Source: an uncultured Roseburia sp. (GTDB lineage: Bacteria; Bacillota; Clostridia; Lachnospirales; Lachnospiraceae). From it: a stretch of DNA of 55,710 bases. A program made the position numbers and the translations under genes. The stretch lies in NCBI GenBank assembly GCA_945787015.1, contig CALZGM010000023.1, positions 1 to 55,710 of the forward strand, written 5' to 3'. The notes below the pieces were generated by a model, which saw nothing but the letters and a program-made list of their open reading frames with translations, was not told the DNA's origin and ran no database searches. Positions 1 to 55,710 of this stretch are shown piece after piece (the stretch's first letter is position 1; each line of letters starts with the position of its first letter).

Positions 1-78
1 CGAATAGAAAAAAGTCAGTCTCTTTCTCTCTTCCTCAATATACGAAACTATAAATCCAAATTTTGTACTAAATATCTA

Positions 79-2013
79 TTACAGTGCATTCGCAACATCA
101 TAAGCACTCTCAACTGCATGATTGATGTTGCTTGGGCGCTCGCCTGCGCAATCGCCAACATAGTGAACCGGTACGGTTACACCTTCTAATTCCGGAAGGT
201 TCTTCTTCGCACCAACTGCCATAACGACAAAGTCAGCAGGGATAGTAGAAGTCTTTGACTCTTCACCCTCGGTTGTAGTAACAGTAATGCTGTCTGCAGT
301 AATTTCATCCAGTTTTGTATTCACAAGACGAACTACCTTATGTGCATCTAATTCTTTGGTTAAGGTCGGCATTACAGTAACACTTTCCTCTTTTGCAATG
401 GCATCTAACATCTCAATGATGGTTACTTCGCAGCCCTGTCCTGCCAAATATTCAGCTGTTTCAACACCTACAAGACCACCGCCGATGACTGCAACCTTTC
501 CGAATACAAGTTCCTTCTTGTCCAAAACATCCCAAGAGCTTACTACCTGCGGCAGGTCGCTTCCTTTGATTGGAGGCATTGCATTTACTGCACCTGTTGC
601 AACGATTACTTCATCATACTGATTTGCCTCTTCTGCCGTTAAAGTTGTTCCGAAACGGAAGGTAACAGGAAGCTCTGCTAATACAGCATAGAAGTAATTT
701 AAAGCACGCATCATCTCTTCTTTTCTTGGTGGAACACTTGCGATGTGAAGCTGTCCGCCCGCACGAAGGGATTTTTCAAATACGGTTACTTTATGTCCCT
801 TTAAGGCTGCGACTCTGGCTGCTTCTAAACCGGCAATACCGGCACCGATAATTGCGATGTTCTTTTCTTTTTCTGCCGGAGTAATCACACGTTTATATTC
901 ATATCCGTTTTCTGCATTTAAGACACAGCTTAAAAATGCGCGGTTCTGGATGTTATCGGTACAGCCCTTATTACACATAATACAGGTACGTACACATCCT
1001 GCTTTTCCTTCTTCGCATCTCTTTACAAAATCAGGATCAGCCAATAAGGAACGTCCTAAGCCTACCATATCTGCTTTGCCGGTCGCAACAACTGCTTCTG
1101 CCGCCTGTGGAGTTACAATACGTCCAACGCAGGAAACCGGAACATCTACTACCTTTTTCACTTCTTCTGAACAGTATACGGTAAAGCCATATGGCTGTGT
1201 TCCCATTGGAGGGATTGTATCTGCCATATTTCCGGTATGATTTGCCTGTGCAACATGAAGGGTATCAACACCTGCTTCTACCAAAAGCTTTGCAAGTTCG
1301 ATTGCTTCGTCTAATTCCAAACCACCTTTTCCGCGAAGACCGCCTTCTGCCAATGGTGTAATTACCGGCAATTTATAATCAATTACCATATTAGGAACTG
1401 CTTCTTTTAATGCCTTTACTAAAGTAAGGGCAAAACGGGTACGGTTTTCAAAACTTCCGCCATAGTTGTCGGTACGTTTATTCAAAATTTTAGAGCAAAG
1501 AGAACCAACCAGACGGTCGCCATGCACTTCGATACAATCAACACCTGCCTGCTCTGCTAATTTTGCGCAAGCTATCATGTGACCGATAATTTCATTTAAG
1601 CCTTCTTCTGATACTTCGTTGATATAATGCTGCATATCATAATGAAGCTGTGCTCTTGCTTCCTGCATCTTGCCCTGTGCAAATAAGGCTGCAAGTGCAG
1701 CTACATTATATTCCGGATGGAATAACTGAAGTCCAAGCTTAGCACCATATTCATGGCATGCATCCGCCAGTTTTTTATAGGTAGGAATCTGCTCTTCCTT
1801 AAATAACTTTGGAGTCGGTGAAAAAGTAGCAAGTGGAGCCACATCACCGATTACGATATATCCAACGCCGCCTTCAGCCAGTCTTTTGTAGAAGTTAAAA
1901 CTCTGTTCTCCAATGGAGCCGTCTTTCTCTTCATAGCCGGTTGTTAAAGGTGGAAACATGATACGATTCTTAAATGTTACATTTCCTATTTTAATTGGTT
2001 CTAAAATCTTCAT
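79..2013 (-). CDS. Old-yellow-enzyme-type NADH:flavin oxidoreductase (2,4-dienoyl-CoA reductase/BaiCD architecture)
   Basis: This 644-residue protein has the three-part layout of 2,4-dienoyl-CoA reductase and enoate reductases. An FMN-binding TIM barrel covers about residues 1-335. A 4Fe-4S cluster is ligated by Cys344, Cys347, Cys351 and Cys363 (CxxCxxxC then C). A two-dinucleotide domain follows, with an FAD motif GAGIAG near 390 and an NAD(P) motif GGGLVG near 510. Such enzymes reduce activated C=C bonds in the cytoplasm with NAD(P)H. The usual catalytic Tyr of the HGYL motif is replaced: the sequence reads VHGDRLVGSLC, so the substrate or proton donor may differ. The start is preceded by AGGAGG lying inside the end of the upstream hydrolase gene, 1 nt away, so the two are probably translationally coupled. 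The substrate cannot be read from sequence; no bile-acid (bai) genes are nearby. Confidence 0.9.
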   Translation of the reverse strand: MKILEPIKIGNVTFKNRIMFPPLTTGYEEKDGSIGEQSFNFYKRLAEGGVGYIVIGDVAPLATFSPTPKLFKEEQIPTYKKLADACHEYGAKLGLQLFHPEYNVAALAALFAQGKMQEARAQLHYDMQHYINEVSEEGLNEIIGHMIACAKLAEQAGVDCIEVHGDRLVGSLCSKILNKRTDNYGGSFENRTRFALTLVKALKEAVPNMVIDYKLPVITPLAEGGLRGKGGLELDEAIELAKLLVEAGVDTLHVAQANHTGNMADTIPPMGTQPYGFTVYCSEEVKKVVDVPVSCVGRIVTPQAAEAVVATGKADMVGLGRSLLADPDFVKRCEEGKAGCVRTCIMCNKGCTDNIQNRAFLSCVLNAENGYEYKRVITPAEKEKNIAIIGAGIAGLEAARVAALKGHKVTVFEKSLRAGGQLHIASVPPRKEEMMRALNYFYAVLAELPVTFRFGTTLTAEEANQYDEVIVATGAVNAMPPIKGSDLPQVVSSWDVLDKKELVFGKVAVIGGGLVGVETAEYLAGQGCEVTIIEMLDAIAKEESVTVMPTLTKELDAHKVVRLVNTKLDEITADSITVTTTEGEESKTSTIPADFVVMAVGAKKNLPELEGVTVPVHYVGDCAGERPSNINHAVESAYDVANAL

Positions 2014-2014
2014 C

Positions 2015-2779
2015 TTATTTTGTACCTCCTAAAACAAAGTCTAATATTGCTTTTTCGCAAGCTCTTCTGGCAGGAATACTTGAGAAATTGTGATTGCCAC
2101 CCTCTATTGCAACAAAGGTGCAATTCTCACCATATACTTCCATATATTTCTTGCAATCTGCTTCACTTACCAGATTATCTTCGGTTCCTCGAATCAAAAG
2201 AACCGGTCCCTGATATTCGGCAGCTGTAGAAAATGGTTCATATGGATGCATCGTTTTATTAAAGGTAGTGGAAAAGCTTAATCCCTCCACGTCTGCGGAA
2301 AAGATACCTTTTTCCTCCATCGCCTGTACACGTTCCAATGCGCCATACCACATTGCTGCGCCCGGACACTGCAGAACCAACTTTGCAGGCTGAATCCTCG
2401 GAGCAATGCTGGAAGCCACATAACCTCCCATGCTCTGACCCGATAAAATAATCTGTGAGGTATCTGCCCACTCCTGCTCTTTTATCCAGTTGAAAATATC
2501 TTCAGCATCTTCCAGCAATGAAGTAAAGGTCATATTTTCAAATTCTCCATCGCTTTCGCCATTTCCGTAAAGGTCAAAACGTACGCATGCAATCCCATTC
2601 TCTTCCAGCTTTCTCGCTTGTTGTACATGCAAGTTCTTATATCCGCTCTTATTTCCCCCAAAACCATGCAGATTCATAAATACCGGTGCCTTGCCTCCGT
2701 TCAGGCAGGCATCCGGCAGGTTTAAAATTCCGCGCAGGGTGTGGCCTGAACGGTTCACCATTGAAATTTGCTTAGTCAT
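2015..2779 (-). CDS. Alpha/beta hydrolase (serine esterase/acyl hydrolase type)
   Basis: A 254-residue alpha/beta hydrolase. The nucleophile elbow GQSMGG (about residues 114-119) supplies the catalytic Ser. An early HGFGG stretch is the oxyanion-hole region, and the acid and base are probably Asp in RGTEDNLV and His in GGNHNFS near the C-terminus. There is no signal peptide, so it acts in the cytoplasm. It sits between a GPH-type sugar/glycoside symporter gene (8 nt gap) and a flavin reductase gene (1 nt gap) in one operon. It may therefore de-esterify the imported compound before or after reduction. The family (S9/BAAT-like small hydrolases) is broad and the true substrate is unknown. Confidence 0.85.
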   Translation of the reverse strand: MTKQISMVNRSGHTLRGILNLPDACLNGGKAPVFMNLHGFGGNKSGYKNLHVQQARKLEENGIACVRFDLYGNGESDGEFENMTFTSLLEDAEDIFNWIKEQEWADTSQIILSGQSMGGYVASSIAPRIQPAKLVLQCPGAAMWYGALERVQAMEEKGIFSADVEGLSFSTTFNKTMHPYEPFSTAAEYQGPVLLIRGTEDNLVSEADCKKYMEVYGENCTFVAIEGGNHNFSSIPARRACEKAILDFVLGGTK

Positions 2780-2787
2780 TTTCTATC

Positions 2788-4173
2788 TTATGCCTCATTT
2801 TTCTCAGCACGTCTCTTTGCTAAGGTATCAATCATTTCCTGTGTTTTTTCTTTTGTTAACGGATAAACAAATTTCATTACAAGAACTGCTGCAAGATAAC
2901 CTACTACGTAAAGAGTTGTATAACCGCTCCAAATGCTCTTTGTAACTTCTGCTGTCTGAGTTGTTGCAGTATAGTCATATCCAATCCAAACAAGGGCAAA
3001 GTTTGCCAAACTTGCAGAAACTGCATTTGCTAATTTACGAACAAAGGAATATGCGGAGTATACAATACCTTCGTTTCTCTTACCATGAATTAATTCGTGG
3101 TAATCAATAGAGTCATTTACAAGTGCCCAGATAAGTACCTGGAATCCACATACACCAAGGTAGCAGATACCATTTACAATGATAAATGTCATACCATCTG
3201 TAATAGGGAAGAAATGAAGGATTGCATATACAATCACAGAGAAAGTAGCACTATACATAATCCATTCTTTCTTACCAAACTTCTTAGCAACGAATTTGAT
3301 ACCAATGAATGCAATTAAAGACCAAAGTACACTTAACATACCTGACATTGCAGATAACTTAACGTTTCCGAAATAGTCCTTATATAAGTAGGTATTTAAG
3401 CCATTCACAACACTGGCACCTACCATACCGATAAAGCTTGCAAGCATACATCCGATAAGCGCTCTGTTTTTACCAATTTCCTTGATTACTTCAAGATAAT
3501 TAATCTTCTGCTTTTCTTCTTTTACAATCGGCTCTGCAACGATACGCTCCTTACACCAGAAGCTTGTAAGCATTAAGCATACAAAACCTACTGCTGCAAA
3601 TGCTGCGGATAAAATAACGAATCTTTCCGGTACCGGCTGGTTATCCTTGTACAAGAATAAAGGTCCGATGATAACAGCAACTGTCATGAAAATGGTACCA
3701 CCCAAGCTTCTGTAACGGGAAAGGTCTGTTCTCTGGTTAACATCATCTGTCATTACACTTGATAAGCTTCCGTATGGAACGTTTACACAGGTGTAAAGGA
3801 TTTCATATACCACATAAGTAACAAACATGTAGATTAATTTGGCACCATACGCCCAGTCTCTGATATTCGCAAAACCAAGCACACAGGTCACCGCCATCGG
3901 AAGTGCAAAAGCACGAATCCAAGGAATAAATTTTCCTTTTCCGGTATCCTTCCTACTATCTACCAAAGCACCGATGATTGGGTCATTAATTGCGTCCCAG
4001 ATTTTTGTGATTAAGAACAAAATGGCAGAATGTGCCGGGTTTACCTGTAATACTAAGGTGTAGAATACAGACAGGTATGCAGAACGGAACTGTTCTGTAC
4101 AGCAGCATCCCATGTCACCAAGGGTGTAACCGATTTTGTCCAGCATTGAAAATTTTCTTACTTCTTTTTTCAT
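2788..4173 (-). CDS. GPH-family (glycoside-pentoside-hexuronide):cation symporter
   Basis: A 461-residue, 12-helix membrane protein of the MelB/GPH type. The N-terminus carries the typical DKIGYTLGDMGCC stretch, and the first loop has WDAINDPIIGALVDSR, a hallmark of this family (Asp residues for cation coupling). It should import a glycoside or related compound with H+ or Na+. I place the start at 4173 because AAAGGAG precedes this ATG by a good distance; the frame stays open about 43 codons further upstream without a usable start. It is the first gene of an operon with the hydrolase and flavin reductase and is divergent from an AraC regulator, which probably controls it. Confidence 0.88.
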   Translation of the reverse strand: MKKEVRKFSMLDKIGYTLGDMGCCCTEQFRSAYLSVFYTLVLQVNPAHSAILFLITKIWDAINDPIIGALVDSRKDTGKGKFIPWIRAFALPMAVTCVLGFANIRDWAYGAKLIYMFVTYVVYEILYTCVNVPYGSLSSVMTDDVNQRTDLSRYRSLGGTIFMTVAVIIGPLFLYKDNQPVPERFVILSAAFAAVGFVCLMLTSFWCKERIVAEPIVKEEKQKINYLEVIKEIGKNRALIGCMLASFIGMVGASVVNGLNTYLYKDYFGNVKLSAMSGMLSVLWSLIAFIGIKFVAKKFGKKEWIMYSATFSVIVYAILHFFPITDGMTFIIVNGICYLGVCGFQVLIWALVNDSIDYHELIHGKRNEGIVYSAYSFVRKLANAVSASLANFALVWIGYDYTATTQTAEVTKSIWSGYTTLYVVGYLAAVLVMKFVYPLTKEKTQEMIDTLAKRRAEKNEA

Positions 4174-4219
4174 TACTAAACTTCTCCTTTCGTGTAGTGA
4201 AACGTTTTTTGATATCTTG

Positions 4220-4314
4220 ATTATAAACTTTGTTAAAAATAAAACATATCCATTTCTTGCACTAGAACTTTCACAAATTGATGTATTGTAATATTTGTGC
4301 AAAAGTGCTATTCT
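4220..4314. promoter_or_regulatory. Divergent promoter region between the GPH operon and araC-type gene
   Basis: On the minus strand a perfect -10 box TATAAT lies at 4220-4225 with no good -35 box, as expected for an activator-dependent promoter of the symporter operon. On the plus strand TTGTAA (4286-4291), a 17-bp spacer and TATTCT (4309-4314) could drive the AraC gene. Between them CACAAAT (4272-4278) and ATTTGTG (4293-4299) form an inverted repeat that may be the regulator's site. Boxes are seen; their function is inferred. Confidence 0.5.
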
Positions 4315-4357
4315 ATGACTATAGTTATGTGCATTTTAACGAAAGGTTTAGGTGCTT

Positions 4358-5218
4358 ATGGGGAAAAAAAGCTATTCCGCTTCCAGTTACACGTTTACTG
4401 AGGCAGCAGCCCGACAATTTGCCTCCGGAAAATATTATATGATTTTATATATTTCAAAGGGAACCTGTCACTTTGAAGTGGAGAACGATTTGCAGTTCTG
4501 TTCCACAGAAGATATGATTATTTTAAAGCCGAACGCAAAAACCTCCATGCGTTTTCGTGGCGGACGTCATCAGTTGGATATTCTGGAATTACGTGTACTT
4601 CCAGAATATCTGGCAACACTTTCTGACAAAGAGACCGACCTTTTGGCAGCTTTTCAATTTGTACCATTTCAAATTAGAATCCTTAGGGCAGGAAGTAATC
4701 TTTCTATGTTAATCAAGAATATTACGCTAAATCTAGTCGCGCTCTCTCCTGACAATGCTGAATTTGGCTATGCCCTCTATGAGCAGAGTCTGGTGACCAT
4801 AGCTTTAGTTCTAACCATGCGGGCTTGCATTGATGCCGACAAAGTGCACCGCGGTCGAAAGCGTAAGCATCTTCTGATGGACGATATCTTTCGCTATATT
4901 CATGTCCACCTGTCCGAGGACTTAACCCTTGAACAGTTAGAGCAGGAATTTTTTGTAAGCCGCTACCATATCTGCCGCGAATTCAAAAAAATGACTGGGC
5001 AGACTCCTCATGCCTATATTGTAAAAGCGCGTTTAGACCTCTGCTGCAAATACATTGAGCAGGGTAAGCCAATCCGCGAAGTATATGAGCTTGGCGGTTT
5101 TGGCGGATATAATCATTTTTTCCGGGCATTCAAAAAAGAATACCGGATGACACCGATGGAATATTATAAGAGTTTAAAGACAGACGAAGCACCCGGTCTT
5201 CCTCCGATAGAATCATAA
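4358..5218 (+). CDS. AraC-family transcriptional regulator
   Basis: The protein has about 286 residues. The N-terminal 140 residues look like the cupin-type sensing domain of AraC regulators. The C-terminal 100 residues are a double helix-turn-helix of the AraC/XylS type (LTLEQLEQEFFVSRYHICREFKK, then the second HTH ending FRAFKKEYRMTPMEYYK). It is a cytoplasmic DNA-binding activator whose likely target is the divergent symporter operon. An in-frame GTG at 4352 is closer (5 nt) to GAAAGG than the ATG used here, so the start could be two codons earlier. Confidence 0.88.
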   Translation: MGKKSYSASSYTFTEAAARQFASGKYYMILYISKGTCHFEVENDLQFCSTEDMIILKPNAKTSMRFRGGRHQLDILELRVLPEYLATLSDKETDLLAAFQFVPFQIRILRAGSNLSMLIKNITLNLVALSPDNAEFGYALYEQSLVTIALVLTMRACIDADKVHRGRKRKHLLMDDIFRYIHVHLSEDLTLEQLEQEFFVSRYHICREFKKMTGQTPHAYIVKARLDLCCKYIEQGKPIREVYELGGFGGYNHFFRAFKKEYRMTPMEYYKSLKTDEAPGLPPIES

Positions 5219-5220
5219 AT

Positions 5221-5251
5221 AATAGAAAGTACGCTCTGCGAACTTTCTATT
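5221..5251 (+). terminator. Stem-loop after the AraC gene
   Basis: Perfect 10-bp arms AATAGAAAGT and ACTTTCTATT with an 11-nt loop start 2 nt after the AraC stop codon. The T-tract is poor, so termination may be weak; a processing or 3'-end protection role is possible. Confidence 0.5.
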
Positions 5252-5260
5252 ATCATAGAT

Positions 5261-5292
5261 AAAAAAAGGATGATAACCCATCGTTACCATCC
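5261..5292 (-). terminator. Rho-independent terminator of tRNA-Pro
   Basis: Reading the minus strand, GGATGGTAAC pairs with GTTATCATCC (one G-T pair) around a short loop and is followed directly by seven T residues. It lies 7 nt beyond the 3' end of the tRNA. Confidence 0.85.
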
Positions 5293-5299
5293 ATCCCAG

Positions 5300-5373
<74 letters not shown>

Positions 5374-5398
5374 TTATTCATTTTTTACTTTGCAAATC

Positions 5399-5418
5399 AT
5401 GCTAATATATGTTAGCAT
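5399..5418. promoter_or_regulatory. Dyad within overlapping divergent promoters
   Basis: ATGCTAA and TTAGCAT form a perfect inverted repeat around TATATG. On the minus strand TAGACA with a 17-bp spacer and TAACAT could be the tRNA-Pro promoter. On the plus strand TTGCAA (5390-5395), 17 bp and TAGCAT (5413-5418) could serve the reductase gene. The dyad overlaps both, so one protein could switch both directions. Confidence 0.4.
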
Positions 5419-5466
5419 AATTTTATAAAACTGTCTAGTACTTTTTTAAAAAAGAGAGGAATTTTT

Positions 5467-6198
5467 ATGAAGCAAACGGTACTTATTACCGGTGCCTCCC
5501 GTGGAATCGGGCGCGCCATAGCGGAAGCTTTTGCAAAAAATGGTGATCAGTTGGTGATAACCTGTTCAAAATCAGCATCAGATTTACAGGAGCTTGCCAT
5601 AAGGTTGCAGGCACTTTATGCGATAGACGTGCTGACAAGTGTCGGTGATATCTCAGATTATCGTTATGTAACTCAGCTATTTAAAGAGGTTCAAAATCGT
5701 TTTGGCGGTATTGATATTCTGATTAATAATGCCGGTATTTCCTATGTCGGCCTTCTTACTGACATGAACATTGATGATTGGAATCGGATTGTCGGCACCA
5801 ACTTCACCTCCGTATTTTCCACCAGCAAGCTGGCGATTCCATATATGCTTCATAAAAAAGCCGGTAAAATAATTAATATTTCTTCTGTATGGGGAAATGT
5901 GGGCGCCTCCTGTGAAGTAGCCTACTCAGCCTGCAAGGGTGGTATCAATTCCTTTACCAAAGCACTGGCAAAAGAGCTGGCTCCGAGTAACATTCAGGTA
6001 AATGCCATTGCCTGCGGTTGCATTGATACGCAAATGAATGCCTGTTTTTCTGAGGAAGAACGTGCTGCTTTGGCAGAAGAAATTCCCACCGGAAGATTCG
6101 GCACTCCGGAAGAAGTAGCTGAGTTAGTCCTTAAACTAACAGATTCATCCGCTTATTTAACCGGCCAAGTTATCACTTTTGACGGTGGATGGACCTGA
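5467..6198 (+). CDS. Short-chain dehydrogenase/reductase, FabG-like
   Basis: A 243-residue classical SDR, the normal length. It has the Rossmann glycine motif TGASRGIG (residues 8-15), NNAG at 87-90, catalytic Asn112, Ser140, Tyr153 and Lys157 (YxxxK), all intact. The enzyme interconverts a carbonyl and an alcohol with NAD(P)H in the cytoplasm. It resembles 3-oxoacyl-ACP reductase FabG, but it stands alone outside a fatty-acid operon, so it may be a paralogue with another substrate. GAGAGGA precedes the ATG. Confidence 0.88.
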   Translation: MKQTVLITGASRGIGRAIAEAFAKNGDQLVITCSKSASDLQELAIRLQALYAIDVLTSVGDISDYRYVTQLFKEVQNRFGGIDILINNAGISYVGLLTDMNIDDWNRIVGTNFTSVFSTSKLAIPYMLHKKAGKIINISSVWGNVGASCEVAYSACKGGINSFTKALAKELAPSNIQVNAIACGCIDTQMNACFSEEERAALAEEIPTGRFGTPEEVAELVLKLTDSSAYLTGQVITFDGGWT

Positions 6199-6286
6199 TT
6201 TATACTACTTTTGTCTCGTATTCTAAGAATTTCGAATAATTTTTTTTGCATTTCGCGTGATTTTCCGGTTTTGTCAATTTTCTTTT

Positions 6287-6323
6287 ATAAAATGCTCTTA
6301 TCTTAAAGAAAGGAGCATTTTAT
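6287..6323 (+). promoter_or_regulatory. Inverted repeat covering the ribosome-binding site of the XRE gene
   Basis: Perfect 11-bp arms ATAAAATGCTC (6287-6297) and GAGCATTTTAT (6313-6323) end 2 nt before the ATG. The Shine-Dalgarno bases AAAGGAG straddle the loop and right arm, so folded RNA would hide part of the ribosome site. As DNA it could instead be an autoregulatory operator for the HTH protein. Confidence 0.55.
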
Positions 6324-6325
6324 TT

Positions 6326-6664
6326 ATGGATCTTGGCACACGCCTTACTGTTCTTCTGGAGGACAAAAACATGACCCAAAAAGAATTCGCAGACTGCCTG
6401 CACATTGATTACAATACTGCAAACGGATACATCACAAACCGCAGAATGCCGGACTGTGAAATGCTATGCCAAATTGCTGAGTTTTTTCATTCCAGTGCAG
6501 ATTATCTGGTTGGTCGCACAAGCATAAGGCACCACAGAGACCTGGGCTGTTCCCATGATGAAGGAATTCTAATCAGCAATTACCGCGGTTTGAGTCCGGA
6601 TATGAGGCAGGTCCTTGTAGCCATCTCTGAAAGCCTCTATCAGAATCAGCGTAAGAAGCGCTAA
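6326..6664 (+). CDS. Small XRE-family helix-turn-helix regulator
   Basis: A 112-residue protein with a Cro/CI-type HTH in residues 1-60 (TRLTVLLEDKNMTQKEFADCL, recognition helix YNTANGYITNRRMPD, closing IAEFFHSSADYLVGRTS). The remaining 50 residues have no domain I recognise. The ATG at 6326 is chosen because AAAGGAG lies 7 nt upstream and the HTH begins immediately after it. There is no toxin or phage gene beside it, so it is probably a small housekeeping or stress repressor. Its start codon is embedded in an inverted repeat that may be self-regulatory. Confidence 0.85.
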   Translation: MDLGTRLTVLLEDKNMTQKEFADCLHIDYNTANGYITNRRMPDCEMLCQIAEFFHSSADYLVGRTSIRHHRDLGCSHDEGILISNYRGLSPDMRQVLVAISESLYQNQRKKR

Positions 6665-6685
6665 CATATACTTGAAAGTATATGT
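6664..6685. repeat. Perfect 22-bp dyad after the XRE gene
   Basis: ACATATACTT and AAGTATATGT flank the dinucleotide GA. The dyad starts at the last base of the XRE stop codon and precedes the shared terminator. Its role is not apparent. Confidence 0.5.
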
Positions 6686-6692
6686 TCAAAAA

Positions 6693-6740
6693 GGGCCTAC
6701 TGTAACTTCACTGTTACAGTAAGCCCACTTTTATTTTATT
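6693..6740. terminator. Bidirectional terminator between XRE gene and glgX
   Basis: Stem GGGCCTACTGTAAC / GTTACAGTAAGCCC with a 6-nt loop. T-rich tracts follow on both strands (TTTTATTTTATT on plus, TTTTTG on minus). The two convergent genes share it. Confidence 0.85.
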
Positions 6741-8859
6741 AAACTCCTGTTTCTGCCAGAAGTACAATCACTGTTCTTGGTGGTACTTTTAAGGTTTTCC
6801 GATAGTAAAATTCTGTCTCAGATTCAAAATCCTTGCCATCCTCATATTCACAGTTGGTATTTACGCACACCTTCCACTGTAAACCTGCCGGAAGCTCGGG
6901 AAGCTGCATAATTAACGGTTCCCAATATGCATTCATACAATAAAATACCACATCGTCCCGGACATTTTTTTCGTCACGACCTGCATACATAATTCCAATC
7001 AGCTTACTATTGTAATCCGTTCCTCCATTCCACGGAAATCCATTATGAATGCTGATTTCCGGAAGTTTACAAAGTGCTGCCTTTGTGGTTTTTCGTAGAA
7101 TGGCATGTTCCTTACGGAATGCAATCATATAGCGGAAAAAGTCATGAATTTCCTGATACTCCTCCATGCGGCTCCAGTCCAGCCACGAAATAATATTATC
7201 CTGACAATAAGCATTATTATTTCCAAACTGTGTATTACAGAATTCATCTCCGGCCAAAAACATTGCCGCGCCTCTGCTGCACATCAGCGTTGCAAAAGCA
7301 TTCTTTATCATACGGCGGCGAAGCGCATCGACCTCCGCCAATTCCGTTTCTCCTTCCACGCCGCAGTTCCAACTGTGCCCGTTATTATCTCCATCTGTAT
7401 TATTCCAGCCATTTTTTTCGTTATGCTTATGATTATAAGAATATAAATCATAGAGTGTAAATCCGTCATGACAAGTCAAAAAGTTAACAGACGCACTCTT
7501 GCCGCGAAGAGTTGGGTCATACAAATCATGAGAACCTGTAATTCTGGTAATTGCCGTAGCTGCCATACCACTGTCACCTTTAAGGAACTGTCTCATATCA
7601 TCGCGGTATTTTCCATTCCACTCCGCCCAGCGGCTCCATGCCGGGAAGCTTCCCACCTGATAAAGTCCGCCTGCATCCCAGGCTTCTGCAATGAGCTTTA
7701 CTTTTCCTAGAATGTAATCACATGCCAGTTGGCGGAGAATCGGCGGATTCTCCATTGGTGCGCCATTTTCATCACGACTTAAAATAGATGCCAGGTCAAA
7801 GCGGAATCCATCTACACGATACTCTGTTACCCAATAACGAAGGCACTCCAAAATAAACTGTGATACTACCGGATGATTACAGTTCATAACATTACCACAA
7901 CCGCTGAAATTGTAGTAAAAACCTTCCGGCGTCAGCATATAATAAATATTGTTGTCGATTCCTTTAAAAGAAAAGCATGGTCCGTTTTCATTTCCTTCTG
8001 CTGTATGATTAAATACGACATCTAAAATAACCTCTATTCCATTTGCTTTCAAATCATAAATCAGACTCTTTAATTCATCGCCTTCATGATTGTGTTCTAC
8101 CGCGGAGTTATAAGCCGTATTTGGAGCAAAGAAGCTGACCGTATTGTAACCCCAGTAATTATAAAGGCGCTCGCCATCTACTTCTCTGGTTCCTTCCATT
8201 TCGTCAAATTCAAAAATCGGCATCAATTCTACCGCATTGATTCCCAAATCCACCAGATATGGAATCTTTTCGCGTAATCCCTGAAAGGTTCCCCGGTGTT
8301 CAACGCCCGATGACTCATGTTTCGTAAAGCCACGCACATGGGCTTCGTAAATAATCAAATCCTCAAACGGATGCTCTAACTGCGTCAGTTTTCCCCAGTC
8401 AAAATTATTTTCTACCACTCTCGCATGGTAGACAAAATCCTTTTCGTCGCTTTCTTTTTCTCCCCACTTCCGCTGTCCGGTCACGGCTCTGGCATAAGGG
8501 TCTAAAAGCACGTTGTCCGGATTAAAAAGTAATCCCTTTTTCGGATCGTATGGTCCATCGAATTGATAAGCATATTCAAATTCTTCCATGCGAAGTCCAT
8601 AAACAAAAATCGAATACGTATTACCGATATGATACGACTCCGGAAATGGAATCCTTGCATACGGTTCCTTTGCCTGCGGTTTATACAACAGCAAGGTACA
8701 TTTCGTTGCCCCGCTTGAGTGAATGGTAAAGCTCACTCCCCGCTCTGTCTGTGTAGCACCATTTCTATTATAATACCCGGGTCTGATTCGATATCCCGCA
8801 ATCTCATCTAACGGTTGTAAACTCTGTCCCCGAATCGGCTTATGGTCAAATCTTAACAT
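6739..8859 (-). CDS. glgX: Glycogen debranching enzyme GlgX (GH13 isoamylase type)
   Basis: The protein has about 706 residues. An N-terminal CBM48-like domain (RIRPGYYNRNGATQTERGVSF) precedes a GH13 (beta/alpha)8 barrel. The four conserved regions are visible: DVVFNH, DGFRFD (nucleophile Asp), AEAWD (acid Glu) and TCHDG (His-Asp). The enzyme hydrolyses alpha-1,6 branches of glycogen or limit dextrins in the cytoplasm. The reading frame extends to an ATG at 8910, but a near-perfect promoter (TTGAAA-17-TATAAT) has its -10 box at 8916-8921, which would put the transcript start at or inside that codon. The ATG at 8859, preceded by TGAGGA, is therefore the better start. No other glycogen genes are adjacent. 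Confidence 0.92.
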   Translation of the reverse strand: MLRFDHKPIRGQSLQPLDEIAGYRIRPGYYNRNGATQTERGVSFTIHSSGATKCTLLLYKPQAKEPYARIPFPESYHIGNTYSIFVYGLRMEEFEYAYQFDGPYDPKKGLLFNPDNVLLDPYARAVTGQRKWGEKESDEKDFVYHARVVENNFDWGKLTQLEHPFEDLIIYEAHVRGFTKHESSGVEHRGTFQGLREKIPYLVDLGINAVELMPIFEFDEMEGTREVDGERLYNYWGYNTVSFFAPNTAYNSAVEHNHEGDELKSLIYDLKANGIEVILDVVFNHTAEGNENGPCFSFKGIDNNIYYMLTPEGFYYNFSGCGNVMNCNHPVVSQFILECLRYWVTEYRVDGFRFDLASILSRDENGAPMENPPILRQLACDYILGKVKLIAEAWDAGGLYQVGSFPAWSRWAEWNGKYRDDMRQFLKGDSGMAATAITRITGSHDLYDPTLRGKSASVNFLTCHDGFTLYDLYSYNHKHNEKNGWNNTDGDNNGHSWNCGVEGETELAEVDALRRRMIKNAFATLMCSRGAAMFLAGDEFCNTQFGNNNAYCQDNIISWLDWSRMEEYQEIHDFFRYMIAFRKEHAILRKTTKAALCKLPEISIHNGFPWNGGTDYNSKLIGIMYAGRDEKNVRDDVVFYCMNAYWEPLIMQLPELPAGLQWKVCVNTNCEYEDGKDFESETEFYYRKTLKVPPRTVIVLLAETGV

Positions 8860-8915
8860 ATGATTCCTCATTCCTGCATCCTTGCAATGCGCTTTCCTTG
8901 CTATTCGCATATAAT

Positions 8916-8944
8916 ATTATATGAAATTTCTTTTCATATTTCAA
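8916..8944 (-). promoter_or_regulatory. glgX promoter with dyad in the spacer
   Basis: TTGAAA (8939-8944), 17-bp spacer, TATAAT (8916-8921), read on the minus strand. The spacer and edge of the -10 contain TATGAAA and TTTCATA as an inverted repeat, a plausible repressor site. Confidence 0.75.
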
Positions 8945-8964
8945 TAATAGAAAGCACAGTTTCC

Positions 8965-8993
8965 TTGATTTCTATTCCTTGAAAAGCTATAAT
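8965..8993 (+). promoter_or_regulatory. Promoter of the pectin methylesterase gene
   Basis: TTGATT (8965-8970), exact 17-bp spacer and perfect TATAAT (8988-8993) lie 33 nt before the start codon at 9027. It is divergent from, and about 20 bp away from, the glgX promoter. Confidence 0.75.
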
Positions 8994-9026
8994 TTATTTC
9001 AAATAAATCGTAAGGAAGATTCCCAT

Positions 9027-10040
9027 ATGAAGACTATCTACGTTTCCAATCAAAAAAATACGGCAGCAGATTTTAGAACAGTTACCGATGCCATATCAAG
9101 TATTCCTGTTTCTAACACCGAACCGGTTACGATTTCCATTGCTCCCGGTATTTATCATGAAAAGCTGACGATTGACCGTCCTTATCTGACCCTTATTGGG
9201 GGTGGCGCGGACAGCTGTGAAACTGTCTTAACCTATGATGACTATGCGCTCGAGTTGATGCCGGACGGAATGAAACGTGGAACCTTCCGCTCTTACTCAG
9301 TATTTATCGACACGCATGATGTCACTTTAAAAAACCTCACCATCGAAAACGCTTCCGGTGACTCTGCTACTCATGGACAGGCAATTGCTCTTTATGCAGA
9401 CGGCGACCGCCTGTTTTTTGATCATATTCGTTTACTCGGTCATCAGGATACCTTATTTACAGGTCCGCTTCCACCGAAAGAAAAGGAACCAAACGGCTTC
9501 ATTGGTCCAAAGCAGTTTGCTCCGCGCATCAATGGACGCCAGTATTATAAAGACTGCTATATCTGCGGTGATGTTGATTTCATTTTCGGCAGTGCAACTG
9601 CCTATTTTGAGCATTGTACCATCGAGTCACTTGCCCGTTTTAAAAAAGAAGACAGCCTTGGACCGGATGGCAACGCCAAAATCCAAGGATATGTGACAGC
9701 TGCTTCTACAGCCGAAGGTCAGAAATATGGATACGTATTTTCTGAATGCAGACTTATTAGTTCCGATTGTACGGATGCTTCCGTTTATCTGGGCAGACCA
9801 TGGCGGGAATTTGCAAAAACCATATTCCTTCATTGCGAATTTGGTCCGCACATTCACCCGGAACGTTTCCATGACTGGAATAAAAAAGAGGCACATGACA
9901 CCATTTTCTATGCTGAATACGAAAATGTGCCTGCACCTCTTACCCCAGCTTCTTTTGTAACGGAGCTTACCCCTGATTTGGAAAAGGAATATACTAAATC
10001 CGCTGTTCTCTCCGGCACAGACGGTTGGCTTTTGGATTAA
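9027..10040 (+). CDS. Pectin methylesterase (carbohydrate esterase family 8), cytoplasmic
   Basis: A 337-residue right-handed beta-helix esterase. The family motifs are present in order: GHQDTLF (oxyanion Gln), GDVDFIFGSA (catalytic acid/base and nucleophile Asp residues) and YLGRPWREFAKT (substrate Arg and Trp). It removes methyl groups from galacturonate residues of pectin, releasing methanol. No signal peptide is present, unlike secreted plant-pathogen enzymes, so it should act on imported methylated oligogalacturonides. The start at 9027 is chosen for the upstream AAGGA; an earlier in-frame ATG at 8979 lies before the -10 box of the mapped promoter and is excluded. It is convergent with the TRAP/two-component operon and overlaps the cupin pseudogene by 3 bp at its 3' end. 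Confidence 0.9.
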   Translation: MKTIYVSNQKNTAADFRTVTDAISSIPVSNTEPVTISIAPGIYHEKLTIDRPYLTLIGGGADSCETVLTYDDYALELMPDGMKRGTFRSYSVFIDTHDVTLKNLTIENASGDSATHGQAIALYADGDRLFFDHIRLLGHQDTLFTGPLPPKEKEPNGFIGPKQFAPRINGRQYYKDCYICGDVDFIFGSATAYFEHCTIESLARFKKEDSLGPDGNAKIQGYVTAASTAEGQKYGYVFSECRLISSDCTDASVYLGRPWREFAKTIFLHCEFGPHIHPERFHDWNKKEAHDTIFYAEYENVPAPLTPASFVTELTPDLEKEYTKSAVLSGTDGWLLD

Positions 10041-10377
10041 ACAAACTCTTCTCTCATCGGAGTAAAAATATCCAACAGGATTCCTTCCTTTAAGCACACA
10101 CAGCCATGAGGAACGGAATCCTTTTTTAACATGGAATCACCCGGATTTACCACCTTTTTGATACCATCAATTTCAAACTCAAACTGTCCGGACACCACAT
10201 AGGTAATCTGCGTATGTGGATGATGATGAAGTGCTCCTACCGCGCCTTTTTAAAATGGTTTTCCACACACATTAATTCATCCGTATAGCTTAATATTTTA
10301 CGTTCTACACCTTCCGCACATTTTTCTGCATCAATGTTTTCATTAAAATTCCACACCTGATTCTTTTCTGTTCTCAT
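10037..10377 (-). pseudogene. Cupin-domain protein, frameshifted
   Basis: Translating the minus strand from the ATG at 10377 gives MRTEKNQVWNFNENID and onward to HFKKAR, then a stop. In the -1 frame the protein continues as AVGALHHHPHTQITY and runs to a stop at 10037. Together they make a complete, about 112-residue single cupin: metal-ligand HHHPH, Gln and a later His in SVPHGC. One base appears to be missing in the AAAAA run around 10247-10252 (AAAAAA would restore the frame). Such small cupins (KdgF-like) often act on pectin breakdown products, which fits the locus. The start overlaps the MFS stop codon (ATGA). It may be a real mutation or a homopolymer sequencing error. Confidence 0.8.
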
Positions 10378-11558
10378 GATTCTGACCCCCTGTTATGTTT
10401 TCTGATATACCGATATAATATGAGTACAAAAAGCAAATCTATGATTACAACAGCAACAATCGAACTCATACCATAATAGATACCTGCTGTTTCAGCAATT
10501 TTCCCGATGACTGACGGCATCAAAATAGAGCCAAAGCTTGCCAGCGTCAAAATATAGCTCCATGCCAGTGGATATTTTTCAATAATTAATCCTGAAAAAG
10601 ACACCGTAGTCGGATAAATTCCTGCCATACTGAACCCAAATCCCATAATGCCAAGAATGATGAGCGGCGTGCTTCTGCTAAACAATAAGAGGAAGAAAAA
10701 GCCCACCAGACCAATTCCCATCATCACTAATAGATTTTCCTTCCGATATCTTGTAGAAAGCCATGCCGTCAACAGTCTGCCCGCCAAAATCATCACCCAA
10801 AGTACACTGGCTGTTATCTGTGACATTGATTCCGGAAGTAAATTGGTATCCTTGAAGTAAGTAATCATCCATCCGATAACTCCCTGTTCTGCACAGAGAT
10901 AGAAAAACAGTGTTAGTACGCAGATATAAAACAAAGGTTCCTTAAAAAATGCCATATTCGCATTCCCACTCTGCTTCTTTTCCACTTTGTCCTGATCAAT
11001 TGGATGAATAAAATAAAGAATCCAACTTAAAATACCCATCGCCAGCATAAAATATGCTGCATAAATCCAGTTCTCTGCGTTAGTATTCGTCAATACGGTA
11101 AGCAAAATTGGAAATGTAAATGCTCCTACTGAGAACATGGCATGAAGTCCGTTTATCAAACCTGCCGAGCCCGGTGCGAGTCCGTTTATCGCAGTATTAC
11201 AGAAATTACTTGTAGCACCTCTTGCCAGACCAGTTAAAAAGAAAGCAAGTGCCAAAAACCACTTATTTCCGCCCATAATGATTAGTAGATAGGAAAATGC
11301 AAAGAACGCATTAAAAAATAAAATACTTTTCTTTTTCCCAATTGCAATCGGAAGCATTCCTGCCACAAAACTGGCTACCAGATTTCCCACAGAGTGAAGG
11401 CTTACAATCATTCCACAGAAAGCATAGTCTAAGCCTCTCTCATCCCGAATAAACGGCAACAGCGAGCCAATTGATAAGGCAAGCATTCCGTTCATGATAA
11501 ATACGCCATAGCTGCACAAAAGTTGTTTTTTCTTTCTTGTATCCTTTAAAAAATCCAT
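10374..11558 (-). CDS. Major facilitator superfamily transporter
   Basis: A 394-residue, 12-helix MFS protein resembling the FucP/NarK-like sugar and organic acid carriers. It has GNLVASFVAGMLPIAIGKKKS in the loop between helices 2 and 3, and a second-half repeat after the central loop near residues 190-205. It is the last intact gene of an operon with the two-component system and TRAP-type binding protein, and its stop overlaps the start of the cupin pseudogene. Import or export of a pectin-derived sugar acid is a reasonable guess from context; the substrate cannot be read from the sequence. Confidence 0.82.
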   Translation of the reverse strand: MDFLKDTRKKKQLLCSYGVFIMNGMLALSIGSLLPFIRDERGLDYAFCGMIVSLHSVGNLVASFVAGMLPIAIGKKKSILFFNAFFAFSYLLIIMGGNKWFLALAFFLTGLARGATSNFCNTAINGLAPGSAGLINGLHAMFSVGAFTFPILLTVLTNTNAENWIYAAYFMLAMGILSWILYFIHPIDQDKVEKKQSGNANMAFFKEPLFYICVLTLFFYLCAEQGVIGWMITYFKDTNLLPESMSQITASVLWVMILAGRLLTAWLSTRYRKENLLVMMGIGLVGFFFLLLFSRSTPLIILGIMGFGFSMAGIYPTTVSFSGLIIEKYPLAWSYILTLASFGSILMPSVIGKIAETAGIYYGMSSIVAVVIIDLLFVLILYRYIRKHNRGSES

Positions 11559-11577
11559 TTTTACTACTCCTCTTTAT

Positions 11578-12591
11578 TCATGATTTTCCCACGGCAATAA
11601 TTTGGTCAATAATGTCCATATATTCACCGCAGTACTTTTCATAAACGCCCATCATTGTATCCTGAAAGCGTTGCTTTTCTTCCATAGAAAGCTCCACAAC
11701 TTGTACACCTTTGGCAACTGCTTCCTCTCTGGATGCTGCTTCTCTTTCCGTCCACAATTCTCGTTCATATAATGCCGATTCCTTCGCACATTCTAAAATA
11801 ATCTGCCGTTGCTCTTCTGTTAGTTTTTCCCAGGTATGCGCCGAACAAAGCTGCATTTCCGGCACTCTGGTATGTTCATCGGTTGTCCAATATTTTGCCA
11901 CCTCATCATGCATCATGGATACATAGGATGGCCAGTTGTTTTCTGCTCCGTCTACTGTCCCGCGTTCCAGGCTTGCATATACTTCGCCATATGTAATCTT
12001 CCATGCGCTGGCCCCTAATGCTTCCACCATATCTGCCATCACTTCCGATTCCTGCACACGAATCCGCATTCCCTTCATATCCTCCGGGCAGGTAATCGGT
12101 TTTACTGAATTATAAAAACTTCTTGCCCCCGCATCATACCATGAGAGACCTACCAGTTCATAGTCCTGCGCCAGCTCTATAAAATCATCTCCGATTTCAC
12201 CGTCTAAGACACTCCACATATGGGCGGAATCCCGATATAGATAAGGCATCTGCAGTACGTTCATTTTAGGAATATATTCGGACAATTGCGACAGAGATAC
12301 TCTTGCAAAATCAATTCCGCCGTATGTTAACTGTGCAATCACTTCTGCCTCCGTTCCCATTACTCCTTCTGCATTTACGATAATGCGGATTTCTCCATTG
12401 GTCCGCTCCTCCACCAGTTCTGCAAAACGTCTCGCTCCCAGCGTAGTCGGATAATTTTCCGGCTGATTTTCCGCATAGGAAAATACAAATTTCGGTTCTA
12501 CCTCTTTTTGCTTTGGCATACTTGCTATCAGAATTGCCACAACAGCACAAGCCAGTATCGCCGCCACAAAAACCCTGCTCTTTTTACTCAT
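11578..12591 (-). CDS. TRAP-type (DctP-family) solute-binding protein, probably membrane-anchored and sensory
   Basis: A 337-residue DctP-family binding protein with the typical stretches TLGARRFAELVEERTNGEI and KGMRIRVQESEVMADMVEALGA (the Arg is the carboxylate-binding residue of the family), then YASLERGTVDGAENN. The N-terminus has one hydrophobic helix (about residues 8-25) and no lipobox Cys, so it is likely tethered rather than lipid-modified. It lies 5 nt downstream of a YesN-type response regulator gene and has no permease genes of its own. The full TRAP system in this locus carries another DctP. I infer that it presents ligand to the neighbouring histidine kinase. Confidence 0.85.
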   Translation of the reverse strand: MSKKSRVFVAAILACAVVAILIASMPKQKEVEPKFVFSYAENQPENYPTTLGARRFAELVEERTNGEIRIIVNAEGVMGTEAEVIAQLTYGGIDFARVSLSQLSEYIPKMNVLQMPYLYRDSAHMWSVLDGEIGDDFIELAQDYELVGLSWYDAGARSFYNSVKPITCPEDMKGMRIRVQESEVMADMVEALGASAWKITYGEVYASLERGTVDGAENNWPSYVSMMHDEVAKYWTTDEHTRVPEMQLCSAHTWEKLTEEQRQIILECAKESALYERELWTEREAASREEAVAKGVQVVELSMEEKQRFQDTMMGVYEKYCGEYMDIIDQIIAVGKS

Positions 12592-12596
12592 CTTTC

Positions 12597-13376
12597 TTAT
12601 CCCTTTTCCTGTAAGCTGTGTATCCGATACTCTGTCGGAGTTTCTCCTGCAATTCTTTTAAAAACCTTAGCAAAGTAATTCGAGTCACGATAGCCCACCT
12701 CTTGGCTGATATCCTTAATATTTATCGCCACATCGGCAAGAAGCTCTTTCGCCTTTTCCACTCGATATTCTGAAAGATACACGATAAACCCCTTTCCAAA
12801 ACACTGCTTAAATATCTTACAGAAATAGGCATCTGAATAATTCATGGCTCCAGCCACATCCTGCAGGGAAATATCTTCTTTATAATGTGAATCAATGTAA
12901 TGCCTGATTTTCTCCGCCACCGCACTTAAGCGAACATTCCCATTGCCTTCTTCTTCCAACAGCTGTTCACCTGTCAGTTCACGCTGCACCTTCGGAGACT
13001 TGTCCACCATCCGCATTGCCTCTTCAATGGTTGCAATCAGTTCCGACTCCGGCGTTGGTTTTAAAAGATAGTCAAGTGCACGAACGCCAATGGCTCTTCT
13101 CGCATAATCAAATTCGTCAAAAGCCGTCAGGAATATAATGCTGGCGTCAAAATCCTTACTTCGAATCTGTTCTGCCGCTTCAAGGCCGTTTACACCCGGC
13201 ATTTCAATGTCAAGTAATGCAATCTGGCATTCATTTTCAAAAAACAGCTGCACCGCTTCTCTTCCATTCTCCGCCGCCACGATTTCCAGCTGGTCTCCCA
13301 AATATTTCTGAAGTGTCTTCGCCACAACGGTTCTTTCAATCGGCTCATCATCTGCTATCAGTATTCGGTACATCAT
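12597..13376 (-). CDS. YesN-type response regulator (REC plus AraC HTH)
   Basis: A 259-residue protein. The receiver domain (about 1-120) shows the acidic pair in IADDEP, phospho-acceptor Asp in ALLDIEMPG and Lys in YLLKP. An AraC-type double HTH (about 155-255) ends FKRIAGETPTEYR. It is the cytoplasmic output partner of the adjacent kinase; the kinase stop codon overlaps its start (TAATG). YesN-type regulators bind pairs of direct repeats next to -35 boxes, and such repeats are present upstream of dctP in this locus. Confidence 0.92.
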   Translation of the reverse strand: MMYRILIADDEPIERTVVAKTLQKYLGDQLEIVAAENGREAVQLFFENECQIALLDIEMPGVNGLEAAEQIRSKDFDASIIFLTAFDEFDYARRAIGVRALDYLLKPTPESELIATIEEAMRMVDKSPKVQRELTGEQLLEEEGNGNVRLSAVAEKIRHYIDSHYKEDISLQDVAGAMNYSDAYFCKIFKQCFGKGFIVYLSEYRVEKAKELLADVAINIKDISQEVGYRDSNYFAKVFKRIAGETPTEYRIHSLQEKG

Positions 13377-14875
13377 TACTCTCCTTTTTTCGGCATCACA
13401 AGCTTCACTACCGTTCCGGCCTGTGCCTTGCTATATATTTCTACTTCTCCGTCCTGATACATGGTCTTCACTCGTTTATACACATTTAGCAGACCAATAC
13501 CATGGAAGTTGGCGTCGTTTTCCAAAAGCTCTCTTCTCATCTTCTCCAAAGCTTCCCGTTCCATTCCCACTCCGGTATCGCCAACCGTAATAAGAAGCCT
13601 GTTTTCTTTTTCCCAGATACGAATGCGGATATGTCCCCCTTCTTCTTTCTTGGACACACCGTGGATAATCGCATTTTCTACAATTGGCTGAAAGGTAAAT
13701 ACCGGAACAATGGTCAGCTCCTTATCCACCTCACATCGAATGTCATAGGTGATACGTTTTCCAAAACGCATCTTCTGTAGATACATATAATCTTCTACAA
13801 CCTTTAGTTCCTGCGCCAGCGGCACTTCTGCCTCTGTCGTTTTTAGGTTATAGCGGAACAGATCGCTTAGTGCACGTATCATTTTTTCCGTCACCTCTGC
13901 ATCCTCTAAATTCGCCATACCGGCAATCACATTCAAAGTATTAAATAAAAAATGCGGATTAATCTGATTCTTTAACAGATCAAACTTCATATTTTCCAGT
14001 TCGTGCTCTATTGCAAGCTTTTCCAATTCCTCTTCATGAAGTAAATCTAAGGTTTTGCGATTTTCCTCAAGCGCTGTTATGTACTCACCCGTAGCAAATT
14101 TCATTTTATTAAAAGCACGAACCAGTTCCCCAAGTTCGTCCTGGTTTTCTACCTTTACATCCTCTACAAAAAAATCATTGGCAGCAATCCTTTTCGATGT
14201 ATCCGCAAGTTTCATGACGGGAGCAACGATTGTCTTATGCATCAGGCTCGCCATGGCAAGTACACACCAGAATAGGATAAGTGCAATAAGCATCGCCACA
14301 ATCGGGACACTTACCAGGTCAGGAAGCGTTTCCTTATAGCTCTCATTTCCGGCTTCGATGGTTTTTGTCATAAGATTGCCTGCATATTTCTGTAAATAGG
14401 TCTGCATCTCATAGACTTCATAAAGATGATTAATGTAATCTTCATCTTCTGTTCCTGTCTCTAATAACGCATCTCTTTTTCTTTCATATACCGCATAGGC
14501 ATTCTGAATAGACCATGTCTGGGCATACCGCAGTTCACCAATTTGTGAATATGCAAATGGCAAATCATAAACCGCTGTTTTTGTCCGCTCCTTCGCTTCT
14601 TTAAACAAGGCTTCTTTTTCCTCATCCGGATTCTTGATATATTCCGAAAAAAGCTTGCTTTCCCCCTCAAGCGCCAGTAACAGTTCGCTGCTTTTTGCAT
14701 TGTCCTCTAAGATTCCGCTAAAATCAAAGAGCGAAAACTTTGCCACCCATACATTTAAAGCAACCGATAATGTCATTGTCAGAAAAACTGCGCCTATAAA
14801 GACAAAGATTTTTCTCTTTATGGTCATGGCATACCATGTTTTTTTCAATTTTCCGCTAAATCCCTGTTCCTTCAT
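13376..14875 (-). CDS. YesM-type sensor histidine kinase
   Basis: About 499 residues. An N-terminal transmembrane helix (near 20-45) and a second at about 180-205 enclose an extracytoplasmic, mainly helical sensing region. A HAMP linker (LADTSKRIAANDFFVEDV), the His_kinase domain with phospho-acceptor His in NQINPHFLFNTLN, and a HATPase domain (VENAIIHGV, GDTGVGM, GIGLLNVYKR) follow. The start at 14875 is preferred because AAGGGAG directly precedes it; a GTG seven codons upstream has no ribosome site. It is in one operon with its response regulator and a DctP-type protein that may supply the signal. Confidence 0.92.
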   Translation of the reverse strand: MKEQGFSGKLKKTWYAMTIKRKIFVFIGAVFLTMTLSVALNVWVAKFSLFDFSGILEDNAKSSELLLALEGESKLFSEYIKNPDEEKEALFKEAKERTKTAVYDLPFAYSQIGELRYAQTWSIQNAYAVYERKRDALLETGTEDEDYINHLYEVYEMQTYLQKYAGNLMTKTIEAGNESYKETLPDLVSVPIVAMLIALILFWCVLAMASLMHKTIVAPVMKLADTSKRIAANDFFVEDVKVENQDELGELVRAFNKMKFATGEYITALEENRKTLDLLHEEELEKLAIEHELENMKFDLLKNQINPHFLFNTLNVIAGMANLEDAEVTEKMIRALSDLFRYNLKTTEAEVPLAQELKVVEDYMYLQKMRFGKRITYDIRCEVDKELTIVPVFTFQPIVENAIIHGVSKKEEGGHIRIRIWEKENRLLITVGDTGVGMEREALEKMRRELLENDANFHGIGLLNVYKRVKTMYQDGEVEIYSKAQAGTVVKLVMPKKGE

Positions 14876-14895
14876 AAGCTCCCTTTTTATACACA

Positions 14896-14932
14896 CAAAG
14901 CCATATCTACAAAACTGTAAGTATGGCCTTTG
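14896..14932. repeat. Imperfect inverted repeat in the leader of the kinase gene
   Basis: CAAAGCCATA and TATGGCCTTTG pair with one bulged base around a 16-nt loop. It lies between the YcxB-like gene and the kinase gene and lacks a T-tract, so it may be a processing site rather than a terminator. Confidence 0.45.
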
Positions 14933-14941
14933 CGTTTACTG

Positions 14942-15409
14942 TTATTTCATTTTCTGCTTCAAAAAGTCTAAGAACGCCTCGCGCTCACTACCCAAGGCGC
15001 GGTTCGTCAAAATATATCCGTGCCGTTCGTCTGACCGGACAATTATCATATTACGTTCCTCTGTAATATTTTTTATTTTTTTCCACGGAATTGATTCTCT
15101 CTGTTCACCGACGGTTACATGAAGACCTTTTTCATCGAAAAGCAGCTCCATGTTCCTTGGAATCCCAGCTACCTGCGCCTTTGCTCTTAAATATACAAGT
15201 ATCGGCTGAATGACCGTAAACAACAAACATCCGAATAGCAGTAACACCTCCAAAAGATCATGTATCCTACCCCATAACTTAAAAGTCGCTACAGTCACCG
15301 CTCCGGTAAACACAATATTGCATACACCTACCATCGAATGATAGGTGTGTGACATAGATAGCAGCCAGAAATCGATCGGCTTTGTATCATTTTTAAATCG
15401 AAATTCCAT
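14942..15409 (-). CDS. YcxB-like small membrane protein
   Basis: A 155-residue protein with two transmembrane helices (about residues 28-48 and 53-75) followed by a soluble beta-rich domain (LLFDEKGLHVT, SIPWKKIKNITEERNMIIV, then a loop ending RALGSEREAFLDFLKQKMK). This layout matches the YcxB-like C-terminal domain family, from memory. The function of that family is not known. It lies 21 nt downstream of dctM and 66 nt upstream of the kinase gene, so it may link transporter and sensor, but this is only positional. Confidence 0.65.
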   Translation of the reverse strand: MEFRFKNDTKPIDFWLLSMSHTYHSMVGVCNIVFTGAVTVATFKLWGRIHDLLEVLLLFGCLLFTVIQPILVYLRAKAQVAGIPRNMELLFDEKGLHVTVGEQRESIPWKKIKNITEERNMIIVRSDERHGYILTNRALGSEREAFLDFLKQKMK

Positions 15410-15430
15410 GAAAAACCTCGCAAAACTTTC

Positions 15431-16723
15431 TTATCTAAACAGGTTTGGAATCAGCATACTAATACCCGGTACAAATGTAATCAACATCAATACAACAATC
15501 ATACATGCATAGAACGGAAGTGTTGCCTTTACGACCCGCTCCATCTTTACCTTGCCGACAGCCGAACCAATAAATAATACCGCACCAACCGGTGGTGTTA
15601 ATAAACCGATACCGCAGTTTAGAATCATCATAATACCAAACTGAATCGGATTAATACCAATGGAGGTTGCAATCGGAAGTAAAATCGGCGTCGCAATCAA
15701 AATGATTGGCGCCATATCCATGATACAACCAAGTACCAAAAGAATCAAGTTTAATAAAATAGCAATTACATAAGGATTATCGCTGATACCGATAATTGCC
15801 TTTGCCGCCAAATCCGGTACATGTAAGGTTGTTAAGCAATAACCAAAAATGCTGGATGTGGAAATCAAAATCAATACTATGGATAATGTATCCACACAGG
15901 ACTCCAAGCATTTCCAAACGCCCTTCCAGTCAAGTCCTTTGTAAATGAATACGCTGACAATCAAACTGTAGATAACTGCCACAGCCGCAGACTCTGTCGC
16001 TGTAAACCAACCGCCAACAACACCTACCACTACAATAATGATTGCGGCAAGCGCCCAGAATGATATCCAAAACTGTTTCCATAAATTCTTTAAACTAAAC
16101 TTATCTCCCTTTGGATAGTGTCTTCTCTTTGAAATAATGTAGGATCCAATCATTAAGGAACCTGCTAATAAGGCTCCAGGTAAATAGCCTGCCAGGAATA
16201 AGCTTCCTACGGAAATACCGCCTGCTGACATCGCATAAATGACCATATTATGACTTGGTGGCACTAACAAGCCTTCACAGGATGAAGTGATGGTTACTGC
16301 TGTCGAAAAATCATCATCATATCCCTGATCTACCATCATTGGGATTAAAATACTTCCTAAAGAAGCAGTATCTGCTGCTGCGGAACCGGAAATACCGCCA
16401 AAGAAATAGCTGGCTACAATATTCACCATAGCCATACCACCTGTCATCCAGCCTACGCAGGCGTTTGCCAAGTCAATCAGTTTTTCCGAAATACCGCCGG
16501 ACCCCATGAGCACACCCATGGTGATAAAAAATGGTACCGCCATCAGGCTGAAGGAACTGATACCCTTTACCATCTGCTGGCAAACCGTAGTAAGCGGCAA
16601 GCCCTGTGACAACAGGCATAAAATAGATGATAATGCTACTGCATATGCAATCGGGAAGCGAAGAAAAATCATAACGATAAAGCTTCCAAGTAATACAAGA
16701 ATCGCGAAACTCTGAGCATCCAT
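15431..16723 (-). CDS. dctM: TRAP transporter large permease (DctM family)
   Basis: A 430-residue, 12-13 helix protein of normal DctM length. It has the family signature GGISGSAAADTASLGSILIPMM early and ATPILLPIATSIGINPIQFGIMMI and LTPPVGAVLFIGSAVG later. It forms the sodium-coupled translocation pore of a TRAP importer with DctQ and the extracytoplasmic DctP. Its start overlaps the dctQ stop (TAATG), showing tight coupling. In this locus the likely cargo is a pectin-derived uronide rather than a C4-dicarboxylate; that is inference from neighbours. Confidence 0.93.
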   Translation of the reverse strand: MDAQSFAILVLLGSFIVMIFLRFPIAYAVALSSILCLLSQGLPLTTVCQQMVKGISSFSLMAVPFFITMGVLMGSGGISEKLIDLANACVGWMTGGMAMVNIVASYFFGGISGSAAADTASLGSILIPMMVDQGYDDDFSTAVTITSSCEGLLVPPSHNMVIYAMSAGGISVGSLFLAGYLPGALLAGSLMIGSYIISKRRHYPKGDKFSLKNLWKQFWISFWALAAIIIVVVGVVGGWFTATESAAVAVIYSLIVSVFIYKGLDWKGVWKCLESCVDTLSIVLILISTSSIFGYCLTTLHVPDLAAKAIIGISDNPYVIAILLNLILLVLGCIMDMAPIILIATPILLPIATSIGINPIQFGIMMILNCGIGLLTPPVGAVLFIGSAVGKVKMERVVKATLPFYACMIVVLMLITFVPGISMLIPNLFR

Positions 16724-17247
16724 TATTTCTCCTCCTCCTTTACAAAAAGTCCTTTGATGTGATTATAAATTGCTTCCAGTTCAAATACCAGCATTGCAAT
16801 ACCGGCAACAGGAATCGGGAAATACATCCAGAATCTGGATAGCTTTGGCATACTTACATAAGAGCCCTTTGCCCCGATTGTACTTGCATAGCGCCATCCT
16901 ACGATAATCATAACAAATGCCAATGCCAGTACACAGATATCGGAAAGAATATCTAAAAATTTAATAAGTCCCTTTGGCAGATATCGATCCAGTGCTGTCA
17001 TACGGATATGCGCATTTCTGCGAATTGCTAACGCTGCCGAAAGTACTGCCATATATGACATTAATGTCAAAACCACTTCTTCACTCCATGCCGGATCCGG
17101 AATAAATGGAATGTAGCGCCCCAACACTGCCATACTTGTAATTGCGATGTCTGCAATCAGAAGTATTTTACAGATAAACAGTACTACCTTGTACATTACA
17201 TCATATACCGGCTTAAATTTATCAATTGCACGAAAAATACTTGGCAT
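16723..17247 (-). CDS. dctQ: TRAP transporter small permease (DctQ family)
   Basis: A 174-residue, four-helix membrane protein containing the family stretch AWSEEVVLTLMSYMAVLSAA followed by RRNAHIRM. I place the start at 17247 because AGGAGG precedes it; the frame stays open upstream through the hairpin between dctP and dctQ, which is not expected to be coding. Pairs with DctM to form the membrane part of the importer. Confidence 0.92.
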   Translation of the reverse strand: MPSIFRAIDKFKPVYDVMYKVVLFICKILLIADIAITSMAVLGRYIPFIPDPAWSEEVVLTLMSYMAVLSAALAIRRNAHIRMTALDRYLPKGLIKFLDILSDICVLALAFVMIIVGWRYASTIGAKGSYVSMPKLSRFWMYFPIPVAGIAMLVFELEAIYNHIKGLFVKEEEK

Positions 17248-17274
17248 TCTAAAACATCCTCCTAAATTTTTAAA

Positions 17275-17304
17275 GGGCACAGAGAGCATCTCCTCTCTGT
17301 GCCC
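17275..17304 (-). terminator. Strong hairpin between dctP and dctQ (partial terminator or RNA-stabilising element)
   Basis: Perfect 12-bp stem GGGCACAGAGAG / CTCTCTGTGCCC with a 6-nt loop, followed on the minus strand by TTTAAAAATTT. Placed after the binding-protein gene, it probably lowers dctQM expression relative to dctP or protects the dctP message. Confidence 0.8.
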
Positions 17305-17340
17305 TGACATTGCACCTACACAATGGATTCTCTCAACATC

Positions 17341-18426
17341 TTATTTCATATCAAGAATCTTCTGGTATAAAGCTTTCTGCTCGTCTGTTGTAACGTTTGC
17401 ATCGATAACATCTTTTACAGCGTTCTGCCATGGTGTAACATCTGTTACTTCTACGATATTACATCCATCTGCCTTTAACTGATCTAATACTTCCTTCTCT
17501 GCACTTTCAGAAATCTGACGGTTGTATTCAGATGCATATTTACCTGCTTCAACTAAAACGTTCTGCTGGTCTGCTGTCAATTTATCCCAAGCTTCATCTG
17601 TGATGATAACCTGGATTGCACCAAGTGTATGTCCATCAAGAATCATGTTGTTTGCAACTTCCGGGAATGCATTTGATTTATAGTTTGCGATTGGCTGTTC
17701 AGCACCATCAACTACGCCTGTGCTTAATGCAGAATATAATTCACCGAAAGATACAACTGTTGGAGAAGCACCAAGACCTTCTACCATACCGTTCATAACA
17801 GGGTCGTTTGAAACACGGAGTTTCATGCCTTTTAAGTCTTCGATACCCTTAATTTCTTTTACAGTAAAGAAATGACGGAAACCTTCTTCACCATAGAACA
17901 AACCTCTCACGCCACTTCCGTTCTCGTGTGGCTCAAGTAAGAACTCTTCTGCTAAATCAGAAGTTGCAAAGTTCCAGAAATGTTCACGGCTGACAAATGT
18001 GTATGGAAGAGATAATAACATGGATTTCTGTCCGCCATAACTTGTTAATGCGAAAGCTGAAATACGGGACATATCAATGGTTCCGCCACCACCAAGCATG
18101 GTATCAAGTACGTCATTTTCAGACCCTAATACACCACTGTGCTGAATGTCGATGATAATGCTGCCGCCGGATAATTCTTCTACTTTCTCTTTGAAAGCAA
18201 CTGCTGTCTTTCCTACAATCGTATCAAGTGGGTTAACTTCTGCATATACAAGTGTAATTGCATCTGCAGGAGCCTCTGCCTTATTGTCGGCTGCCTCTGT
18301 CTGTTTCTGTGCCTCTGTTCCTGCTGCATTGCTGTCACCGCTTTCTGCAGGAGCCTTAAGGCCGCATGCTGTCATGGATACTACCATCGCTGCACATAAA
18401 AGTACGGATAAAATCTTTTTTTTCAT
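17341..18426 (-). CDS. dctP: TRAP transporter solute-binding lipoprotein (DctP family)
   Basis: A 361-residue secreted lipoprotein. The signal peptide ends in lipobox MTAC (Cys21), then an Ala/Glu/Asn-rich linker to about residue 52 and a DctP fold. The family motifs are EKVEELSGGSIIIDIQHSGVLG, KGMKLRVSNDPVMNGMVEGLGA (carboxylate-binding Arg) and ALSTGVVDGAEQP. It captures the substrate outside the membrane and delivers it to DctQM. It is the first gene of the operon dctP-dctQ-dctM-ycxB-like, with a regulated promoter upstream. Confidence 0.93.
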   Translation of the reverse strand: MKKKILSVLLCAAMVVSMTACGLKAPAESGDSNAAGTEAQKQTEAADNKAEAPADAITLVYAEVNPLDTIVGKTAVAFKEKVEELSGGSIIIDIQHSGVLGSENDVLDTMLGGGGTIDMSRISAFALTSYGGQKSMLLSLPYTFVSREHFWNFATSDLAEEFLLEPHENGSGVRGLFYGEEGFRHFFTVKEIKGIEDLKGMKLRVSNDPVMNGMVEGLGASPTVVSFGELYSALSTGVVDGAEQPIANYKSNAFPEVANNMILDGHTLGAIQVIITDEAWDKLTADQQNVLVEAGKYASEYNRQISESAEKEVLDQLKADGCNIVEVTDVTPWQNAVKDVIDANVTTDEQKALYQKILDMK

Positions 18427-18488
18427 TATGAAAAACCCTCCTTATAAAATATGTATCCCCGTCGTTTTCTTAACGACTTCATAATTTG

Positions 18489-18517
18489 ATTATAGTTCGT
18501 CATAATCACAAATAAAA
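18489..18517 (-). promoter_or_regulatory. dctP promoter
   Basis: Perfect -10 TATAAT at 18489-18494, a 17-bp spacer and a poor -35 TTTTAT at 18512-18517 (minus strand). A poor -35 beside activator-like repeats suggests positive control. Confidence 0.65.
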
Positions 18518-18549
18518 CCGTACATTTTTGAGATTAACCGTACATTTTT
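18517..18549 (-). promoter_or_regulatory. Two direct repeats upstream of the dctP promoter (probable response-regulator site)
   Basis: ACCGTACATTTTT occurs at 18517-18529 and again at 18537-18549, exactly 20 bp apart, that is two helical turns. The first copy abuts the -35 box. This geometry is typical of AraC/YesN-type activators. Confidence 0.7.
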
Positions 18550-18632
18550 AACATATGCATCTATTTTTACCCTATTCAGCTTGTATACATTGTATGATTT
18601 TTATAGCTTTTCTTGTTCCCGTTCTTACTTTT

Positions 18633-20933
18633 TTACAATAAGTTACTGTCTGTCAATGCCTTATAGTAGGTTACCATCGGCACAAACATTTGTGCAAAAC
18701 GTTTTGTTCCGGTATTACCCACCAATACCGTATCTTCCACCATTCGTTTGCCACCGCCGACACCGTTTAGTGAACCTTTGACATTTACTTCAAAGGTTCG
18801 TCTGCCTGCTTTTAAATAAGTTTCATCAGCGGTCAGTTCATAGGCAATCGCCAATGCCTCTAAGACCAGTGGATTATTTCCCACCTTATTTAAACTGGGC
18901 AGTTCCTTATAATAGAAAGAACCGTTCTCCAGCATACAGTTATGAAGCATATCATCTACCGCACTTACTATCATTTCTTTTATATCCTCACGCGGAAATT
19001 CACGGTAATATCTCATTAAGCTTCCGACTGCCACGGAAATCATAAACGGCACGCGGATGACCACATTATCCAGATAAGGTGCCAACCAGCCGCCATAGCG
19101 GTCCGCCCATTCTTTAAACTGTCCTACAATCCATTCAGATTTTTTATTCCATTTTTCATCAAAGGTTTCCCGATATAGCGCAGTCAATGTACGAAGTGCC
19201 CATCCGGTCTCTCTTGCATTTAAGCCGCCTGTTTCCTGATACAGCGGCGTATCTAAAAGGCGCAGGATATTTTCTCCGATTCCAATTGCCGTATCATAAA
19301 AACGGTTATCTCCTGTCAGATGATAACAGTCCAGAATTCCTTCCACCCATTCATGGCTGCAGGCCATCTCGCCAAAGCAATGTCCGGCTGTATGTTCCCA
19401 CTGTCCGCCAAGCAGCAGTTCGTCCTTACTGTAATGGCAGACATCCACATTCATCTGATGCGTTCCTGCTACCATACAGTAATCTGCAAATCTTCTGGCA
19501 CCTGTTCGTACAAACTGTATCATGCAGGCATGAGGAAAATCATACTCATTATTCGTCCACACCAGCTTGCCGCCTCCGCGCCCCTGCGCTGTATAATTCG
19601 GATCCGGCGCATCGCCCCAGTTCATCATGCCATAACTTCTAATATGGTTATCTGCCGCCATCATAAGCGCACATTCCACATCATCATCTTGTTTTTCTTT
19701 TTTCACAAAGATGTCCGGATACAGACCGGAACGCTCATAAACCTCTGCCTCTAAGATCGGTCTATCCGGCATCTGATACAGGATGCTCTGATGATTGATT
19801 TCCTGTAAATCCATCTCTTTTCTGTGAAAATACAGCTGAAACTGCTGCGCTACCGCCATCCCCGACTGCATCACGATTGGCGTGCTTCCTTCCGGAATCA
19901 GTTTTATGACAATTCCTTCTATTCCTACTGCTACCGCCTTTGGGAAATTCTGATGTGCCTGATACACCGTCGCGCAAATACCGCCTGCCTCCGTGGTCCA
20001 GTCTGCAAAAAAGGTTCCGTACAGCACTTCCGCAAAATGTTCATTACTTTGATTGATCAGGGATTCTGCCGTAATCTCTTTTTCAACGGTTTCTCCGTCT
20101 TCGCTGATAAGGAAGTCCGTTTTGTAGTTTGAAGATGCCACGCAGCTGCGGACTTTTACAGGTGCCGGATTGTCTTCGTAATCCTCTGCTGCCTCGGCTT
20201 CTTTCAGCATATTTCTGAAAGCAAATTCGTAAGCAGTCAGATTTTGCTGCTCGTCTGTTGCGTTGATTAGACGCACCTCGATATCCGCATTCGCGCCGCC
20301 TGCAAAGGCAGTAATTCGCAGTTCACAAAGCATTCCTTCTTCTGGGGTTTCCGACTCCTCTGCTTTCGCCGGTATCTCAGTCGGAAGCATTCTTCCCTTG
20401 TTGGAAAGAATCGCGCAGACCGGTCCATCCTCTATCACTTCCCACTTACCATACTGCATGGTAAGCATCTGCTCCGATCCAGTCAGTTTTAGTGTCGGTC
20501 CAACAAATTGTTTTTTTGTATAATCCGCCCCGAATGCTTTTAATTCTTCAAATAAATATTCGGTATTGTTCCGTAATGTAAAACGGATTACCCCCGTTGA
20601 CACCTCAAATCCATGTTTTGTTTTTTCACAGGCAAGATTTGGCACAACCGTGTTTGCAAAGACGGGATAATCTGCCTCCCCATGCAGGTCACAGGCAACT
20701 GTTGTCCCCTGATTCGCCGGAATATCCGCCAAAAAACGCAAAAACAGGTATCGGATGGAGCCATCTTGATAACGTGACAGTACCTGTGGCTGAACCAACA
20801 GCATTTTGTGTCCCTGATATAATCGTATTTTGTCTGTATCGAACAATTCCCCTTTTGGGAGCGGTATGGATACGTAAGCCGGTTGTTCCATCCGGTCTCT
20901 GTTATATAGTTTTTCAAAATGAAGTGTCAGCAT
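18633..20933 (-). CDS. YetA/PcRGLX-like exo-rhamnogalacturonan lyase (PL26-like)
   Basis: A 766-residue protein without a signal peptide. The N-terminal 90 residues (IPLPKGELFDTDKIRLYQG, RYQDGSIRYLFLRF) look like the RIFT-barrel domain of PcRGLX/YetA. A beta-sandwich region follows (about 90-390), then a C-terminal alpha/alpha-toroid (about 430-760) with HEWVEGILDCYHLTGDNRFY and similar helical repeats. PL26 enzymes release unsaturated galacturonosyl-rhamnose from rhamnogalacturonan I by beta-elimination. The catalytic residues were not assigned. It lies upstream of the TRAP operon on the same strand, 206 nt away, and CAAGGAGG precedes the ATG. Family assignment is from memory of the domain pattern. 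Confidence 0.75.
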   Translation of the reverse strand: MLTLHFEKLYNRDRMEQPAYVSIPLPKGELFDTDKIRLYQGHKMLLVQPQVLSRYQDGSIRYLFLRFLADIPANQGTTVACDLHGEADYPVFANTVVPNLACEKTKHGFEVSTGVIRFTLRNNTEYLFEELKAFGADYTKKQFVGPTLKLTGSEQMLTMQYGKWEVIEDGPVCAILSNKGRMLPTEIPAKAEESETPEEGMLCELRITAFAGGANADIEVRLINATDEQQNLTAYEFAFRNMLKEAEAAEDYEDNPAPVKVRSCVASSNYKTDFLISEDGETVEKEITAESLINQSNEHFAEVLYGTFFADWTTEAGGICATVYQAHQNFPKAVAVGIEGIVIKLIPEGSTPIVMQSGMAVAQQFQLYFHRKEMDLQEINHQSILYQMPDRPILEAEVYERSGLYPDIFVKKEKQDDDVECALMMAADNHIRSYGMMNWGDAPDPNYTAQGRGGGKLVWTNNEYDFPHACMIQFVRTGARRFADYCMVAGTHQMNVDVCHYSKDELLLGGQWEHTAGHCFGEMACSHEWVEGILDCYHLTGDNRFYDTAIGIGENILRLLDTPLYQETGGLNARETGWALRTLTALYRETFDEKWNKKSEWIVGQFKEWADRYGGWLAPYLDNVVIRVPFMISVAVGSLMRYYREFPREDIKEMIVSAVDDMLHNCMLENGSFYYKELPSLNKVGNNPLVLEALAIAYELTADETYLKAGRRTFEVNVKGSLNGVGGGKRMVEDTVLVGNTGTKRFAQMFVPMVTYYKALTDSNLL

Positions 20934-20980
20934 GGTTTCCTCCTTGCAAGTGCAATCTTCTTATTTCCAAGGTAACACAC
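20927..20980 (-). CDS. Possible 17-codon leader ORF before the YetA-like gene
   Basis: GTG at 20980 follows GAAGGAG with a 5-nt spacer and encodes MCYLGNKKIALARRKPC. Its TGA stop lies just inside the lyase gene, one base past its ATG (ATGCTGA). This could couple translation, but a 17-codon frame with a ribosome site can arise by chance. Confidence 0.3.
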   Translation of the reverse strand: MCYLGNKKIALARRKPC

Positions 20981-21016
20981 TTAGTCTCCTTCTTTCAATT
21001 CTTTTTTACAGCACAA

Positions 21017-21046
21017 AAGGCACCGCCATTTTGCTGACGATGCCTT
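21017..21046 (-). terminator. Terminator of the M56 peptidase gene
   Basis: Minus strand AAGGCATCGTC pairs with GGCGGTGCCTT (three G-T pairs) over an 8-nt loop, followed by TTTTG, 13 nt after the stop codon. Confidence 0.7.
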
Positions 21047-21058
21047 ACTAAGCACATT

Positions 21059-23653
21059 TTATTCCCCTACAAGTTCCCCAAAAACTTTCAAGTACGCTTC
21101 TCTTTTTCCATCCTTAGTCACTACAACTGCTAAATCTTGTAAAAGTCCGCTTCCGCTCTCAAGGTGAATCCATCTATGCTCGCCAACCTGCACGCAGTTT
21201 ATAGTTTGAAATACCGTCGGGTCCCAGCCAAGCTGTTTTTCTTTTTCGCCAAAGTCGTTAAAAAGTTCAATTCCTTCTATATTGTATTCCTGCTTTGTCA
21301 GCGTCGCCGTTGTAAGGTCATACACATACATTTCCTTTTCCTGCAATGGATGGAGGTAGATCGTTTTTCCTGCACCATCAACCAACACCTCGCAATAGTT
21401 ATCTCCCTGCGTATAGTTACAGCCAATCAGTTCGAGCGCAACAGAGTCCAGCATCTTTTGTCCAATCCAGTCATAAATAAATAATCCCAAATAATTATGA
21501 AATACCACAATGTTCTCATCGGCATAATCTAAACTAGTCTCTGTAGCATCTATGGCTATGTCACTCTCTTCGTCATCAGCCTCGTAATAAGGAATTGCCG
21601 GATGCCCATATGAAATGGTTCTCACTTTCCGGTTCTTCCAGCTCGGGATTCCTTCCATGCTCTCTTCTATTTCAGTCCTTATATTTTCCGCAGTATATCT
21701 TTTGCTGTCATTTGCCGGCCCAACCCGTAGCACCCCATCCTGCGTGCTTAGCAAAAGCTTTGCGTCTGCAAGGTAGCTTTCCATCTTATACGCCCAAGCA
21801 AAAAACGCTTTCTCATCAAACGTTCCCGCTTCATAAGTATAGCTCATCTCGTCTGCTACAACTGCCGCGCTCTTTGGTCCTGCCAAATCTTCAAAATAAT
21901 AAACCATATAACTAAGGTTTCCGAAACCTTCGCGTATTTCGAAATCCAAATCAAATAAATAGTCCTTTTCTTCACCCTCCAGCAGATAAATATTGACCCA
22001 GCCAACACGGGAGGTATGTGCCTCAATACTGTATGGTTCATTCGCATCTTTGCTTTTTACTAATACCATACCACTGTCCCCATCTCCGGTGTTCCCGGTA
22101 TATACTTCCAGCACCTCATCAGTCAGCCCATTTTTATCTTCTGTGTGGTTTACATTTGCCTCATAGGAGTTCGCCAGGGTAAAATACTTATCCACACTAT
22201 ACGTTTCATAAAGACTATGGTCACGATACACCTTTGTTATTGATACCGCCATGTTATCTCCAAAATCCGTTTTCTCCGATTCCAAAACCGGAGCCTCCTC
22301 TGCTTCCGTTATGCTCTGTATCTGCCTGTTGATAAACTCCAATAGCTCCTCCGAATCCACAACGCGGTAAGAATAGCTCGGTTTCACGCCATCGTCATAC
22401 CACACTTCTGTCGCGTCCGCATCAAAGCAGAAGCAATCTGATTCTCCAATTCGAATCATTAATTCTGACGGGCGGTCTTCGGCACGGCTTTTCGAAATCG
22501 GATTTCGCTCAACCTTTACGTTTTCGAGAAAATCAATGAAAATCTCTCCATACGCCTCAGGAAATACGACAAACTTTGTTTCCAGTCCTTCCCCATGTAA
22601 AAGCGCCACTTCTACATTCCGATTTGCCGGGAATGCCACCTGTTCCACATCCCCGCTTCCTAAAGTTGTAACTGCATAGGTTTTTCCCAAAAAACCGGCA
22701 GCTACTACAACAATCAGCACAAGTGCCAGAGCAGTTACTCCCCAGACTGCTTTTTTATACTTCAAAATATTTTGAATTCTTCCCTTGGTGTTTCCCTCGC
22801 CAAAAGCCAATGGTGCATGAAAAAGCATCCCTTTGGGCGCTGATAGCTGCAGCAAGGCATTTGCATATTCAACTTTACTTTCCATGCCAAGCCTTGCCAC
22901 CGTTTCTTCATCGCAAGTCATCTCCATGTCCGTATTTAAAAACGTGAAAGCCACCCATGCAAGCGGATTAAACCAATGAATACAGGTAATTGTCAGTGCT
23001 GCCAGCTTCTTTAGTGGGTCGTGGCGTTTGATGTGCGTCGTTTCATGCGCAATCACGTAGGAAGCATGCTCTTTTTTCATATTGGACGGCAGATAAATCG
23101 CCGGCTTTATAAATCCCATTACAAATGCCGTCTCAATATCATCCGCATAATAGATATTTTCCTCCATCCATATGCTGCACAAAATCCGTTTTTTCAGCTT
23201 TCGATAAGAATAAATACTGTATCCGGTCAGCAGCAGCACTCCAAACAACCAGACCAGAAAAAGGCTTATGTACAAAAATTCAGATACCGCCATACTGTCA
23301 AGCGTTCCTGTCACGTTTTGACCAGTCATCACCTCTTCTGATATCACCTGCTGCGCCGGATTCATCATTTCCACAGAGAACTGTGTTGCTGGATCTACAT
23401 GCAGTAACATTTCTGTCTGCTCTGCTACATGCGACACTCCGCTAAACACCTTATCATCGCTTCCCCAGAAGCTGAAAGGCAGGCTGATTTTCCATGGGCA
23501 AATCATGCAGATATATGGCACCATCCACAAAAGCATGACATATTTCTTAGGAACATGTAATTTTGCAAACAGGTATCGTAAAAAGAGAACCACTGCAATT
23601 ACCACTGCTGCCTGAATGCTCATTGTTCCCAGACGAATCAAAAAAGCTTCCAT
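21059..23653 (-). CDS. BlaR1/MecR1-type M56 membrane metallopeptidase with a non-penicillin sensor region
   Basis: The protein has 864 residues. The N-terminal 300 residues have four transmembrane helices and a zinc protease site HETTH (about residue 204) with a downstream ETVARLG Glu, as in BlaR1. The last helix lies near 305-325. The remaining 540 residues are extracytoplasmic and do not contain the SxxK, SxN or KTG motifs of penicillin-binding sensors. A segment near 345-440 and a WD/six-bladed-like tail (IVVFHNYLGLFIYDWIGQKML, IYLHPLQEKEMYVYDL) are seen instead. It should sense an unknown extracellular cue and trigger cleavage of the BlaI-type repressor encoded 12 nt upstream. It is not evidence of beta-lactam resistance. 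Confidence 0.88.
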   Translation of the reverse strand: MEAFLIRLGTMSIQAAVVIAVVLFLRYLFAKLHVPKKYVMLLWMVPYICMICPWKISLPFSFWGSDDKVFSGVSHVAEQTEMLLHVDPATQFSVEMMNPAQQVISEEVMTGQNVTGTLDSMAVSEFLYISLFLVWLFGVLLLTGYSIYSYRKLKKRILCSIWMEENIYYADDIETAFVMGFIKPAIYLPSNMKKEHASYVIAHETTHIKRHDPLKKLAALTITCIHWFNPLAWVAFTFLNTDMEMTCDEETVARLGMESKVEYANALLQLSAPKGMLFHAPLAFGEGNTKGRIQNILKYKKAVWGVTALALVLIVVVAAGFLGKTYAVTTLGSGDVEQVAFPANRNVEVALLHGEGLETKFVVFPEAYGEIFIDFLENVKVERNPISKSRAEDRPSELMIRIGESDCFCFDADATEVWYDDGVKPSYSYRVVDSEELLEFINRQIQSITEAEEAPVLESEKTDFGDNMAVSITKVYRDHSLYETYSVDKYFTLANSYEANVNHTEDKNGLTDEVLEVYTGNTGDGDSGMVLVKSKDANEPYSIEAHTSRVGWVNIYLLEGEEKDYLFDLDFEIREGFGNLSYMVYYFEDLAGPKSAAVVADEMSYTYEAGTFDEKAFFAWAYKMESYLADAKLLLSTQDGVLRVGPANDSKRYTAENIRTEIEESMEGIPSWKNRKVRTISYGHPAIPYYEADDEESDIAIDATETSLDYADENIVVFHNYLGLFIYDWIGQKMLDSVALELIGCNYTQGDNYCEVLVDGAGKTIYLHPLQEKEMYVYDLTTATLTKQEYNIEGIELFNDFGEKEKQLGWDPTVFQTINCVQVGEHRWIHLESGSGLLQDLAVVVTKDGKREAYLKVFGELVGE

Positions 23654-23665
23654 ATTCTTCTCCCT

Positions 23666-24022
23666 CTACCTGCTCTCATCAATAATCCGCTGTAATTCCA
23701 CGATTTCTTTCCTCGTCAGCTTTCTTCCCGAAGTAAACGCAGTAATAAATCCCGGAAGGGAGCCTGCGAAATTGTCTTCTATAAACTGCTCACTCTGCTT
23801 CGCAAGGAACTCCTGTTTCGATACCAGAGAGGTGACAATTCCACCCACGTTTTGAAACAGTTCCCGGTCACATAAGCGTTTTAGAATGGTATAGGTGGTA
23901 GACTTCTTCCAACTTAATTCTTTTTCACTTAACTTTGCCAGTTCCCCTGATGCAATGGGTTCGTTCTCCCAGATGAGCGTTGCGAAACGCATTTCCACTT
24001 CTCCTAATTTATATTCAGCCAT
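23666..24022 (-). CDS. BlaI/MecI/CopY-family repressor
   Basis: A 118-residue winged-helix repressor of typical length. It has LGEVEMRFATLIWENEPIASGEL, LSWKKSTTYTILKRLCDRELF (recognition helix and wing) and a C-terminal dimerisation helix. It binds palindromic operators as a dimer and is inactivated by proteolysis started by the M56 protease encoded next to it. Two identical-type dyads overlap and follow its own promoter, so it represses its own operon. AGGGG precedes the ATG. Confidence 0.92.
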   Translation of the reverse strand: MAEYKLGEVEMRFATLIWENEPIASGELAKLSEKELSWKKSTTYTILKRLCDRELFQNVGGIVTSLVSKQEFLAKQSEQFIEDNFAGSLPGFITAFTSGRKLTRKEIVELQRIIDESR

Positions 24023-24039
24023 CTTTATTCCCCTCTCAT

Positions 24040-24095
24040 TCTACTAATAGTAGACTCTATGATTTCATTCTACTATTAGTAGACCTTCCTGTCAA
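24040..24095 (-). promoter_or_regulatory. blaI-type promoter with two operators
   Basis: TTGACA (24090-24095), 17-bp spacer and TAGAAT (24067-24072) form the promoter. Operator TCTACTATTAGTAGA (24069-24083) overlaps the -10 and spacer; operator TCTACTAATAGTAGA (24040-24054) lies downstream. Centres are 29 bp apart, so the two dimers sit on nearly the same face of the helix. Confidence 0.85.
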
Positions 24096-24096
24096 G

Positions 24097-24130
24097 AAAA
24101 AGAGCCGGATTTTTTCAATTTCCGACTCTT
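24097..24130 (-). terminator. Terminator of the Rpn-like gene
   Basis: Minus strand AAGAGTCGGA pairs with TCCGGCTCTT (one mismatch) and is followed by TTTTTCTTG. It ends just upstream of the BlaI promoter. Confidence 0.75.
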
Positions 24131-24152
24131 CTTACTGCTAAAATATCAATCA

Positions 24153-25163
24153 TTATAAATATTTTTTAGCTTCTGTTTCTGTTAATGAGAAATTCTCCAT
24201 AAGTTTTTCTACAATAAATTCTTTACTCTTACCCAACTCCTTTAATGTTTTTACAAGGACAATTTTCCCTTTTTCCATGCCTTCTTTCATGCCTTCTTTC
24301 ATGCCTTCTTTCATGCCTTCTTTCATGCCTTTTTCCAATCCCTCTTTGATGGCATCTTCTATGACAATGTCACTAAGATTACACATATCTCCAATCCTCC
24401 TTTCCAATTCAACTGTCATTTTTATTCCATACTTTTCAATCAATTTTTGTTTTTTCGTAACGTGATCTTCTTTAGAAAGCAAATCCTCCAACATAGATAT
24501 CAGCTTATTTTTAGACTCTTCTATGTTCTCGGCTTTTCGAATGCATATGATTACTCCTCTCATTTTATCCAAAAAAGGATATTCCTGCTTTTCTCCAAAT
24601 ATAGCTTTTTGTGAAAATAAAAACTCTTGAATAGAATCCTTTTTATTCGCGCCATCCATGCAGATCCATATACTATAGACCTTCTTTATATTATCATAAT
24701 CGCTATTAAAAAATTCTACATCTTTCTGGGAAGAAATCATTCTGGATAAGTAATAAACAATTCTATTTTCAAGGTGATATCCTAGTTTACTTGAATTTGT
24801 ACTTTTCTGTGCCTCTACATTAATAAGGATTTTTATTGTTCTTCCGCTATAATATACCGGAAAGCGAATGTCAAAATAAACCGTTCCTTCATTTAACACG
24901 GTGTCTTCTGTAACAGTACCTTTAATTTTTCCCAAATTAGTCAAACCCGGTGCCACAGGAACTTTTCCGATTTCAATTTGTTCTTTATCTATGCACAAAA
25001 TAATTTCATCAATGCTTAGTTCCTTTAATTCTTCTACAGAATACTTTAAAATTCTGGCTAATATCTGTACGTCAGCCAGAACTTCTTTCACATACGCATC
25101 ATATCTGATTTTATCAGGAACAATCGCATCAAGAGCTGTTGCTATATGCGTCTTTTTATTCAT
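24153..25163 (-). CDS. Rpn/PD-(D/E)XK nuclease family transposase-like protein with C-terminal tandem repeat
   Basis: A 336-residue protein resembling the Rpn (recombination-promoting nuclease) family. The segment VYFDIRFPVYYSGRTIKILINVEAQ carries the D...E-x-Q core of a PD-(D/E)XK nuclease, followed by RIVYYLSRMISSQ. The tail holds GMKE repeats, the usual low-complexity end of this family. Rpn proteins are cytoplasmic DNases linked to recombination and, in recent work, to phage defence. The start at 25163 is preferred (GAAAGAG upstream) over 16 codons further out. No terminal inverted repeats are seen, so it does not look like an intact insertion sequence. Confidence 0.75.
   Translation of the reverse strand: MNKKTHIATALDAIVPDKIRYDAYVKEVLADVQILARILKYSVEELKELSIDEIILCIDKEQIEIGKVPVAPGLTNLGKIKGTVTEDTVLNEGTVYFDIRFPVYYSGRTIKILINVEAQKSTNSSKLGYHLENRIVYYLSRMISSQKDVEFFNSDYDNIKKVYSIWICMDGANKKDSIQEFLFSQKAIFGEKQEYPFLDKMRGVIICIRKAENIEESKNKLISMLEDLLSKEDHVTKKQKLIEKYGIKMTVELERRIGDMCNLSDIVIEDAIKEGLEKGMKEGMKEGMKEGMKEGMEKGKIVLVKTLKELGKSKEFIVEKLMENFSLTETEAKKYL
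24276..24332 (-). repeat. 12-bp tandem repeat inside the Rpn-like gene
   Basis: Four perfect copies of CATGCCTTCTTT (plus-strand text) fill 24276-24323, with a partial fifth. Each encodes Lys-Glu-Gly-Met, and the unit length keeps the frame. Copy number can change by slippage. Confidence 0.9.
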
Positions 25164-25390
25164 TTGTTTCACTCTTTCTTTGATTATAATTGTAAAAACT
25201 TCAAATGTCAAAAACCTACCTATATTTATTACCTCTTATTTTTACAAAATAAACTTGAGAAAATTATGACGAAATGTCAGATTAGTCCAAGTTGATGCCC
25301 TATCCGGGCAATAGAATTCTATTTATGATAAATCTATGGGAACTTTATTTTACAATTTGCTCTGAATAATGTCAATTACAGAATTTAAAA

Positions 25391-25512
25391 AGAATGTGCT
25401 GCAGCACATTCTCGCGCCAAGCGCGGTCGCATCTGCGACATTTTCCTATCGCGCGAGTGCGCATCCTCGCGGAGCGTTTTTACTCTATGGAAACGAAGTT
25501 TCCTATAGAGCA
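25391..25512. repeat. GC-rich chain of hairpins in a 396-bp gene-free stretch
   Basis: The stretch 25164-25559 holds no gene. It opens with a perfect 22-bp palindrome (AGAATGTGCTG and its reverse complement, 25391-25412). Then come hairpins CGCGC-CAA-GCGCG, GTCGCA-TC-TGCGAC, CGCGAG/CTCGCG around an 8-nt loop, and CTCTATGGAAAC/GTTTCCTATAGAG. Base composition is far richer in G+C than the flanks. It looks like a dispersed palindromic element or structured RNA; no second copy is in this window. Confidence 0.6.
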
Positions 25513-25545
25513 AAAAAAGCTATCCATTTTTTGGATAGCCTTTTT
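25512..25545. terminator. Bidirectional terminator after the first MATE gene
   Basis: Stem GCTATCC / GGATAGC around a 7-nt T-rich loop, with seven A before and CTTTTT after, so T-tracts follow on both strands. It terminates the minus-strand MATE gene. Confidence 0.8.
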
Positions 25546-25559
25546 CCATTCTCACTATT

Positions 25560-26951
25560 CTATTCCGCTTCCATTGCCTTCTTTTTCCACTTTCCGCGCA
25601 AATAACAGACTGACGTAACCACTGCACCCATCAGCCATGCACATAGCAGGGAAATAAACACACATTCCTGACGCCCATTCGGAAGTTCAGGCGTTCTGGT
25701 CAGATATGCAATCCCATAAGCAATCGGCACACGCACGCCAACCGTTGTAAATAAAGAAATCCACATCGGAGTCATGGTATCACCTGCACCACGCATGACA
25801 CCGGACAAACTCTGTGTCACTGCCATGGCGATATATCCCACCGCAATAATGCTCATCATATTTCTACTGAGTTCTACAAGCTCTGTTGTCTCCGTAAAGA
25901 TTCCCATCAGCTGCTTTCCAAAAATTAGTATTAATCCGGTAAGCGTTGCAGAGGTTAAAACAGCAATGAGAGTCCCCTGTTTTGCGCCCTTTATGACGCG
26001 GTCCATTTTTTTCGCTCCAACGTTTTGGCCTGCATAAGTCGTCATAGCTGTACCAAACGAAAAGTTTGGAAGCATTGCAAAACCATCTACACGCATGATA
26101 ATTACATTTGCAGCGATAAACTGCTCCCCAAAGCTATTGGTTAAAGATTGTACGACAACCATCGCCAATGAAAAAATTGCTTGCGTCAAGCCGGATGGTA
26201 ATCCTAATGTAATCATCTTTCCGGCGAACAATCTTTTTATTTTTAGATACCGGAGTTTTAAGTCGAAGACATCGGTCATCTTCGCTAACCGGCGAAAGCA
26301 AAGTACCGCTGAAATTCCCTGGGCTAAAATCGTTGCCCATGCGACACCGCTAACCCCCATATCAAAATATGCAACAAACACGATATCTAATACAATGTTT
26401 AAAACCGTCGCAACCAGCAGATATACCAATGCAGAGAATGCATCGCCAAGTCCCCTTAAAACACCGCTTAAAATATTATAATAGGCACTACCGACAGAAC
26501 CCACTAATAGGATAAGCAGATACGACGTACACCAGTCAATAATACTGTCCGGCGTTTTCAGCAATTCCAACAGTGGTCTCGAAACAACTGCTGCCACCAC
26601 CATAATAATAAGAACCGCAATTGCTGTTAAAGTAATACAGTTTCCAATTGTGTAAGAAAGCTCTTCTCTTTGCTTCGCGCCAAAGTGCTGCGAAACCATA
26701 ATGCTCGCTCCCATACTAATTCCCATGAACAATACCAAAAGCAAATTTAAAATTGGCGACGCACTTCCTACCGCAGCAAGTGCATTATCCCCTACATACT
26801 TTCCTACCACAACGCTGTCTACGGCACTATACAACTGCTGCGCAATATTCCCAATCAGCATCGGGAAGGTAAACATAATAATTCTCTTCCAAGGATCGCC
26901 GGTTGTCATATCCGTGGCCTGAAATAGTTTCTTTATCTTTTCCATTTTCAC
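25560..26951 (-). CDS. MATE-family multidrug/organic cation exporter
   Basis: A 463-residue, 12-helix protein with two homologous halves. FTFPMLIGNIAQQLYSAVDSVVVGKYVG at the start is the hallmark first helix of DinF/NorM-type MATE proteins, repeated in the second half as ITLGLPSGLTQAIFSL. It exports cationic compounds using an H+ or Na+ gradient. The GTG at 26951 follows AGGAG by 7 nt; an ATG two codons later is an alternative. No regulator lies beside it, unlike the second MATE gene of the window. Confidence 0.9.
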   Translation of the reverse strand: MKMEKIKKLFQATDMTTGDPWKRIIMFTFPMLIGNIAQQLYSAVDSVVVGKYVGDNALAAVGSASPILNLLLVLFMGISMGASIMVSQHFGAKQREELSYTIGNCITLTAIAVLIIMVVAAVVSRPLLELLKTPDSIIDWCTSYLLILLVGSVGSAYYNILSGVLRGLGDAFSALVYLLVATVLNIVLDIVFVAYFDMGVSGVAWATILAQGISAVLCFRRLAKMTDVFDLKLRYLKIKRLFAGKMITLGLPSGLTQAIFSLAMVVVQSLTNSFGEQFIAANVIIMRVDGFAMLPNFSFGTAMTTYAGQNVGAKKMDRVIKGAKQGTLIAVLTSATLTGLILIFGKQLMGIFTETTELVELSRNMMSIIAVGYIAMAVTQSLSGVMRGAGDTMTPMWISLFTTVGVRVPIAYGIAYLTRTPELPNGRQECVFISLLCAWLMGAVVTSVCYLRGKWKKKAMEAE

Positions 26952-27001
26952 TTCATTCTCCTAAGTATATATCCCTATTATAAAGGCAAATAGTACCGGT
27001 T

Positions 27002-27589
27002 TCAACAGGTTCCACAGGTATTCTTTACAATTCGGCCAATATTTTCTATCATACTTTTGTATCCGGCATTGTCTTCCCGCAAAATCCGTATGATTTCATT
27101 CTTTGTAAATCCTTGTAAATATCTCTGTTCTTCCTGAATGCATAATAAATATTCATATATCTTATCCACGCCCTGAAGCCCGGAAAGATCTTTTTCCACA
27201 GGATAATCCAAGGTCAGTATCTCCTCCTGTGGACAAAAGTACACATCATACCACTTGAAAAACTCCGGCATCCCCTTCGCAACCGTATCATAAAGGTAGC
27301 GGTTTTCATACCACTCAAACTCCCCGATGATTTCATGATACAGCACCATCGTTTTTTTAACCTTTTCTATCACACAATTTAAACCCAATTCATATGCCTT
27401 CTGCGCCGGCAAGCGCGTTTTTGCCACAAGTGCTGTTTTGTTTTCCTTTTCCAATTCCTCAATGCAATAGAGGACTGCGCCCATCAACTGCCCCGCTTTT
27501 TTATAGGTAATTGAGGTACTTTCTTTTCCTGTATATTTCTCCGTTAACATTGCAACAACCGGAATCAATTCTTCCATTTCGTACACCAT
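27002..27589 (-). CDS. Protein of unknown function (second gene of an unknown pair; possibly DUF6179-like)
   Basis: A 195-residue soluble, mostly helical protein. Visible features are MLTEKYTGKESTSITYKKAGQLMGAVLYCIEELE at the N-terminus, a YLYDTVAKGMPEFFKWYDVYFCPQEEILTLDYP block and a C-terminal NTCGTC, where a CxxC pair ends the protein exactly. There are no transmembrane segments or signal peptide. AGGGAGG precedes the ATG. It lies 18 nt after another unknown gene and is surely co-transcribed with it. I associate this pair with Lachnospiraceae DUF6323/DUF6179, but that is from memory and unchecked. Function unknown. Confidence 0.7.
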   Translation of the reverse strand: MVYEMEELIPVVAMLTEKYTGKESTSITYKKAGQLMGAVLYCIEELEKENKTALVAKTRLPAQKAYELGLNCVIEKVKKTMVLYHEIIGEFEWYENRYLYDTVAKGMPEFFKWYDVYFCPQEEILTLDYPVEKDLSGLQGVDKIYEYLLCIQEEQRYLQGFTKNEIIRILREDNAGYKSMIENIGRIVKNTCGTC

Positions 27590-27607
27590 ACAAACCTCCC
27601 TGCCTGA

Positions 27608-28138
27608 TTATTCCACCAGTTCATTTAACACCTGCAAAAACAGTTCATGGTCCCAACGCGCCACTTCATCAAACTGTGCATACTCTCCATATCCTTCCGT
27701 TCTTTGGAAGCCACGATAGCCTGCCCTGATTGCCTGTGCAAAATTATTAAGACATGTCCCCTCTAAATAATCCAAGTCTCCAAAGCAAACGGTTTCAAAC
27801 TGCTCTTTCATAAAATGCAGTAACTCATCATCTGTTATCTCATCCTGCATCTCATTTTTATACAAATAAAAAATATCCTGCAAGCGCGAAATCGTGTCCA
27901 CATAGTTGCTCTGCTCAATGTACTCCGAATCGCAGAACTCCCGAATCAGTTTTTCCGTAATCCCACCGGAAAATTCAATCCGCCGCTGCTCCCTTAAGCT
28001 GTTCCCCCTCTCCGTCACTAACAGTCTTGCCTCTTCTTCACTTAAGCCAAGTCCGTACTTTTTTGTCTCCTTATTTGTCTCTAAAACCTTTGCTAAATCA
28101 TTTTTCTCCTGCAGTAGCTGCATCCAGTTTTTCTCCAT
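27608..28138 (-). CDS. Protein of unknown function (first gene of an unknown pair; possibly DUF6323-like)
   Basis: A 176-residue acidic, helical, soluble protein. It contains LSEEEARLLVTERGNSLREQRRIEF, ITEKLIREFCDSEYI, then LQDIFYLYKNEMQDEITDDELLHFMKEQFE and LNNFAQAIRAGYRGF. No catalytic motif, membrane segment or DNA-binding motif is recognisable. AAAGGGGG precedes the ATG, and an extended -10 promoter (TGCTATAAT) lies just upstream, so it begins a two-gene operon with the CxxC-ending protein. Its partner gene overlaps no other module. Function unknown. Confidence 0.7.
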   Translation of the reverse strand: MEKNWMQLLQEKNDLAKVLETNKETKKYGLGLSEEEARLLVTERGNSLREQRRIEFSGGITEKLIREFCDSEYIEQSNYVDTISRLQDIFYLYKNEMQDEITDDELLHFMKEQFETVCFGDLDYLEGTCLNNFAQAIRAGYRGFQRTEGYGEYAQFDEVARWDHELFLQVLNELVE

Positions 28139-28171
28139 AACTTAAGTCCCCCTTTCGTATGTTGGGAACTG

Positions 28172-28177
28172 ATTATA
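28172..28177 (-). promoter_or_regulatory. Extended -10 promoter of the unknown gene pair
   Basis: TATAAT preceded by TGC (minus strand) forms an extended -10 element about 35 nt before the start codon; the -35 (TGGTAG, 17 bp away) is weak. Confidence 0.55.
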
Positions 28178-28240
28178 GCACCGCCGCCACACTACTACCA
28201 GTCTTGAAAAATTCGTCATTTTGTGGTAATATAATCATGT

Positions 28241-28278
28241 AAAAAAGGAGCAAATCTTTCGATTCGCTCCAATTTTTT
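28241..28278. terminator. Terminator of the FAD dehydrogenase gene
   Basis: Stem GGAGCAAATC / GATTCGCTCC (one mismatch) with a 4-nt loop. On the minus strand it is followed by TTTTTT and starts 15 nt after the stop codon; T residues also follow on plus. Confidence 0.8.
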
Positions 28279-28285
28279 TGCTTAT

Positions 28286-29662
28286 TCATGATTTATATTC
28301 ATTTACAATATGGTCTGCCACATAGACACCACTTGCCGATGCATGTGATAAAGAATGTGTCACGCCGCTTCCATCACCAATCACATATAAGCCCTTATGA
28401 TTGGTTTCCAAATTCTCGTCCAACTCTACTTCCATGTTATAGAATTTTACTTCCACACCATAAAGCAGTGTATCATCATTTGCCATACCAGGTGCAATCT
28501 TATCCAACGCATAAATCATCTCGATAATACCGTCTAAAATTCGTTTCGGTAATACAAGACTTAAATCGCCCGGTGTTGCATTTAAGGTCGGACGCACCGT
28601 TCCTTCCTCTATACGCTGTCTGGTGCTTCTTCTGCCTCGTTCCAAATCACCGAACCGCTGTACGATGACACCGCCGCCCAGCATGTTTGACAATCTGGCA
28701 ATGCTTTCACCGTATCCGTTGCTATCCTTAAATGGTTCTGAAAAATGTTTTGCTACCAAAAGTGCAAAGTTCGTATTATTTGTTTTCTTGCTCGGGTCCT
28801 CAAAGCTGTGTCCATTGACCGTTACGATTCCGTTTGTATTCTCATTTACTACAATGCCATGCGGATTCATGCAGAAGGTACGCACTCTATCTTCAAATTT
28901 CTCGGTACGGTACACAATCTTACTTTCATAGAGTTCATCTGTAATATGTTCAAAAATCACCGCCGGAATTTCCACACGGACACCAATGTCCACACGGTTC
29001 GACTTCGTCGGAATGTTCAAGTCCTTGCAAACCTCTTCCATCCATTTGCTGCCGCTTCTGCCGACAGAAATGATGCACTGTGTACCATCCGCCTGCTGTT
29101 TATCTGTATATACACGATATCCGTCCTCTATTACCTCTACCTTTTGAACCGGTTCGTTGAAATAGAAGTCCACCTTTTCCTTTAACATATCATACAGATT
29201 TTCCAACACCACATAATTGATATCCGTGCCCAGGTGTCTGACGGATGCCTCTAACAGTGTCAGCCTATTCTGCATACAAACCTTTTTAAAAGAAGTTCCA
29301 GCTGTAGAAAACATTTTCGTATCCTGTCCGCCGTATTCCACGTTAATACGGTCTACATATTCCATCAGCTCAATGGCTTTTTTCTTTCCGATGTATTCGT
29401 AAAGCGTACCGCCAAAGTCATTCGTAATATTATATTTTCCATCTGAAAATGCACCTGCTCCGCCAAACCCGTTCATAATTGCACAGGTCTTGCAGTTAAT
29501 GCAACTTTTGACCTTTTCTCCGTCAATCGGACACTTTCTTTTTTTCAATTCATTTCCGGCCTCAAATACCGCAATCTTTAATTCCGGCATCTGTTTTACC
29601 AGTTCATAGGCAGAAAAAATACCGCCCGGTCCGGCCCCGACAATCATTACATCATATCTCAT
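28286..29662 (-). CDS. FAD-dependent dehydrogenase (COG2509-like NAD(P)/FAD protein)
   Basis: A 458-residue flavoprotein. The N-terminus YDVMIVGAGPGGIFSAYEL is an FAD-binding Rossmann motif, and GLYVIGDGSGVTHSLSHASASGVYVAD near the C-terminus completes the FAD site. A CPIDGEKVKSCINCKTCAIMNGFGGAGAFSDGK block carries four Cys residues close together, which could bind metal or a disulfide. It matches the uncharacterised FAD-dependent dehydrogenase family found widely in Firmicutes. The start at 29662 is chosen for the perfect AGAAGGAG upstream; a frame 16 codons longer runs into a terminator-like hairpin. It is transcribed alone. Confidence 0.85.
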   Translation of the reverse strand: MRYDVMIVGAGPGGIFSAYELVKQMPELKIAVFEAGNELKKRKCPIDGEKVKSCINCKTCAIMNGFGGAGAFSDGKYNITNDFGGTLYEYIGKKKAIELMEYVDRINVEYGGQDTKMFSTAGTSFKKVCMQNRLTLLEASVRHLGTDINYVVLENLYDMLKEKVDFYFNEPVQKVEVIEDGYRVYTDKQQADGTQCIISVGRSGSKWMEEVCKDLNIPTKSNRVDIGVRVEIPAVIFEHITDELYESKIVYRTEKFEDRVRTFCMNPHGIVVNENTNGIVTVNGHSFEDPSKKTNNTNFALLVAKHFSEPFKDSNGYGESIARLSNMLGGGVIVQRFGDLERGRRSTRQRIEEGTVRPTLNATPGDLSLVLPKRILDGIIEMIYALDKIAPGMANDDTLLYGVEVKFYNMEVELDENLETNHKGLYVIGDGSGVTHSLSHASASGVYVADHIVNEYKS

Positions 29663-29679
29663 GTTGTTCTCCTTCTCAT

Positions 29680-29724
29680 AAAAAAGACTACTCGTAAGCG
29701 TTATAGTCAACTATTACGGTAGTC
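29680..29724 (-). terminator. Terminator-like hairpin in the 5' leader of the FAD dehydrogenase gene
   Basis: Minus strand GACTACCGTAA pairs with TTACGAGTAGTC (one bulge) over a 16-nt loop and is followed by TTTTTT, ending about 18 nt before the start codon. It lies between a promoter and the gene, as an attenuator would. Confidence 0.65.
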
Positions 29725-29766
29725 TGTAGAAACGTTTGTCCAATTACAAACATATATAACATAGAG

Positions 29767-29795
29767 AGAATAGCATGTTCTGAAAAAAAAAGCAA
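29767..29795 (-). promoter_or_regulatory. Candidate promoter of the FAD dehydrogenase gene
   Basis: TTGCTT (29790-29795), exact 17-bp spacer and TATTCT (29767-29772) on the minus strand, starting one base after the stop codon of the oadG-like gene. Confidence 0.55.
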
Positions 29796-29924
29796 TTATC
29801 TATTCAAAAATTTATCCACAATCTTAATGAAATATATAAATAACATAAGAAGCAGAATGATAATAAAAATTCCTGCCATTCCCTGTCCCATGATTTTCAA
29901 CGCAACGATAAAATCTTCCGCCAA
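29796..29924 (-). CDS. OadG-related small membrane subunit (42 residues)
   Basis: A short gene with a TTG start at 29924, 8 nt after AAAGGAG. The product begins LAEDFIVALKIMGQGMAG and continues into one hydrophobic helix (IFIIILLLMLFIYFI) with a basic end KIVDKFLNR. The KIMGQGMAGIFIII pattern is that of the gamma subunit of sodium-pumping decarboxylases, shortened to the membrane helix. It lies 42 nt downstream of oadB on the same strand. In this enzyme family the gamma subunit anchors and stabilises the complex. It is too short to be called by length alone; the case rests on motif, ribosome site and position. Confidence 0.8.
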   Translation of the reverse strand: MAEDFIVALKIMGQGMAGIFIIILLLMLFIYFIKIVDKFLNR

Positions 29925-29966
29925 TACGCCCACTCCTTTCCGCTTCCTTCCGACAATGCTTTGTTT

Positions 29967-31103
29967 CTACAAGTATACACCTGTTAAACCAATAAGCAGT
30001 CCACCGGCAATGGCAGAAGCAATCTGTCCCGATACATTTGCACCGGCTGCCTGCATAATCAGTATATTGGTCGGGTCTTCCTTCTGCGCCATTTTCTGTA
30101 CCACTCTGGCAGACATTGGGAAAGCAGAAATTCCTGCTGCTCCAATCATTGGATTTATTTTTTTCTTTAAAAACAGGTTCAGGATTTTTGCGAAGCATAC
30201 ACCGCCTATCGTATCAACGATAAACGCAGCCAGCCCAAGCAGCATGATGATAATCGTATCTCCTTTCACAAAACTTTCTGCCTGCATACAAAATGAAATG
30301 GTAATTCCCAAAAATAAAGTAATCAGGTTTGCCAATACATTTTGTGCCGTATCAGAAAGACCGGATAAGACACCACATTCCCGGAGCAGATTGCCAAACA
30401 TTAAAAATCCTACGAGTGATACTGCTGATGGCACAATCAATCCCACAACAAACGTAACCATAATTGGGAACGCAATTCGCACCCCTTTTGAAACCTTCCC
30501 CGGATAGTATTCGATATGAATGGAACGTTCTCTGTCCGTAGTAATCAGACGAATTACAAATGGCTGCACAATAGGTACCAACGCCATGTAGGAGTATGCC
30601 GCAACAGCAATCGCTCCAATATAATTAGAATGGAGGATTTGCGATACCAGTAAAGAGGTCGGTCCATCTGCCGCACCGATAATACTGATGGATGCCGCAT
30701 CCTTAAGTTCAAATCCCATGACGGTCGCAAACACCAGCGTTACAAAGATGCCAAACTGTGCAGCAGCTCCAAACACAAAAAGTACCGGTCTTGCAAGTAA
30801 TGGTCCAAAGTCAATCATGGCGCCTATCCCAATAAATAGAATGATAGGAAGTGCTTCGGACATCTCAATGCCGATTCCATACATCCATTCAATGATGCCG
30901 GTAATCTCTCCCACGCCTTCCACATACTGATTTAATACTCCCGTTGCCGGAAGATTCACCATAATCGCTCCAAACCCCATAGGGAGCAAAAGATCAGGCT
31001 CATACTCTTTCTTAATTGCCAGATAAATCATTATCACGCCAATAGCATACATGACAAGCTGCTTCCACGTGACACTTATTAGACCGGAAAATAGAAATTC
31101 CAT
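29967..31103 (-). CDS. oadB: Sodium-translocating decarboxylase beta subunit (OadB/GcdB/MmdB)
   Basis: A 378-residue, about 9-11 helix protein of normal beta-subunit length. Signature stretches are YEPDLLLPMGFGAIMVNLP, LPIILFIGIGAMIDFGPLL, SIIGAADGPTSLLVSQIL (Na+-site Asp in ADGPT) and NPMIGAAGISAFPMSARVVQ. In the complex, decarboxylation of a carboxybiotin carrier drives Na+ export. No alpha (carboxyltransferase) or biotin carrier gene lies in this window, so partners must be elsewhere. AAAAAAGG precedes the ATG. It is followed by the small oadG-like gene. Confidence 0.92.
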   Translation of the reverse strand: MEFLFSGLISVTWKQLVMYAIGVIMIYLAIKKEYEPDLLLPMGFGAIMVNLPATGVLNQYVEGVGEITGIIEWMYGIGIEMSEALPIILFIGIGAMIDFGPLLARPVLFVFGAAAQFGIFVTLVFATVMGFELKDAASISIIGAADGPTSLLVSQILHSNYIGAIAVAAYSYMALVPIVQPFVIRLITTDRERSIHIEYYPGKVSKGVRIAFPIMVTFVVGLIVPSAVSLVGFLMFGNLLRECGVLSGLSDTAQNVLANLITLFLGITISFCMQAESFVKGDTIIIMLLGLAAFIVDTIGGVCFAKILNLFLKKKINPMIGAAGISAFPMSARVVQKMAQKEDPTNILIMQAAGANVSGQIASAIAGGLLIGLTGVYL

Positions 31104-31119
31104 TATGAAACCTTTTTTC

Positions 31120-31252
31120 GTAACTGTTCAGTTCCTTCACAGTCACGATGAAAAAATCCATGAAAATCGTCTTCGACGATGGGATTTTTTCACTCCTGAA
31201 TCACTTTTTTACGGTCTACGCGGTTCCGCTCCGACCTGTTCTGAACAGTTAC
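31120..31252. mobile_element. MITE-like element with 12-bp terminal inverted repeats and 9-bp target duplication
   Basis: Perfect terminal inverted repeats GTAACTGTTCAG (31120-31131) and CTGAACAGTTAC (31241-31252) bound a 133-bp non-coding element. The 9-mer CCTTTTTTC lies directly outside both ends (31111-31119 and 31253-31261), as a target-site duplication would. Inside is a hairpin built of AAAAAATCC/GGATTTTTT enclosing ATCGTC-TTC-GACGAT, and a small GCGGTTCCGC palindrome. No reading frame fits. It is presumably moved by a transposase encoded elsewhere. Confidence 0.8.
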
Positions 31253-31301
31253 CCTTTTTTCTTTATTGTATGTGGGCATGCCTGAGAAAATAATCACTTT
31301 C

Positions 31302-32645
31302 TTAAAAAGCTCCGTTTTTTCTGCGTCTCATCCATACAAAACAGATAAAAAAGAATCCGATTCCATAAATTGTCGTAATCGGTGTTGCAAGTCCAACCAG
31401 CATCAGAGAAGTATTCGGAAGTTTTGACATCAGAATCGACACTGGAATACGCACGCAGAATGCGGATGTAATGCCTTGCAGCATCACCGGTATGCTGTTT
31501 CCATAGCCATTAAAATAACCAATACAGCTAAACAGTACGCAGGTCAGAATACAATCTGCCGAAAAGCCCTTTAAGAAAAGTGCGCTTTGCGCAATTACTT
31601 CTGCATCCTGAGTGAAAAAAGCAGACAAAAATCCACCACCAAAAAATCCGGCAAAAAAGATAAAAACGCCTACGGAACATCCGGTAATAATTGCCGTAAA
31701 AAAGCCTTTCTTAGCCCGGTCCGGTTTCCCTGCTCCCACATTCTGCGCTACAAAAGCAGAGACCGTCTGCATAACGGAAGATGGAATCAACATGATAAAG
31801 GAAATAATTTTTTGCGCCACTCCATAACCCGCTGACGGCATGAGTCCCATATGATTGACAATCGTGTTAATAACCAGAAAAGAAATCTGAACCATAGCTT
31901 CCTGTAAGGCAATCGGAATACCAATATTTAGTATTTTTTTCAGTTCCTGTCTATGAATTCTGCATTGTGCAAATGCAAATGATACCGGAAGTTTTTGTCT
32001 GCGCAATACCAAAAGAGATGCTATAACAGATACAAGCTGCGCCAGAACGGTAGCCAAAGCCGCACCGGCAGCATCCATTTTCAATACTGCCACAAAGAAT
32101 AAATCGCCGATAATATTTACGACACAGGCTATCCCCACAAAGAGAAAAGGCAGATTTGCATTTCCCACGCCACGCAAAATACCACTTATCACATTGTATG
32201 CAATAATGACCAGAATGCCGCCGGAGCAAATGCGCACATACAAAACTGCCTTATCATAAGAAGCCTCCGGCACCTGAAGCAGCGTCATCAGATTACCTGC
32301 AAAAATCTCTAACAAAATAGTCATAACAATTCCAATGATAGCAAACAGTACAATCGTTGTTCCCACGGCATCTCCGGCTTCCTTCGGTTTCTTCTCCCCA
32401 ATATGCTGCCCGATTATTACGGTAAATCCCATTGCCAGGCTGGTAATCACAAACGTAACCATCTGCATAAAAGTGCTTCCCGTTCCCACTGCTGAAATAC
32501 CGGATGCATCACCAAACCGGCCGATTACCATCAAGTCCACAGCGCCATATGCAGCCTGCAAAATCAACGCGCCTAAAACCGGAAGTGCAAAGCGAATCAT
32601 CCCGCCAAACACGGATCCTTCTACAAAAGACCGTTCTTTTTTCAT
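31302..32645 (-). CDS. MATE-family efflux transporter under MarR control
   Basis: A 447-residue, 12-helix MATE exporter. The N-terminal half has FALPVLGALILQAAYGAVDLMVIGRFGD and the second half INIGIPIALQEAMVQISFLVINTIVN. It exports drugs or metabolic by-products using an ion gradient. Its ATG overlaps the stop of the upstream MarR gene (ATGA), so the two are translated together. A dyad upstream of marR is the likely operator for both. It is only distantly similar to the other MATE protein of the window, so this is not a recent duplication. Confidence 0.92.
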   Translation of the reverse strand: MKKERSFVEGSVFGGMIRFALPVLGALILQAAYGAVDLMVIGRFGDASGISAVGTGSTFMQMVTFVITSLAMGFTVIIGQHIGEKKPKEAGDAVGTTIVLFAIIGIVMTILLEIFAGNLMTLLQVPEASYDKAVLYVRICSGGILVIIAYNVISGILRGVGNANLPFLFVGIACVVNIIGDLFFVAVLKMDAAGAALATVLAQLVSVIASLLVLRRQKLPVSFAFAQCRIHRQELKKILNIGIPIALQEAMVQISFLVINTIVNHMGLMPSAGYGVAQKIISFIMLIPSSVMQTVSAFVAQNVGAGKPDRAKKGFFTAIITGCSVGVFIFFAGFFGGGFLSAFFTQDAEVIAQSALFLKGFSADCILTCVLFSCIGYFNGYGNSIPVMLQGITSAFCVRIPVSILMSKLPNTSLMLVGLATPITTIYGIGFFFICFVWMRRRKNGAF

Positions 32646-33088
32646 CTATTTTCCTCCATTCCCGGCATCGTAAGTAAAAGCTTTTCAATCACCTTGGTTG
32701 CTTCCTGCGCCTGCTCATCACTCACATCTGCCAAAGCATCTGCCCATACTGTATGAAAGTCCCACACATGGCGTTTTACACAGGCGATGCCCTCTTCATT
32801 AAGAGTAAGAAGTGTTGCACGTTTATCTGCCGGGTCCGGCTGCTTTTGTAAAAGCTTTAATTGCTCCAACTCCTGCACTAGCTTTGTTACGCTTGGCATG
32901 GTAATGCCAAGCCTTGTATTCACATCACTCACCCGGCAAATTCCCTGCTTATTTTGTATTTCCCAAACAGCGTCTAAAACATGAATGTGTCGTGGTTTCA
33001 TTCCAGAGGGAAGCTCCGGCAACGTTTCGACAATACGTTTTGCGGTAAAGCAGGCATCAATCAGATGCTTTAGACTTTCTCTATTCAT
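32642..33088 (-). CDS. MarR-family transcriptional regulator
   Basis: A 148-residue winged-helix regulator of typical MarR length. The HTH is GICRVSDVNTRLGITMPSVTKLVQELEQLKLL and the wing KQPDPADKRATLLTLNEEG contains the DxR(x)xxxLT signature. The ATG at 33088 follows AAGGAG by 6 nt; a frame nine codons longer has no ribosome site. It probably represses its own operon with the MATE exporter and is released by a ligand the exporter removes. Confidence 0.92.
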   Translation of the reverse strand: MNRESLKHLIDACFTAKRIVETLPELPSGMKPRHIHVLDAVWEIQNKQGICRVSDVNTRLGITMPSVTKLVQELEQLKLLQKQPDPADKRATLLTLNEEGIACVKRHVWDFHTVWADALADVSDEQAQEATKVIEKLLLTMPGMEENR

Positions 33089-33129
33089 AGAAGGCTCCTT
33101 TTCTGTATCATGCATATTATTTACTACAA

Positions 33130-33150
33130 ATAATTACTATTAGTAATTAT
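33130..33150 (-). promoter_or_regulatory. MarR operator dyad
   Basis: Perfect 9-bp arms ATAATTACT and AGTAATTAT around ATT, 42 bp before the marR start. Length and AT-rich symmetry fit MarR sites. Confidence 0.75.
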
Positions 33151-33184
33151 ATAAGAAATATAATATTTGTCAACAGAAGCATAT

Positions 33185-33208
33185 AAAAATGGCGGGGTAA
33201 TCCCCGCC
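33185..33208 (-). terminator. Terminator of the lipoprotein gene
   Basis: Stem GGCGGGG / CCCCGCC with a 4-nt loop, followed on the minus strand by ATTTTTAT, 18 nt after the stop. Confidence 0.85.
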
Positions 33209-33226
33209 TGATGAATTAGCAAGATG

Positions 33227-34453
33227 CTAAAAAACTTTATGATGCCCCTCTATCGCTTTTATTACTTCTTCCACCGAATACAGATTATCATATCCATATC
33301 CTACAGCCTTCGTGGTATCATAAATCCTGTTCAGTTCTTTTGCATACTCCTCTTTGCTCATTTCTACCCCATTCCACTCATACTGATAAATCGGATTTCC
33401 TTCACTATCAAATTTTAGATTTGAATTGTCTTCGGCTCCATAATATCCTTGCGCGATTAAGGTCATTTCTTCGTCAATAATGCTGTAAACCAAATCATAA
33501 TACGTATCCATATTGCCATCTGAGTTGCAAAGCAGATTCTCATTCGGAATGTAAGTAAAATTAAGCCGTCCTAACTGAGTCACATGTACTTTTCCATCTG
33601 CGAAGTGCACAATACGACATCCGGATGCCTGGCAATTTCCCACTTCAACAAGCTGCGGAATTTCATCCGCGCTCATGTTAATTAAGGTATAACCATCCTG
33701 ACCTGCTACATCGGAATCCTGCTGTAAATACTGAATATACGCTTCCTGCCACGGTTCTAATGATTGTTCATCTGTAGTCTCATCAGCCACTTTTTTATAT
33801 CCAATAAAATCCTGTGCCGTCTTTATGGTAATCTCCGCTAGTGCTGATGTGGCATCTGAAGACATCTGTTCCTGATAGGTAAAAGTTCCGTCCGCACTTC
33901 CTAAATAATAGCGAATGGTGGAGTGAGGTGTAGCCGCCTGCGGACTTGCGCCAAGATAGTAGCTGATAATTAAAATAATATCATCATAGCCGTCATAGTT
34001 ATAATCTAAAAAAGAGACTGCCTCTACTGCATCAAACTTCTCAGAATTGACATTATCCTCTGTAACACCGGGAAGTCTGGTTAAAACTTTTCCATCCTGT
34101 TCAATGCAAAACGTGGCATCTGCCAATGGATTATCAGAAGTATCCGGCTCATAAGACGCAAAGGTTACCTGTCCAAACGGCTGTAACGTAACATCAAAGG
34201 TCTGATCCTCTATGAGGTCCCCTACACCATATTCTTCCGTTACCGGTTCTTCCTTTGCAATAGACTCTGTCTGGGTATGCTGCTCCTCCTGCATCTGGTT
34301 CTTTTTTGTTCCGCATCCGGTAACAACCACCATCAGAAACAACACACAGATTAAAAGTGCGCACATCGCTGCTCCCCGTAACAAAATTCTGCTAAAAGAC
34401 TCTTCTCTCATTCTCTTCTCGTCCATTTCCTCTACCATCCTTAACCAAAACAT
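33227..34453 (-). CDS. Secreted lipoprotein with a Ca-binding-like repeat, third gene of an ECF operon
   Basis: About 408 residues. A long N-terminal positively charged region precedes a hydrophobic helix ending in lipobox VTGC, so it is exported and lipid-anchored. A Gln/Glu/Thr-rich linker follows. The segment FLDYNYDGYDDIILIISYY resembles the DxNxDGxxD calcium loop of FG-GAP/VCBS domains. The last 80 residues contain YEWNGVEMSKEEYAKELNRIYD. It lies 3 nt after the anti-sigma gene, so it is probably controlled by, or reports to, the ECF system. Starts at codons 6 and 10 have comparable ribosome sites. Confidence 0.7.
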   Translation of the reverse strand: MFWLRMVEEMDEKRMREESFSRILLRGAAMCALLICVLFLMVVVTGCGTKKNQMQEEQHTQTESIAKEEPVTEEYGVGDLIEDQTFDVTLQPFGQVTFASYEPDTSDNPLADATFCIEQDGKVLTRLPGVTEDNVNSEKFDAVEAVSFLDYNYDGYDDIILIISYYLGASPQAATPHSTIRYYLGSADGTFTYQEQMSSDATSALAEITIKTAQDFIGYKKVADETTDEQSLEPWQEAYIQYLQQDSDVAGQDGYTLINMSADEIPQLVEVGNCQASGCRIVHFADGKVHVTQLGRLNFTYIPNENLLCNSDGNMDTYYDLVYSIIDEEMTLIAQGYYGAEDNSNLKFDSEGNPIYQYEWNGVEMSKEEYAKELNRIYDTTKAVGYGYDNLYSVEEVIKAIEGHHKVF

Positions 34454-34456
34454 TCT

Positions 34457-35398
34457 TTATGGAAGCGAATCGCCCCGCATATCCGGTACTTTTACCGATT
34501 TCAATATGGAAAAATCAATTGCATCCGCAATTGCTTCTAAATCATCTTCTGTCATCCCCTGTTCCCTGCCTGCAAGAACATTCAGCATAACAAAGCACTC
34601 CTCAAAATCTGCATAAATCAATGCCTTATTTGATCCTAATGCTAAAATAACCGTTTCGCCTCCGGCAGTTGTATATGGAATCTCTTGATAATTTAGTGCA
34701 TCTCCAATATTTAATACCACCTCATCAAACGTGCCTTTTACCGTCCGCCTGAATTGAAAAGATGTAAGTCCGCATCCCACCAATTCTATTTCTCCATCAA
34801 ACTGAAATGTACCATCTTCATAAATGTATGCCCAGCACGTTTGTCCCGGCATAAACTCGCCACCCACACGATATGCTAATTCCTCCGGGTTTACTGTATT
34901 TAAAGTTGTATGTAGTCTTAACTGATATTTGTTTACAATTTCATCCAGTTTATCTCTCATTTCAGCTGAGTAAACATTATACCAAAAATATTGCTCACCA
35001 AAATCCGGAATACTATTTTCAACTTCCGCTATCACAGTTCCATCCGTATCATAACTATTAAGAAAGGTTTGCCACTCATTCAAAGCTTGCATTTCCGGAC
35101 TATCAGCATAACCTGATAATCCAATCATATCCACTTCTTCCTCAATCATTACGAATTCTGAATTTTCTGTACTTGGTATAGGATATTCTATCTTTGTTTT
35201 TGGTAATAATAAATCTTTTATCCCTAACCATTCAGCAGCCATGGTTGCAAGCGGAAGAAAAAGTACCAGACAAAGACACGCTGCTACCACTCCACTAATG
35301 ACTCGAAATGGTCTTATTCTCTTCTTCTGCGATTCAGCCAAATCCAGATACTCATCTGCCACATAGGAAAAAGCATCGTTCAGTTTTCTGCTTTTCAA
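34457..35398 (-). CDS. Putative membrane anti-sigma factor
   Basis: A 313-residue single-pass membrane protein: about 33 cytoplasmic residues (LNDAFSYVADEYLDLAESQKKRI), one helix at about 34-54, then a large extracytoplasmic domain of unknown type. The start is TTG at 35398, overlapping the sigma factor's TGA stop, and GGAGGG lies 10 nt upstream; this tight overlap and membrane layout are typical of sigma/anti-sigma pairs. The cytoplasmic segment would bind the sigma factor until a signal arrives. A classical zinc HxxxCxxC anti-sigma motif is absent, so the assignment relies on context. Confidence 0.7.
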   Translation of the reverse strand: MKSRKLNDAFSYVADEYLDLAESQKKRIRPFRVISGVVAACLCLVLFLPLATMAAEWLGIKDLLLPKTKIEYPIPSTENSEFVMIEEEVDMIGLSGYADSPEMQALNEWQTFLNSYDTDGTVIAEVENSIPDFGEQYFWYNVYSAEMRDKLDEIVNKYQLRLHTTLNTVNPEELAYRVGGEFMPGQTCWAYIYEDGTFQFDGEIELVGCGLTSFQFRRTVKGTFDEVVLNIGDALNYQEIPYTTAGGETVILALGSNKALIYADFEECFVMLNVLAGREQGMTEDDLEAIADAIDFSILKSVKVPDMRGDSLP

Positions 35399-35943
35399 AA
35401 CACCACGCCCTCCTTTTCCAAATACTTTTTTAGTTTTGCCCTGTTCTTAGACAAAATATATTTGATTTGCCGCGCTGATAGAGCATATTCTTTTGCCAGC
35501 TCGTCAATAGAATGCGAATAGTAATAACGGGCAACAAATACGGCACAGCTTTTTGCATCAAGCGTGCCAAGAAAGCGGTTTAGCACCAGACCGATTTCCT
35601 TTGCCTCCCATACACTTTCTACGTTGTTTCTCATGTCAGGTATACATTCATCCAGTTCCACTAGCTGTGCCTGTCGCTTTCCCGCCGTTTTATAATCGAG
35701 TCGGTCAAAGGACAGATTTCTCGTAATCCTTGACAAAAAATGCTTCAGATTATCCGGTCTTGTGGGCGGAATTGCATTCCATGCTCCCATGTAGGTATCA
35801 TTTAAGATTTCTTCCACATCGCTGACATTTCGTAGAATATGATACGCGACCTGGCTTAAATAGGCACTATATTTCTCTTTCGTTTCTTTAATTGCACGCT
35901 CAGAGCGTGCGAAGAACAGTTCAATAATTCGGGTGTCTTCCAT
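35395..35943 (-). CDS. ECF-type RNA polymerase sigma factor (module A)
   Basis: A 182-residue sigma-70 family protein with region 2 (YHILRNVSDVEEILNDTYMGAWNAIPP) and region 4 (HSIDELAKEYALSARQIKYILSKNRAKLKKYL), joined by LKHFLSRITRNLSFDRLDYK. It directs RNA polymerase to a small regulon in response to an envelope signal. Downstream come an anti-sigma-like membrane protein and a lipoprotein. It is clearly paralogous to the sigma gene of module B just upstream: the shared blocks NDTY-x2-AW-x-A-x-PP-x-RP and ITRN/IARN are visible by eye. Confidence 0.9.
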   Translation of the reverse strand: MEDTRIIELFFARSERAIKETKEKYSAYLSQVAYHILRNVSDVEEILNDTYMGAWNAIPPTRPDNLKHFLSRITRNLSFDRLDYKTAGKRQAQLVELDECIPDMRNNVESVWEAKEIGLVLNRFLGTLDAKSCAVFVARYYYSHSIDELAKEYALSARQIKYILSKNRAKLKKYLEKEGVVF

Positions 35944-35979
35944 CTTAGTCTAACCTTACGTAAAGTTTGTTATAATAAT

Positions 35980-36008
35980 ATAGTAGGCAAAAAAGTGTGT
36001 AAGGACAA
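35980..36008 (-). promoter_or_regulatory. Promoter of the module A sigma gene
   Basis: TTGTCC (36003-36008), 17-bp spacer and TACTAT (35980-35985), read on the minus strand; leader of about 30 nt. Confidence 0.6.
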
Positions 36009-36037
36009 TCTTTTTTAAAAATAAGTGGACAGATTTA

Positions 36038-36820
36038 TTACGGTAAATCTATAGCATCCTGTGGTGCAATGACTGTAAATGTGTTCAGCATTGCCCGAAA
36101 ACGCATTCCGGCTCCCTCTGTTGCTTCCATAAAATATCGAAGGATAATATGGTATGTCCCCTGCTGCCCATTTTTACAAAAATAATGCTCCTCGATAGCA
36201 GAGTCCCATGCAAAACCGGCATAAGCCTCATAATACAGGCGTGGTGGCTCTGTGCTACGCACTATTTCAGTAATGGTTTCCCAATCACCTTCCATTTGCT
36301 CCCTAGCCTCTTTCGCAGCAGTTTCAGGTAAAACATCCGGCAGTTCTATAATTACCATCTCAATCGCCGGAAGCAAAGAATCCGTCGCCTCAATTGGGCG
36401 GATATAGAAGATTCCCTCTTCTTCCGTCATAGTGTATTGTTCTGTATCCACATAAATAGCAAACCCCGGTGTATCAGCTTCCGGTTCTTTTCCTTGTGCC
36501 GAATGCGCTACTTCTTCCGTAAGACCTTCCGGTGTTATGGTAATCTCTTTTGGAGGAAATAGAATTTCAATCATCCTGGTTACCTGTTCCTGTACACGTT
36601 CTACGACTGCGGCCCCTGCCGGTGTCTGAAAGAACCATACACTCATAAGTGCAATGATTAATACCGCCACAAACCTGAGCATTTTTATCTGATATCTTCG
36701 TCTTTTTCTTGCAACGTGTGACTTCTTTTCTCGCTTTTTAAGTAAGGACTCCGGAGCCGCATTGACAATATATTTGTCATCTACCATACCGAATACATTT
36801 AAAAGTCGTTCTTCTTTCAT
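36038..36820 (-). CDS. Putative membrane anti-sigma factor (module B)
   Basis: A 260-residue single-pass protein with a very basic cytoplasmic stretch KKREKKSHVARKRRRYQIK before the helix (about 48-63), then an extracytoplasmic domain rich in acidic residues (ITITPEGLTEEVAH, EGIFYIRPIEAT). The first 45 residues, LNVFGMVDDKYIVNAAPESLL, are the probable sigma-binding part. Its ATG overlaps the sigma stop (ATGA). It resembles the module A anti-sigma in layout but not clearly in sequence. No zinc motif is seen. Confidence 0.72.
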   Translation of the reverse strand: MKEERLLNVFGMVDDKYIVNAAPESLLKKREKKSHVARKRRRYQIKMLRFVAVLIIALMSVWFFQTPAGAAVVERVQEQVTRMIEILFPPKEITITPEGLTEEVAHSAQGKEPEADTPGFAIYVDTEQYTMTEEEGIFYIRPIEATDSLLPAIEMVIIELPDVLPETAAKEAREQMEGDWETITEIVRSTEPPRLYYEAYAGFAWDSAIEEHYFCKNGQQGTYHIILRYFMEATEGAGMRFRAMLNTFTVIAPQDAIDLP

Positions 36821-37377
36821 AGTGCGATACCCTCCCCCTCCAAAAGCTGTTTCAGTTCATTTCTGGAACGTAACAGAGACATTTTCACTTTGCTTTCACT
36901 CATCTCAAAGTCTCTTGCAATTTCTTTAACGGAATTTAAATACCAGTAGCGGCGCATAAATATATTACGTCTTTCCTCTGACAATCCTGATAAGAACTGA
37001 TTGAAAATGTCAGCCAAACTCAAGTCATCAATTACCTGCTCCGTACTCACAGCAGACGGGATACACTCTTGTAACTCCTCTAGTACAAGCGGCACCTGAC
37101 CTGCGCTGCGCTTGTCTGCATTGTTATACTTGTATCGGTTTAGAGAAATATTACGTGCAATTTTACCGAGAAATGTCACCAGGCGGTTCGGACGGTGCGG
37201 CGGCATTGCTTCCCATGCCTTTAAGTAGGTGTCGTTTACACATTCTCTGCTGTCTTCCTCATCATACAGGATGTTGTAAGCTATATAATGGCAATATCTG
37301 CCATATTTTTTATCTGTTTCAGATATTGCAGTTTCGGAACGTTTCCAATACAAATCGATTATCTGTTTGTCGTCCAT
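36817..37377 (-). CDS. ECF-type RNA polymerase sigma factor (module B)
   Basis: A 186-residue sigma factor. Region 2 is YNILYDEEDSRECVNDTYLKAWEAMPP and region 4 is NSVKEIARDFEMSESKVKMSLLRSRNELKQLL. The start at 37377 is set by AAGGAG nine bases upstream. It is a paralogue of the module A sigma factor on the same strand, separated by the anti-sigma gene and 94 bp. A short leader hairpin precedes it. Confidence 0.9.
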   Translation of the reverse strand: MDDKQIIDLYWKRSETAISETDKKYGRYCHYIAYNILYDEEDSRECVNDTYLKAWEAMPPHRPNRLVTFLGKIARNISLNRYKYNNADKRSAGQVPLVLEELQECIPSAVSTEQVIDDLSLADIFNQFLSGLSEERRNIFMRRYWYLNSVKEIARDFEMSESKVKMSLLRSRNELKQLLEGEGIAL

Positions 37378-37398
37378 GACAGAAAACTCCTTTCTCAT

Positions 37399-37425
37399 GT
37401 ATTAAGGTCTCTCACTTTAATACAC
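37399..37425 (-). promoter_or_regulatory. Leader hairpin before the module B sigma gene
   Basis: Arms TGTATTAAAGT and ACCTTAATACA (one G-T-type pair) around a 5-nt loop end 21 bases before the start codon. No clear promoter was found upstream of it. Role unknown. Confidence 0.4.
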
Positions 37426-37485
37426 AACAAATGATCTGGTTTGGTCACAATTTTTCTATGGTTTTTCAAAATATTTCTATTAAAC

Positions 37486-37520
37486 AGAAAAAGCAGCTAA
37501 GCACCACATGCCTAACCGCT
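37486..37520 (-). terminator. Terminator of the copper operon
   Basis: Minus strand AGCGGTTAGGC pairs with GCTTAGCTGCT using three G-T pairs, followed by TTTTTC; it starts 17 nt after the copA stop. Confidence 0.75.
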
Positions 37521-37536
37521 TATATCTGTCATTTCA

Positions 37537-37746
37537 TTATTGAATATCCGTCACCTGATAGCCCTGGTCGGTAACCGCTTGCTTTAGCACATCGTCTGAA
37601 ACATCCTTATCAAGTGTTACAACAGCAGTTCCGCTCTGATAACTAACCTCAGCCTTTGTCACACCATCAAGTGCTTCGAGAGCTTTTTTTGTGTGCATTT
37701 CGCAGTGTCCGCACATCATACCTTCGATTTTTAATGTCTTTTCCAT
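37537..37746 (-). CDS. copZ: Possible independently translated CopZ copper chaperone (internal start in copA)
   Basis: Within the copA frame, ATG at 37746 is preceded by AAAAGGAG with a 9-nt spacer, a perfect ribosome site. Translation from there gives a 69-residue protein MEKTLKIEGMMCGHCEMHT and onward, exactly the length and fold of free CopZ. The bases of the ribosome site encode the linker residues EKE. The stop codon that would normally end copA before this point is absent, so copZ looks fused to copA by loss of a stop while its own start was kept. Both long and short products may be made. Confidence 0.6.
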   Translation of the reverse strand: MEKTLKIEGMMCGHCEMHTKKALEALDGVTKAEVSYQSGTAVVTLDKDVSDDVLKQAVTDQGYQVTDIQ

Positions 37747-40065
37747 AGATTTTATCTCCTTTTCCGTTGTGGTTTTTAATTTATTTTTGATTTTATAATC
37801 CCGCTTGGAATCATGCATCCGAAAGAAATTCAAACGTAGTGCATTGGTGACTACACTAAAACTGGATAAACTCATGGCTGCCGCAGCGAACATTGGATTT
37901 AGCTGCCAGCCCAGCACACCGATAAATACGCCTGCCGCCAGCGGAATACCAATAATGTTGTAGATAAATGCCCAAAACAGGTTCTCATGAATATTGCGCA
38001 GCGTTGCACGACTCAAACGAATGGCTGCGGGAACATCGGACAGGCGGCTTTTCATCAGTACCACATCTGCTGCATCAATCGCAACATCTGCACCTGCACC
38101 AATGGCGACACCGATATCGGCACTTGTCAGTGCCGGAGCGTCATTGATGCCATCACCAACCATAATCACCTTTCCTTTTTGCTGCAGTTTACGGATTACG
38201 CTTTCCTTACCATCAGGAAGTACTCCGGCAATTACTTCATCCACACCTACCTTTGCCCCGATAGCTTTCGCTGTGCGCTCGTTATCTCCGGTCAGCATCA
38301 CTACATGGATGCCCATATTCTGCATTTCTTTCACTGCCTTGGGGCTGTCCTCTTTGATGGTATCCGCTACGGCAATGATACCGCAAAGCTCATCATCGCA
38401 GGCAAAAAACAATGGTGTCTTTCCTTCCTCCGAAAGCTGCTCGGACTTTGCTTTTATCTCATCCGACACCTGCATTTGTCCGCTGATAAACTGATAGCTG
38501 CCTCCATACAAAACCTTACCATCAAGAAATGCAGTTAGTCCGTTTCCCGGCAATGCTCTAAACTGCTCCACTTCTTCTGCTGTCAACCCAGTTTCACTGG
38601 CCCTTTGATTAATTGCCCGTGCCAGCGGGTGCTCACTTTTTTTCTCAAGCGCATAGGCTATTGACAATAGTTCTGTTTCGCTCCTGCCGTTTACCGGAAT
38701 TATATCCGTAACCTTTGGTTCTCCTCTGGTAATCGTTCCGGTCTTATCAAGTGCCACAATCTGTGTCTTTCCGGTTTCCTCCAAAGACACAGCCGTCTTG
38801 AAAAGAATTCCATTCTTTGCCCCCATTCCGTTACCCACCATGATGGCAACCGGAGTAGCAAGACCCAGCGCACACGGACAGCTAATCACCAATACGGAAA
38901 TGCCTCGTGCCAGGGCAAAACCTACTGTCTGTCCTGCGAGAAGCCATACAATAACCGTTATCACCGCAATTGTGATAACAGCAGGGACAAATACGCCTGA
39001 CACCTTGTCTGCAATCTTAGCAATCGGTGCTTTTGTTGCAGCCGCGTCGCTGACCATCTGAATAATTTGTGAGAGCGTAGTATCTTCCCCTACTCTTGTT
39101 GCTTCACAGCGTATATAGCCCGATTGATTCAATGTTCCTGCAGAAACCACACTCCCGGCTGCTTTGTCTACAGGAATACTCTCCCCTGTTAAAGTGGATT
39201 CATCTACTGCGCTGTTTCCATCTAAAACTGTTCCGTCCACAGGAATATTTTCACCGGGACGCACGACAAAGACATCACCTTTTTCTACCTGCTCGATTGG
39301 CACAGTTATTTCAGCACCATCCCGCAGAAGCGTGGCAGTCTTTGGAGCCAGTTTCATCAGACTCTTCAATGCATCGGTGGTTTTACCTTTTGAACGTGCC
39401 TCAAGCATTTTCCCTAAAGTTATCAGCGCAAGAATCGTGGCAGCAGATTCAAAGTAAAACTCGTGCATATAGGCCATCACTGCATCGGTATTGCCCTTAA
39501 CCTGCGCATCCGTCATGGCAAACAGCGCAAATGTACTGTAAATGAAAGCTGCCGCAGAGCCTAATGCGACCAATGCGTCCATATTCGGAGCGCGGTGCCA
39601 TAAGCTCTTAAATCCGCTAATAAAAAACTTCTGATTAATGACCATAATAACAACCGTTAGCAAAAGCTGCAAAAGTCCCATGGCCACATGATTGTCAGCA
39701 AAAAATGATGACAAAGGCCAGCCCCACATCATATGCCCCATGGAAACATACATAAGTACAATCCAAAAGCCCAAAGAGGTAATTAACCGTTTTTTCAATA
39801 CAGGAGTTTCCCTGTCTTTTAGTGCATCCTCGTCGGAGAATAACTGTGTATTTTGATTTTTATTTCCTTTTTTTTGCGCTGCTTCATATCCGGCATCACG
39901 AACTGCCGCTATGATTTCCTCGGCGGATGCAGTTCCCTCCACACCCATGGAATTGGTCAAAAGACTCACCGAACAAGAGGTTACTCCTTTCACACCCGAT
40001 ACCGCTTTTTCCACCCGCGCAGTACAGGCGGCACAGCTCATACCGGTTACTGTATATTGCTCCAT
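37537..40065 (-). CDS. copA: Copper-exporting P1B ATPase CopA with a fused C-terminal CopZ domain
   Basis: The protein has 842 residues. An N-terminal HMA domain has the Cu+ motif GMSCAAC. The P-type core shows TGES, the intramembrane CPC (ISCPCALGLATP), DKTGT phosphorylation Asp, HP in EHPLAR and GDGINDAP, and ends with MSLSSFSVVTNALRLNFF. A flexible linker (about 753-773) and a complete second HMA domain with GMMCGHC follow. CopA pumps Cu+ out of the cell. The fused domain would be the chaperone that delivers copper. It lies 21 nt downstream of csoR under the same promoter. A C-terminal HMA is uncommon; see the internal start entry. Confidence 0.95.
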   Translation of the reverse strand: MEQYTVTGMSCAACTARVEKAVSGVKGVTSCSVSLLTNSMGVEGTASAEEIIAAVRDAGYEAAQKKGNKNQNTQLFSDEDALKDRETPVLKKRLITSLGFWIVLMYVSMGHMMWGWPLSSFFADNHVAMGLLQLLLTVVIMVINQKFFISGFKSLWHRAPNMDALVALGSAAAFIYSTFALFAMTDAQVKGNTDAVMAYMHEFYFESAATILALITLGKMLEARSKGKTTDALKSLMKLAPKTATLLRDGAEITVPIEQVEKGDVFVVRPGENIPVDGTVLDGNSAVDESTLTGESIPVDKAAGSVVSAGTLNQSGYIRCEATRVGEDTTLSQIIQMVSDAAATKAPIAKIADKVSGVFVPAVITIAVITVIVWLLAGQTVGFALARGISVLVISCPCALGLATPVAIMVGNGMGAKNGILFKTAVSLEETGKTQIVALDKTGTITRGEPKVTDIIPVNGRSETELLSIAYALEKKSEHPLARAINQRASETGLTAEEVEQFRALPGNGLTAFLDGKVLYGGSYQFISGQMQVSDEIKAKSEQLSEEGKTPLFFACDDELCGIIAVADTIKEDSPKAVKEMQNMGIHVVMLTGDNERTAKAIGAKVGVDEVIAGVLPDGKESVIRKLQQKGKVIMVGDGINDAPALTSADIGVAIGAGADVAIDAADVVLMKSRLSDVPAAIRLSRATLRNIHENLFWAFIYNIIGIPLAAGVFIGVLGWQLNPMFAAAAMSLSSFSVVTNALRLNFFRMHDSKRDYKIKNKLKTTTEKEIKSMEKTLKIEGMMCGHCEMHTKKALEALDGVTKAEVSYQSGTAVVTLDKDVSDDVLKQAVTDQGYQVTDIQ

Positions 40066-40086
40066 AATTAATTTTTAAAGCCTCCT

Positions 40087-40398
40087 TTATTTCATCAATT
40101 TTTGTAGTGTTACCACTAACTCATCGATCACTTCGTCCTTGCCCTCCCGGATATCTCTGGCAACACAGCCTCTGATATGACTTGCCAGCAGTTCCTTATT
40201 AAAAGCGTTGACCGCAGCATTCACAGCAGCAGACTGAATCAAAATATCCGCACAATAAGCATCTTTTTCTACCATTCCCCGAATCCCACGAATCTGCCCT
40301 TCAATCCGGTTCAGGCGGTGTATTAGTTTTTTTCGTTCTTCCTCTGAGCGGTCTGTTGTTTTTTCATAGCATCCGCATATTTCTTTATCAGGCATCAT
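40087..40398 (-). CDS. csoR: CsoR-family copper-sensing repressor
   Basis: A 103-residue four-helix repressor of the CsoR/DUF156 family. It has the family stretch RLNRIEGQIRGIRGMVE and the Cu(I)-binding Cys-His-Cys set: Cys in AYCADIL, then His and Cys in SHIRGC. It binds DNA when copper is low and falls off on binding Cu(I), releasing the csoR-copA operon. A strong operator lies just downstream of its promoter. The first Met of two is not distinguishable from the second by ribosome site. Confidence 0.95.
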   Translation of the reverse strand: MMPDKEICGCYEKTTDRSEEERKKLIHRLNRIEGQIRGIRGMVEKDAYCADILIQSAAVNAAVNAFNKELLASHIRGCVARDIREGKDEVIDELVVTLQKLMK

Positions 40399-40414
40399 TC
40401 TTTCTCCTTTTCAA

Positions 40415-40465
40415 TATACCCCCACGGGGTATACTTATCATATACCCACATTTAGTATATGTCAA
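40415..40465 (-). promoter_or_regulatory. csoR-copA promoter and CsoR operator
   Basis: Perfect -35 TTGACA (40460-40465), 17-bp spacer and TATGAT (40437-40442). Directly downstream, TATACCCCCACGGGGTATA (40415-40433) matches the known CsoR operator pattern (ATACCCC...GGGGTAT). It covers the transcription start region. Confidence 0.93.
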
Positions 40466-40473
40466 TAGGCGTT

Positions 40474-40510
40474 AAAAAAACAGCGGTCTGATTTCTCATA
40501 CCGCTGTTTT
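40474..40510 (-). terminator. Terminator overlapping the diguanylate cyclase stop codon
   Basis: Minus strand CAGCGG / CCGCTG arms followed by TTTTTTT. The left arm encodes the last residues (Thr-Ala-Val) and the stop TGA lies in the loop side. Confidence 0.85.
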
Positions 40511-41644
40511 CTCCTGCTCCCGATAATACTTTTCCTTTTCCTCATACATTCGCTTATCAATCGCAAGAAGAAAAGCCTCTGTGTCGCCCGTTTCCTCATC
40601 AAAGCGCTCATATCCCATAGAAAGTGACAATTGATACCCGCTTTTCTTTAAAGTATTAAATCGCTCCACATTCTGCTGCACCTTTTGAATCGTATCCACT
40701 ACCACCTCTTCCGATTCTGTACTTAGCAAAACAATAAATTCGTCTCCGGCATATCGAATAGCAATTCCGCAATCCGGTATGGAATCCGAAAGAATCTTTC
40801 CAATATTACGAATTGCATCATCTCCCGCAGAATGTCCAAAGCAGTCATTAATTTTCTTAAAATCATTCACATCCATCATAATTCCATATACAGGCCTTCT
40901 TAGGTTACGCTGCAAATGTTCCAGAATGTTGTCCAGATAACGGCGGTTATAGAGACCGGAAAGCGAATCCGTCAAAGCATTAAGCGATTGCAACTGTAAA
41001 TATACAAAAAGAAATGCCATCGCAACGGCTACCCATCCCAGACTAATTCCATACATCAACCCTTGAATCAGTGTTCCTAATATGCAGGGAATTACAAAAT
41101 AAGCAGTCGGGAAATCCTGTACATGCAAGCTCCTTTTTTTTGAATGATCTACTATAAAAATACTGTAAAGGAAGTAGAAAAATAGGAATCCGTAATTTAG
41201 AAAAGAAAATCTTCCCCTGCTATAAATGTTCTCCTCTGAAATTGCAAACAAAAGATTACAACCTAATAAATCCATCACGCATAACATGATATCTACCAAA
41301 AATGGGAGAAACAGGAAATATATTCTTTTTCTGTTTAAGCTGTTATAAATCCGAAGTTCTACATACAGGCACCAGAAAAAACCGACTCCACAGGTTAATA
41401 TAAAGCATAAGCTATTCAGTATATATGAGAGCGCAATACTCCCCGGGAACAGCTTACCATCGACCAAAAACGATAAGGTTTCAACTGTACAGCCTCCAAT
41501 CGTCATCCAAACCATAGCATCGAATAAGCGCTCTCTGCGGCCTTTTTTCTTAATACTTTGAAAACGCATCAAAAGTAAATATGCCATGAGCGTAATTCCT
41601 ATTCCATTTACAATTAATATTTCCTGTAGGTTTATGGTATTCAA
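40496..41644 (-). CDS. Membrane diguanylate cyclase (GGDEF domain)
   Basis: A 382-residue protein with about seven hydrophobic helices in residues 1-215 and a GGDEF domain to the end. The active motif reads RYAGDEFIVLL (AGDEF, an accepted active variant) with the metal Asp in MMDVNDFKKINDCFGH. It makes c-di-GMP at the membrane. The TTG start at 41644 follows AAGGAAGG. The adjacent upstream gene encodes the opposing phosphodiesterase, so synthesis and breakdown are co-encoded. Confidence 0.9.
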   Translation of the reverse strand: MNTINLQEILIVNGIGITLMAYLLLMRFQSIKKKGRRERLFDAMVWMTIGGCTVETLSFLVDGKLFPGSIALSYILNSLCFILTCGVGFFWCLYVELRIYNSLNRKRIYFLFLPFLVDIMLCVMDLLGCNLLFAISEENIYSRGRFSFLNYGFLFFYFLYSIFIVDHSKKRSLHVQDFPTAYFVIPCILGTLIQGLMYGISLGWVAVAMAFLFVYLQLQSLNALTDSLSGLYNRRYLDNILEHLQRNLRRPVYGIMMDVNDFKKINDCFGHSAGDDAIRNIGKILSDSIPDCGIAIRYAGDEFIVLLSTESEEVVVDTIQKVQQNVERFNTLKKSGYQLSLSMGYERFDEETGDTEAFLLAIDKRMYEEKEKYYREQEKTAV

Positions 41645-41672
41645 AATGCTTTTCCTTCCTTAATTGTGTTTT

Positions 41673-43352
41673 CTACTTTACCATCCTGCCACTTACCATC
41701 TCCGCCAAATCAGTAACTGAAAGCGGTTTTGCATAGTAATATCCCTGAAACCACGTCGCATTGTAATCCTGCAGATAGTTCCGAAGTTCCTCACTTTCAA
41801 CTCCCTCCAAGCATGTAGCCATGTTGGATTTATCGGCAAAATATAGTATTGAGCGAACCATTTCCTGATTTTTAAAATTGTCCATAATATTCTGGATAAA
41901 ACTCATATCAATCTTAATTTCATCCATTGGAATATTCATAACGATACTTGAAGATGCACTTCCTGTCCCGTAATCATCCATTGCAACTCTGATACCATAG
42001 CCTTGGAAAAACTCAACCTCCTGCTTAAGCTTCTCCAATGGGAAATCCTTACACCGTTCCGTAAGTTCCAGACACAGATGATCAGCAGGAAAGGCTGTAT
42101 CTGTAAGAATTTTTAATACTTCCTCGCGAAATTCCGGTCGCTCAAGTTGCCTTATCGACACGTTCACATCCACAAAAAAGTCCGGTTTAAACATAAGGAG
42201 ATTCTTCATCTCCATAAGTGCCGTCCGAAGCACATAATTTCCCAAATCATACATGCTCGGATCTGTTTCCATCCATTCAATGAACATCCCTGGTGGTACC
42301 ACTCCATATGGTTCATGTTTCCAACGCACAAGTGCCTCTGCACCAACCACTTCTCCGGTTTTTGCAGCTACAATCGGCTGATATTCGAGATAAAAGCCTT
42401 CGCAGTTATTTTGAACAGACTGATGAATCGCCTTCATAAGCGTAAAATCCACGCCTCGCGACGTCTGCACCTCATCATTGAATATGACAAGCTGTCCCTG
42501 ATGCCTATGTATAGAATGGTCCAGTGCGTACGCAACCTGACCACGAACGGAAGAAGAGTCTCCTTGATAATGCTCAAGAAGAATCGCTCCCGAACTCATT
42601 TTAAAAGAAATCGTCTTCCCAGCCATCATAACCCCGTTGTCAAGAGCATGACGTACTTGCTGTTCGAAATCAATTAGTTCTTCTCTTCCTGCTTTTTTCA
42701 ATATAAATACAAAACGCTCACACTCCAGACGATAGACTGCTTTATCCATATCCATCATAAAGATAAATTCGTGGGCAATTGCCCGCAACAATTCACCCGA
42801 ATAATCGAGACCATAGATGAGATTAAACGTGTTAAATCCCTCTACCTGAATTTGTAAAATCGCAAGTTTTTCCTCGCTTGCAATTCCTCGTTCTAAATCT
42901 TTCACATATCTTGCATAAGAATACAAATCTGTCTGCGGGTCAAACTCGGGAAAGATATTTTCATTTTTAATTGTAACAACCAAATATTCCGATTTATAGT
43001 TCTCGTCACAAATAGCCTTGGCATGAAAAGTAAACATCGAATAGATTCCATTTTTCCCACGTATACGAGAGCCCAGTTCGGAATCTAAATCCATTCCCTT
43101 CAACCATCTATTCATTATTTCTTGGTATTCCTCTTGGTCTTGCGGATGAATCATTTCTTTTATCAATTGCTCAAATTCATAAAATATCTGGGCAGATAAG
43201 CCAAAATATTCTTTTACTTTTGTAGAGCACCACGACTCATGTTCCTTAAGATTCGTCACCCAAATATAAGAATTGTCTAAATTCTGGTCAATAGCTTCTA
43301 CAATTGCCGAAATTTTAGTAGCCGCCTTCTCCCAAAAGGTGATTTGATTCAT
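41673..43352 (-). CDS. c-di-GMP phosphodiesterase (PAS - degenerate GGDEF - EAL)
   Basis: A 559-residue soluble protein. A PAS-like sensor spans about 15-130. A GGDEF domain (about 145-270) has LECERF in place of GGDEF and so should be inactive or GTP-sensing. An EAL domain (about 300-555) keeps all key residues: EALVRW, Asn in DVNVS, ELTERC, MDDYGTG, Lys in IKID, EGVES and QGYYYAKPL. It hydrolyses c-di-GMP to pGpG. The start at 43352 is set by GGGAG eight bases before it. Confidence 0.92.
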   Translation of the reverse strand: MNQITFWEKAATKISAIVEAIDQNLDNSYIWVTNLKEHESWCSTKVKEYFGLSAQIFYEFEQLIKEMIHPQDQEEYQEIMNRWLKGMDLDSELGSRIRGKNGIYSMFTFHAKAICDENYKSEYLVVTIKNENIFPEFDPQTDLYSYARYVKDLERGIASEEKLAILQIQVEGFNTFNLIYGLDYSGELLRAIAHEFIFMMDMDKAVYRLECERFVFILKKAGREELIDFEQQVRHALDNGVMMAGKTISFKMSSGAILLEHYQGDSSSVRGQVAYALDHSIHRHQGQLVIFNDEVQTSRGVDFTLMKAIHQSVQNNCEGFYLEYQPIVAAKTGEVVGAEALVRWKHEPYGVVPPGMFIEWMETDPSMYDLGNYVLRTALMEMKNLLMFKPDFFVDVNVSIRQLERPEFREEVLKILTDTAFPADHLCLELTERCKDFPLEKLKQEVEFFQGYGIRVAMDDYGTGSASSSIVMNIPMDEIKIDMSFIQNIMDNFKNQEMVRSILYFADKSNMATCLEGVESEELRNYLQDYNATWFQGYYYAKPLSVTDLAEMVSGRMVK

Positions 43353-43433
43353 CTGTAAATCTCCCACTAATTGCAATAAAATACTTTATTTTAAAATTTC
43401 TTAGGAAGATTTTACCATATAAGAGCCGCGGAT

Positions 43434-44075
43434 TCAATGGAAGAAAATTGAACTATTCTTGAATATAGGTTTTATCACAAACGTCAGTATAACAAGCACC
43501 AGTCCGGCAACCAGCAGCCATAGTTTTCCCTCAAATACACCGGTGCTCATTCTAAATAAGAAAAACACCCCTAACTGCTTTTTTAAACCTAAATTACTTA
43601 GGTAGTAAATCATGGATACCAACATTCCATTGATTACATTCTTTGATACTCCGGCTGCAAAAAAGCCAATACTCCCCATAAAGAATGCTGATGTAATTCC
43701 TCCCCATACAACATAAATAGGCACACTGCATTCGTTCATCCTAAGGAACGCACAAAATGCACTGACAAAAAGGATAATAAAAAGAATGGCAATTAACAAT
43801 CTCATAATATAAATTGCATTCATACCAATTTTTCTGCCGGCTACAGAATCAAATATCGCGAGGTCCTGTTCCGGCAAAAAGATTGGAACCATTGTAATTG
43901 TCCCCAAAAAAGGAAGCAGCATTTCGACTGGTTTACAAACATCACTTCCCGTCAAACCTGCCGTTGGAAATAGTATCGCAGTAATTAAAAGCAGCATGAT
44001 ACATGCAATGAAAGGTATCTTAAAGAATATTAAGAGATTTATTTTGATGATTTTTCCTAATAATTTTAGATTCAA
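43434..44075 (-). CDS. ABC-2-like membrane protein, orphan
   Basis: A 213-residue protein with six hydrophobic helices and no soluble domain, resembling the permease half of ABC-2 type exporters. The loop PEQDLAIFDSVAGRKI after the second helix is typical of their fold. No ATPase gene lies next to it, and a truncated HTH gene starts just beside it on the other strand, so it may be a remnant of a larger ABC operon. The start is TTG at 44075, preceded by AAAGGAAG. Confidence 0.6.
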   Translation of the reverse strand: MNLKLLGKIIKINLLIFFKIPFIACIMLLLITAILFPTAGLTGSDVCKPVEMLLPFLGTITMVPIFLPEQDLAIFDSVAGRKIGMNAIYIMRLLIAILFIILFVSAFCAFLRMNECSVPIYVVWGGITSAFFMGSIGFFAAGVSKNVINGMLVSMIYYLSNLGLKKQLGVFFLFRMSTGVFEGKLWLLVAGLVLVILTFVIKPIFKNSSIFFH

Positions 44076-44100
44076 ACCGCATTCTTCCTTTCCTCTTTAA

Positions 44101-44877
44101 ATCATAAACAACGATGAGACAACCTATCAGAATCATACTAAAGCAGTAAGTCGATGGGAACGTGGCTTGGGATTTCCAGATATAAATACTCTTGAACCAT
44201 TGGCTGAGGCTTTGGGAGTAAGCGTTCTTGAACTAATGAACTCAGAAAAAATTGAAACAGAAGACATCCAATGTGAGGATGCTACGCTAATATTGAAAAA
44301 TACTATACAAGAGGCAAATAGTCAAAGGCTTCTAAACAAGAAACAATATAAAATGATTATCATTGGAATAGCCATCTTATTTTTGCTTATTAGTGTGCTG
44401 TTAATCTTTGTATTGACCCGTGGCAGATATGTTACCCTTATACAATGTGAAGATTTTACTAAGAGGGAACGTGTTGAAAGTATTCTTTCAAGGGAAGGAA
44501 TTCCATATAAGATATTATCAGATGATTTGACTGTTACAGTTTTGGATGCGCATTGTTCAAATGCAAACATGACTCTAGGGGCAAATAATATTAGGTGTGC
44601 CGCATATATAACAGATAATGATTTTCAAGCCGAAATAAAACTTAAAGATGATATCATAGCATGCTTTAACGAAATTAAGAATGCTAATGTTAATATTTAT
44701 ACACTCCCTAATGGGGAAAATAGTATAAGTATATTGTTAGAATTGAAAACGGATTTATCGGAAGAAAAGATAGAGTATTTGGTGGCTGCTGTTTCTGGAG
44801 CAACAGGAAGTAAAAATGCTGACAATATTGTAATTGTCGATACAGATGGGAATGTTCTTTATTCAAAAGATAGTTAA
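44101..44877 (+). pseudogene. N-terminally truncated XRE HTH - membrane protein with a FliF/YscJ-like ring-building domain
   Basis: The frame opens after a stop at 44098 and enters the HTH in the middle: NHTKAVSRWERGLGFPDINTLEPLAEALGVSVLELMNSE is the recognition helix and C-terminal half of an XRE domain. The first helices are missing, and no ATG or ribosome site precedes it; a TTG at 44167 is the only start. One transmembrane helix (MIIIGIAILFLLISVLLIFVL) follows. The C-terminal 140 residues have KRERVESILSREGIPYKILSDD and, at the end, ELKTDLSEEKIEYLVAAVSGA then NIVIVDTDGNVLY. These are strikingly like the ring-building motifs of FliF/YscJ. Convergent with NUDIX. Confidence 0.65.
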
Positions 44878-44901
44878 AAGGCTGCCCACGAGAGTAGCCT
44901 T
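44878..44901. terminator. Bidirectional terminator between the HTH fragment and NUDIX gene
   Basis: AAGGCT / AGCCTT arms with a 12-nt loop and T/A-rich flanks on both sides (TTAATTTTATT on plus, TTTTAAC on minus). Confidence 0.6.
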
Positions 44902-44905
44902 AATT

Positions 44906-45361
44906 TTATTTATTCTCTACATTCCATTCACCGTTTGTGAACCAATGATAATTCTCTGATAACTTATCATTCTCGAATACTTCAAACATTCCTTCAAATC
45001 CTTCTGCAAGAACATAGTTCTTTAAGTCCTCTTTCTCAATCCAAAATACCCTTCCCTCATCGGATGACTTTAGTTCCCCGGAATAGGTATCCGTTTTATA
45101 GAATAAAACGATATAGCGGTATTTGCCTTCTCTATGAGTCCACTGCTTTATACCGCAAAGCTGTACATTTGAAATTTTAAGTCCCGTTTCTTCCTCGACT
45201 TCTCTTATAACAGAATCAACAAATGACTCCCCCGGTTCTACATGACCTCCCGGGAATGTAATTCCCGGCCAATCCGGATTCATTCTATCTTGTACCAGTA
45301 TGCGATTTCCATCATATACCATACACATGTTCGTTAAAATACATTTCTCTTCTCGTGCCAT
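44906..45361 (-). CDS. NUDIX hydrolase (MutT/8-oxo-dGTP-type)
   Basis: A 151-residue protein with a complete Nudix box, GGHVEPGESFVDSVIREVEEETGL (Gly-x5-Glu-x7-Arg-Glu-x-x-Glu-Glu-x-Gly). It hydrolyses nucleoside diphosphate-linked compounds in the cytoplasm; the length and box position fit the MutT-like family that cleans oxidised dNTPs, but substrates vary. CGAGG lies eight bases before the ATG. The decayed MazG-like gene directly upstream may once have formed a nucleotide-cleaning pair with it. Confidence 0.88.
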   Translation of the reverse strand: MAREEKCILTNMCMVYDGNRILVQDRMNPDWPGITFPGGHVEPGESFVDSVIREVEEETGLKISNVQLCGIKQWTHREGKYRYIVLFYKTDTYSGELKSSDEGRVFWIEKEDLKNYVLAEGFEGMFEVFENDKLSENYHWFTNGEWNVENK

Positions 45362-45385
45362 ATGTTTAACCTCGTTCTATTATAT

Positions 45386-45617
45386 CTACCAACGTTTCAT
45401 ATTCTTCTCGAATTTTTCCGTATAAGCCCTCTTTAATTCATCTGCTGATATCCCATAACAAAGCAAAACATCGTTATAGTACATAAGAACATCTGCCAAT
45501 CATCCAAAGCATTTTATTTTTTCCTGTCTCCGGACCGATTGGTTCCCATTTATCTTTATACTTATCCTGAAGTTCTTTTTGCATTTCTAACATTTCATTT
45601 ATACTAAAATCATTCAT
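45386..45617 (-). pseudogene. MazG-like nucleotide pyrophosphohydrolase, internally deleted and frameshifted
   Basis: From ATG 45617 the minus strand reads MNDFSINEMLEMQKEL, DKWEPIGPETGKNKMLWMIG and then hits a stop. In another frame the sequence resumes as ADVLMYYNDVLLCYGISADELKRAYTEKFEKNMKRW and stops at 45386. The missing piece is about 30-40 residues that should hold the EExxE metal-binding helix and the start of ELADVL, so the product would be dead. This points to a deletion joining two frames. A full MazG-like (dCTP/dATP pyrophosphohydrolase) gene was the ancestor. Confidence 0.8.
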
Positions 45618-45639
45618 ATTACTTTCCTCAAAAAACCCC

Positions 45640-46332
45640 TTATTTTAAACTCATAAACCCATTTTCACTTCCCAAATTATATGGACAAATATCTCTGCAT
45701 TTATGACAGGCGATTCTCCAAGTTTTCGTTTCTTCATCATCACCAAATGCATAGTCCCAACACGCTTGCTGATTTATTTCCTCATGATCCAATGCATGTA
45801 TTGGACAAGCTTCCACACATAAATTGCAATGATTGCAAATAGGTTCCTTCAGTTCATCCGGCTCCAGCTCTTCTTGGCATAAAACTGCACCTAGCCAAAT
45901 CATACTGCCAAACTCCGGTGTAATTAACAGTGAATGTCTGCCTATCGTTCCTAATCCAGCCGCTTGTGCTGCATGCTTCTGAGAAATAATGGAACGCCAT
46001 CTATTTGTTTTTGCATCCCATTCACTATTATTGGTCGGAATAGGCACACACATAATTCCATACTTTTCCATCTCGATGCAAAAATTGAGTGCTATCATAT
46101 CCATCTTTGGAGTAATCGTATTTCTAACCTGTGTATATGGCGTATGAGAATTACAAGCTAACGTTCCTACTGGAAATCTGCATCCGAAAGAAATTACAGA
46201 TTTACAAGTCTGGAAAACATTTCGTGGATGATACCCTTCCGGTGCACTCTCAAACCGATCTATACTTGCGATTCCACATAAGTCTGCTCCAAGTGTCTTC
46301 ATTATCTTTTTAACTTTTGCACTATTTAGCAT
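45640..46332 (-). CDS. QueG-like double 4Fe-4S protein (epoxyqueuosine reductase-related)
   Basis: A 230-residue protein with the N-terminal LGADLCGIASIDRFESAPEGYHPRNV typical of QueG-related proteins. Two ferredoxin motifs follow: CNHCNLCVEACP and CHKCRDICP, giving two 4Fe-4S clusters. It is shorter than full QueG (about 350) and lacks the C-terminal HEAT-like half, so it belongs to the short 4Fe-4S double-cluster family whose role is uncertain. AAGGGGAG precedes the ATG. It is transcribed from its own promoter downstream of the GH3 terminator. Confidence 0.85.
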   Translation of the reverse strand: MLNSAKVKKIMKTLGADLCGIASIDRFESAPEGYHPRNVFQTCKSVISFGCRFPVGTLACNSHTPYTQVRNTITPKMDMIALNFCIEMEKYGIMCVPIPTNNSEWDAKTNRWRSIISQKHAAQAAGLGTIGRHSLLITPEFGSMIWLGAVLCQEELEPDELKEPICNHCNLCVEACPIHALDHEEINQQACWDYAFGDDEETKTWRIACHKCRDICPYNLGSENGFMSLK

Positions 46333-46367
46333 AATATCTTCTCCCCTTAAATTTGTGACCTGATTTA

Positions 46368-46396
46368 ATAATAACGCTACACCTTTATTCCGTAAA
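46368..46396 (-). promoter_or_regulatory. Candidate promoter of the QueG-like gene
   Basis: TTTACG (46391-46396), 17-bp spacer, TATTAT (46368-46373) on the minus strand. Confidence 0.4.
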
Positions 46397-46400
46397 GGAT

Positions 46401-46440
46401 AAAAAACTCCAACGAATCGCTAAATTCGCTGGAGTTTTTT
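46401..46440. terminator. Terminator of the GH3 gene
   Basis: AAAAAACTCCA/TGGAGTTTTTT with inner CGAAT/ATTCG arms and a 6-nt loop. T-runs on both strands; about 36 nt after the GH3 stop codon. Confidence 0.85.
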
Positions 46441-46475
46441 CTACTACTGTTCTGGCATTTCTTTTACTACAAAAC

Positions 46476-49400
46476 TTATGACTTCTTTGCAGCCTTCTTT
46501 ACAGCTTTCTTCTCTGCCTTCGCCTGAAGCTTTGCAAGCTTTTTGGCTGTCGGCTTATATAATCTGAAAATCTTATAGATTTCAAAGAGAATCAAAAGTC
46601 CGAATACGATATCAACTGTTCTCATAATTTTTGTTGTAACTCTGGTTCCATCTGTGATTACGGAGCCCGGCATCGCACCGTTCATTGCTTTCGAATTAGC
46701 AATTGTATAAAGCATTCTGTGCATTGCCTGTCTTGCATAATAGTAGGTTGCACCATCATTCTTATCAAAATCATATCTTGCCGAAGCAGGAAGTGAGGTA
46801 AGCTTCACATCAGCACCTGATTCCGTCATCTGATAGCCATCCATGAACACACCTGTGTTTGCATTATCCGTCATGACAAGTCCGTTAAACGCCCACTCAT
46901 TACGAAGAATTCCTGTGATTAGACCATAGTCTCCGCCTGCCCAGGTTGCTCCGGCTCTGTTAAAGGAAGTCATAACAGCCTGCGATGCACGAATCGGCTT
47001 TGTGGCATTTTGATAGGTTCCATCGGACTGCTTCTCCACATAATTGAGGGTTACATCGCCAACCTTCATGCACATCTCAAATGGTACAAGGTAAATTTCT
47101 CTTGCTGACTGCTCATTCAGCCATGTTGCAATACTAAACTGTCCGTCTCTGTCCCCTCGGTGGTTTTCCTGATCATTAAATGCGAAATGTTTAATATAGG
47201 TATACATGCCTTTGGAAGCAGCACCCCATACTTCATTCGACGCTACGCATCCGGAAAGGAAAGCATCCTCTGAGTAATACTCGCCGTTTCTTCCTGAGTA
47301 AGGAGTTCTGTGAATGTTCATAGAAGGCGCATACCAGCCATCTGCTCCGCCAAGTAATCCTTCATTTCCAATCATCTCGCCATATTCTCTTGCAAGGCTT
47401 GGATTCCAAGTCTGAGCAAGTGTCATTGCATTCGGAAACATCGCACCTGTTCCGCCATAGATAAGGCCTGCAGCAGTATCCGCATCAATGTTAAATGGCT
47501 TTTCTACCGAAGCTATATACTCAATACCGTATCCGGAAATACCGATTGCCTCATAAATCTCATCTGCTGTAAGCTCGTTTAACAGAAGCTCCCATGCCGG
47601 GTCATCATAGTCTAAGCCTCTCATGTCAATGAGTTTCAAACCATTATCCTGTCCATAAACGATTTCAATATCGTCAAACTGCTTTCTGTCCACCGGTGAA
47701 CCTGAATCAAAGCTGTCCAGTTCCGCAATCAGTTCCTGTGACGCTGTCTTTGTATAGGTGTAAGAAGCTCCATCCTCTCCATTGATTTCATTTCCCCAGG
47801 TACTAATCTGAGTACTTACAACGCCATCATGTGTCGGGAATGTTCCAACCCAGTCATTTCTGGTAAGGTACTTCACTTCACCCTTTGCATCATCGAGCTG
47901 ATTGGTAATTTCTACACCTGAGTATGTATCCAGCGCATATTTTGTAGTGTCGACCGTTTCATTTGCAGGAGTATAGACATCTACAAAATCTGTACTACCG
48001 GCAATTGCACCCTTAGCAGCAAGAATATTATTAATCGCCTGATGCGAATCTTTTGCCGCTGTGATGTAATAATCACCGGCATCTAAAATATAGGTCTTTG
48101 CTCCATTTGCATCATAAGCCTTGAGCTGTTCTTCCTTAAAGGTAAGTGTCAGCGTCTCACTCTCGCCCGGTGCAAGTTCAGATGTTTTATCATAAGCTAC
48201 CAACTGAACAGAAGCTTTTTCTACACCATTTGCCTTATCATAATCGGTGTAAGGCGTCTGCGCATAGATTTCTACCACATCTTTTCCTGCTACGGAACCG
48301 GTATTTTTTACAGTTATCTTTACGGTGCAAACATCGTTGGCCCAGCTTGTTGTCATATCTGACCACTCAAAGGTTGTGTACGAAAGACCATATCCAAATG
48401 GATATACAACCTCTGAATCGTAATCGAAGTTTCCTGCGTTTCCCTGTGCCAAAACGACATCCTCATAACGGGTTTCATAGTATTTGTAGCCTACATAAAT
48501 GCCTTCTGCATAAGATACATAATTATACTTTGTAAGGTTTCCGTTCTCATCGGAATACTGATAATCACCAAAATTCTGTGCTGCCGGAGATTTTGATGCA
48601 TCAGCGGCAAACGTATCTACCGTCCTTCCGGAAGGATTTACCTGACCGGTAAGAATATAAGGAATTGCCTCAATTGCTGTACAGGATAACACTGCTTTAA
48701 TACTCGGATAATCCTTTACCCATCCAAGCTCAAGAGCAGCATTTGAATTGGTCACTAAAATAACATTCTCAAAATTGTCATTCAGATAGGAAAGAATCTC
48801 AAGTTCTGTAGAATCCGGTTCCAGATAGCTCTTTGCCTGATCCAATTCATTATCAGCATGGTTGTACATGGAACGCGGCATGTCGCGTCCCTCTCCTGCG
48901 ACTCTCTTTAAAAAGTAAACAGGTACAGTTCCCTCAAGCGATGCCATTACCTCTGCATTATCCTTAAGCATGGAAAGAGGTACTTCATTAATAGAAAAGT
49001 CCTCCGCATCCCCAAAGGAAATAGAACCGGTTGCCAACCCGTAGCTTTGTGTCTGTTCATTGTAGAAATTCATAAGTGTTTCGTTGATTCCTACATTTGC
49101 TCCGGCAAAAAGATCCGTTAATTTTCTTCCACCCACCATTGAGTCAGCAGCTGAAACCGTGGCTGAGTTTACACTAAAGAAGCTGAAGGTTGTATCTGCA
49201 GACATCGGTAGAAGGTTCTCCTCGTTTTTAAGTAGGATGGTTCCTTCATCCGCAATCCTCTGGTGTAATTCGGTCTCTGCTGCCTTAATAGATTCTACGG
49301 TGTAGTCTGCCTTGTTGTAGGTAAGGTCCAAGCCAGTCGTATCCACCTTCGAATTATCAATTTTTGTGTTGATTCCTCCAAGCATACTATCTGCCATTCG

Positions 49401-49505
49401 CGCATAGTTTGGCACTACTGAATTTACCATAACGATTATCATCGCAAATAAAATAATCAGTATAGAGCGAATGGTTGTACCAAATATTTTTCTTGCTATA
49501 GACAT
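46476..49505 (-). CDS. Glycoside hydrolase family 3 enzyme, domain-permuted and membrane-anchored at both ends
   Basis: About 1009 residues. An N-terminal helix (about 9-32) anchors the protein. Residues about 75-300 are the GH3 C-terminal sandwich (RIADEGTILLKNEENLLP), then a fibronectin III-like domain (VKNTGSVAGKDVVEIYAQTPY). The catalytic barrel comes last (about 640-930): MNIHRTPYSGRNGEYYSED, KHFAFNDQENHRGD and nucleophile Asp in GLVMTDNANTG. A second helix (VDIVFGLLILFEIYKIF) precedes a Lys/Ala-rich cytoplasmic tail. This is the swapped order known in some rumen beta-glucosidases. It should cleave beta-glycosides outside the membrane. The start at 49505 is set by AAGGGAGG. It ends a cluster with a two-component system and ABC exporter. 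Confidence 0.9.
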   Translation of the reverse strand: MSIARKIFGTTIRSILIILFAMIIVMVNSVVPNYARMADSMLGGINTKIDNSKVDTTGLDLTYNKADYTVESIKAAETELHQRIADEGTILLKNEENLLPMSADTTFSFFSVNSATVSAADSMVGGRKLTDLFAGANVGINETLMNFYNEQTQSYGLATGSISFGDAEDFSINEVPLSMLKDNAEVMASLEGTVPVYFLKRVAGEGRDMPRSMYNHADNELDQAKSYLEPDSTELEILSYLNDNFENVILVTNSNAALELGWVKDYPSIKAVLSCTAIEAIPYILTGQVNPSGRTVDTFAADASKSPAAQNFGDYQYSDENGNLTKYNYVSYAEGIYVGYKYYETRYEDVVLAQGNAGNFDYDSEVVYPFGYGLSYTTFEWSDMTTSWANDVCTVKITVKNTGSVAGKDVVEIYAQTPYTDYDKANGVEKASVQLVAYDKTSELAPGESETLTLTFKEEQLKAYDANGAKTYILDAGDYYITAAKDSHQAINNILAAKGAIAGSTDFVDVYTPANETVDTTKYALDTYSGVEITNQLDDAKGEVKYLTRNDWVGTFPTHDGVVSTQISTWGNEINGEDGASYTYTKTASQELIAELDSFDSGSPVDRKQFDDIEIVYGQDNGLKLIDMRGLDYDDPAWELLLNELTADEIYEAIGISGYGIEYIASVEKPFNIDADTAAGLIYGGTGAMFPNAMTLAQTWNPSLAREYGEMIGNEGLLGGADGWYAPSMNIHRTPYSGRNGEYYSEDAFLSGCVASNEVWGAASKGMYTYIKHFAFNDQENHRGDRDGQFSIATWLNEQSAREIYLVPFEMCMKVGDVTLNYVEKQSDGTYQNATKPIRASQAVMTSFNRAGATWAGGDYGLITGILRNEWAFNGLVMTDNANTGVFMDGYQMTESGADVKLTSLPASARYDFDKNDGATYYYARQAMHRMLYTIANSKAMNGAMPGSVITDGTRVTTKIMRTVDIVFGLLILFEIYKIFRLYKPTAKKLAKLQAKAEKKAVKKAAKKS

Positions 49506-49554
49506 ATGATTTCCTCCCTTTTGTTGATATTTCATATTTTATCATGTAAAAAGA

Positions 49555-49589
49555 AAAAGTGCAGTTTCTCACACAGCCTGCACTTTTTT
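49555..49589 (-). terminator. Terminator after the GHKL kinase gene
   Basis: AAAAAGTGCAG / CTGCACTTTTTT stem with a 13-nt loop and T-runs; it separates the two-component genes from the GH3 gene. Confidence 0.85.
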
Positions 49590-49604
49590 GAACATATTTG
49601 GTAG

Positions 49605-50906
49605 TTATGCATTCTTTTGAAAAATGAGCCTAAGCAGAAATTTATGATTTTCCGCCTTGATTACCATATGGCCGCCATATTTTTCCGTAATTGTTTTTAT
49701 TCCGGAAACACCATAACCATGGCTTTCCCGATCTGATTTTGTGGTGTTTGGCAAATCATTGTTAAATTCGATTTCTCCCCAAAATGGATTCATAACCTCT
49801 ACTAAAATAACACCTTTTTTATTTTGAACCTGCACAGATATCCAGCGTTTTTCCATATCCTCTATTTTCTCATTTGCTTCAATTGCATTATCAAGAATAT
49901 TCCCTAGCAGGGTGTACAAGTCAAGCTCATCCATAAAATTCATCTGACCGCCATCTGCAATACAGCTCATAGAAATATGCTTACTCTGGCAGGCAAGTTT
50001 CTTTTCGGTGAGAACCGTATCCAAGAAATCATTTCCGGTTCTGACAACCGCATCATACGCAGCTATATGGCTTTCCAGCTCTGTTAAATAGGCTTGTCTG
50101 TTTTCCCCATTCTCCATCCTTGAAAGAGCTTTAATCTGGTGTTTCATGTCATGATAATGCTGATTTACAACAGCCATGCTTTCCTTTGATATCTGATATC
50201 GAATCTTGTTTTTCTCCCAAAGCTGTTCCTTGTTCGCAAAGTCTATTTGCTCTTTTTCCCGCAGTATCTGGCCACGCTGACTCACAAGAATAAATTCACA
50301 ACATATGATTGCATAAATACTGTGAATCGCTTCAAAGCCCTTTATTGATGCCAGTAAACTAAGTCCCCAAACCAAAAAAAGAATTACAATGGAATAGGTT
50401 GTGGAAGAAATACTGTCTATGACATATTTCCCTTTGAAAACAGTTTTCTTTGCAAACCAAAAGTAGGCATATAAAAATGAGCCTGCAAGGCATAGAATAT
50501 AAACAATCCAATTGTCACGCGTAATCACATTTTTACTAAAATATTCTACAGCTAGTCTTACACAGTAAAAAATGTGTTCCACAGCATAACTCAGTGAAAA
50601 AATATAAATCGTGTCTTTTATGGATAATCCTAAAACTGTTTTAATAAACTGGATTACAATTGCCCAATTTATAGCAAACCATAGTAGCGCATACAAAAAG
50701 AATAAAACGTTCTCTTCTGTAAATTGGTCTCCCATTTTATCAACCCAAGTACTAAGAACTTTTTGACACAAAGTAATAGCCACAATTTCGGCTAATAAAG
50801 GCAACATAGCCCTGACATATTTTTTTCGGTCTTTTGTAATTGGCAGGCAAAATCCAAACACCGGAAGCATCATTTCCAGAATATACAAGTAACCATTACC
50901 ACTCAT
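49605..50906 (-). CDS. GHKL-domain histidine kinase (AgrC/ComD-like)
   Basis: A 433-residue protein with six to seven N-terminal helices (to about residue 210), then a helical dimerisation segment with phospho-acceptor His in NQHYHDMKHQIKAL, and a GHKL ATPase domain (LGNILDNAIEAN, GYGVSGIKTITEKYGG). This is the HPK10 type that senses peptides or similar signals. It lies 5 nt downstream of a LytTR response regulator gene. No AgrB/AgrD-type peptide gene is in the window, so the ligand is unknown. GGAGATA lies upstream of the ATG. Confidence 0.9.
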   Translation of the reverse strand: MSGNGYLYILEMMLPVFGFCLPITKDRKKYVRAMLPLLAEIVAITLCQKVLSTWVDKMGDQFTEENVLFFLYALLWFAINWAIVIQFIKTVLGLSIKDTIYIFSLSYAVEHIFYCVRLAVEYFSKNVITRDNWIVYILCLAGSFLYAYFWFAKKTVFKGKYVIDSISSTTYSIVILFLVWGLSLLASIKGFEAIHSIYAIICCEFILVSQRGQILREKEQIDFANKEQLWEKNKIRYQISKESMAVVNQHYHDMKHQIKALSRMENGENRQAYLTELESHIAAYDAVVRTGNDFLDTVLTEKKLACQSKHISMSCIADGGQMNFMDELDLYTLLGNILDNAIEANEKIEDMEKRWISVQVQNKKGVILVEVMNPFWGEIEFNNDLPNTTKSDRESHGYGVSGIKTITEKYGGHMVIKAENHKFLLRLIFQKNA

Positions 50907-50911
50907 CTGTA

Positions 50912-51625
50912 CTATATCTCCATTCCCACATACTCCGCAAAAGCTTCTATAAACTCTTTTTTTCTGCTTCTGCTCAAGTAGATATCTGCACCCGGAACAC
51001 TCACCGCATCCCCACTAATTTTTTCCACATATCTAAGATTCACAAGCTGGGACTGCCCACTTTTTACAAAGTGGAATTCTTCAAGTTCTGCTGACATGTC
51101 CTTTAACGTGAGTCCTTTCTGGTGATATACTCCATGTGAAGTATAAAAAAACATTTCATGCCCAATTACCTCTATATAAAATATTTCATCGGTAGAAACC
51201 TTTCTTTTTGCAGAACCATCCATTACAATGATCTGTTTTTCACGTTGATACTTTCTGCAAGTCTGTAGCACCTTTTCCATAGCGACTTCAAATTGTTCAT
51301 AAACGACAGGTTTTAGAATAAAATCAAGTGCATTGACCTTATAGCCTTCAATCGCATATTGTGCCAGCGCAGTAATAAAGATAATGATTACATTTTCATC
51401 CAGCTTTCGAATTTTCTTTGCCGTTGTCATCCCATCCTGATGTTTCATATGGATATCCAGAAAAATGACATCATAATCTGCCTTGTAATCATCCAGAATA
51501 TCAATCCCGTCATAAAAGGTTCGGACCACAAACTGCTCCTTGTGAAGTTTTTCAAATTTGCTGAGATGTTCCACTAAACTGGCCTGGTATTGTTTTTCAT
51601 CTTCAACTATCGCTATTTTAAGCAT
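50912..51625 (-). CDS. LytTR-family response regulator (AgrA-like)
   Basis: A 237-residue protein. The receiver domain has IVEDE, phospho-acceptor Asp in VIFLDIHMKHQDG and Lys in FILKP. A LytTR DNA-binding domain follows (FYIEVIGHEMFFYTSHGVYHQKGLTLK, LVNLRYVEKI, YLSRSRKKEF). The ATG at 51625 follows AGGAG by 5 nt. It acts with the GHKL kinase. LytTR regulators usually bind direct repeats and control export or bacteriocin-type genes; an ABC exporter gene lies directly upstream. Confidence 0.92.
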   Translation of the reverse strand: MLKIAIVEDEKQYQASLVEHLSKFEKLHKEQFVVRTFYDGIDILDDYKADYDVIFLDIHMKHQDGMTTAKKIRKLDENVIIIFITALAQYAIEGYKVNALDFILKPVVYEQFEVAMEKVLQTCRKYQREKQIIVMDGSAKRKVSTDEIFYIEVIGHEMFFYTSHGVYHQKGLTLKDMSAELEEFHFVKSGQSQLVNLRYVEKISGDAVSVPGADIYLSRSRKKEFIEAFAEYVGMEI

Positions 51626-51649
51626 ACGCACTCCTGTTTGGTTTATTGT

Positions 51650-51675
51650 CTACAATGGTTATGGTTCTATTGTAG
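51650..51675 (-). promoter_or_regulatory. Candidate promoter of the LytTR gene with a dyad
   Basis: Extended -10 TGCTACAAT (TACAAT at 51669-51674). CTACAAT and ATTGTAG form a perfect 7-bp inverted repeat across 51650-51675, so the -10 box is inside a possible operator. Confidence 0.5.
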
Positions 51676-51682
51676 CACATTT

Positions 51683-53314
51683 CTATAGAAAATTAGAATT
51701 TAATATATTCAGTTTTCCTTCCTTTACTTCCCAAACTTCATCATACAGCTTTAATAAATCAGGCAAAACATGATGTGAAATTGATATGACAGTCTTGCCC
51801 TCTTCACTTAAAATGTCAGTTTCGACTTCTTTTGCTGTTTCAGGATCCAATGCACTGATTCCTTCATCCAATACAAGAATATCCTTTTTTGCATACAATG
51901 CTCTTGCTATCGCAATTCGCTGTTTTTGTCCTCCGGATAACTGTTCTCCGTTACTGCCTACCAAAAATCCTATTCCCTTTTCCGTTACCACATCCTCGAT
52001 TCTGGCTCTTGTAATTGCCTGATTCAATCGTTCGTTTTCCCGGTCACCCATTAAAATGTTGTCTGAAATGCTCTCATTAAATAAAAAGATATTCTGCCAA
52101 ACAACGGATGATAATTTCTTAAGAAATGGAACAGTGCCTTGCAATTGCACTCCATCTATTAGGATTTCTCCCTTTTGCGGAATAAAATTTCCACATAGTA
52201 CATTAATAAGCGTAGATTTTCCTCCGCCACTCTCTCCGACAATCAGGTATTTCTTTCCACGCTCTATTTTTAGATTAATGTCGGTGAGTGCCTGCTTTTC
52301 TTCATTAGGATAGGTGAAATCTACATTTTTTAGTTCAATTTCCTCCCATGCACTTTGTCCGCCCACAGCTTCTTTTAAGTTTTGAAACTGATTCTCACTA
52401 CATTTGGTATAAGATGCTATCTTCTCCCATATTGGCTGAAAGGATTTAAGCACCGGAATCCATGCAAATAACTGAAATAGTGGGCTCGTAATACTTCCTG
52501 AAGCCTGAATGACACCAACCATACTTCCGTAGCTCATTTTTTCCTGACAGATAAACCAGCCTGCCAATACACAGATTACCATTTGCATGGAAAATGCCAA
52601 CACATTGGATGCCCCACTATTTGCCTGCTTACACAGCTCCAAATTTTTTGTTTTTCTTTGCATCAGCTGATTGCACTTTTCAAAATTAAAGATTCGATAG
52701 CTTTCCTTTTGAAAAGATTTGATTACTTCATATCCAAATACGACCTCACTAAATCCTTCTGTTAAAGTCTGCTGTGCTTTTGAGACATCCTCTATTGCTT
52801 TTGATAACTTTCTTGAAAAGACAGCCGGTACCAGAAACATCAGTACCGTCATTCCTATCATAACCACCGTAAATACCCAGGAATAATGTGTCATCACAAC
52901 AATCGCCAAAAGCAGCTGCATTGAGGCAGAAATGATTGAAAAGAAAGTATCCAGATAAGTATCTTCAATCTTTTTCACATCATTCTGGAGCAAGGAAATG
53001 TAGTCTGTTTCCTTATATTCCTTAAATTCCATCGTATTCTTACATAGAATCTTTTTTACGATGTTGCCCCTGATTTCTCCCATCACTTTTTGATTCAGTT
53101 TTACCAGACTGGATGCCTGCAGCCAGTAAACAAATGCAAATATGACAATAAAACCTGCTGATAGCCAAACTGCTTTTTCCACATTTCCCGCAATTGCAGA
53201 GTCAATCGCCTCCTGAAGCACCAGACTGATTCCGACAAATACTGCCGAAAAAAGTACCGCTGTTAATCCTACCCATATAAATTCCAATAAATGTTTCTTA
53301 CAATATTCTTTCAA
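51683..53314 (-). CDS. ABC exporter with fused membrane and ATPase domains
   Basis: About 543 residues. Six transmembrane helices (to about 310) are followed by an ATPase: Walker A GESGGGKST, signature LSGGQKQRIAIARAL, Walker B ILVLDEG and His in ISISHH. It exports a peptide, lipid or drug, probably as a homodimer. The start is TTG at 53314, 8 nt after GAGGAGG; the frame stays open 8 codons further upstream. A MerR-type promoter lies upstream of it and its MerR regulator gene is just beyond. Confidence 0.9.
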   Translation of the reverse strand: MKEYCKKHLLEFIWVGLTAVLFSAVFVGISLVLQEAIDSAIAGNVEKAVWLSAGFIVIFAFVYWLQASSLVKLNQKVMGEIRGNIVKKILCKNTMEFKEYKETDYISLLQNDVKKIEDTYLDTFFSIISASMQLLLAIVVMTHYSWVFTVVMIGMTVLMFLVPAVFSRKLSKAIEDVSKAQQTLTEGFSEVVFGYEVIKSFQKESYRIFNFEKCNQLMQRKTKNLELCKQANSGASNVLAFSMQMVICVLAGWFICQEKMSYGSMVGVIQASGSITSPLFQLFAWIPVLKSFQPIWEKIASYTKCSENQFQNLKEAVGGQSAWEEIELKNVDFTYPNEEKQALTDINLKIERGKKYLIVGESGGGKSTLINVLCGNFIPQKGEILIDGVQLQGTVPFLKKLSSVVWQNIFLFNESISDNILMGDRENERLNQAITRARIEDVVTEKGIGFLVGSNGEQLSGGQKQRIAIARALYAKKDILVLDEGISALDPETAKEVETDILSEEGKTVISISHHVLPDLLKLYDEVWEVKEGKLNILNSNFL

Positions 53315-53364
53315 TTCTTTTTCCTCCTCTTTCAACAATCATACTTGTTTCATTTGATGCGTTT

Positions 53365-53395
53365 ATTTTATTGGATTGGGTAAAGCCCATGTCAA
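53365..53395 (-). promoter_or_regulatory. MerR-type promoter and operator of the ABC exporter gene
   Basis: TTGACA (53390-53395) and TAAAAT (53365-53370) are 19 bp apart, the over-long spacing that MerR proteins correct by DNA twisting. The spacer holds an inverted repeat: TTGGATTGGG (53371-53380) and CCCATGTCAA (53386-53395) share TTG...TGGG/CCCA...CAA. Confidence 0.8.
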
Positions 53396-53429
53396 TCATG
53401 TTTTTTTCATCGCTTGAGGGAGAAAAAAC

Positions 53430-53458
53430 AAAAAAACCTTGAGTTAACCCAAGGTTTT
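53430..53458 (-). terminator. Terminator overlapping the MerR gene's stop codon
   Basis: AAAACCTTG / CAAGGTTTT arms followed by TTTTG. The 5' arm encodes the last residues Lys-Thr-Leu-Gly and the stop TAA falls in the loop. Confidence 0.8.
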
Positions 53459-54616
53459 GAAAGAATAGATTGCATATTCGATTTCCATATCATCCTTCTT
53501 ATCTATAATCGTCATATCGAAGGAATCTTTTTTCATTAATATTTTACCCGTCTTATAAACGGATTTTTCTTGGAACCCCAGTTTTTTCATATCTTCTAAA
53601 AAGGAGTTTTCATCCGGAAATGGATTCTGGTTTCCGTAAATAAGCGCCTTAAAGCAATCCACATTCACATTGGCTTTGAGATATGGATAACATTCATATC
53701 GCTTCTTAAAATGTAAATCCACATCATAATCCTGCAAAAAAACATAATCCATAGGGACCTTAAATGGCGCATTTTGAATATCTCCCGAAAAAAAGACAGT
53801 ATCCTTCGGGAAAATGTCCTCCAGAAATAACTTCATGGTAATATTTTCTCCTGTGCGCACAAATAATCGTGCATCCTTTGGAATGGATCTTAAGAAGGAG
53901 CTATTTAAAAATTCGCAGCTTTCTCCATCAATCAGAACATTTTTCGCCCCTACAATATTTTCGCTTGTGATTTCTGACATTTTTTGAAAAATCTCACGTA
54001 TCTTTAAAATATAGTGTTCATCATTTTGTTCTAAATAATGATTCACCATCTCGGCAATTCCATCCCTGTTTTCAAGTTCAGTAATAGGTTCATCTGCCAG
54101 AAACCCATACCGGATATAGTAGGTCCGACCGCATTTCGGGCAGGTCAGTTTTCCTTCCATAATCTCATTATGTAGGATTTCAGAGGCTTCCAATTCCAGG
54201 TTTTCGTCACAGTCAGGGCAAACCAGATCCGGAAGCATCCGAAGTGAAACACCTCTTGAAAAATTCACTTCCTGATACGTGCCAATCTGCTTTTCAATCA
54301 GCTCATTCATCTTTACAAGCCGCTCAATTTCTTTTTTATTTTCCTCCAGCTTATCCTCAAACTCTTTTCGAAAGCTTCCCAGATAGGAAAAGGTATTATT
54401 TGTATACATGGTCTGAAACAAAAGATACGCTTTCATTTCTTCCAGTTTGAAATTCATACTTTTCAATAAGAGGATGGAGTCCATAACTCTGTCATCGATT
54501 TCCGAAAAGTTATATTGTGTATTCTCCCGAAGTGGTGTTAACAGCCCCTCATTGATATAATGACGCACCGTGTCCACTGTTACCTGATGTTTCTTTGAAA
54601 ACTCTCCTATTTTCAT
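53444..54616 (-). CDS. MerR-family regulator with zinc ribbon and C-terminal methyltransferase-like region
   Basis: A 390-residue protein, far longer than usual MerR regulators. The N-terminal winged HTH (MKIGEFSKKHQVTVDTVRHYINEGLL) and coiled coil to about residue 115 are standard. A zinc ribbon with Cys133, Cys136, Cys159 and Cys162 follows. The last 190 residues look like a degenerate Rossmann domain (NVLIDGESCEFLNSSFLRS, DARLFVRTG, VPMDYVFLQDY) without a clear SAM glycine motif, possibly a ligand-sensing fold. It lies upstream of the ABC exporter whose promoter has a MerR-type 19-bp spacer, so it most likely controls that gene. Confidence 0.85.
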   Translation of the reverse strand: MKIGEFSKKHQVTVDTVRHYINEGLLTPLRENTQYNFSEIDDRVMDSILLLKSMNFKLEEMKAYLLFQTMYTNNTFSYLGSFRKEFEDKLEENKKEIERLVKMNELIEKQIGTYQEVNFSRGVSLRMLPDLVCPDCDENLELEASEILHNEIMEGKLTCPKCGRTYYIRYGFLADEPITELENRDGIAEMVNHYLEQNDEHYILKIREIFQKMSEITSENIVGAKNVLIDGESCEFLNSSFLRSIPKDARLFVRTGENITMKLFLEDIFPKDTVFFSGDIQNAPFKVPMDYVFLQDYDVDLHFKKRYECYPYLKANVNVDCFKALIYGNQNPFPDENSFLEDMKKLGFQEKSVYKTGKILMKKDSFDMTIIDKKDDMEIEYAIYSFKTLG

Positions 54617-54677
54617 GGTAGCCTCCTAAAAATGGCTTTTTACTTCTGTCAGCAAAAATTGATACCGGTGGTAAATA

Positions 54678-55133
54678 TTAATCTGCTAAATACTCCTGTT
54701 CAAGCTCATCTATTGTATCAAACGGAAAACATTCTGCACAGCCATCCGGTATTTCTTTTAACTTGGCAATTATATCTCTGACAAGTTCTTTTGCCTCATT
54801 GCTATGCTCCCCTTTTTCCGGCACATGTCGTACAAACCATACCTGGTCATATATTTCAACCTGTGAAACAACCATTCCAACATCCACACTGAATTCCATC
54901 TCATTTTCTTCCGTTGCTTCTCCATAGTGAGCAATCACTCTATCAAGTCTACGCAGGATTGCAGCTCTGTTCAAATCCATTGGAACATAAATACGGACAT
55001 TGTCCTCTTTCTCATCCGGTTCTCTACGTGGCGGATACTCTAAAAGTGATTTATCTATCAACCACGGTTCATTTATACATAACGGGGTTTTGTCTTTTGG
55101 TATTGGATAAGGATCCAGTCTGTGATGTTCCAT
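54678..55133 (-). CDS. Hypothetical soluble protein
   Basis: A 151-residue acidic protein with no recognised domain. It has DPYPIPKDKTPLCINEPWLIDKSLLEYPPRREPDEKEDNV near the start, and VRIYVPMDLNRAAILRRLDRVIAHYG with VDVGMVVSQVEIYDQVWFVRH in the middle. No membrane segment or signal peptide. The start at 55133 is set by AAAGGAG eight bases upstream. It lies 61 nt upstream of the MerR gene and 89 nt after another unknown gene. Function unknown. Confidence 0.65.
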   Translation of the reverse strand: MEHHRLDPYPIPKDKTPLCINEPWLIDKSLLEYPPRREPDEKEDNVRIYVPMDLNRAAILRRLDRVIAHYGEATEENEMEFSVDVGMVVSQVEIYDQVWFVRHVPEKGEHSNEAKELVRDIIAKLKEIPDGCAECFPFDTIDELEQEYLAD

Positions 55134-55222
55134 TAAGTTATCTCCTTTTTTTTGCTTATGTTCTTTAAAAAAAGTTCCTTCGTATATACTTTTCATTTTA
55201 TCATAACTTATTTAACAAACTA

Positions 55223-55708
55223 CTATCTAAATCTTTGCATGCTATATTTGAATTCTTCCAATCCTTTTAATCTTTTTACTCTGCGAAGTTTAGTACCACA
55301 TACATTACATATCTGCTCAAGTCCGGCTTCCACAATCACATTTGACACCCTTATTTCCTTCGGTGCTCCAAATTGAAAAATAAAACCTACCAGAATTTCC
55401 GCCAGCATTACAATCGCATCGTCCTCCGGTCCAAGCATTTCAAACTTAATGATGGTTCCTGTATTTGCATCTCCTAATAACGACAATGCCGGATTTGCAG
55501 GGCGATCATACTTTTTATCCGTAACAGATGCTCCTAACACAGATACATCCGCCTCTAAAACAGCATTGCATTTCGGGGCTTTTCCTAGGTCTGAGAGCAA
55601 ATCCTCATCTGTAATCATTAAATTTCCAAATTGAAAAGCTGTAAAAGGAAGTGGTTCTTCACCAAAATCCCATGTTTTCTTATCTTTTCCAAAAGAAAGC
55701 AGAAACAT
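55223..55708 (-). CDS. Partial hypothetical protein, runs off the window edge
   Basis: The frame is open to the window edge; the first Met in view (55708) has no visible ribosome site, so the true start probably lies beyond. At least 161 residues are present. The C-terminal part (PKEIRVSNVIVEAGLEQICNVCGTKLRRVKRLKGLEEFKYSM) resembles, loosely and from memory, the DUF6930/DUF7309-type repeat region, a family of unknown function. No enzyme motif is visible. Confidence 0.5.
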   Translation of the reverse strand: MFLLSFGKDKKTWDFGEEPLPFTAFQFGNLMITDEDLLSDLGKAPKCNAVLEADVSVLGASVTDKKYDRPANPALSLLGDANTGTIIKFEMLGPEDDAIVMLAEILVGFIFQFGAPKEIRVSNVIVEAGLEQICNVCGTKLRRVKRLKGLEEFKYSMQRFR

Positions 55709-55710
55709 AT

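Follow-up and report, generated by a model that had tools for sequence, protein, structure and literature searches.

A rare, mobile Roseburia gene joins an XRE-type DNA-binding domain to a membrane-anchored, FliF-like ectodomain

Analysis of a 55,710-nucleotide stretch of DNA from an uncultured Roseburia sp. (the window) revealed an open frame at positions 44101 to 44877 of the forward strand. The frame directly follows an in-frame TAA that ends at 44100 and closes with a TAA at 44875 to 44877, which agrees with the coordinates in the first-pass annotation of this DNA. The first in-frame ATG, GTG, or TTG is a TTG at 44167. The locus contains the following features, where HTH is helix-turn-helix, TM is transmembrane helix, and RBM is ring-building motif.

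43434..44075, minus strand: neighboring membrane protein, permease-like by reading, with a TTG start; no Pfam or NCBIfam match
44101..44877, plus strand: open frame between two stops (frame translation)
44140..44874, plus strand: fragment homologous to codons 33 to 277 of the intact HTH-TM-FliF genes (blastn, alignments)
44140..44235, plus strand: remaining half of an XRE HTH, codons 33 to 64, the first helices lost (alignment with the intact proteins)
44236..44352, plus strand: cytoplasmic linker, codons 65 to 103 (alignment with the G424 and G430 proteins)
44353..44418, plus strand: single TM, corresponding to FliF TM1 (hydropathy, alignment with FliF)
44419..44613, plus strand: FliF-like RBM1 (two stretches of Pfam YscJ_FliF, FliF alignment; domain edge set by hand)
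44614..44874, plus strand: FliF-like RBM2, directly after RBM1 (best Pfam YscJ_FliF stretch at 164 to 232 of the open frame)
44906..45361, minus strand: neighboring NUDIX hydrolase (Pfam NUDIX, 4.5e-19)

The permease-like neighbor has no adjoining ATPase gene, and matches to it were found in 12 of 62 genomes of the genus, its own included.

The frame had been read as the remainder of an XRE HTH, one TM, and a FliF/YscJ-like outer domain in one gene, and profile searches bear this out. Pfam YscJ_FliF matched the window protein in two stretches (E 4.3e-16; 59.7 bits, cut-off 24.4), and hydropathy gave one strongly hydrophobic helix as the only TM-like stretch. NCBIfam fliF reached 25.9 bits (E 4.4e-6), far under its cut-off of 129.75. 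Even at an E threshold of 10, the HTH remainder was too short to match any HTH model of Pfam.

Comparison with intact relatives revealed that the window copy is truncated. The intact gene of genome G400 matched the window in blastn with 86% nucleotide identity over 44140 to 44882, with both ends sharp and no further significant match of the window to the flanks of that gene. Homology starts at 44140, which is codon 33 of the intact gene, in line with the earlier view that the first HTH helices were lost. The promoter, the start codon, and the first 32 codons are missing, and the stop arrives three codons early, at the cost of the last 3 codons. The 5' loss looks recent, because the copy has no internal stop or frameshift. 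The window copy is most likely a decapitated, nonfunctional fragment that has lost its promoter and half of its HTH. The sharp ends of homology on both sides and the draft state of the genome (59 contigs) would also suit an assembly artifact that joins two unrelated pieces. However, the fragment differs by about 14 to 16% in its DNA from the two other known copies and is thus a sequence of its own, and a search of the window's genome (G000), run without a positive control, did not turn up the missing 5' part at another place. We regard an artifact as very improbable.

To find the architecture elsewhere, 62 genomes of the genus were searched, some of which are less than 70% complete. The HTH-TM-FliF architecture or a remnant of it was present in 3 of them (G000, G400, and G416), and the other 59 gave no such gene. 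The G400 and G416 copies are intact genes encoding 280 amino acids, with 80% and 77% identity to the window protein, respectively, and with the layout HTH_3, linker, TM, and RBM1-RBM2. Both come from metagenome-assembled genomes (MAGs): a contig search located the G400 copy on JAETOE010000001.1, in a MAG filed as Roseburia hominis, and the G416 copy on JAGBEG010000010.1, in the MAG Roseburia sp. RGIG9039. Full-length homologues do carry the HTH that the first-pass annotation expected of them. HTH_3 covered residues 11 to 64 of the two intact proteins (E 1.9e-13 and 7.1e-13) and was complete in both (50.6 and 48.8 bits; cut-off 23). YscJ_FliF scored 46.8 and 41.2 bits (cut-off 24.4), while NCBIfam fliF gave 15.7 bits for the G400 protein and no listed match for the G416 protein (cut-off 129.75). 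Besides the HTH models and YscJ_FliF, no Pfam model matched the fusion proteins above its cut-off. The HTH is followed by a single hydrophobic stretch at about residues 104 to 124, placed by hydropathy only, and the same analysis showed no second one. Judged by their sequences, the intact proteins consist of an XRE HTH (residues 1 to 64), a linker (residues 65 to 103), one TM, and a FliF-derived RBM1-RBM2 region. The idea of such a fusion stands, because homology to ring-building motifs is present and full-length relatives carry the HTH.

Wider searches returned longer, FliF-sized frames. Among the FliF-side matches listed for 397 genomes of the family, the window apart, frames had 392 to 571 amino acids; the 392-amino-acid frame runs off its contig, and this search scored only some of the candidates in each genome. 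The order-level search (392 genomes) gave matches in 48, with frames of 535 to 551 amino acids apart from the window. Pfam YscJ_FliF matches occurred in 209 of the 397 family genomes, and the frames among the matches listed had 392 to 593 amino acids. Several candidates for further fusions were rejected. Second YscJ_FliF matches in G208, G315, G367, and G399 are SpoIIIAG-like (106 to 125 bits, under the model cut-off of 147.7), and a third match in G416 looks SpoIIIAG-like by eye. Also by eye, the candidates in G410 and on G000:C11 are HTH-TM proteins with other outer domains, that in G042 combines an HTH with a hydrophobic C-terminus, and that in G453 is a FliF cut by a contig end.

No relative was found in the viral contigs, plasmids, or phages searched. 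A scan of genome contigs with the window protein gave nothing although the collection includes two relatives, so such scans miss relatives. Solved structures yielded only one FliF chain, at a marginal E of 0.017, followed by chance kinases. The PADLOC matches of the intact protein cover the HTH and linker, as do the best 25 of its 35 PHROG matches. The window copy had no PADLOC match; of its two PHROG matches, the one in the ectodomain is weak (E 0.033) and the other lies in what remains of the HTH. The gene was therefore rejected as defense, phage, or plasmid cargo, since the PADLOC matches and the best 25 PHROG matches of the intact protein concern its HTH and linker and the viral contigs, plasmids, and phages searched gave no relative.

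The nearest relatives of the HTH half belong to Lachnospiraceae HTH_3 proteins of about 190 to 200 amino acids with a hydrophobic, multi-TM-looking C-terminus, for which no family name was found. Residues 1 to 101 of the G416 protein, comprising the HTH and linker, share 75% and 71% identity with the closest two of these, the HTH proteins of two other Roseburia genomes, G424 and G430. Both have 200 amino acids, and their other half is hydrophobic and unrelated to the fusion, in which one TM and FliF RBM1-RBM2 take the place of that membrane half. A small tree (12 rows) grouped the fusions with the G424 and G430 HTH proteins with weak support. HTH-TM proteins with different outer parts also lie at L176 985-1668 (G410:C29) and L002 709-1998 (G000:C11), which indicates that this type of HTH has been joined to several membrane halves in the genus.

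Upstream of the intact genes, two putative boxes were predicted, box 1 (GTAAACGATTCGTAGAG) near -98 and box 2 (GTAAACGATACATCGGTTG) near -65 from the ATG. Both are kept in G400, G416, G424, and G430 within 0 to 1 mismatch of the patterns used, and the two nearest HTH_3 proteins share the predicted double-box and promoter layout of the fusion. Across nine upstream regions, each box occurred in 5 at 0 to 1 mismatch and was equaled by 0 of 500 mononucleotide shuffles, the patterns having been drawn from the very sequences on which they were scored. The other five of the nine regions had a site with at most 1 mismatch once for box 1 and once for box 2; the rest had 3 to 6 mismatches. Box 1 also precedes the HTH genes of G388 and G090, and box 2 precedes that of G223. 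In G434, the site reads GTAAACGA-A-TCGTTTAC, nearly a palindrome, and differs from box 1 at three positions. A predicted, TTG-like -35 element lies at the end of box 2 (2 to 5 of 6 positions fit), and a predicted -10 element with 4 to 5 of 6 matches follows 17 nt on in 7 of the 8 upstream regions that contain TCGGTT, a count made without a shuffle control. The layout of the double box and promoter would be one of autorepression.

A search of six genomes at up to 1 mismatch found the boxes once each in G400, G416, G424, and G430, always before the gene itself, and gave no match in G000 or G434; matches with 3 mismatches were at control level. The box search for a regulon was set aside: of five weaker sites examined, four lie inside coding frames and the fifth is the palindrome upstream of the G434 gene itself. 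In the 397 family genomes, box 1 at up to 1 mismatch had 9 matches against 8 for the reversed control, which is no excess. Two of the 9 precede HTH genes of the same family (G388 and G090), 1 precedes an unrelated gene, and 6 lie inside open frames, two of which are at the same time 103 nt ahead of a further frame. The match before the unrelated gene reproduces box 1 exactly and is positioned 100 nt before a frame of 229 amino acids in another genus (L169 1501; G139:C23:32882).

From the TM onward, the fusion aligns with TM1, RBM1, and RBM2 of FliF in the same order. Among the matches listed, the nearest FliF is that of G037, from another genus of the family, with up to 45% identity to residues 80 to 253 of the window query; it is 35% identical to the G416 protein over a longer alignment. 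The FliF proteins of the host genomes are 23 to 26% identical to the ectodomain. In a tree of 47 rows, the three fusions grouped together (100/100) on a branch of 1.53, beside the G037 FliF (85/79); the placement beside this FliF is tentative because of the long fusion branch. The AU test rejected a grouping of the three fusions with the Roseburia FliFs of four genomes, G000, G399, G400, and G416 (p 0.019), and did not reject the fusions within a wider clade of 14 rows (p 0.099), both groups having been named after the tree was seen. The low identity to the host FliFs and the rejection of the Roseburia clade argue against an origin from the host's own FliF and make a non-host FliF the likely donor of the ectodomain.

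The ectodomain has lost much of what FliF proteins share. Forty-six alignment columns are at least 90% conserved in 44 FliFs; 13 of these persist in all three fusions, and deletions remove 15. Gap analysis revealed three segments that are filled in 44 of 44 FliFs and empty in 3 of 3 fusions: nine columns ahead of TM1, where the HTH linker joins; the 17-residue linker between RBM1 and RBM2; and an 8-residue loop inside RBM2. RBM3, the second TM, and the C-terminal tail are also absent, and the protein ends after RBM2.

Comparison with known systems revealed partial likeness to several of them. The N-terminal half of FliF has TM1, RBM1, and RBM2 in the order of the fusion, whereas the fusion begins with an HTH and linker instead of the N-terminus of FliF and is devoid of RBM3, the second TM, the tail, the 17-residue linker, and the 8-residue loop; it is not a FliF. 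SctJ/YscJ/PrgK/EscJ, of the type III secretion inner ring, resemble the fusion in having two ring-building motifs only. SctJ/YscJ-type proteins have a lipoprotein N-terminus where the fusion has an HTH and TM, and NCBIfam III_secr_YscJ matched neither the window protein at E up to 10 nor the intact proteins at E up to 1. RodZ and ToxR/CadC-type regulators share with the fusion an N-terminal DNA-binding-type domain, one TM, and an outer domain. The Pfam lists of the intact proteins contained no RodZ or ToxR/CadC-type models. SpoIIIAG is reported to have a related RBM fold (PMC8786727), but unlike the fusion it lacks an HTH; the proposed comparison with SpoIIIAG profiles gave no match of NCBIfam spore_III_AG to the window or intact proteins. 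The earlier remark that such a fusion was not known as a described family agrees with the scans of Pfam, NCBIfam, PHROGs, and PADLOC, which found none with the HTH-TM-FliF architecture. No report of an HTH-FliF fusion or of membrane XRE regulators was found in the open-access literature searched.

The fusion gene is positioned between rsfS and lexA in G400 and G416, which answers the question raised earlier of what flanks full-length homologues. It is not part of a flagellar operon in G400, G416, or the window, and fliF followed by fliG is present in all three host genomes. Thirty rsfS loci were fetched from the 52 genomes with rsfS. In 24 of them, G000 included, lexA is near rsfS and nothing matches the fusion gene; one (G400) shows it; and five, including G416, end before lexA. 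The fragment in G000 thus sits elsewhere. Between G000 and G400, fliF, fliG, topA, codY, and rsfS differ at 77 to 90% of synonymous sites and the fusion differs at 30%. Between G400 and G416, dS is 0.54 to 0.79 for fliF, fliG, topA, and codY and 0.25 for the fusion. The synonymous divergence of the fusion, far under that of the core genes, indicates that the gene moved horizontally.

A 38-nt hairpin (CAGAGAGC...GGCTCTCTG) occurs with up to 3 mismatches at two places each in G400 (L047) and G416 (L048), one following rsfS and the other following the fusion gene; none was found in G000 or G399. The pair looks like a duplicated terminator bracketing an insert. In G416, the hairpin pair also encloses, between rsfS and the fusion gene, what by eye are a response regulator, a histidine kinase, an ABC ATPase, and a large permease (L048 3948-8753).

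To study selection, nonsynonymous and synonymous changes were counted and rounded for Fisher tests. Over the 103 codons of HTH and linker, G400 and G416 differ by 13 synonymous changes and 2 nonsynonymous ones (odds ratio 30, p 5e-8). Codons 33 to 103 contained 10 synonymous changes and no nonsynonymous change, and codons 1 to 32 contained 3 and 2, respectively. RBM1 and RBM2 together showed about 27 synonymous and 46 nonsynonymous changes. The nonsynonymous density differs between the HTH half and the ectodomain (p 2e-9), whereas the synonymous density does not (p 0.46), and dN is 0.12 to 0.17 in the ectodomain against about 0.01 in the HTH half. Constraint on the ectodomain was significant in each of the three pairs (odds ratios 2.3, 2.5, and 3.0; p 0.0036, 0.0012, and 0.00004). 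Between G400 and G416, RBM2 alone was constrained (p 0.004), and no significant constraint was detected for RBM1 alone (p 0.31) or for the 22 codons of the TM (5 nonsynonymous and 1 synonymous change, p 1.0). There is no sign of positive selection overall, because dN/dS of RBM1 and RBM2 is below 1 in all three pairs. The DNA-binding half hardly changes, and the ectodomain evolves fast yet under constraint. The gene is a real, unusual domain fusion that is rare and mobile and evolves under selection.

Published work on ring-building motifs bears on what the ectodomain might do. According to PMC8786727, RBM2 and RBM3 of Salmonella FliF assemble into rings on their own, an RBM1-RBM2 construct is monomeric, added RBM3 promotes its oligomerization, and the linker controls assembly in SctJ and seems not critical for oligomerization in FliF. 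PMC10198558 describes RBM1 as paired with the outer RBM2. A ring-forming exterior, as first proposed for the protein, is not supported by these comparisons, given the absence of RBM3, the deletion of the linker and RBM2 loop, and the monomeric Salmonella RBM1-RBM2. Linker loss alone does not exclude rings, since the FliF linker is described as not critical; a ring-forming exterior is unproven, because the fusions are without a linker and loop common to all 44 FliFs.

We propose, with a probability of about one half, that the intact protein is a chimeric, horizontally moving, membrane-tethered autoregulator in which a repurposed FliF ectodomain controls the oligomeric state of the HTH. The topology would be that of FliF, placing the HTH on the cytoplasmic side of the membrane and the RBMs on its outer side. 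The two predicted boxes before the gene would be bound by HTH dimers, and the protein would repress its own promoter, as suggested by the -35 element predicted at the end of the downstream box. Having lost RBM3, linker, and loop and with them its role in the MS ring, the ectodomain would set whether the tethered HTHs are monomers or dimers/oligomers in response to something outside the membrane, and this state would determine the strength of repression. By analogy with the reported monomeric RBM1-RBM2 (PMC8786727), an HTH tethered to such an ectodomain might by default be a monomer that can be opened. Alternatively, the missing linker could bring the chains into forced contact.

Three other readings share parts of this evidence. 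The ectodomain may be a receptor for an external ligand, in which the FliF fold now offers a rapidly changing surface that binds a peptide, a phage, or an envelope signal, as part of an ordinary one-component sensor. The high dN of the ectodomain at a synonymous density like that of the HTH half would suit such a surface, as would the horizontal spread and the HTH relatives that pair a similar HTH with another membrane half, but the dN/dS values below 1 speak against it; we consider this reading possible but doubtful. Little or no use to the host would be expected if the gene were a selfish or neutral chimera, autoregulated, spreading, and decaying as in the window. Its sporadic occurrence (3 of 62 genomes), the truncation of the window copy on both sides, and the different location in G000 are consistent with this, whereas the strong purifying selection on the HTH half, the significant constraint on the ectodomain, and the lack of a relative among the viral contigs, plasmids, and phages searched make it improbable.

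The remaining reading assigns the protein to flagellar assembly. As the MS ring assembles, RBM3 of the host FliF would open a monomeric RBM1-RBM2 ectodomain, and the protein would report the assembly to the DNA. The domain order of the FliF N-terminal half, the fliF-fliG pair in every host, and the reported oligomerization of RBM1-RBM2 by RBM3 (PMC8786727) agree with such a sensor, and two-component systems are reported to couple flagellar assembly to transcription in polar flagellates (PMC7064773). However, the host FliFs have little identity to the ectodomain, the RBM1-RBM2 linker and RBM2 loop are gone, the search returned no such gene for 59 of the 62 genus genomes, and none of the five weaker box sites examined precedes a flagellar gene. 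A specific link to the host MS ring is possible, and a sensor of this kind is unlikely. Its fullest form, in which the ectodomain is an RBM3-releasable lock on a tethered transcription factor and thereby a one-protein MS-ring checkpoint that works without a two-component relay and spreads horizontally among gut Roseburia, is a long shot.

The fusion is an example of a core module of the flagellar ring taken out of FliF and joined to a DNA-binding protein. If the ectodomain of the proposed autoregulator still switches between monomer and oligomer, the protein would be a minimal natural system that reads RBM assembly as promoter activity, and the coupling of MS-ring assembly to transcription would become testable in one protein.

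Further observations were made in the course of the searches. In G399, a single-contig Roseburia genome, fliF is split into a 242-amino-acid RBM1-RBM2 part and a 264-amino-acid part in another frame (L049 6010-6738 and 6834-7628; G399:C1, about 1529010-1530630). The frame breaks at a CT-dinucleotide run, and the split could be phase variation or a sequencing error. Elsewhere in the window, a BlaR1-type M56 protein (21059-23653), a sigma-70 region 2/4 protein adjoining a gene with no Pfam match (36038-37398), and a heavy-metal P-type ATPase (37537-40065) are ordinary by Pfam.
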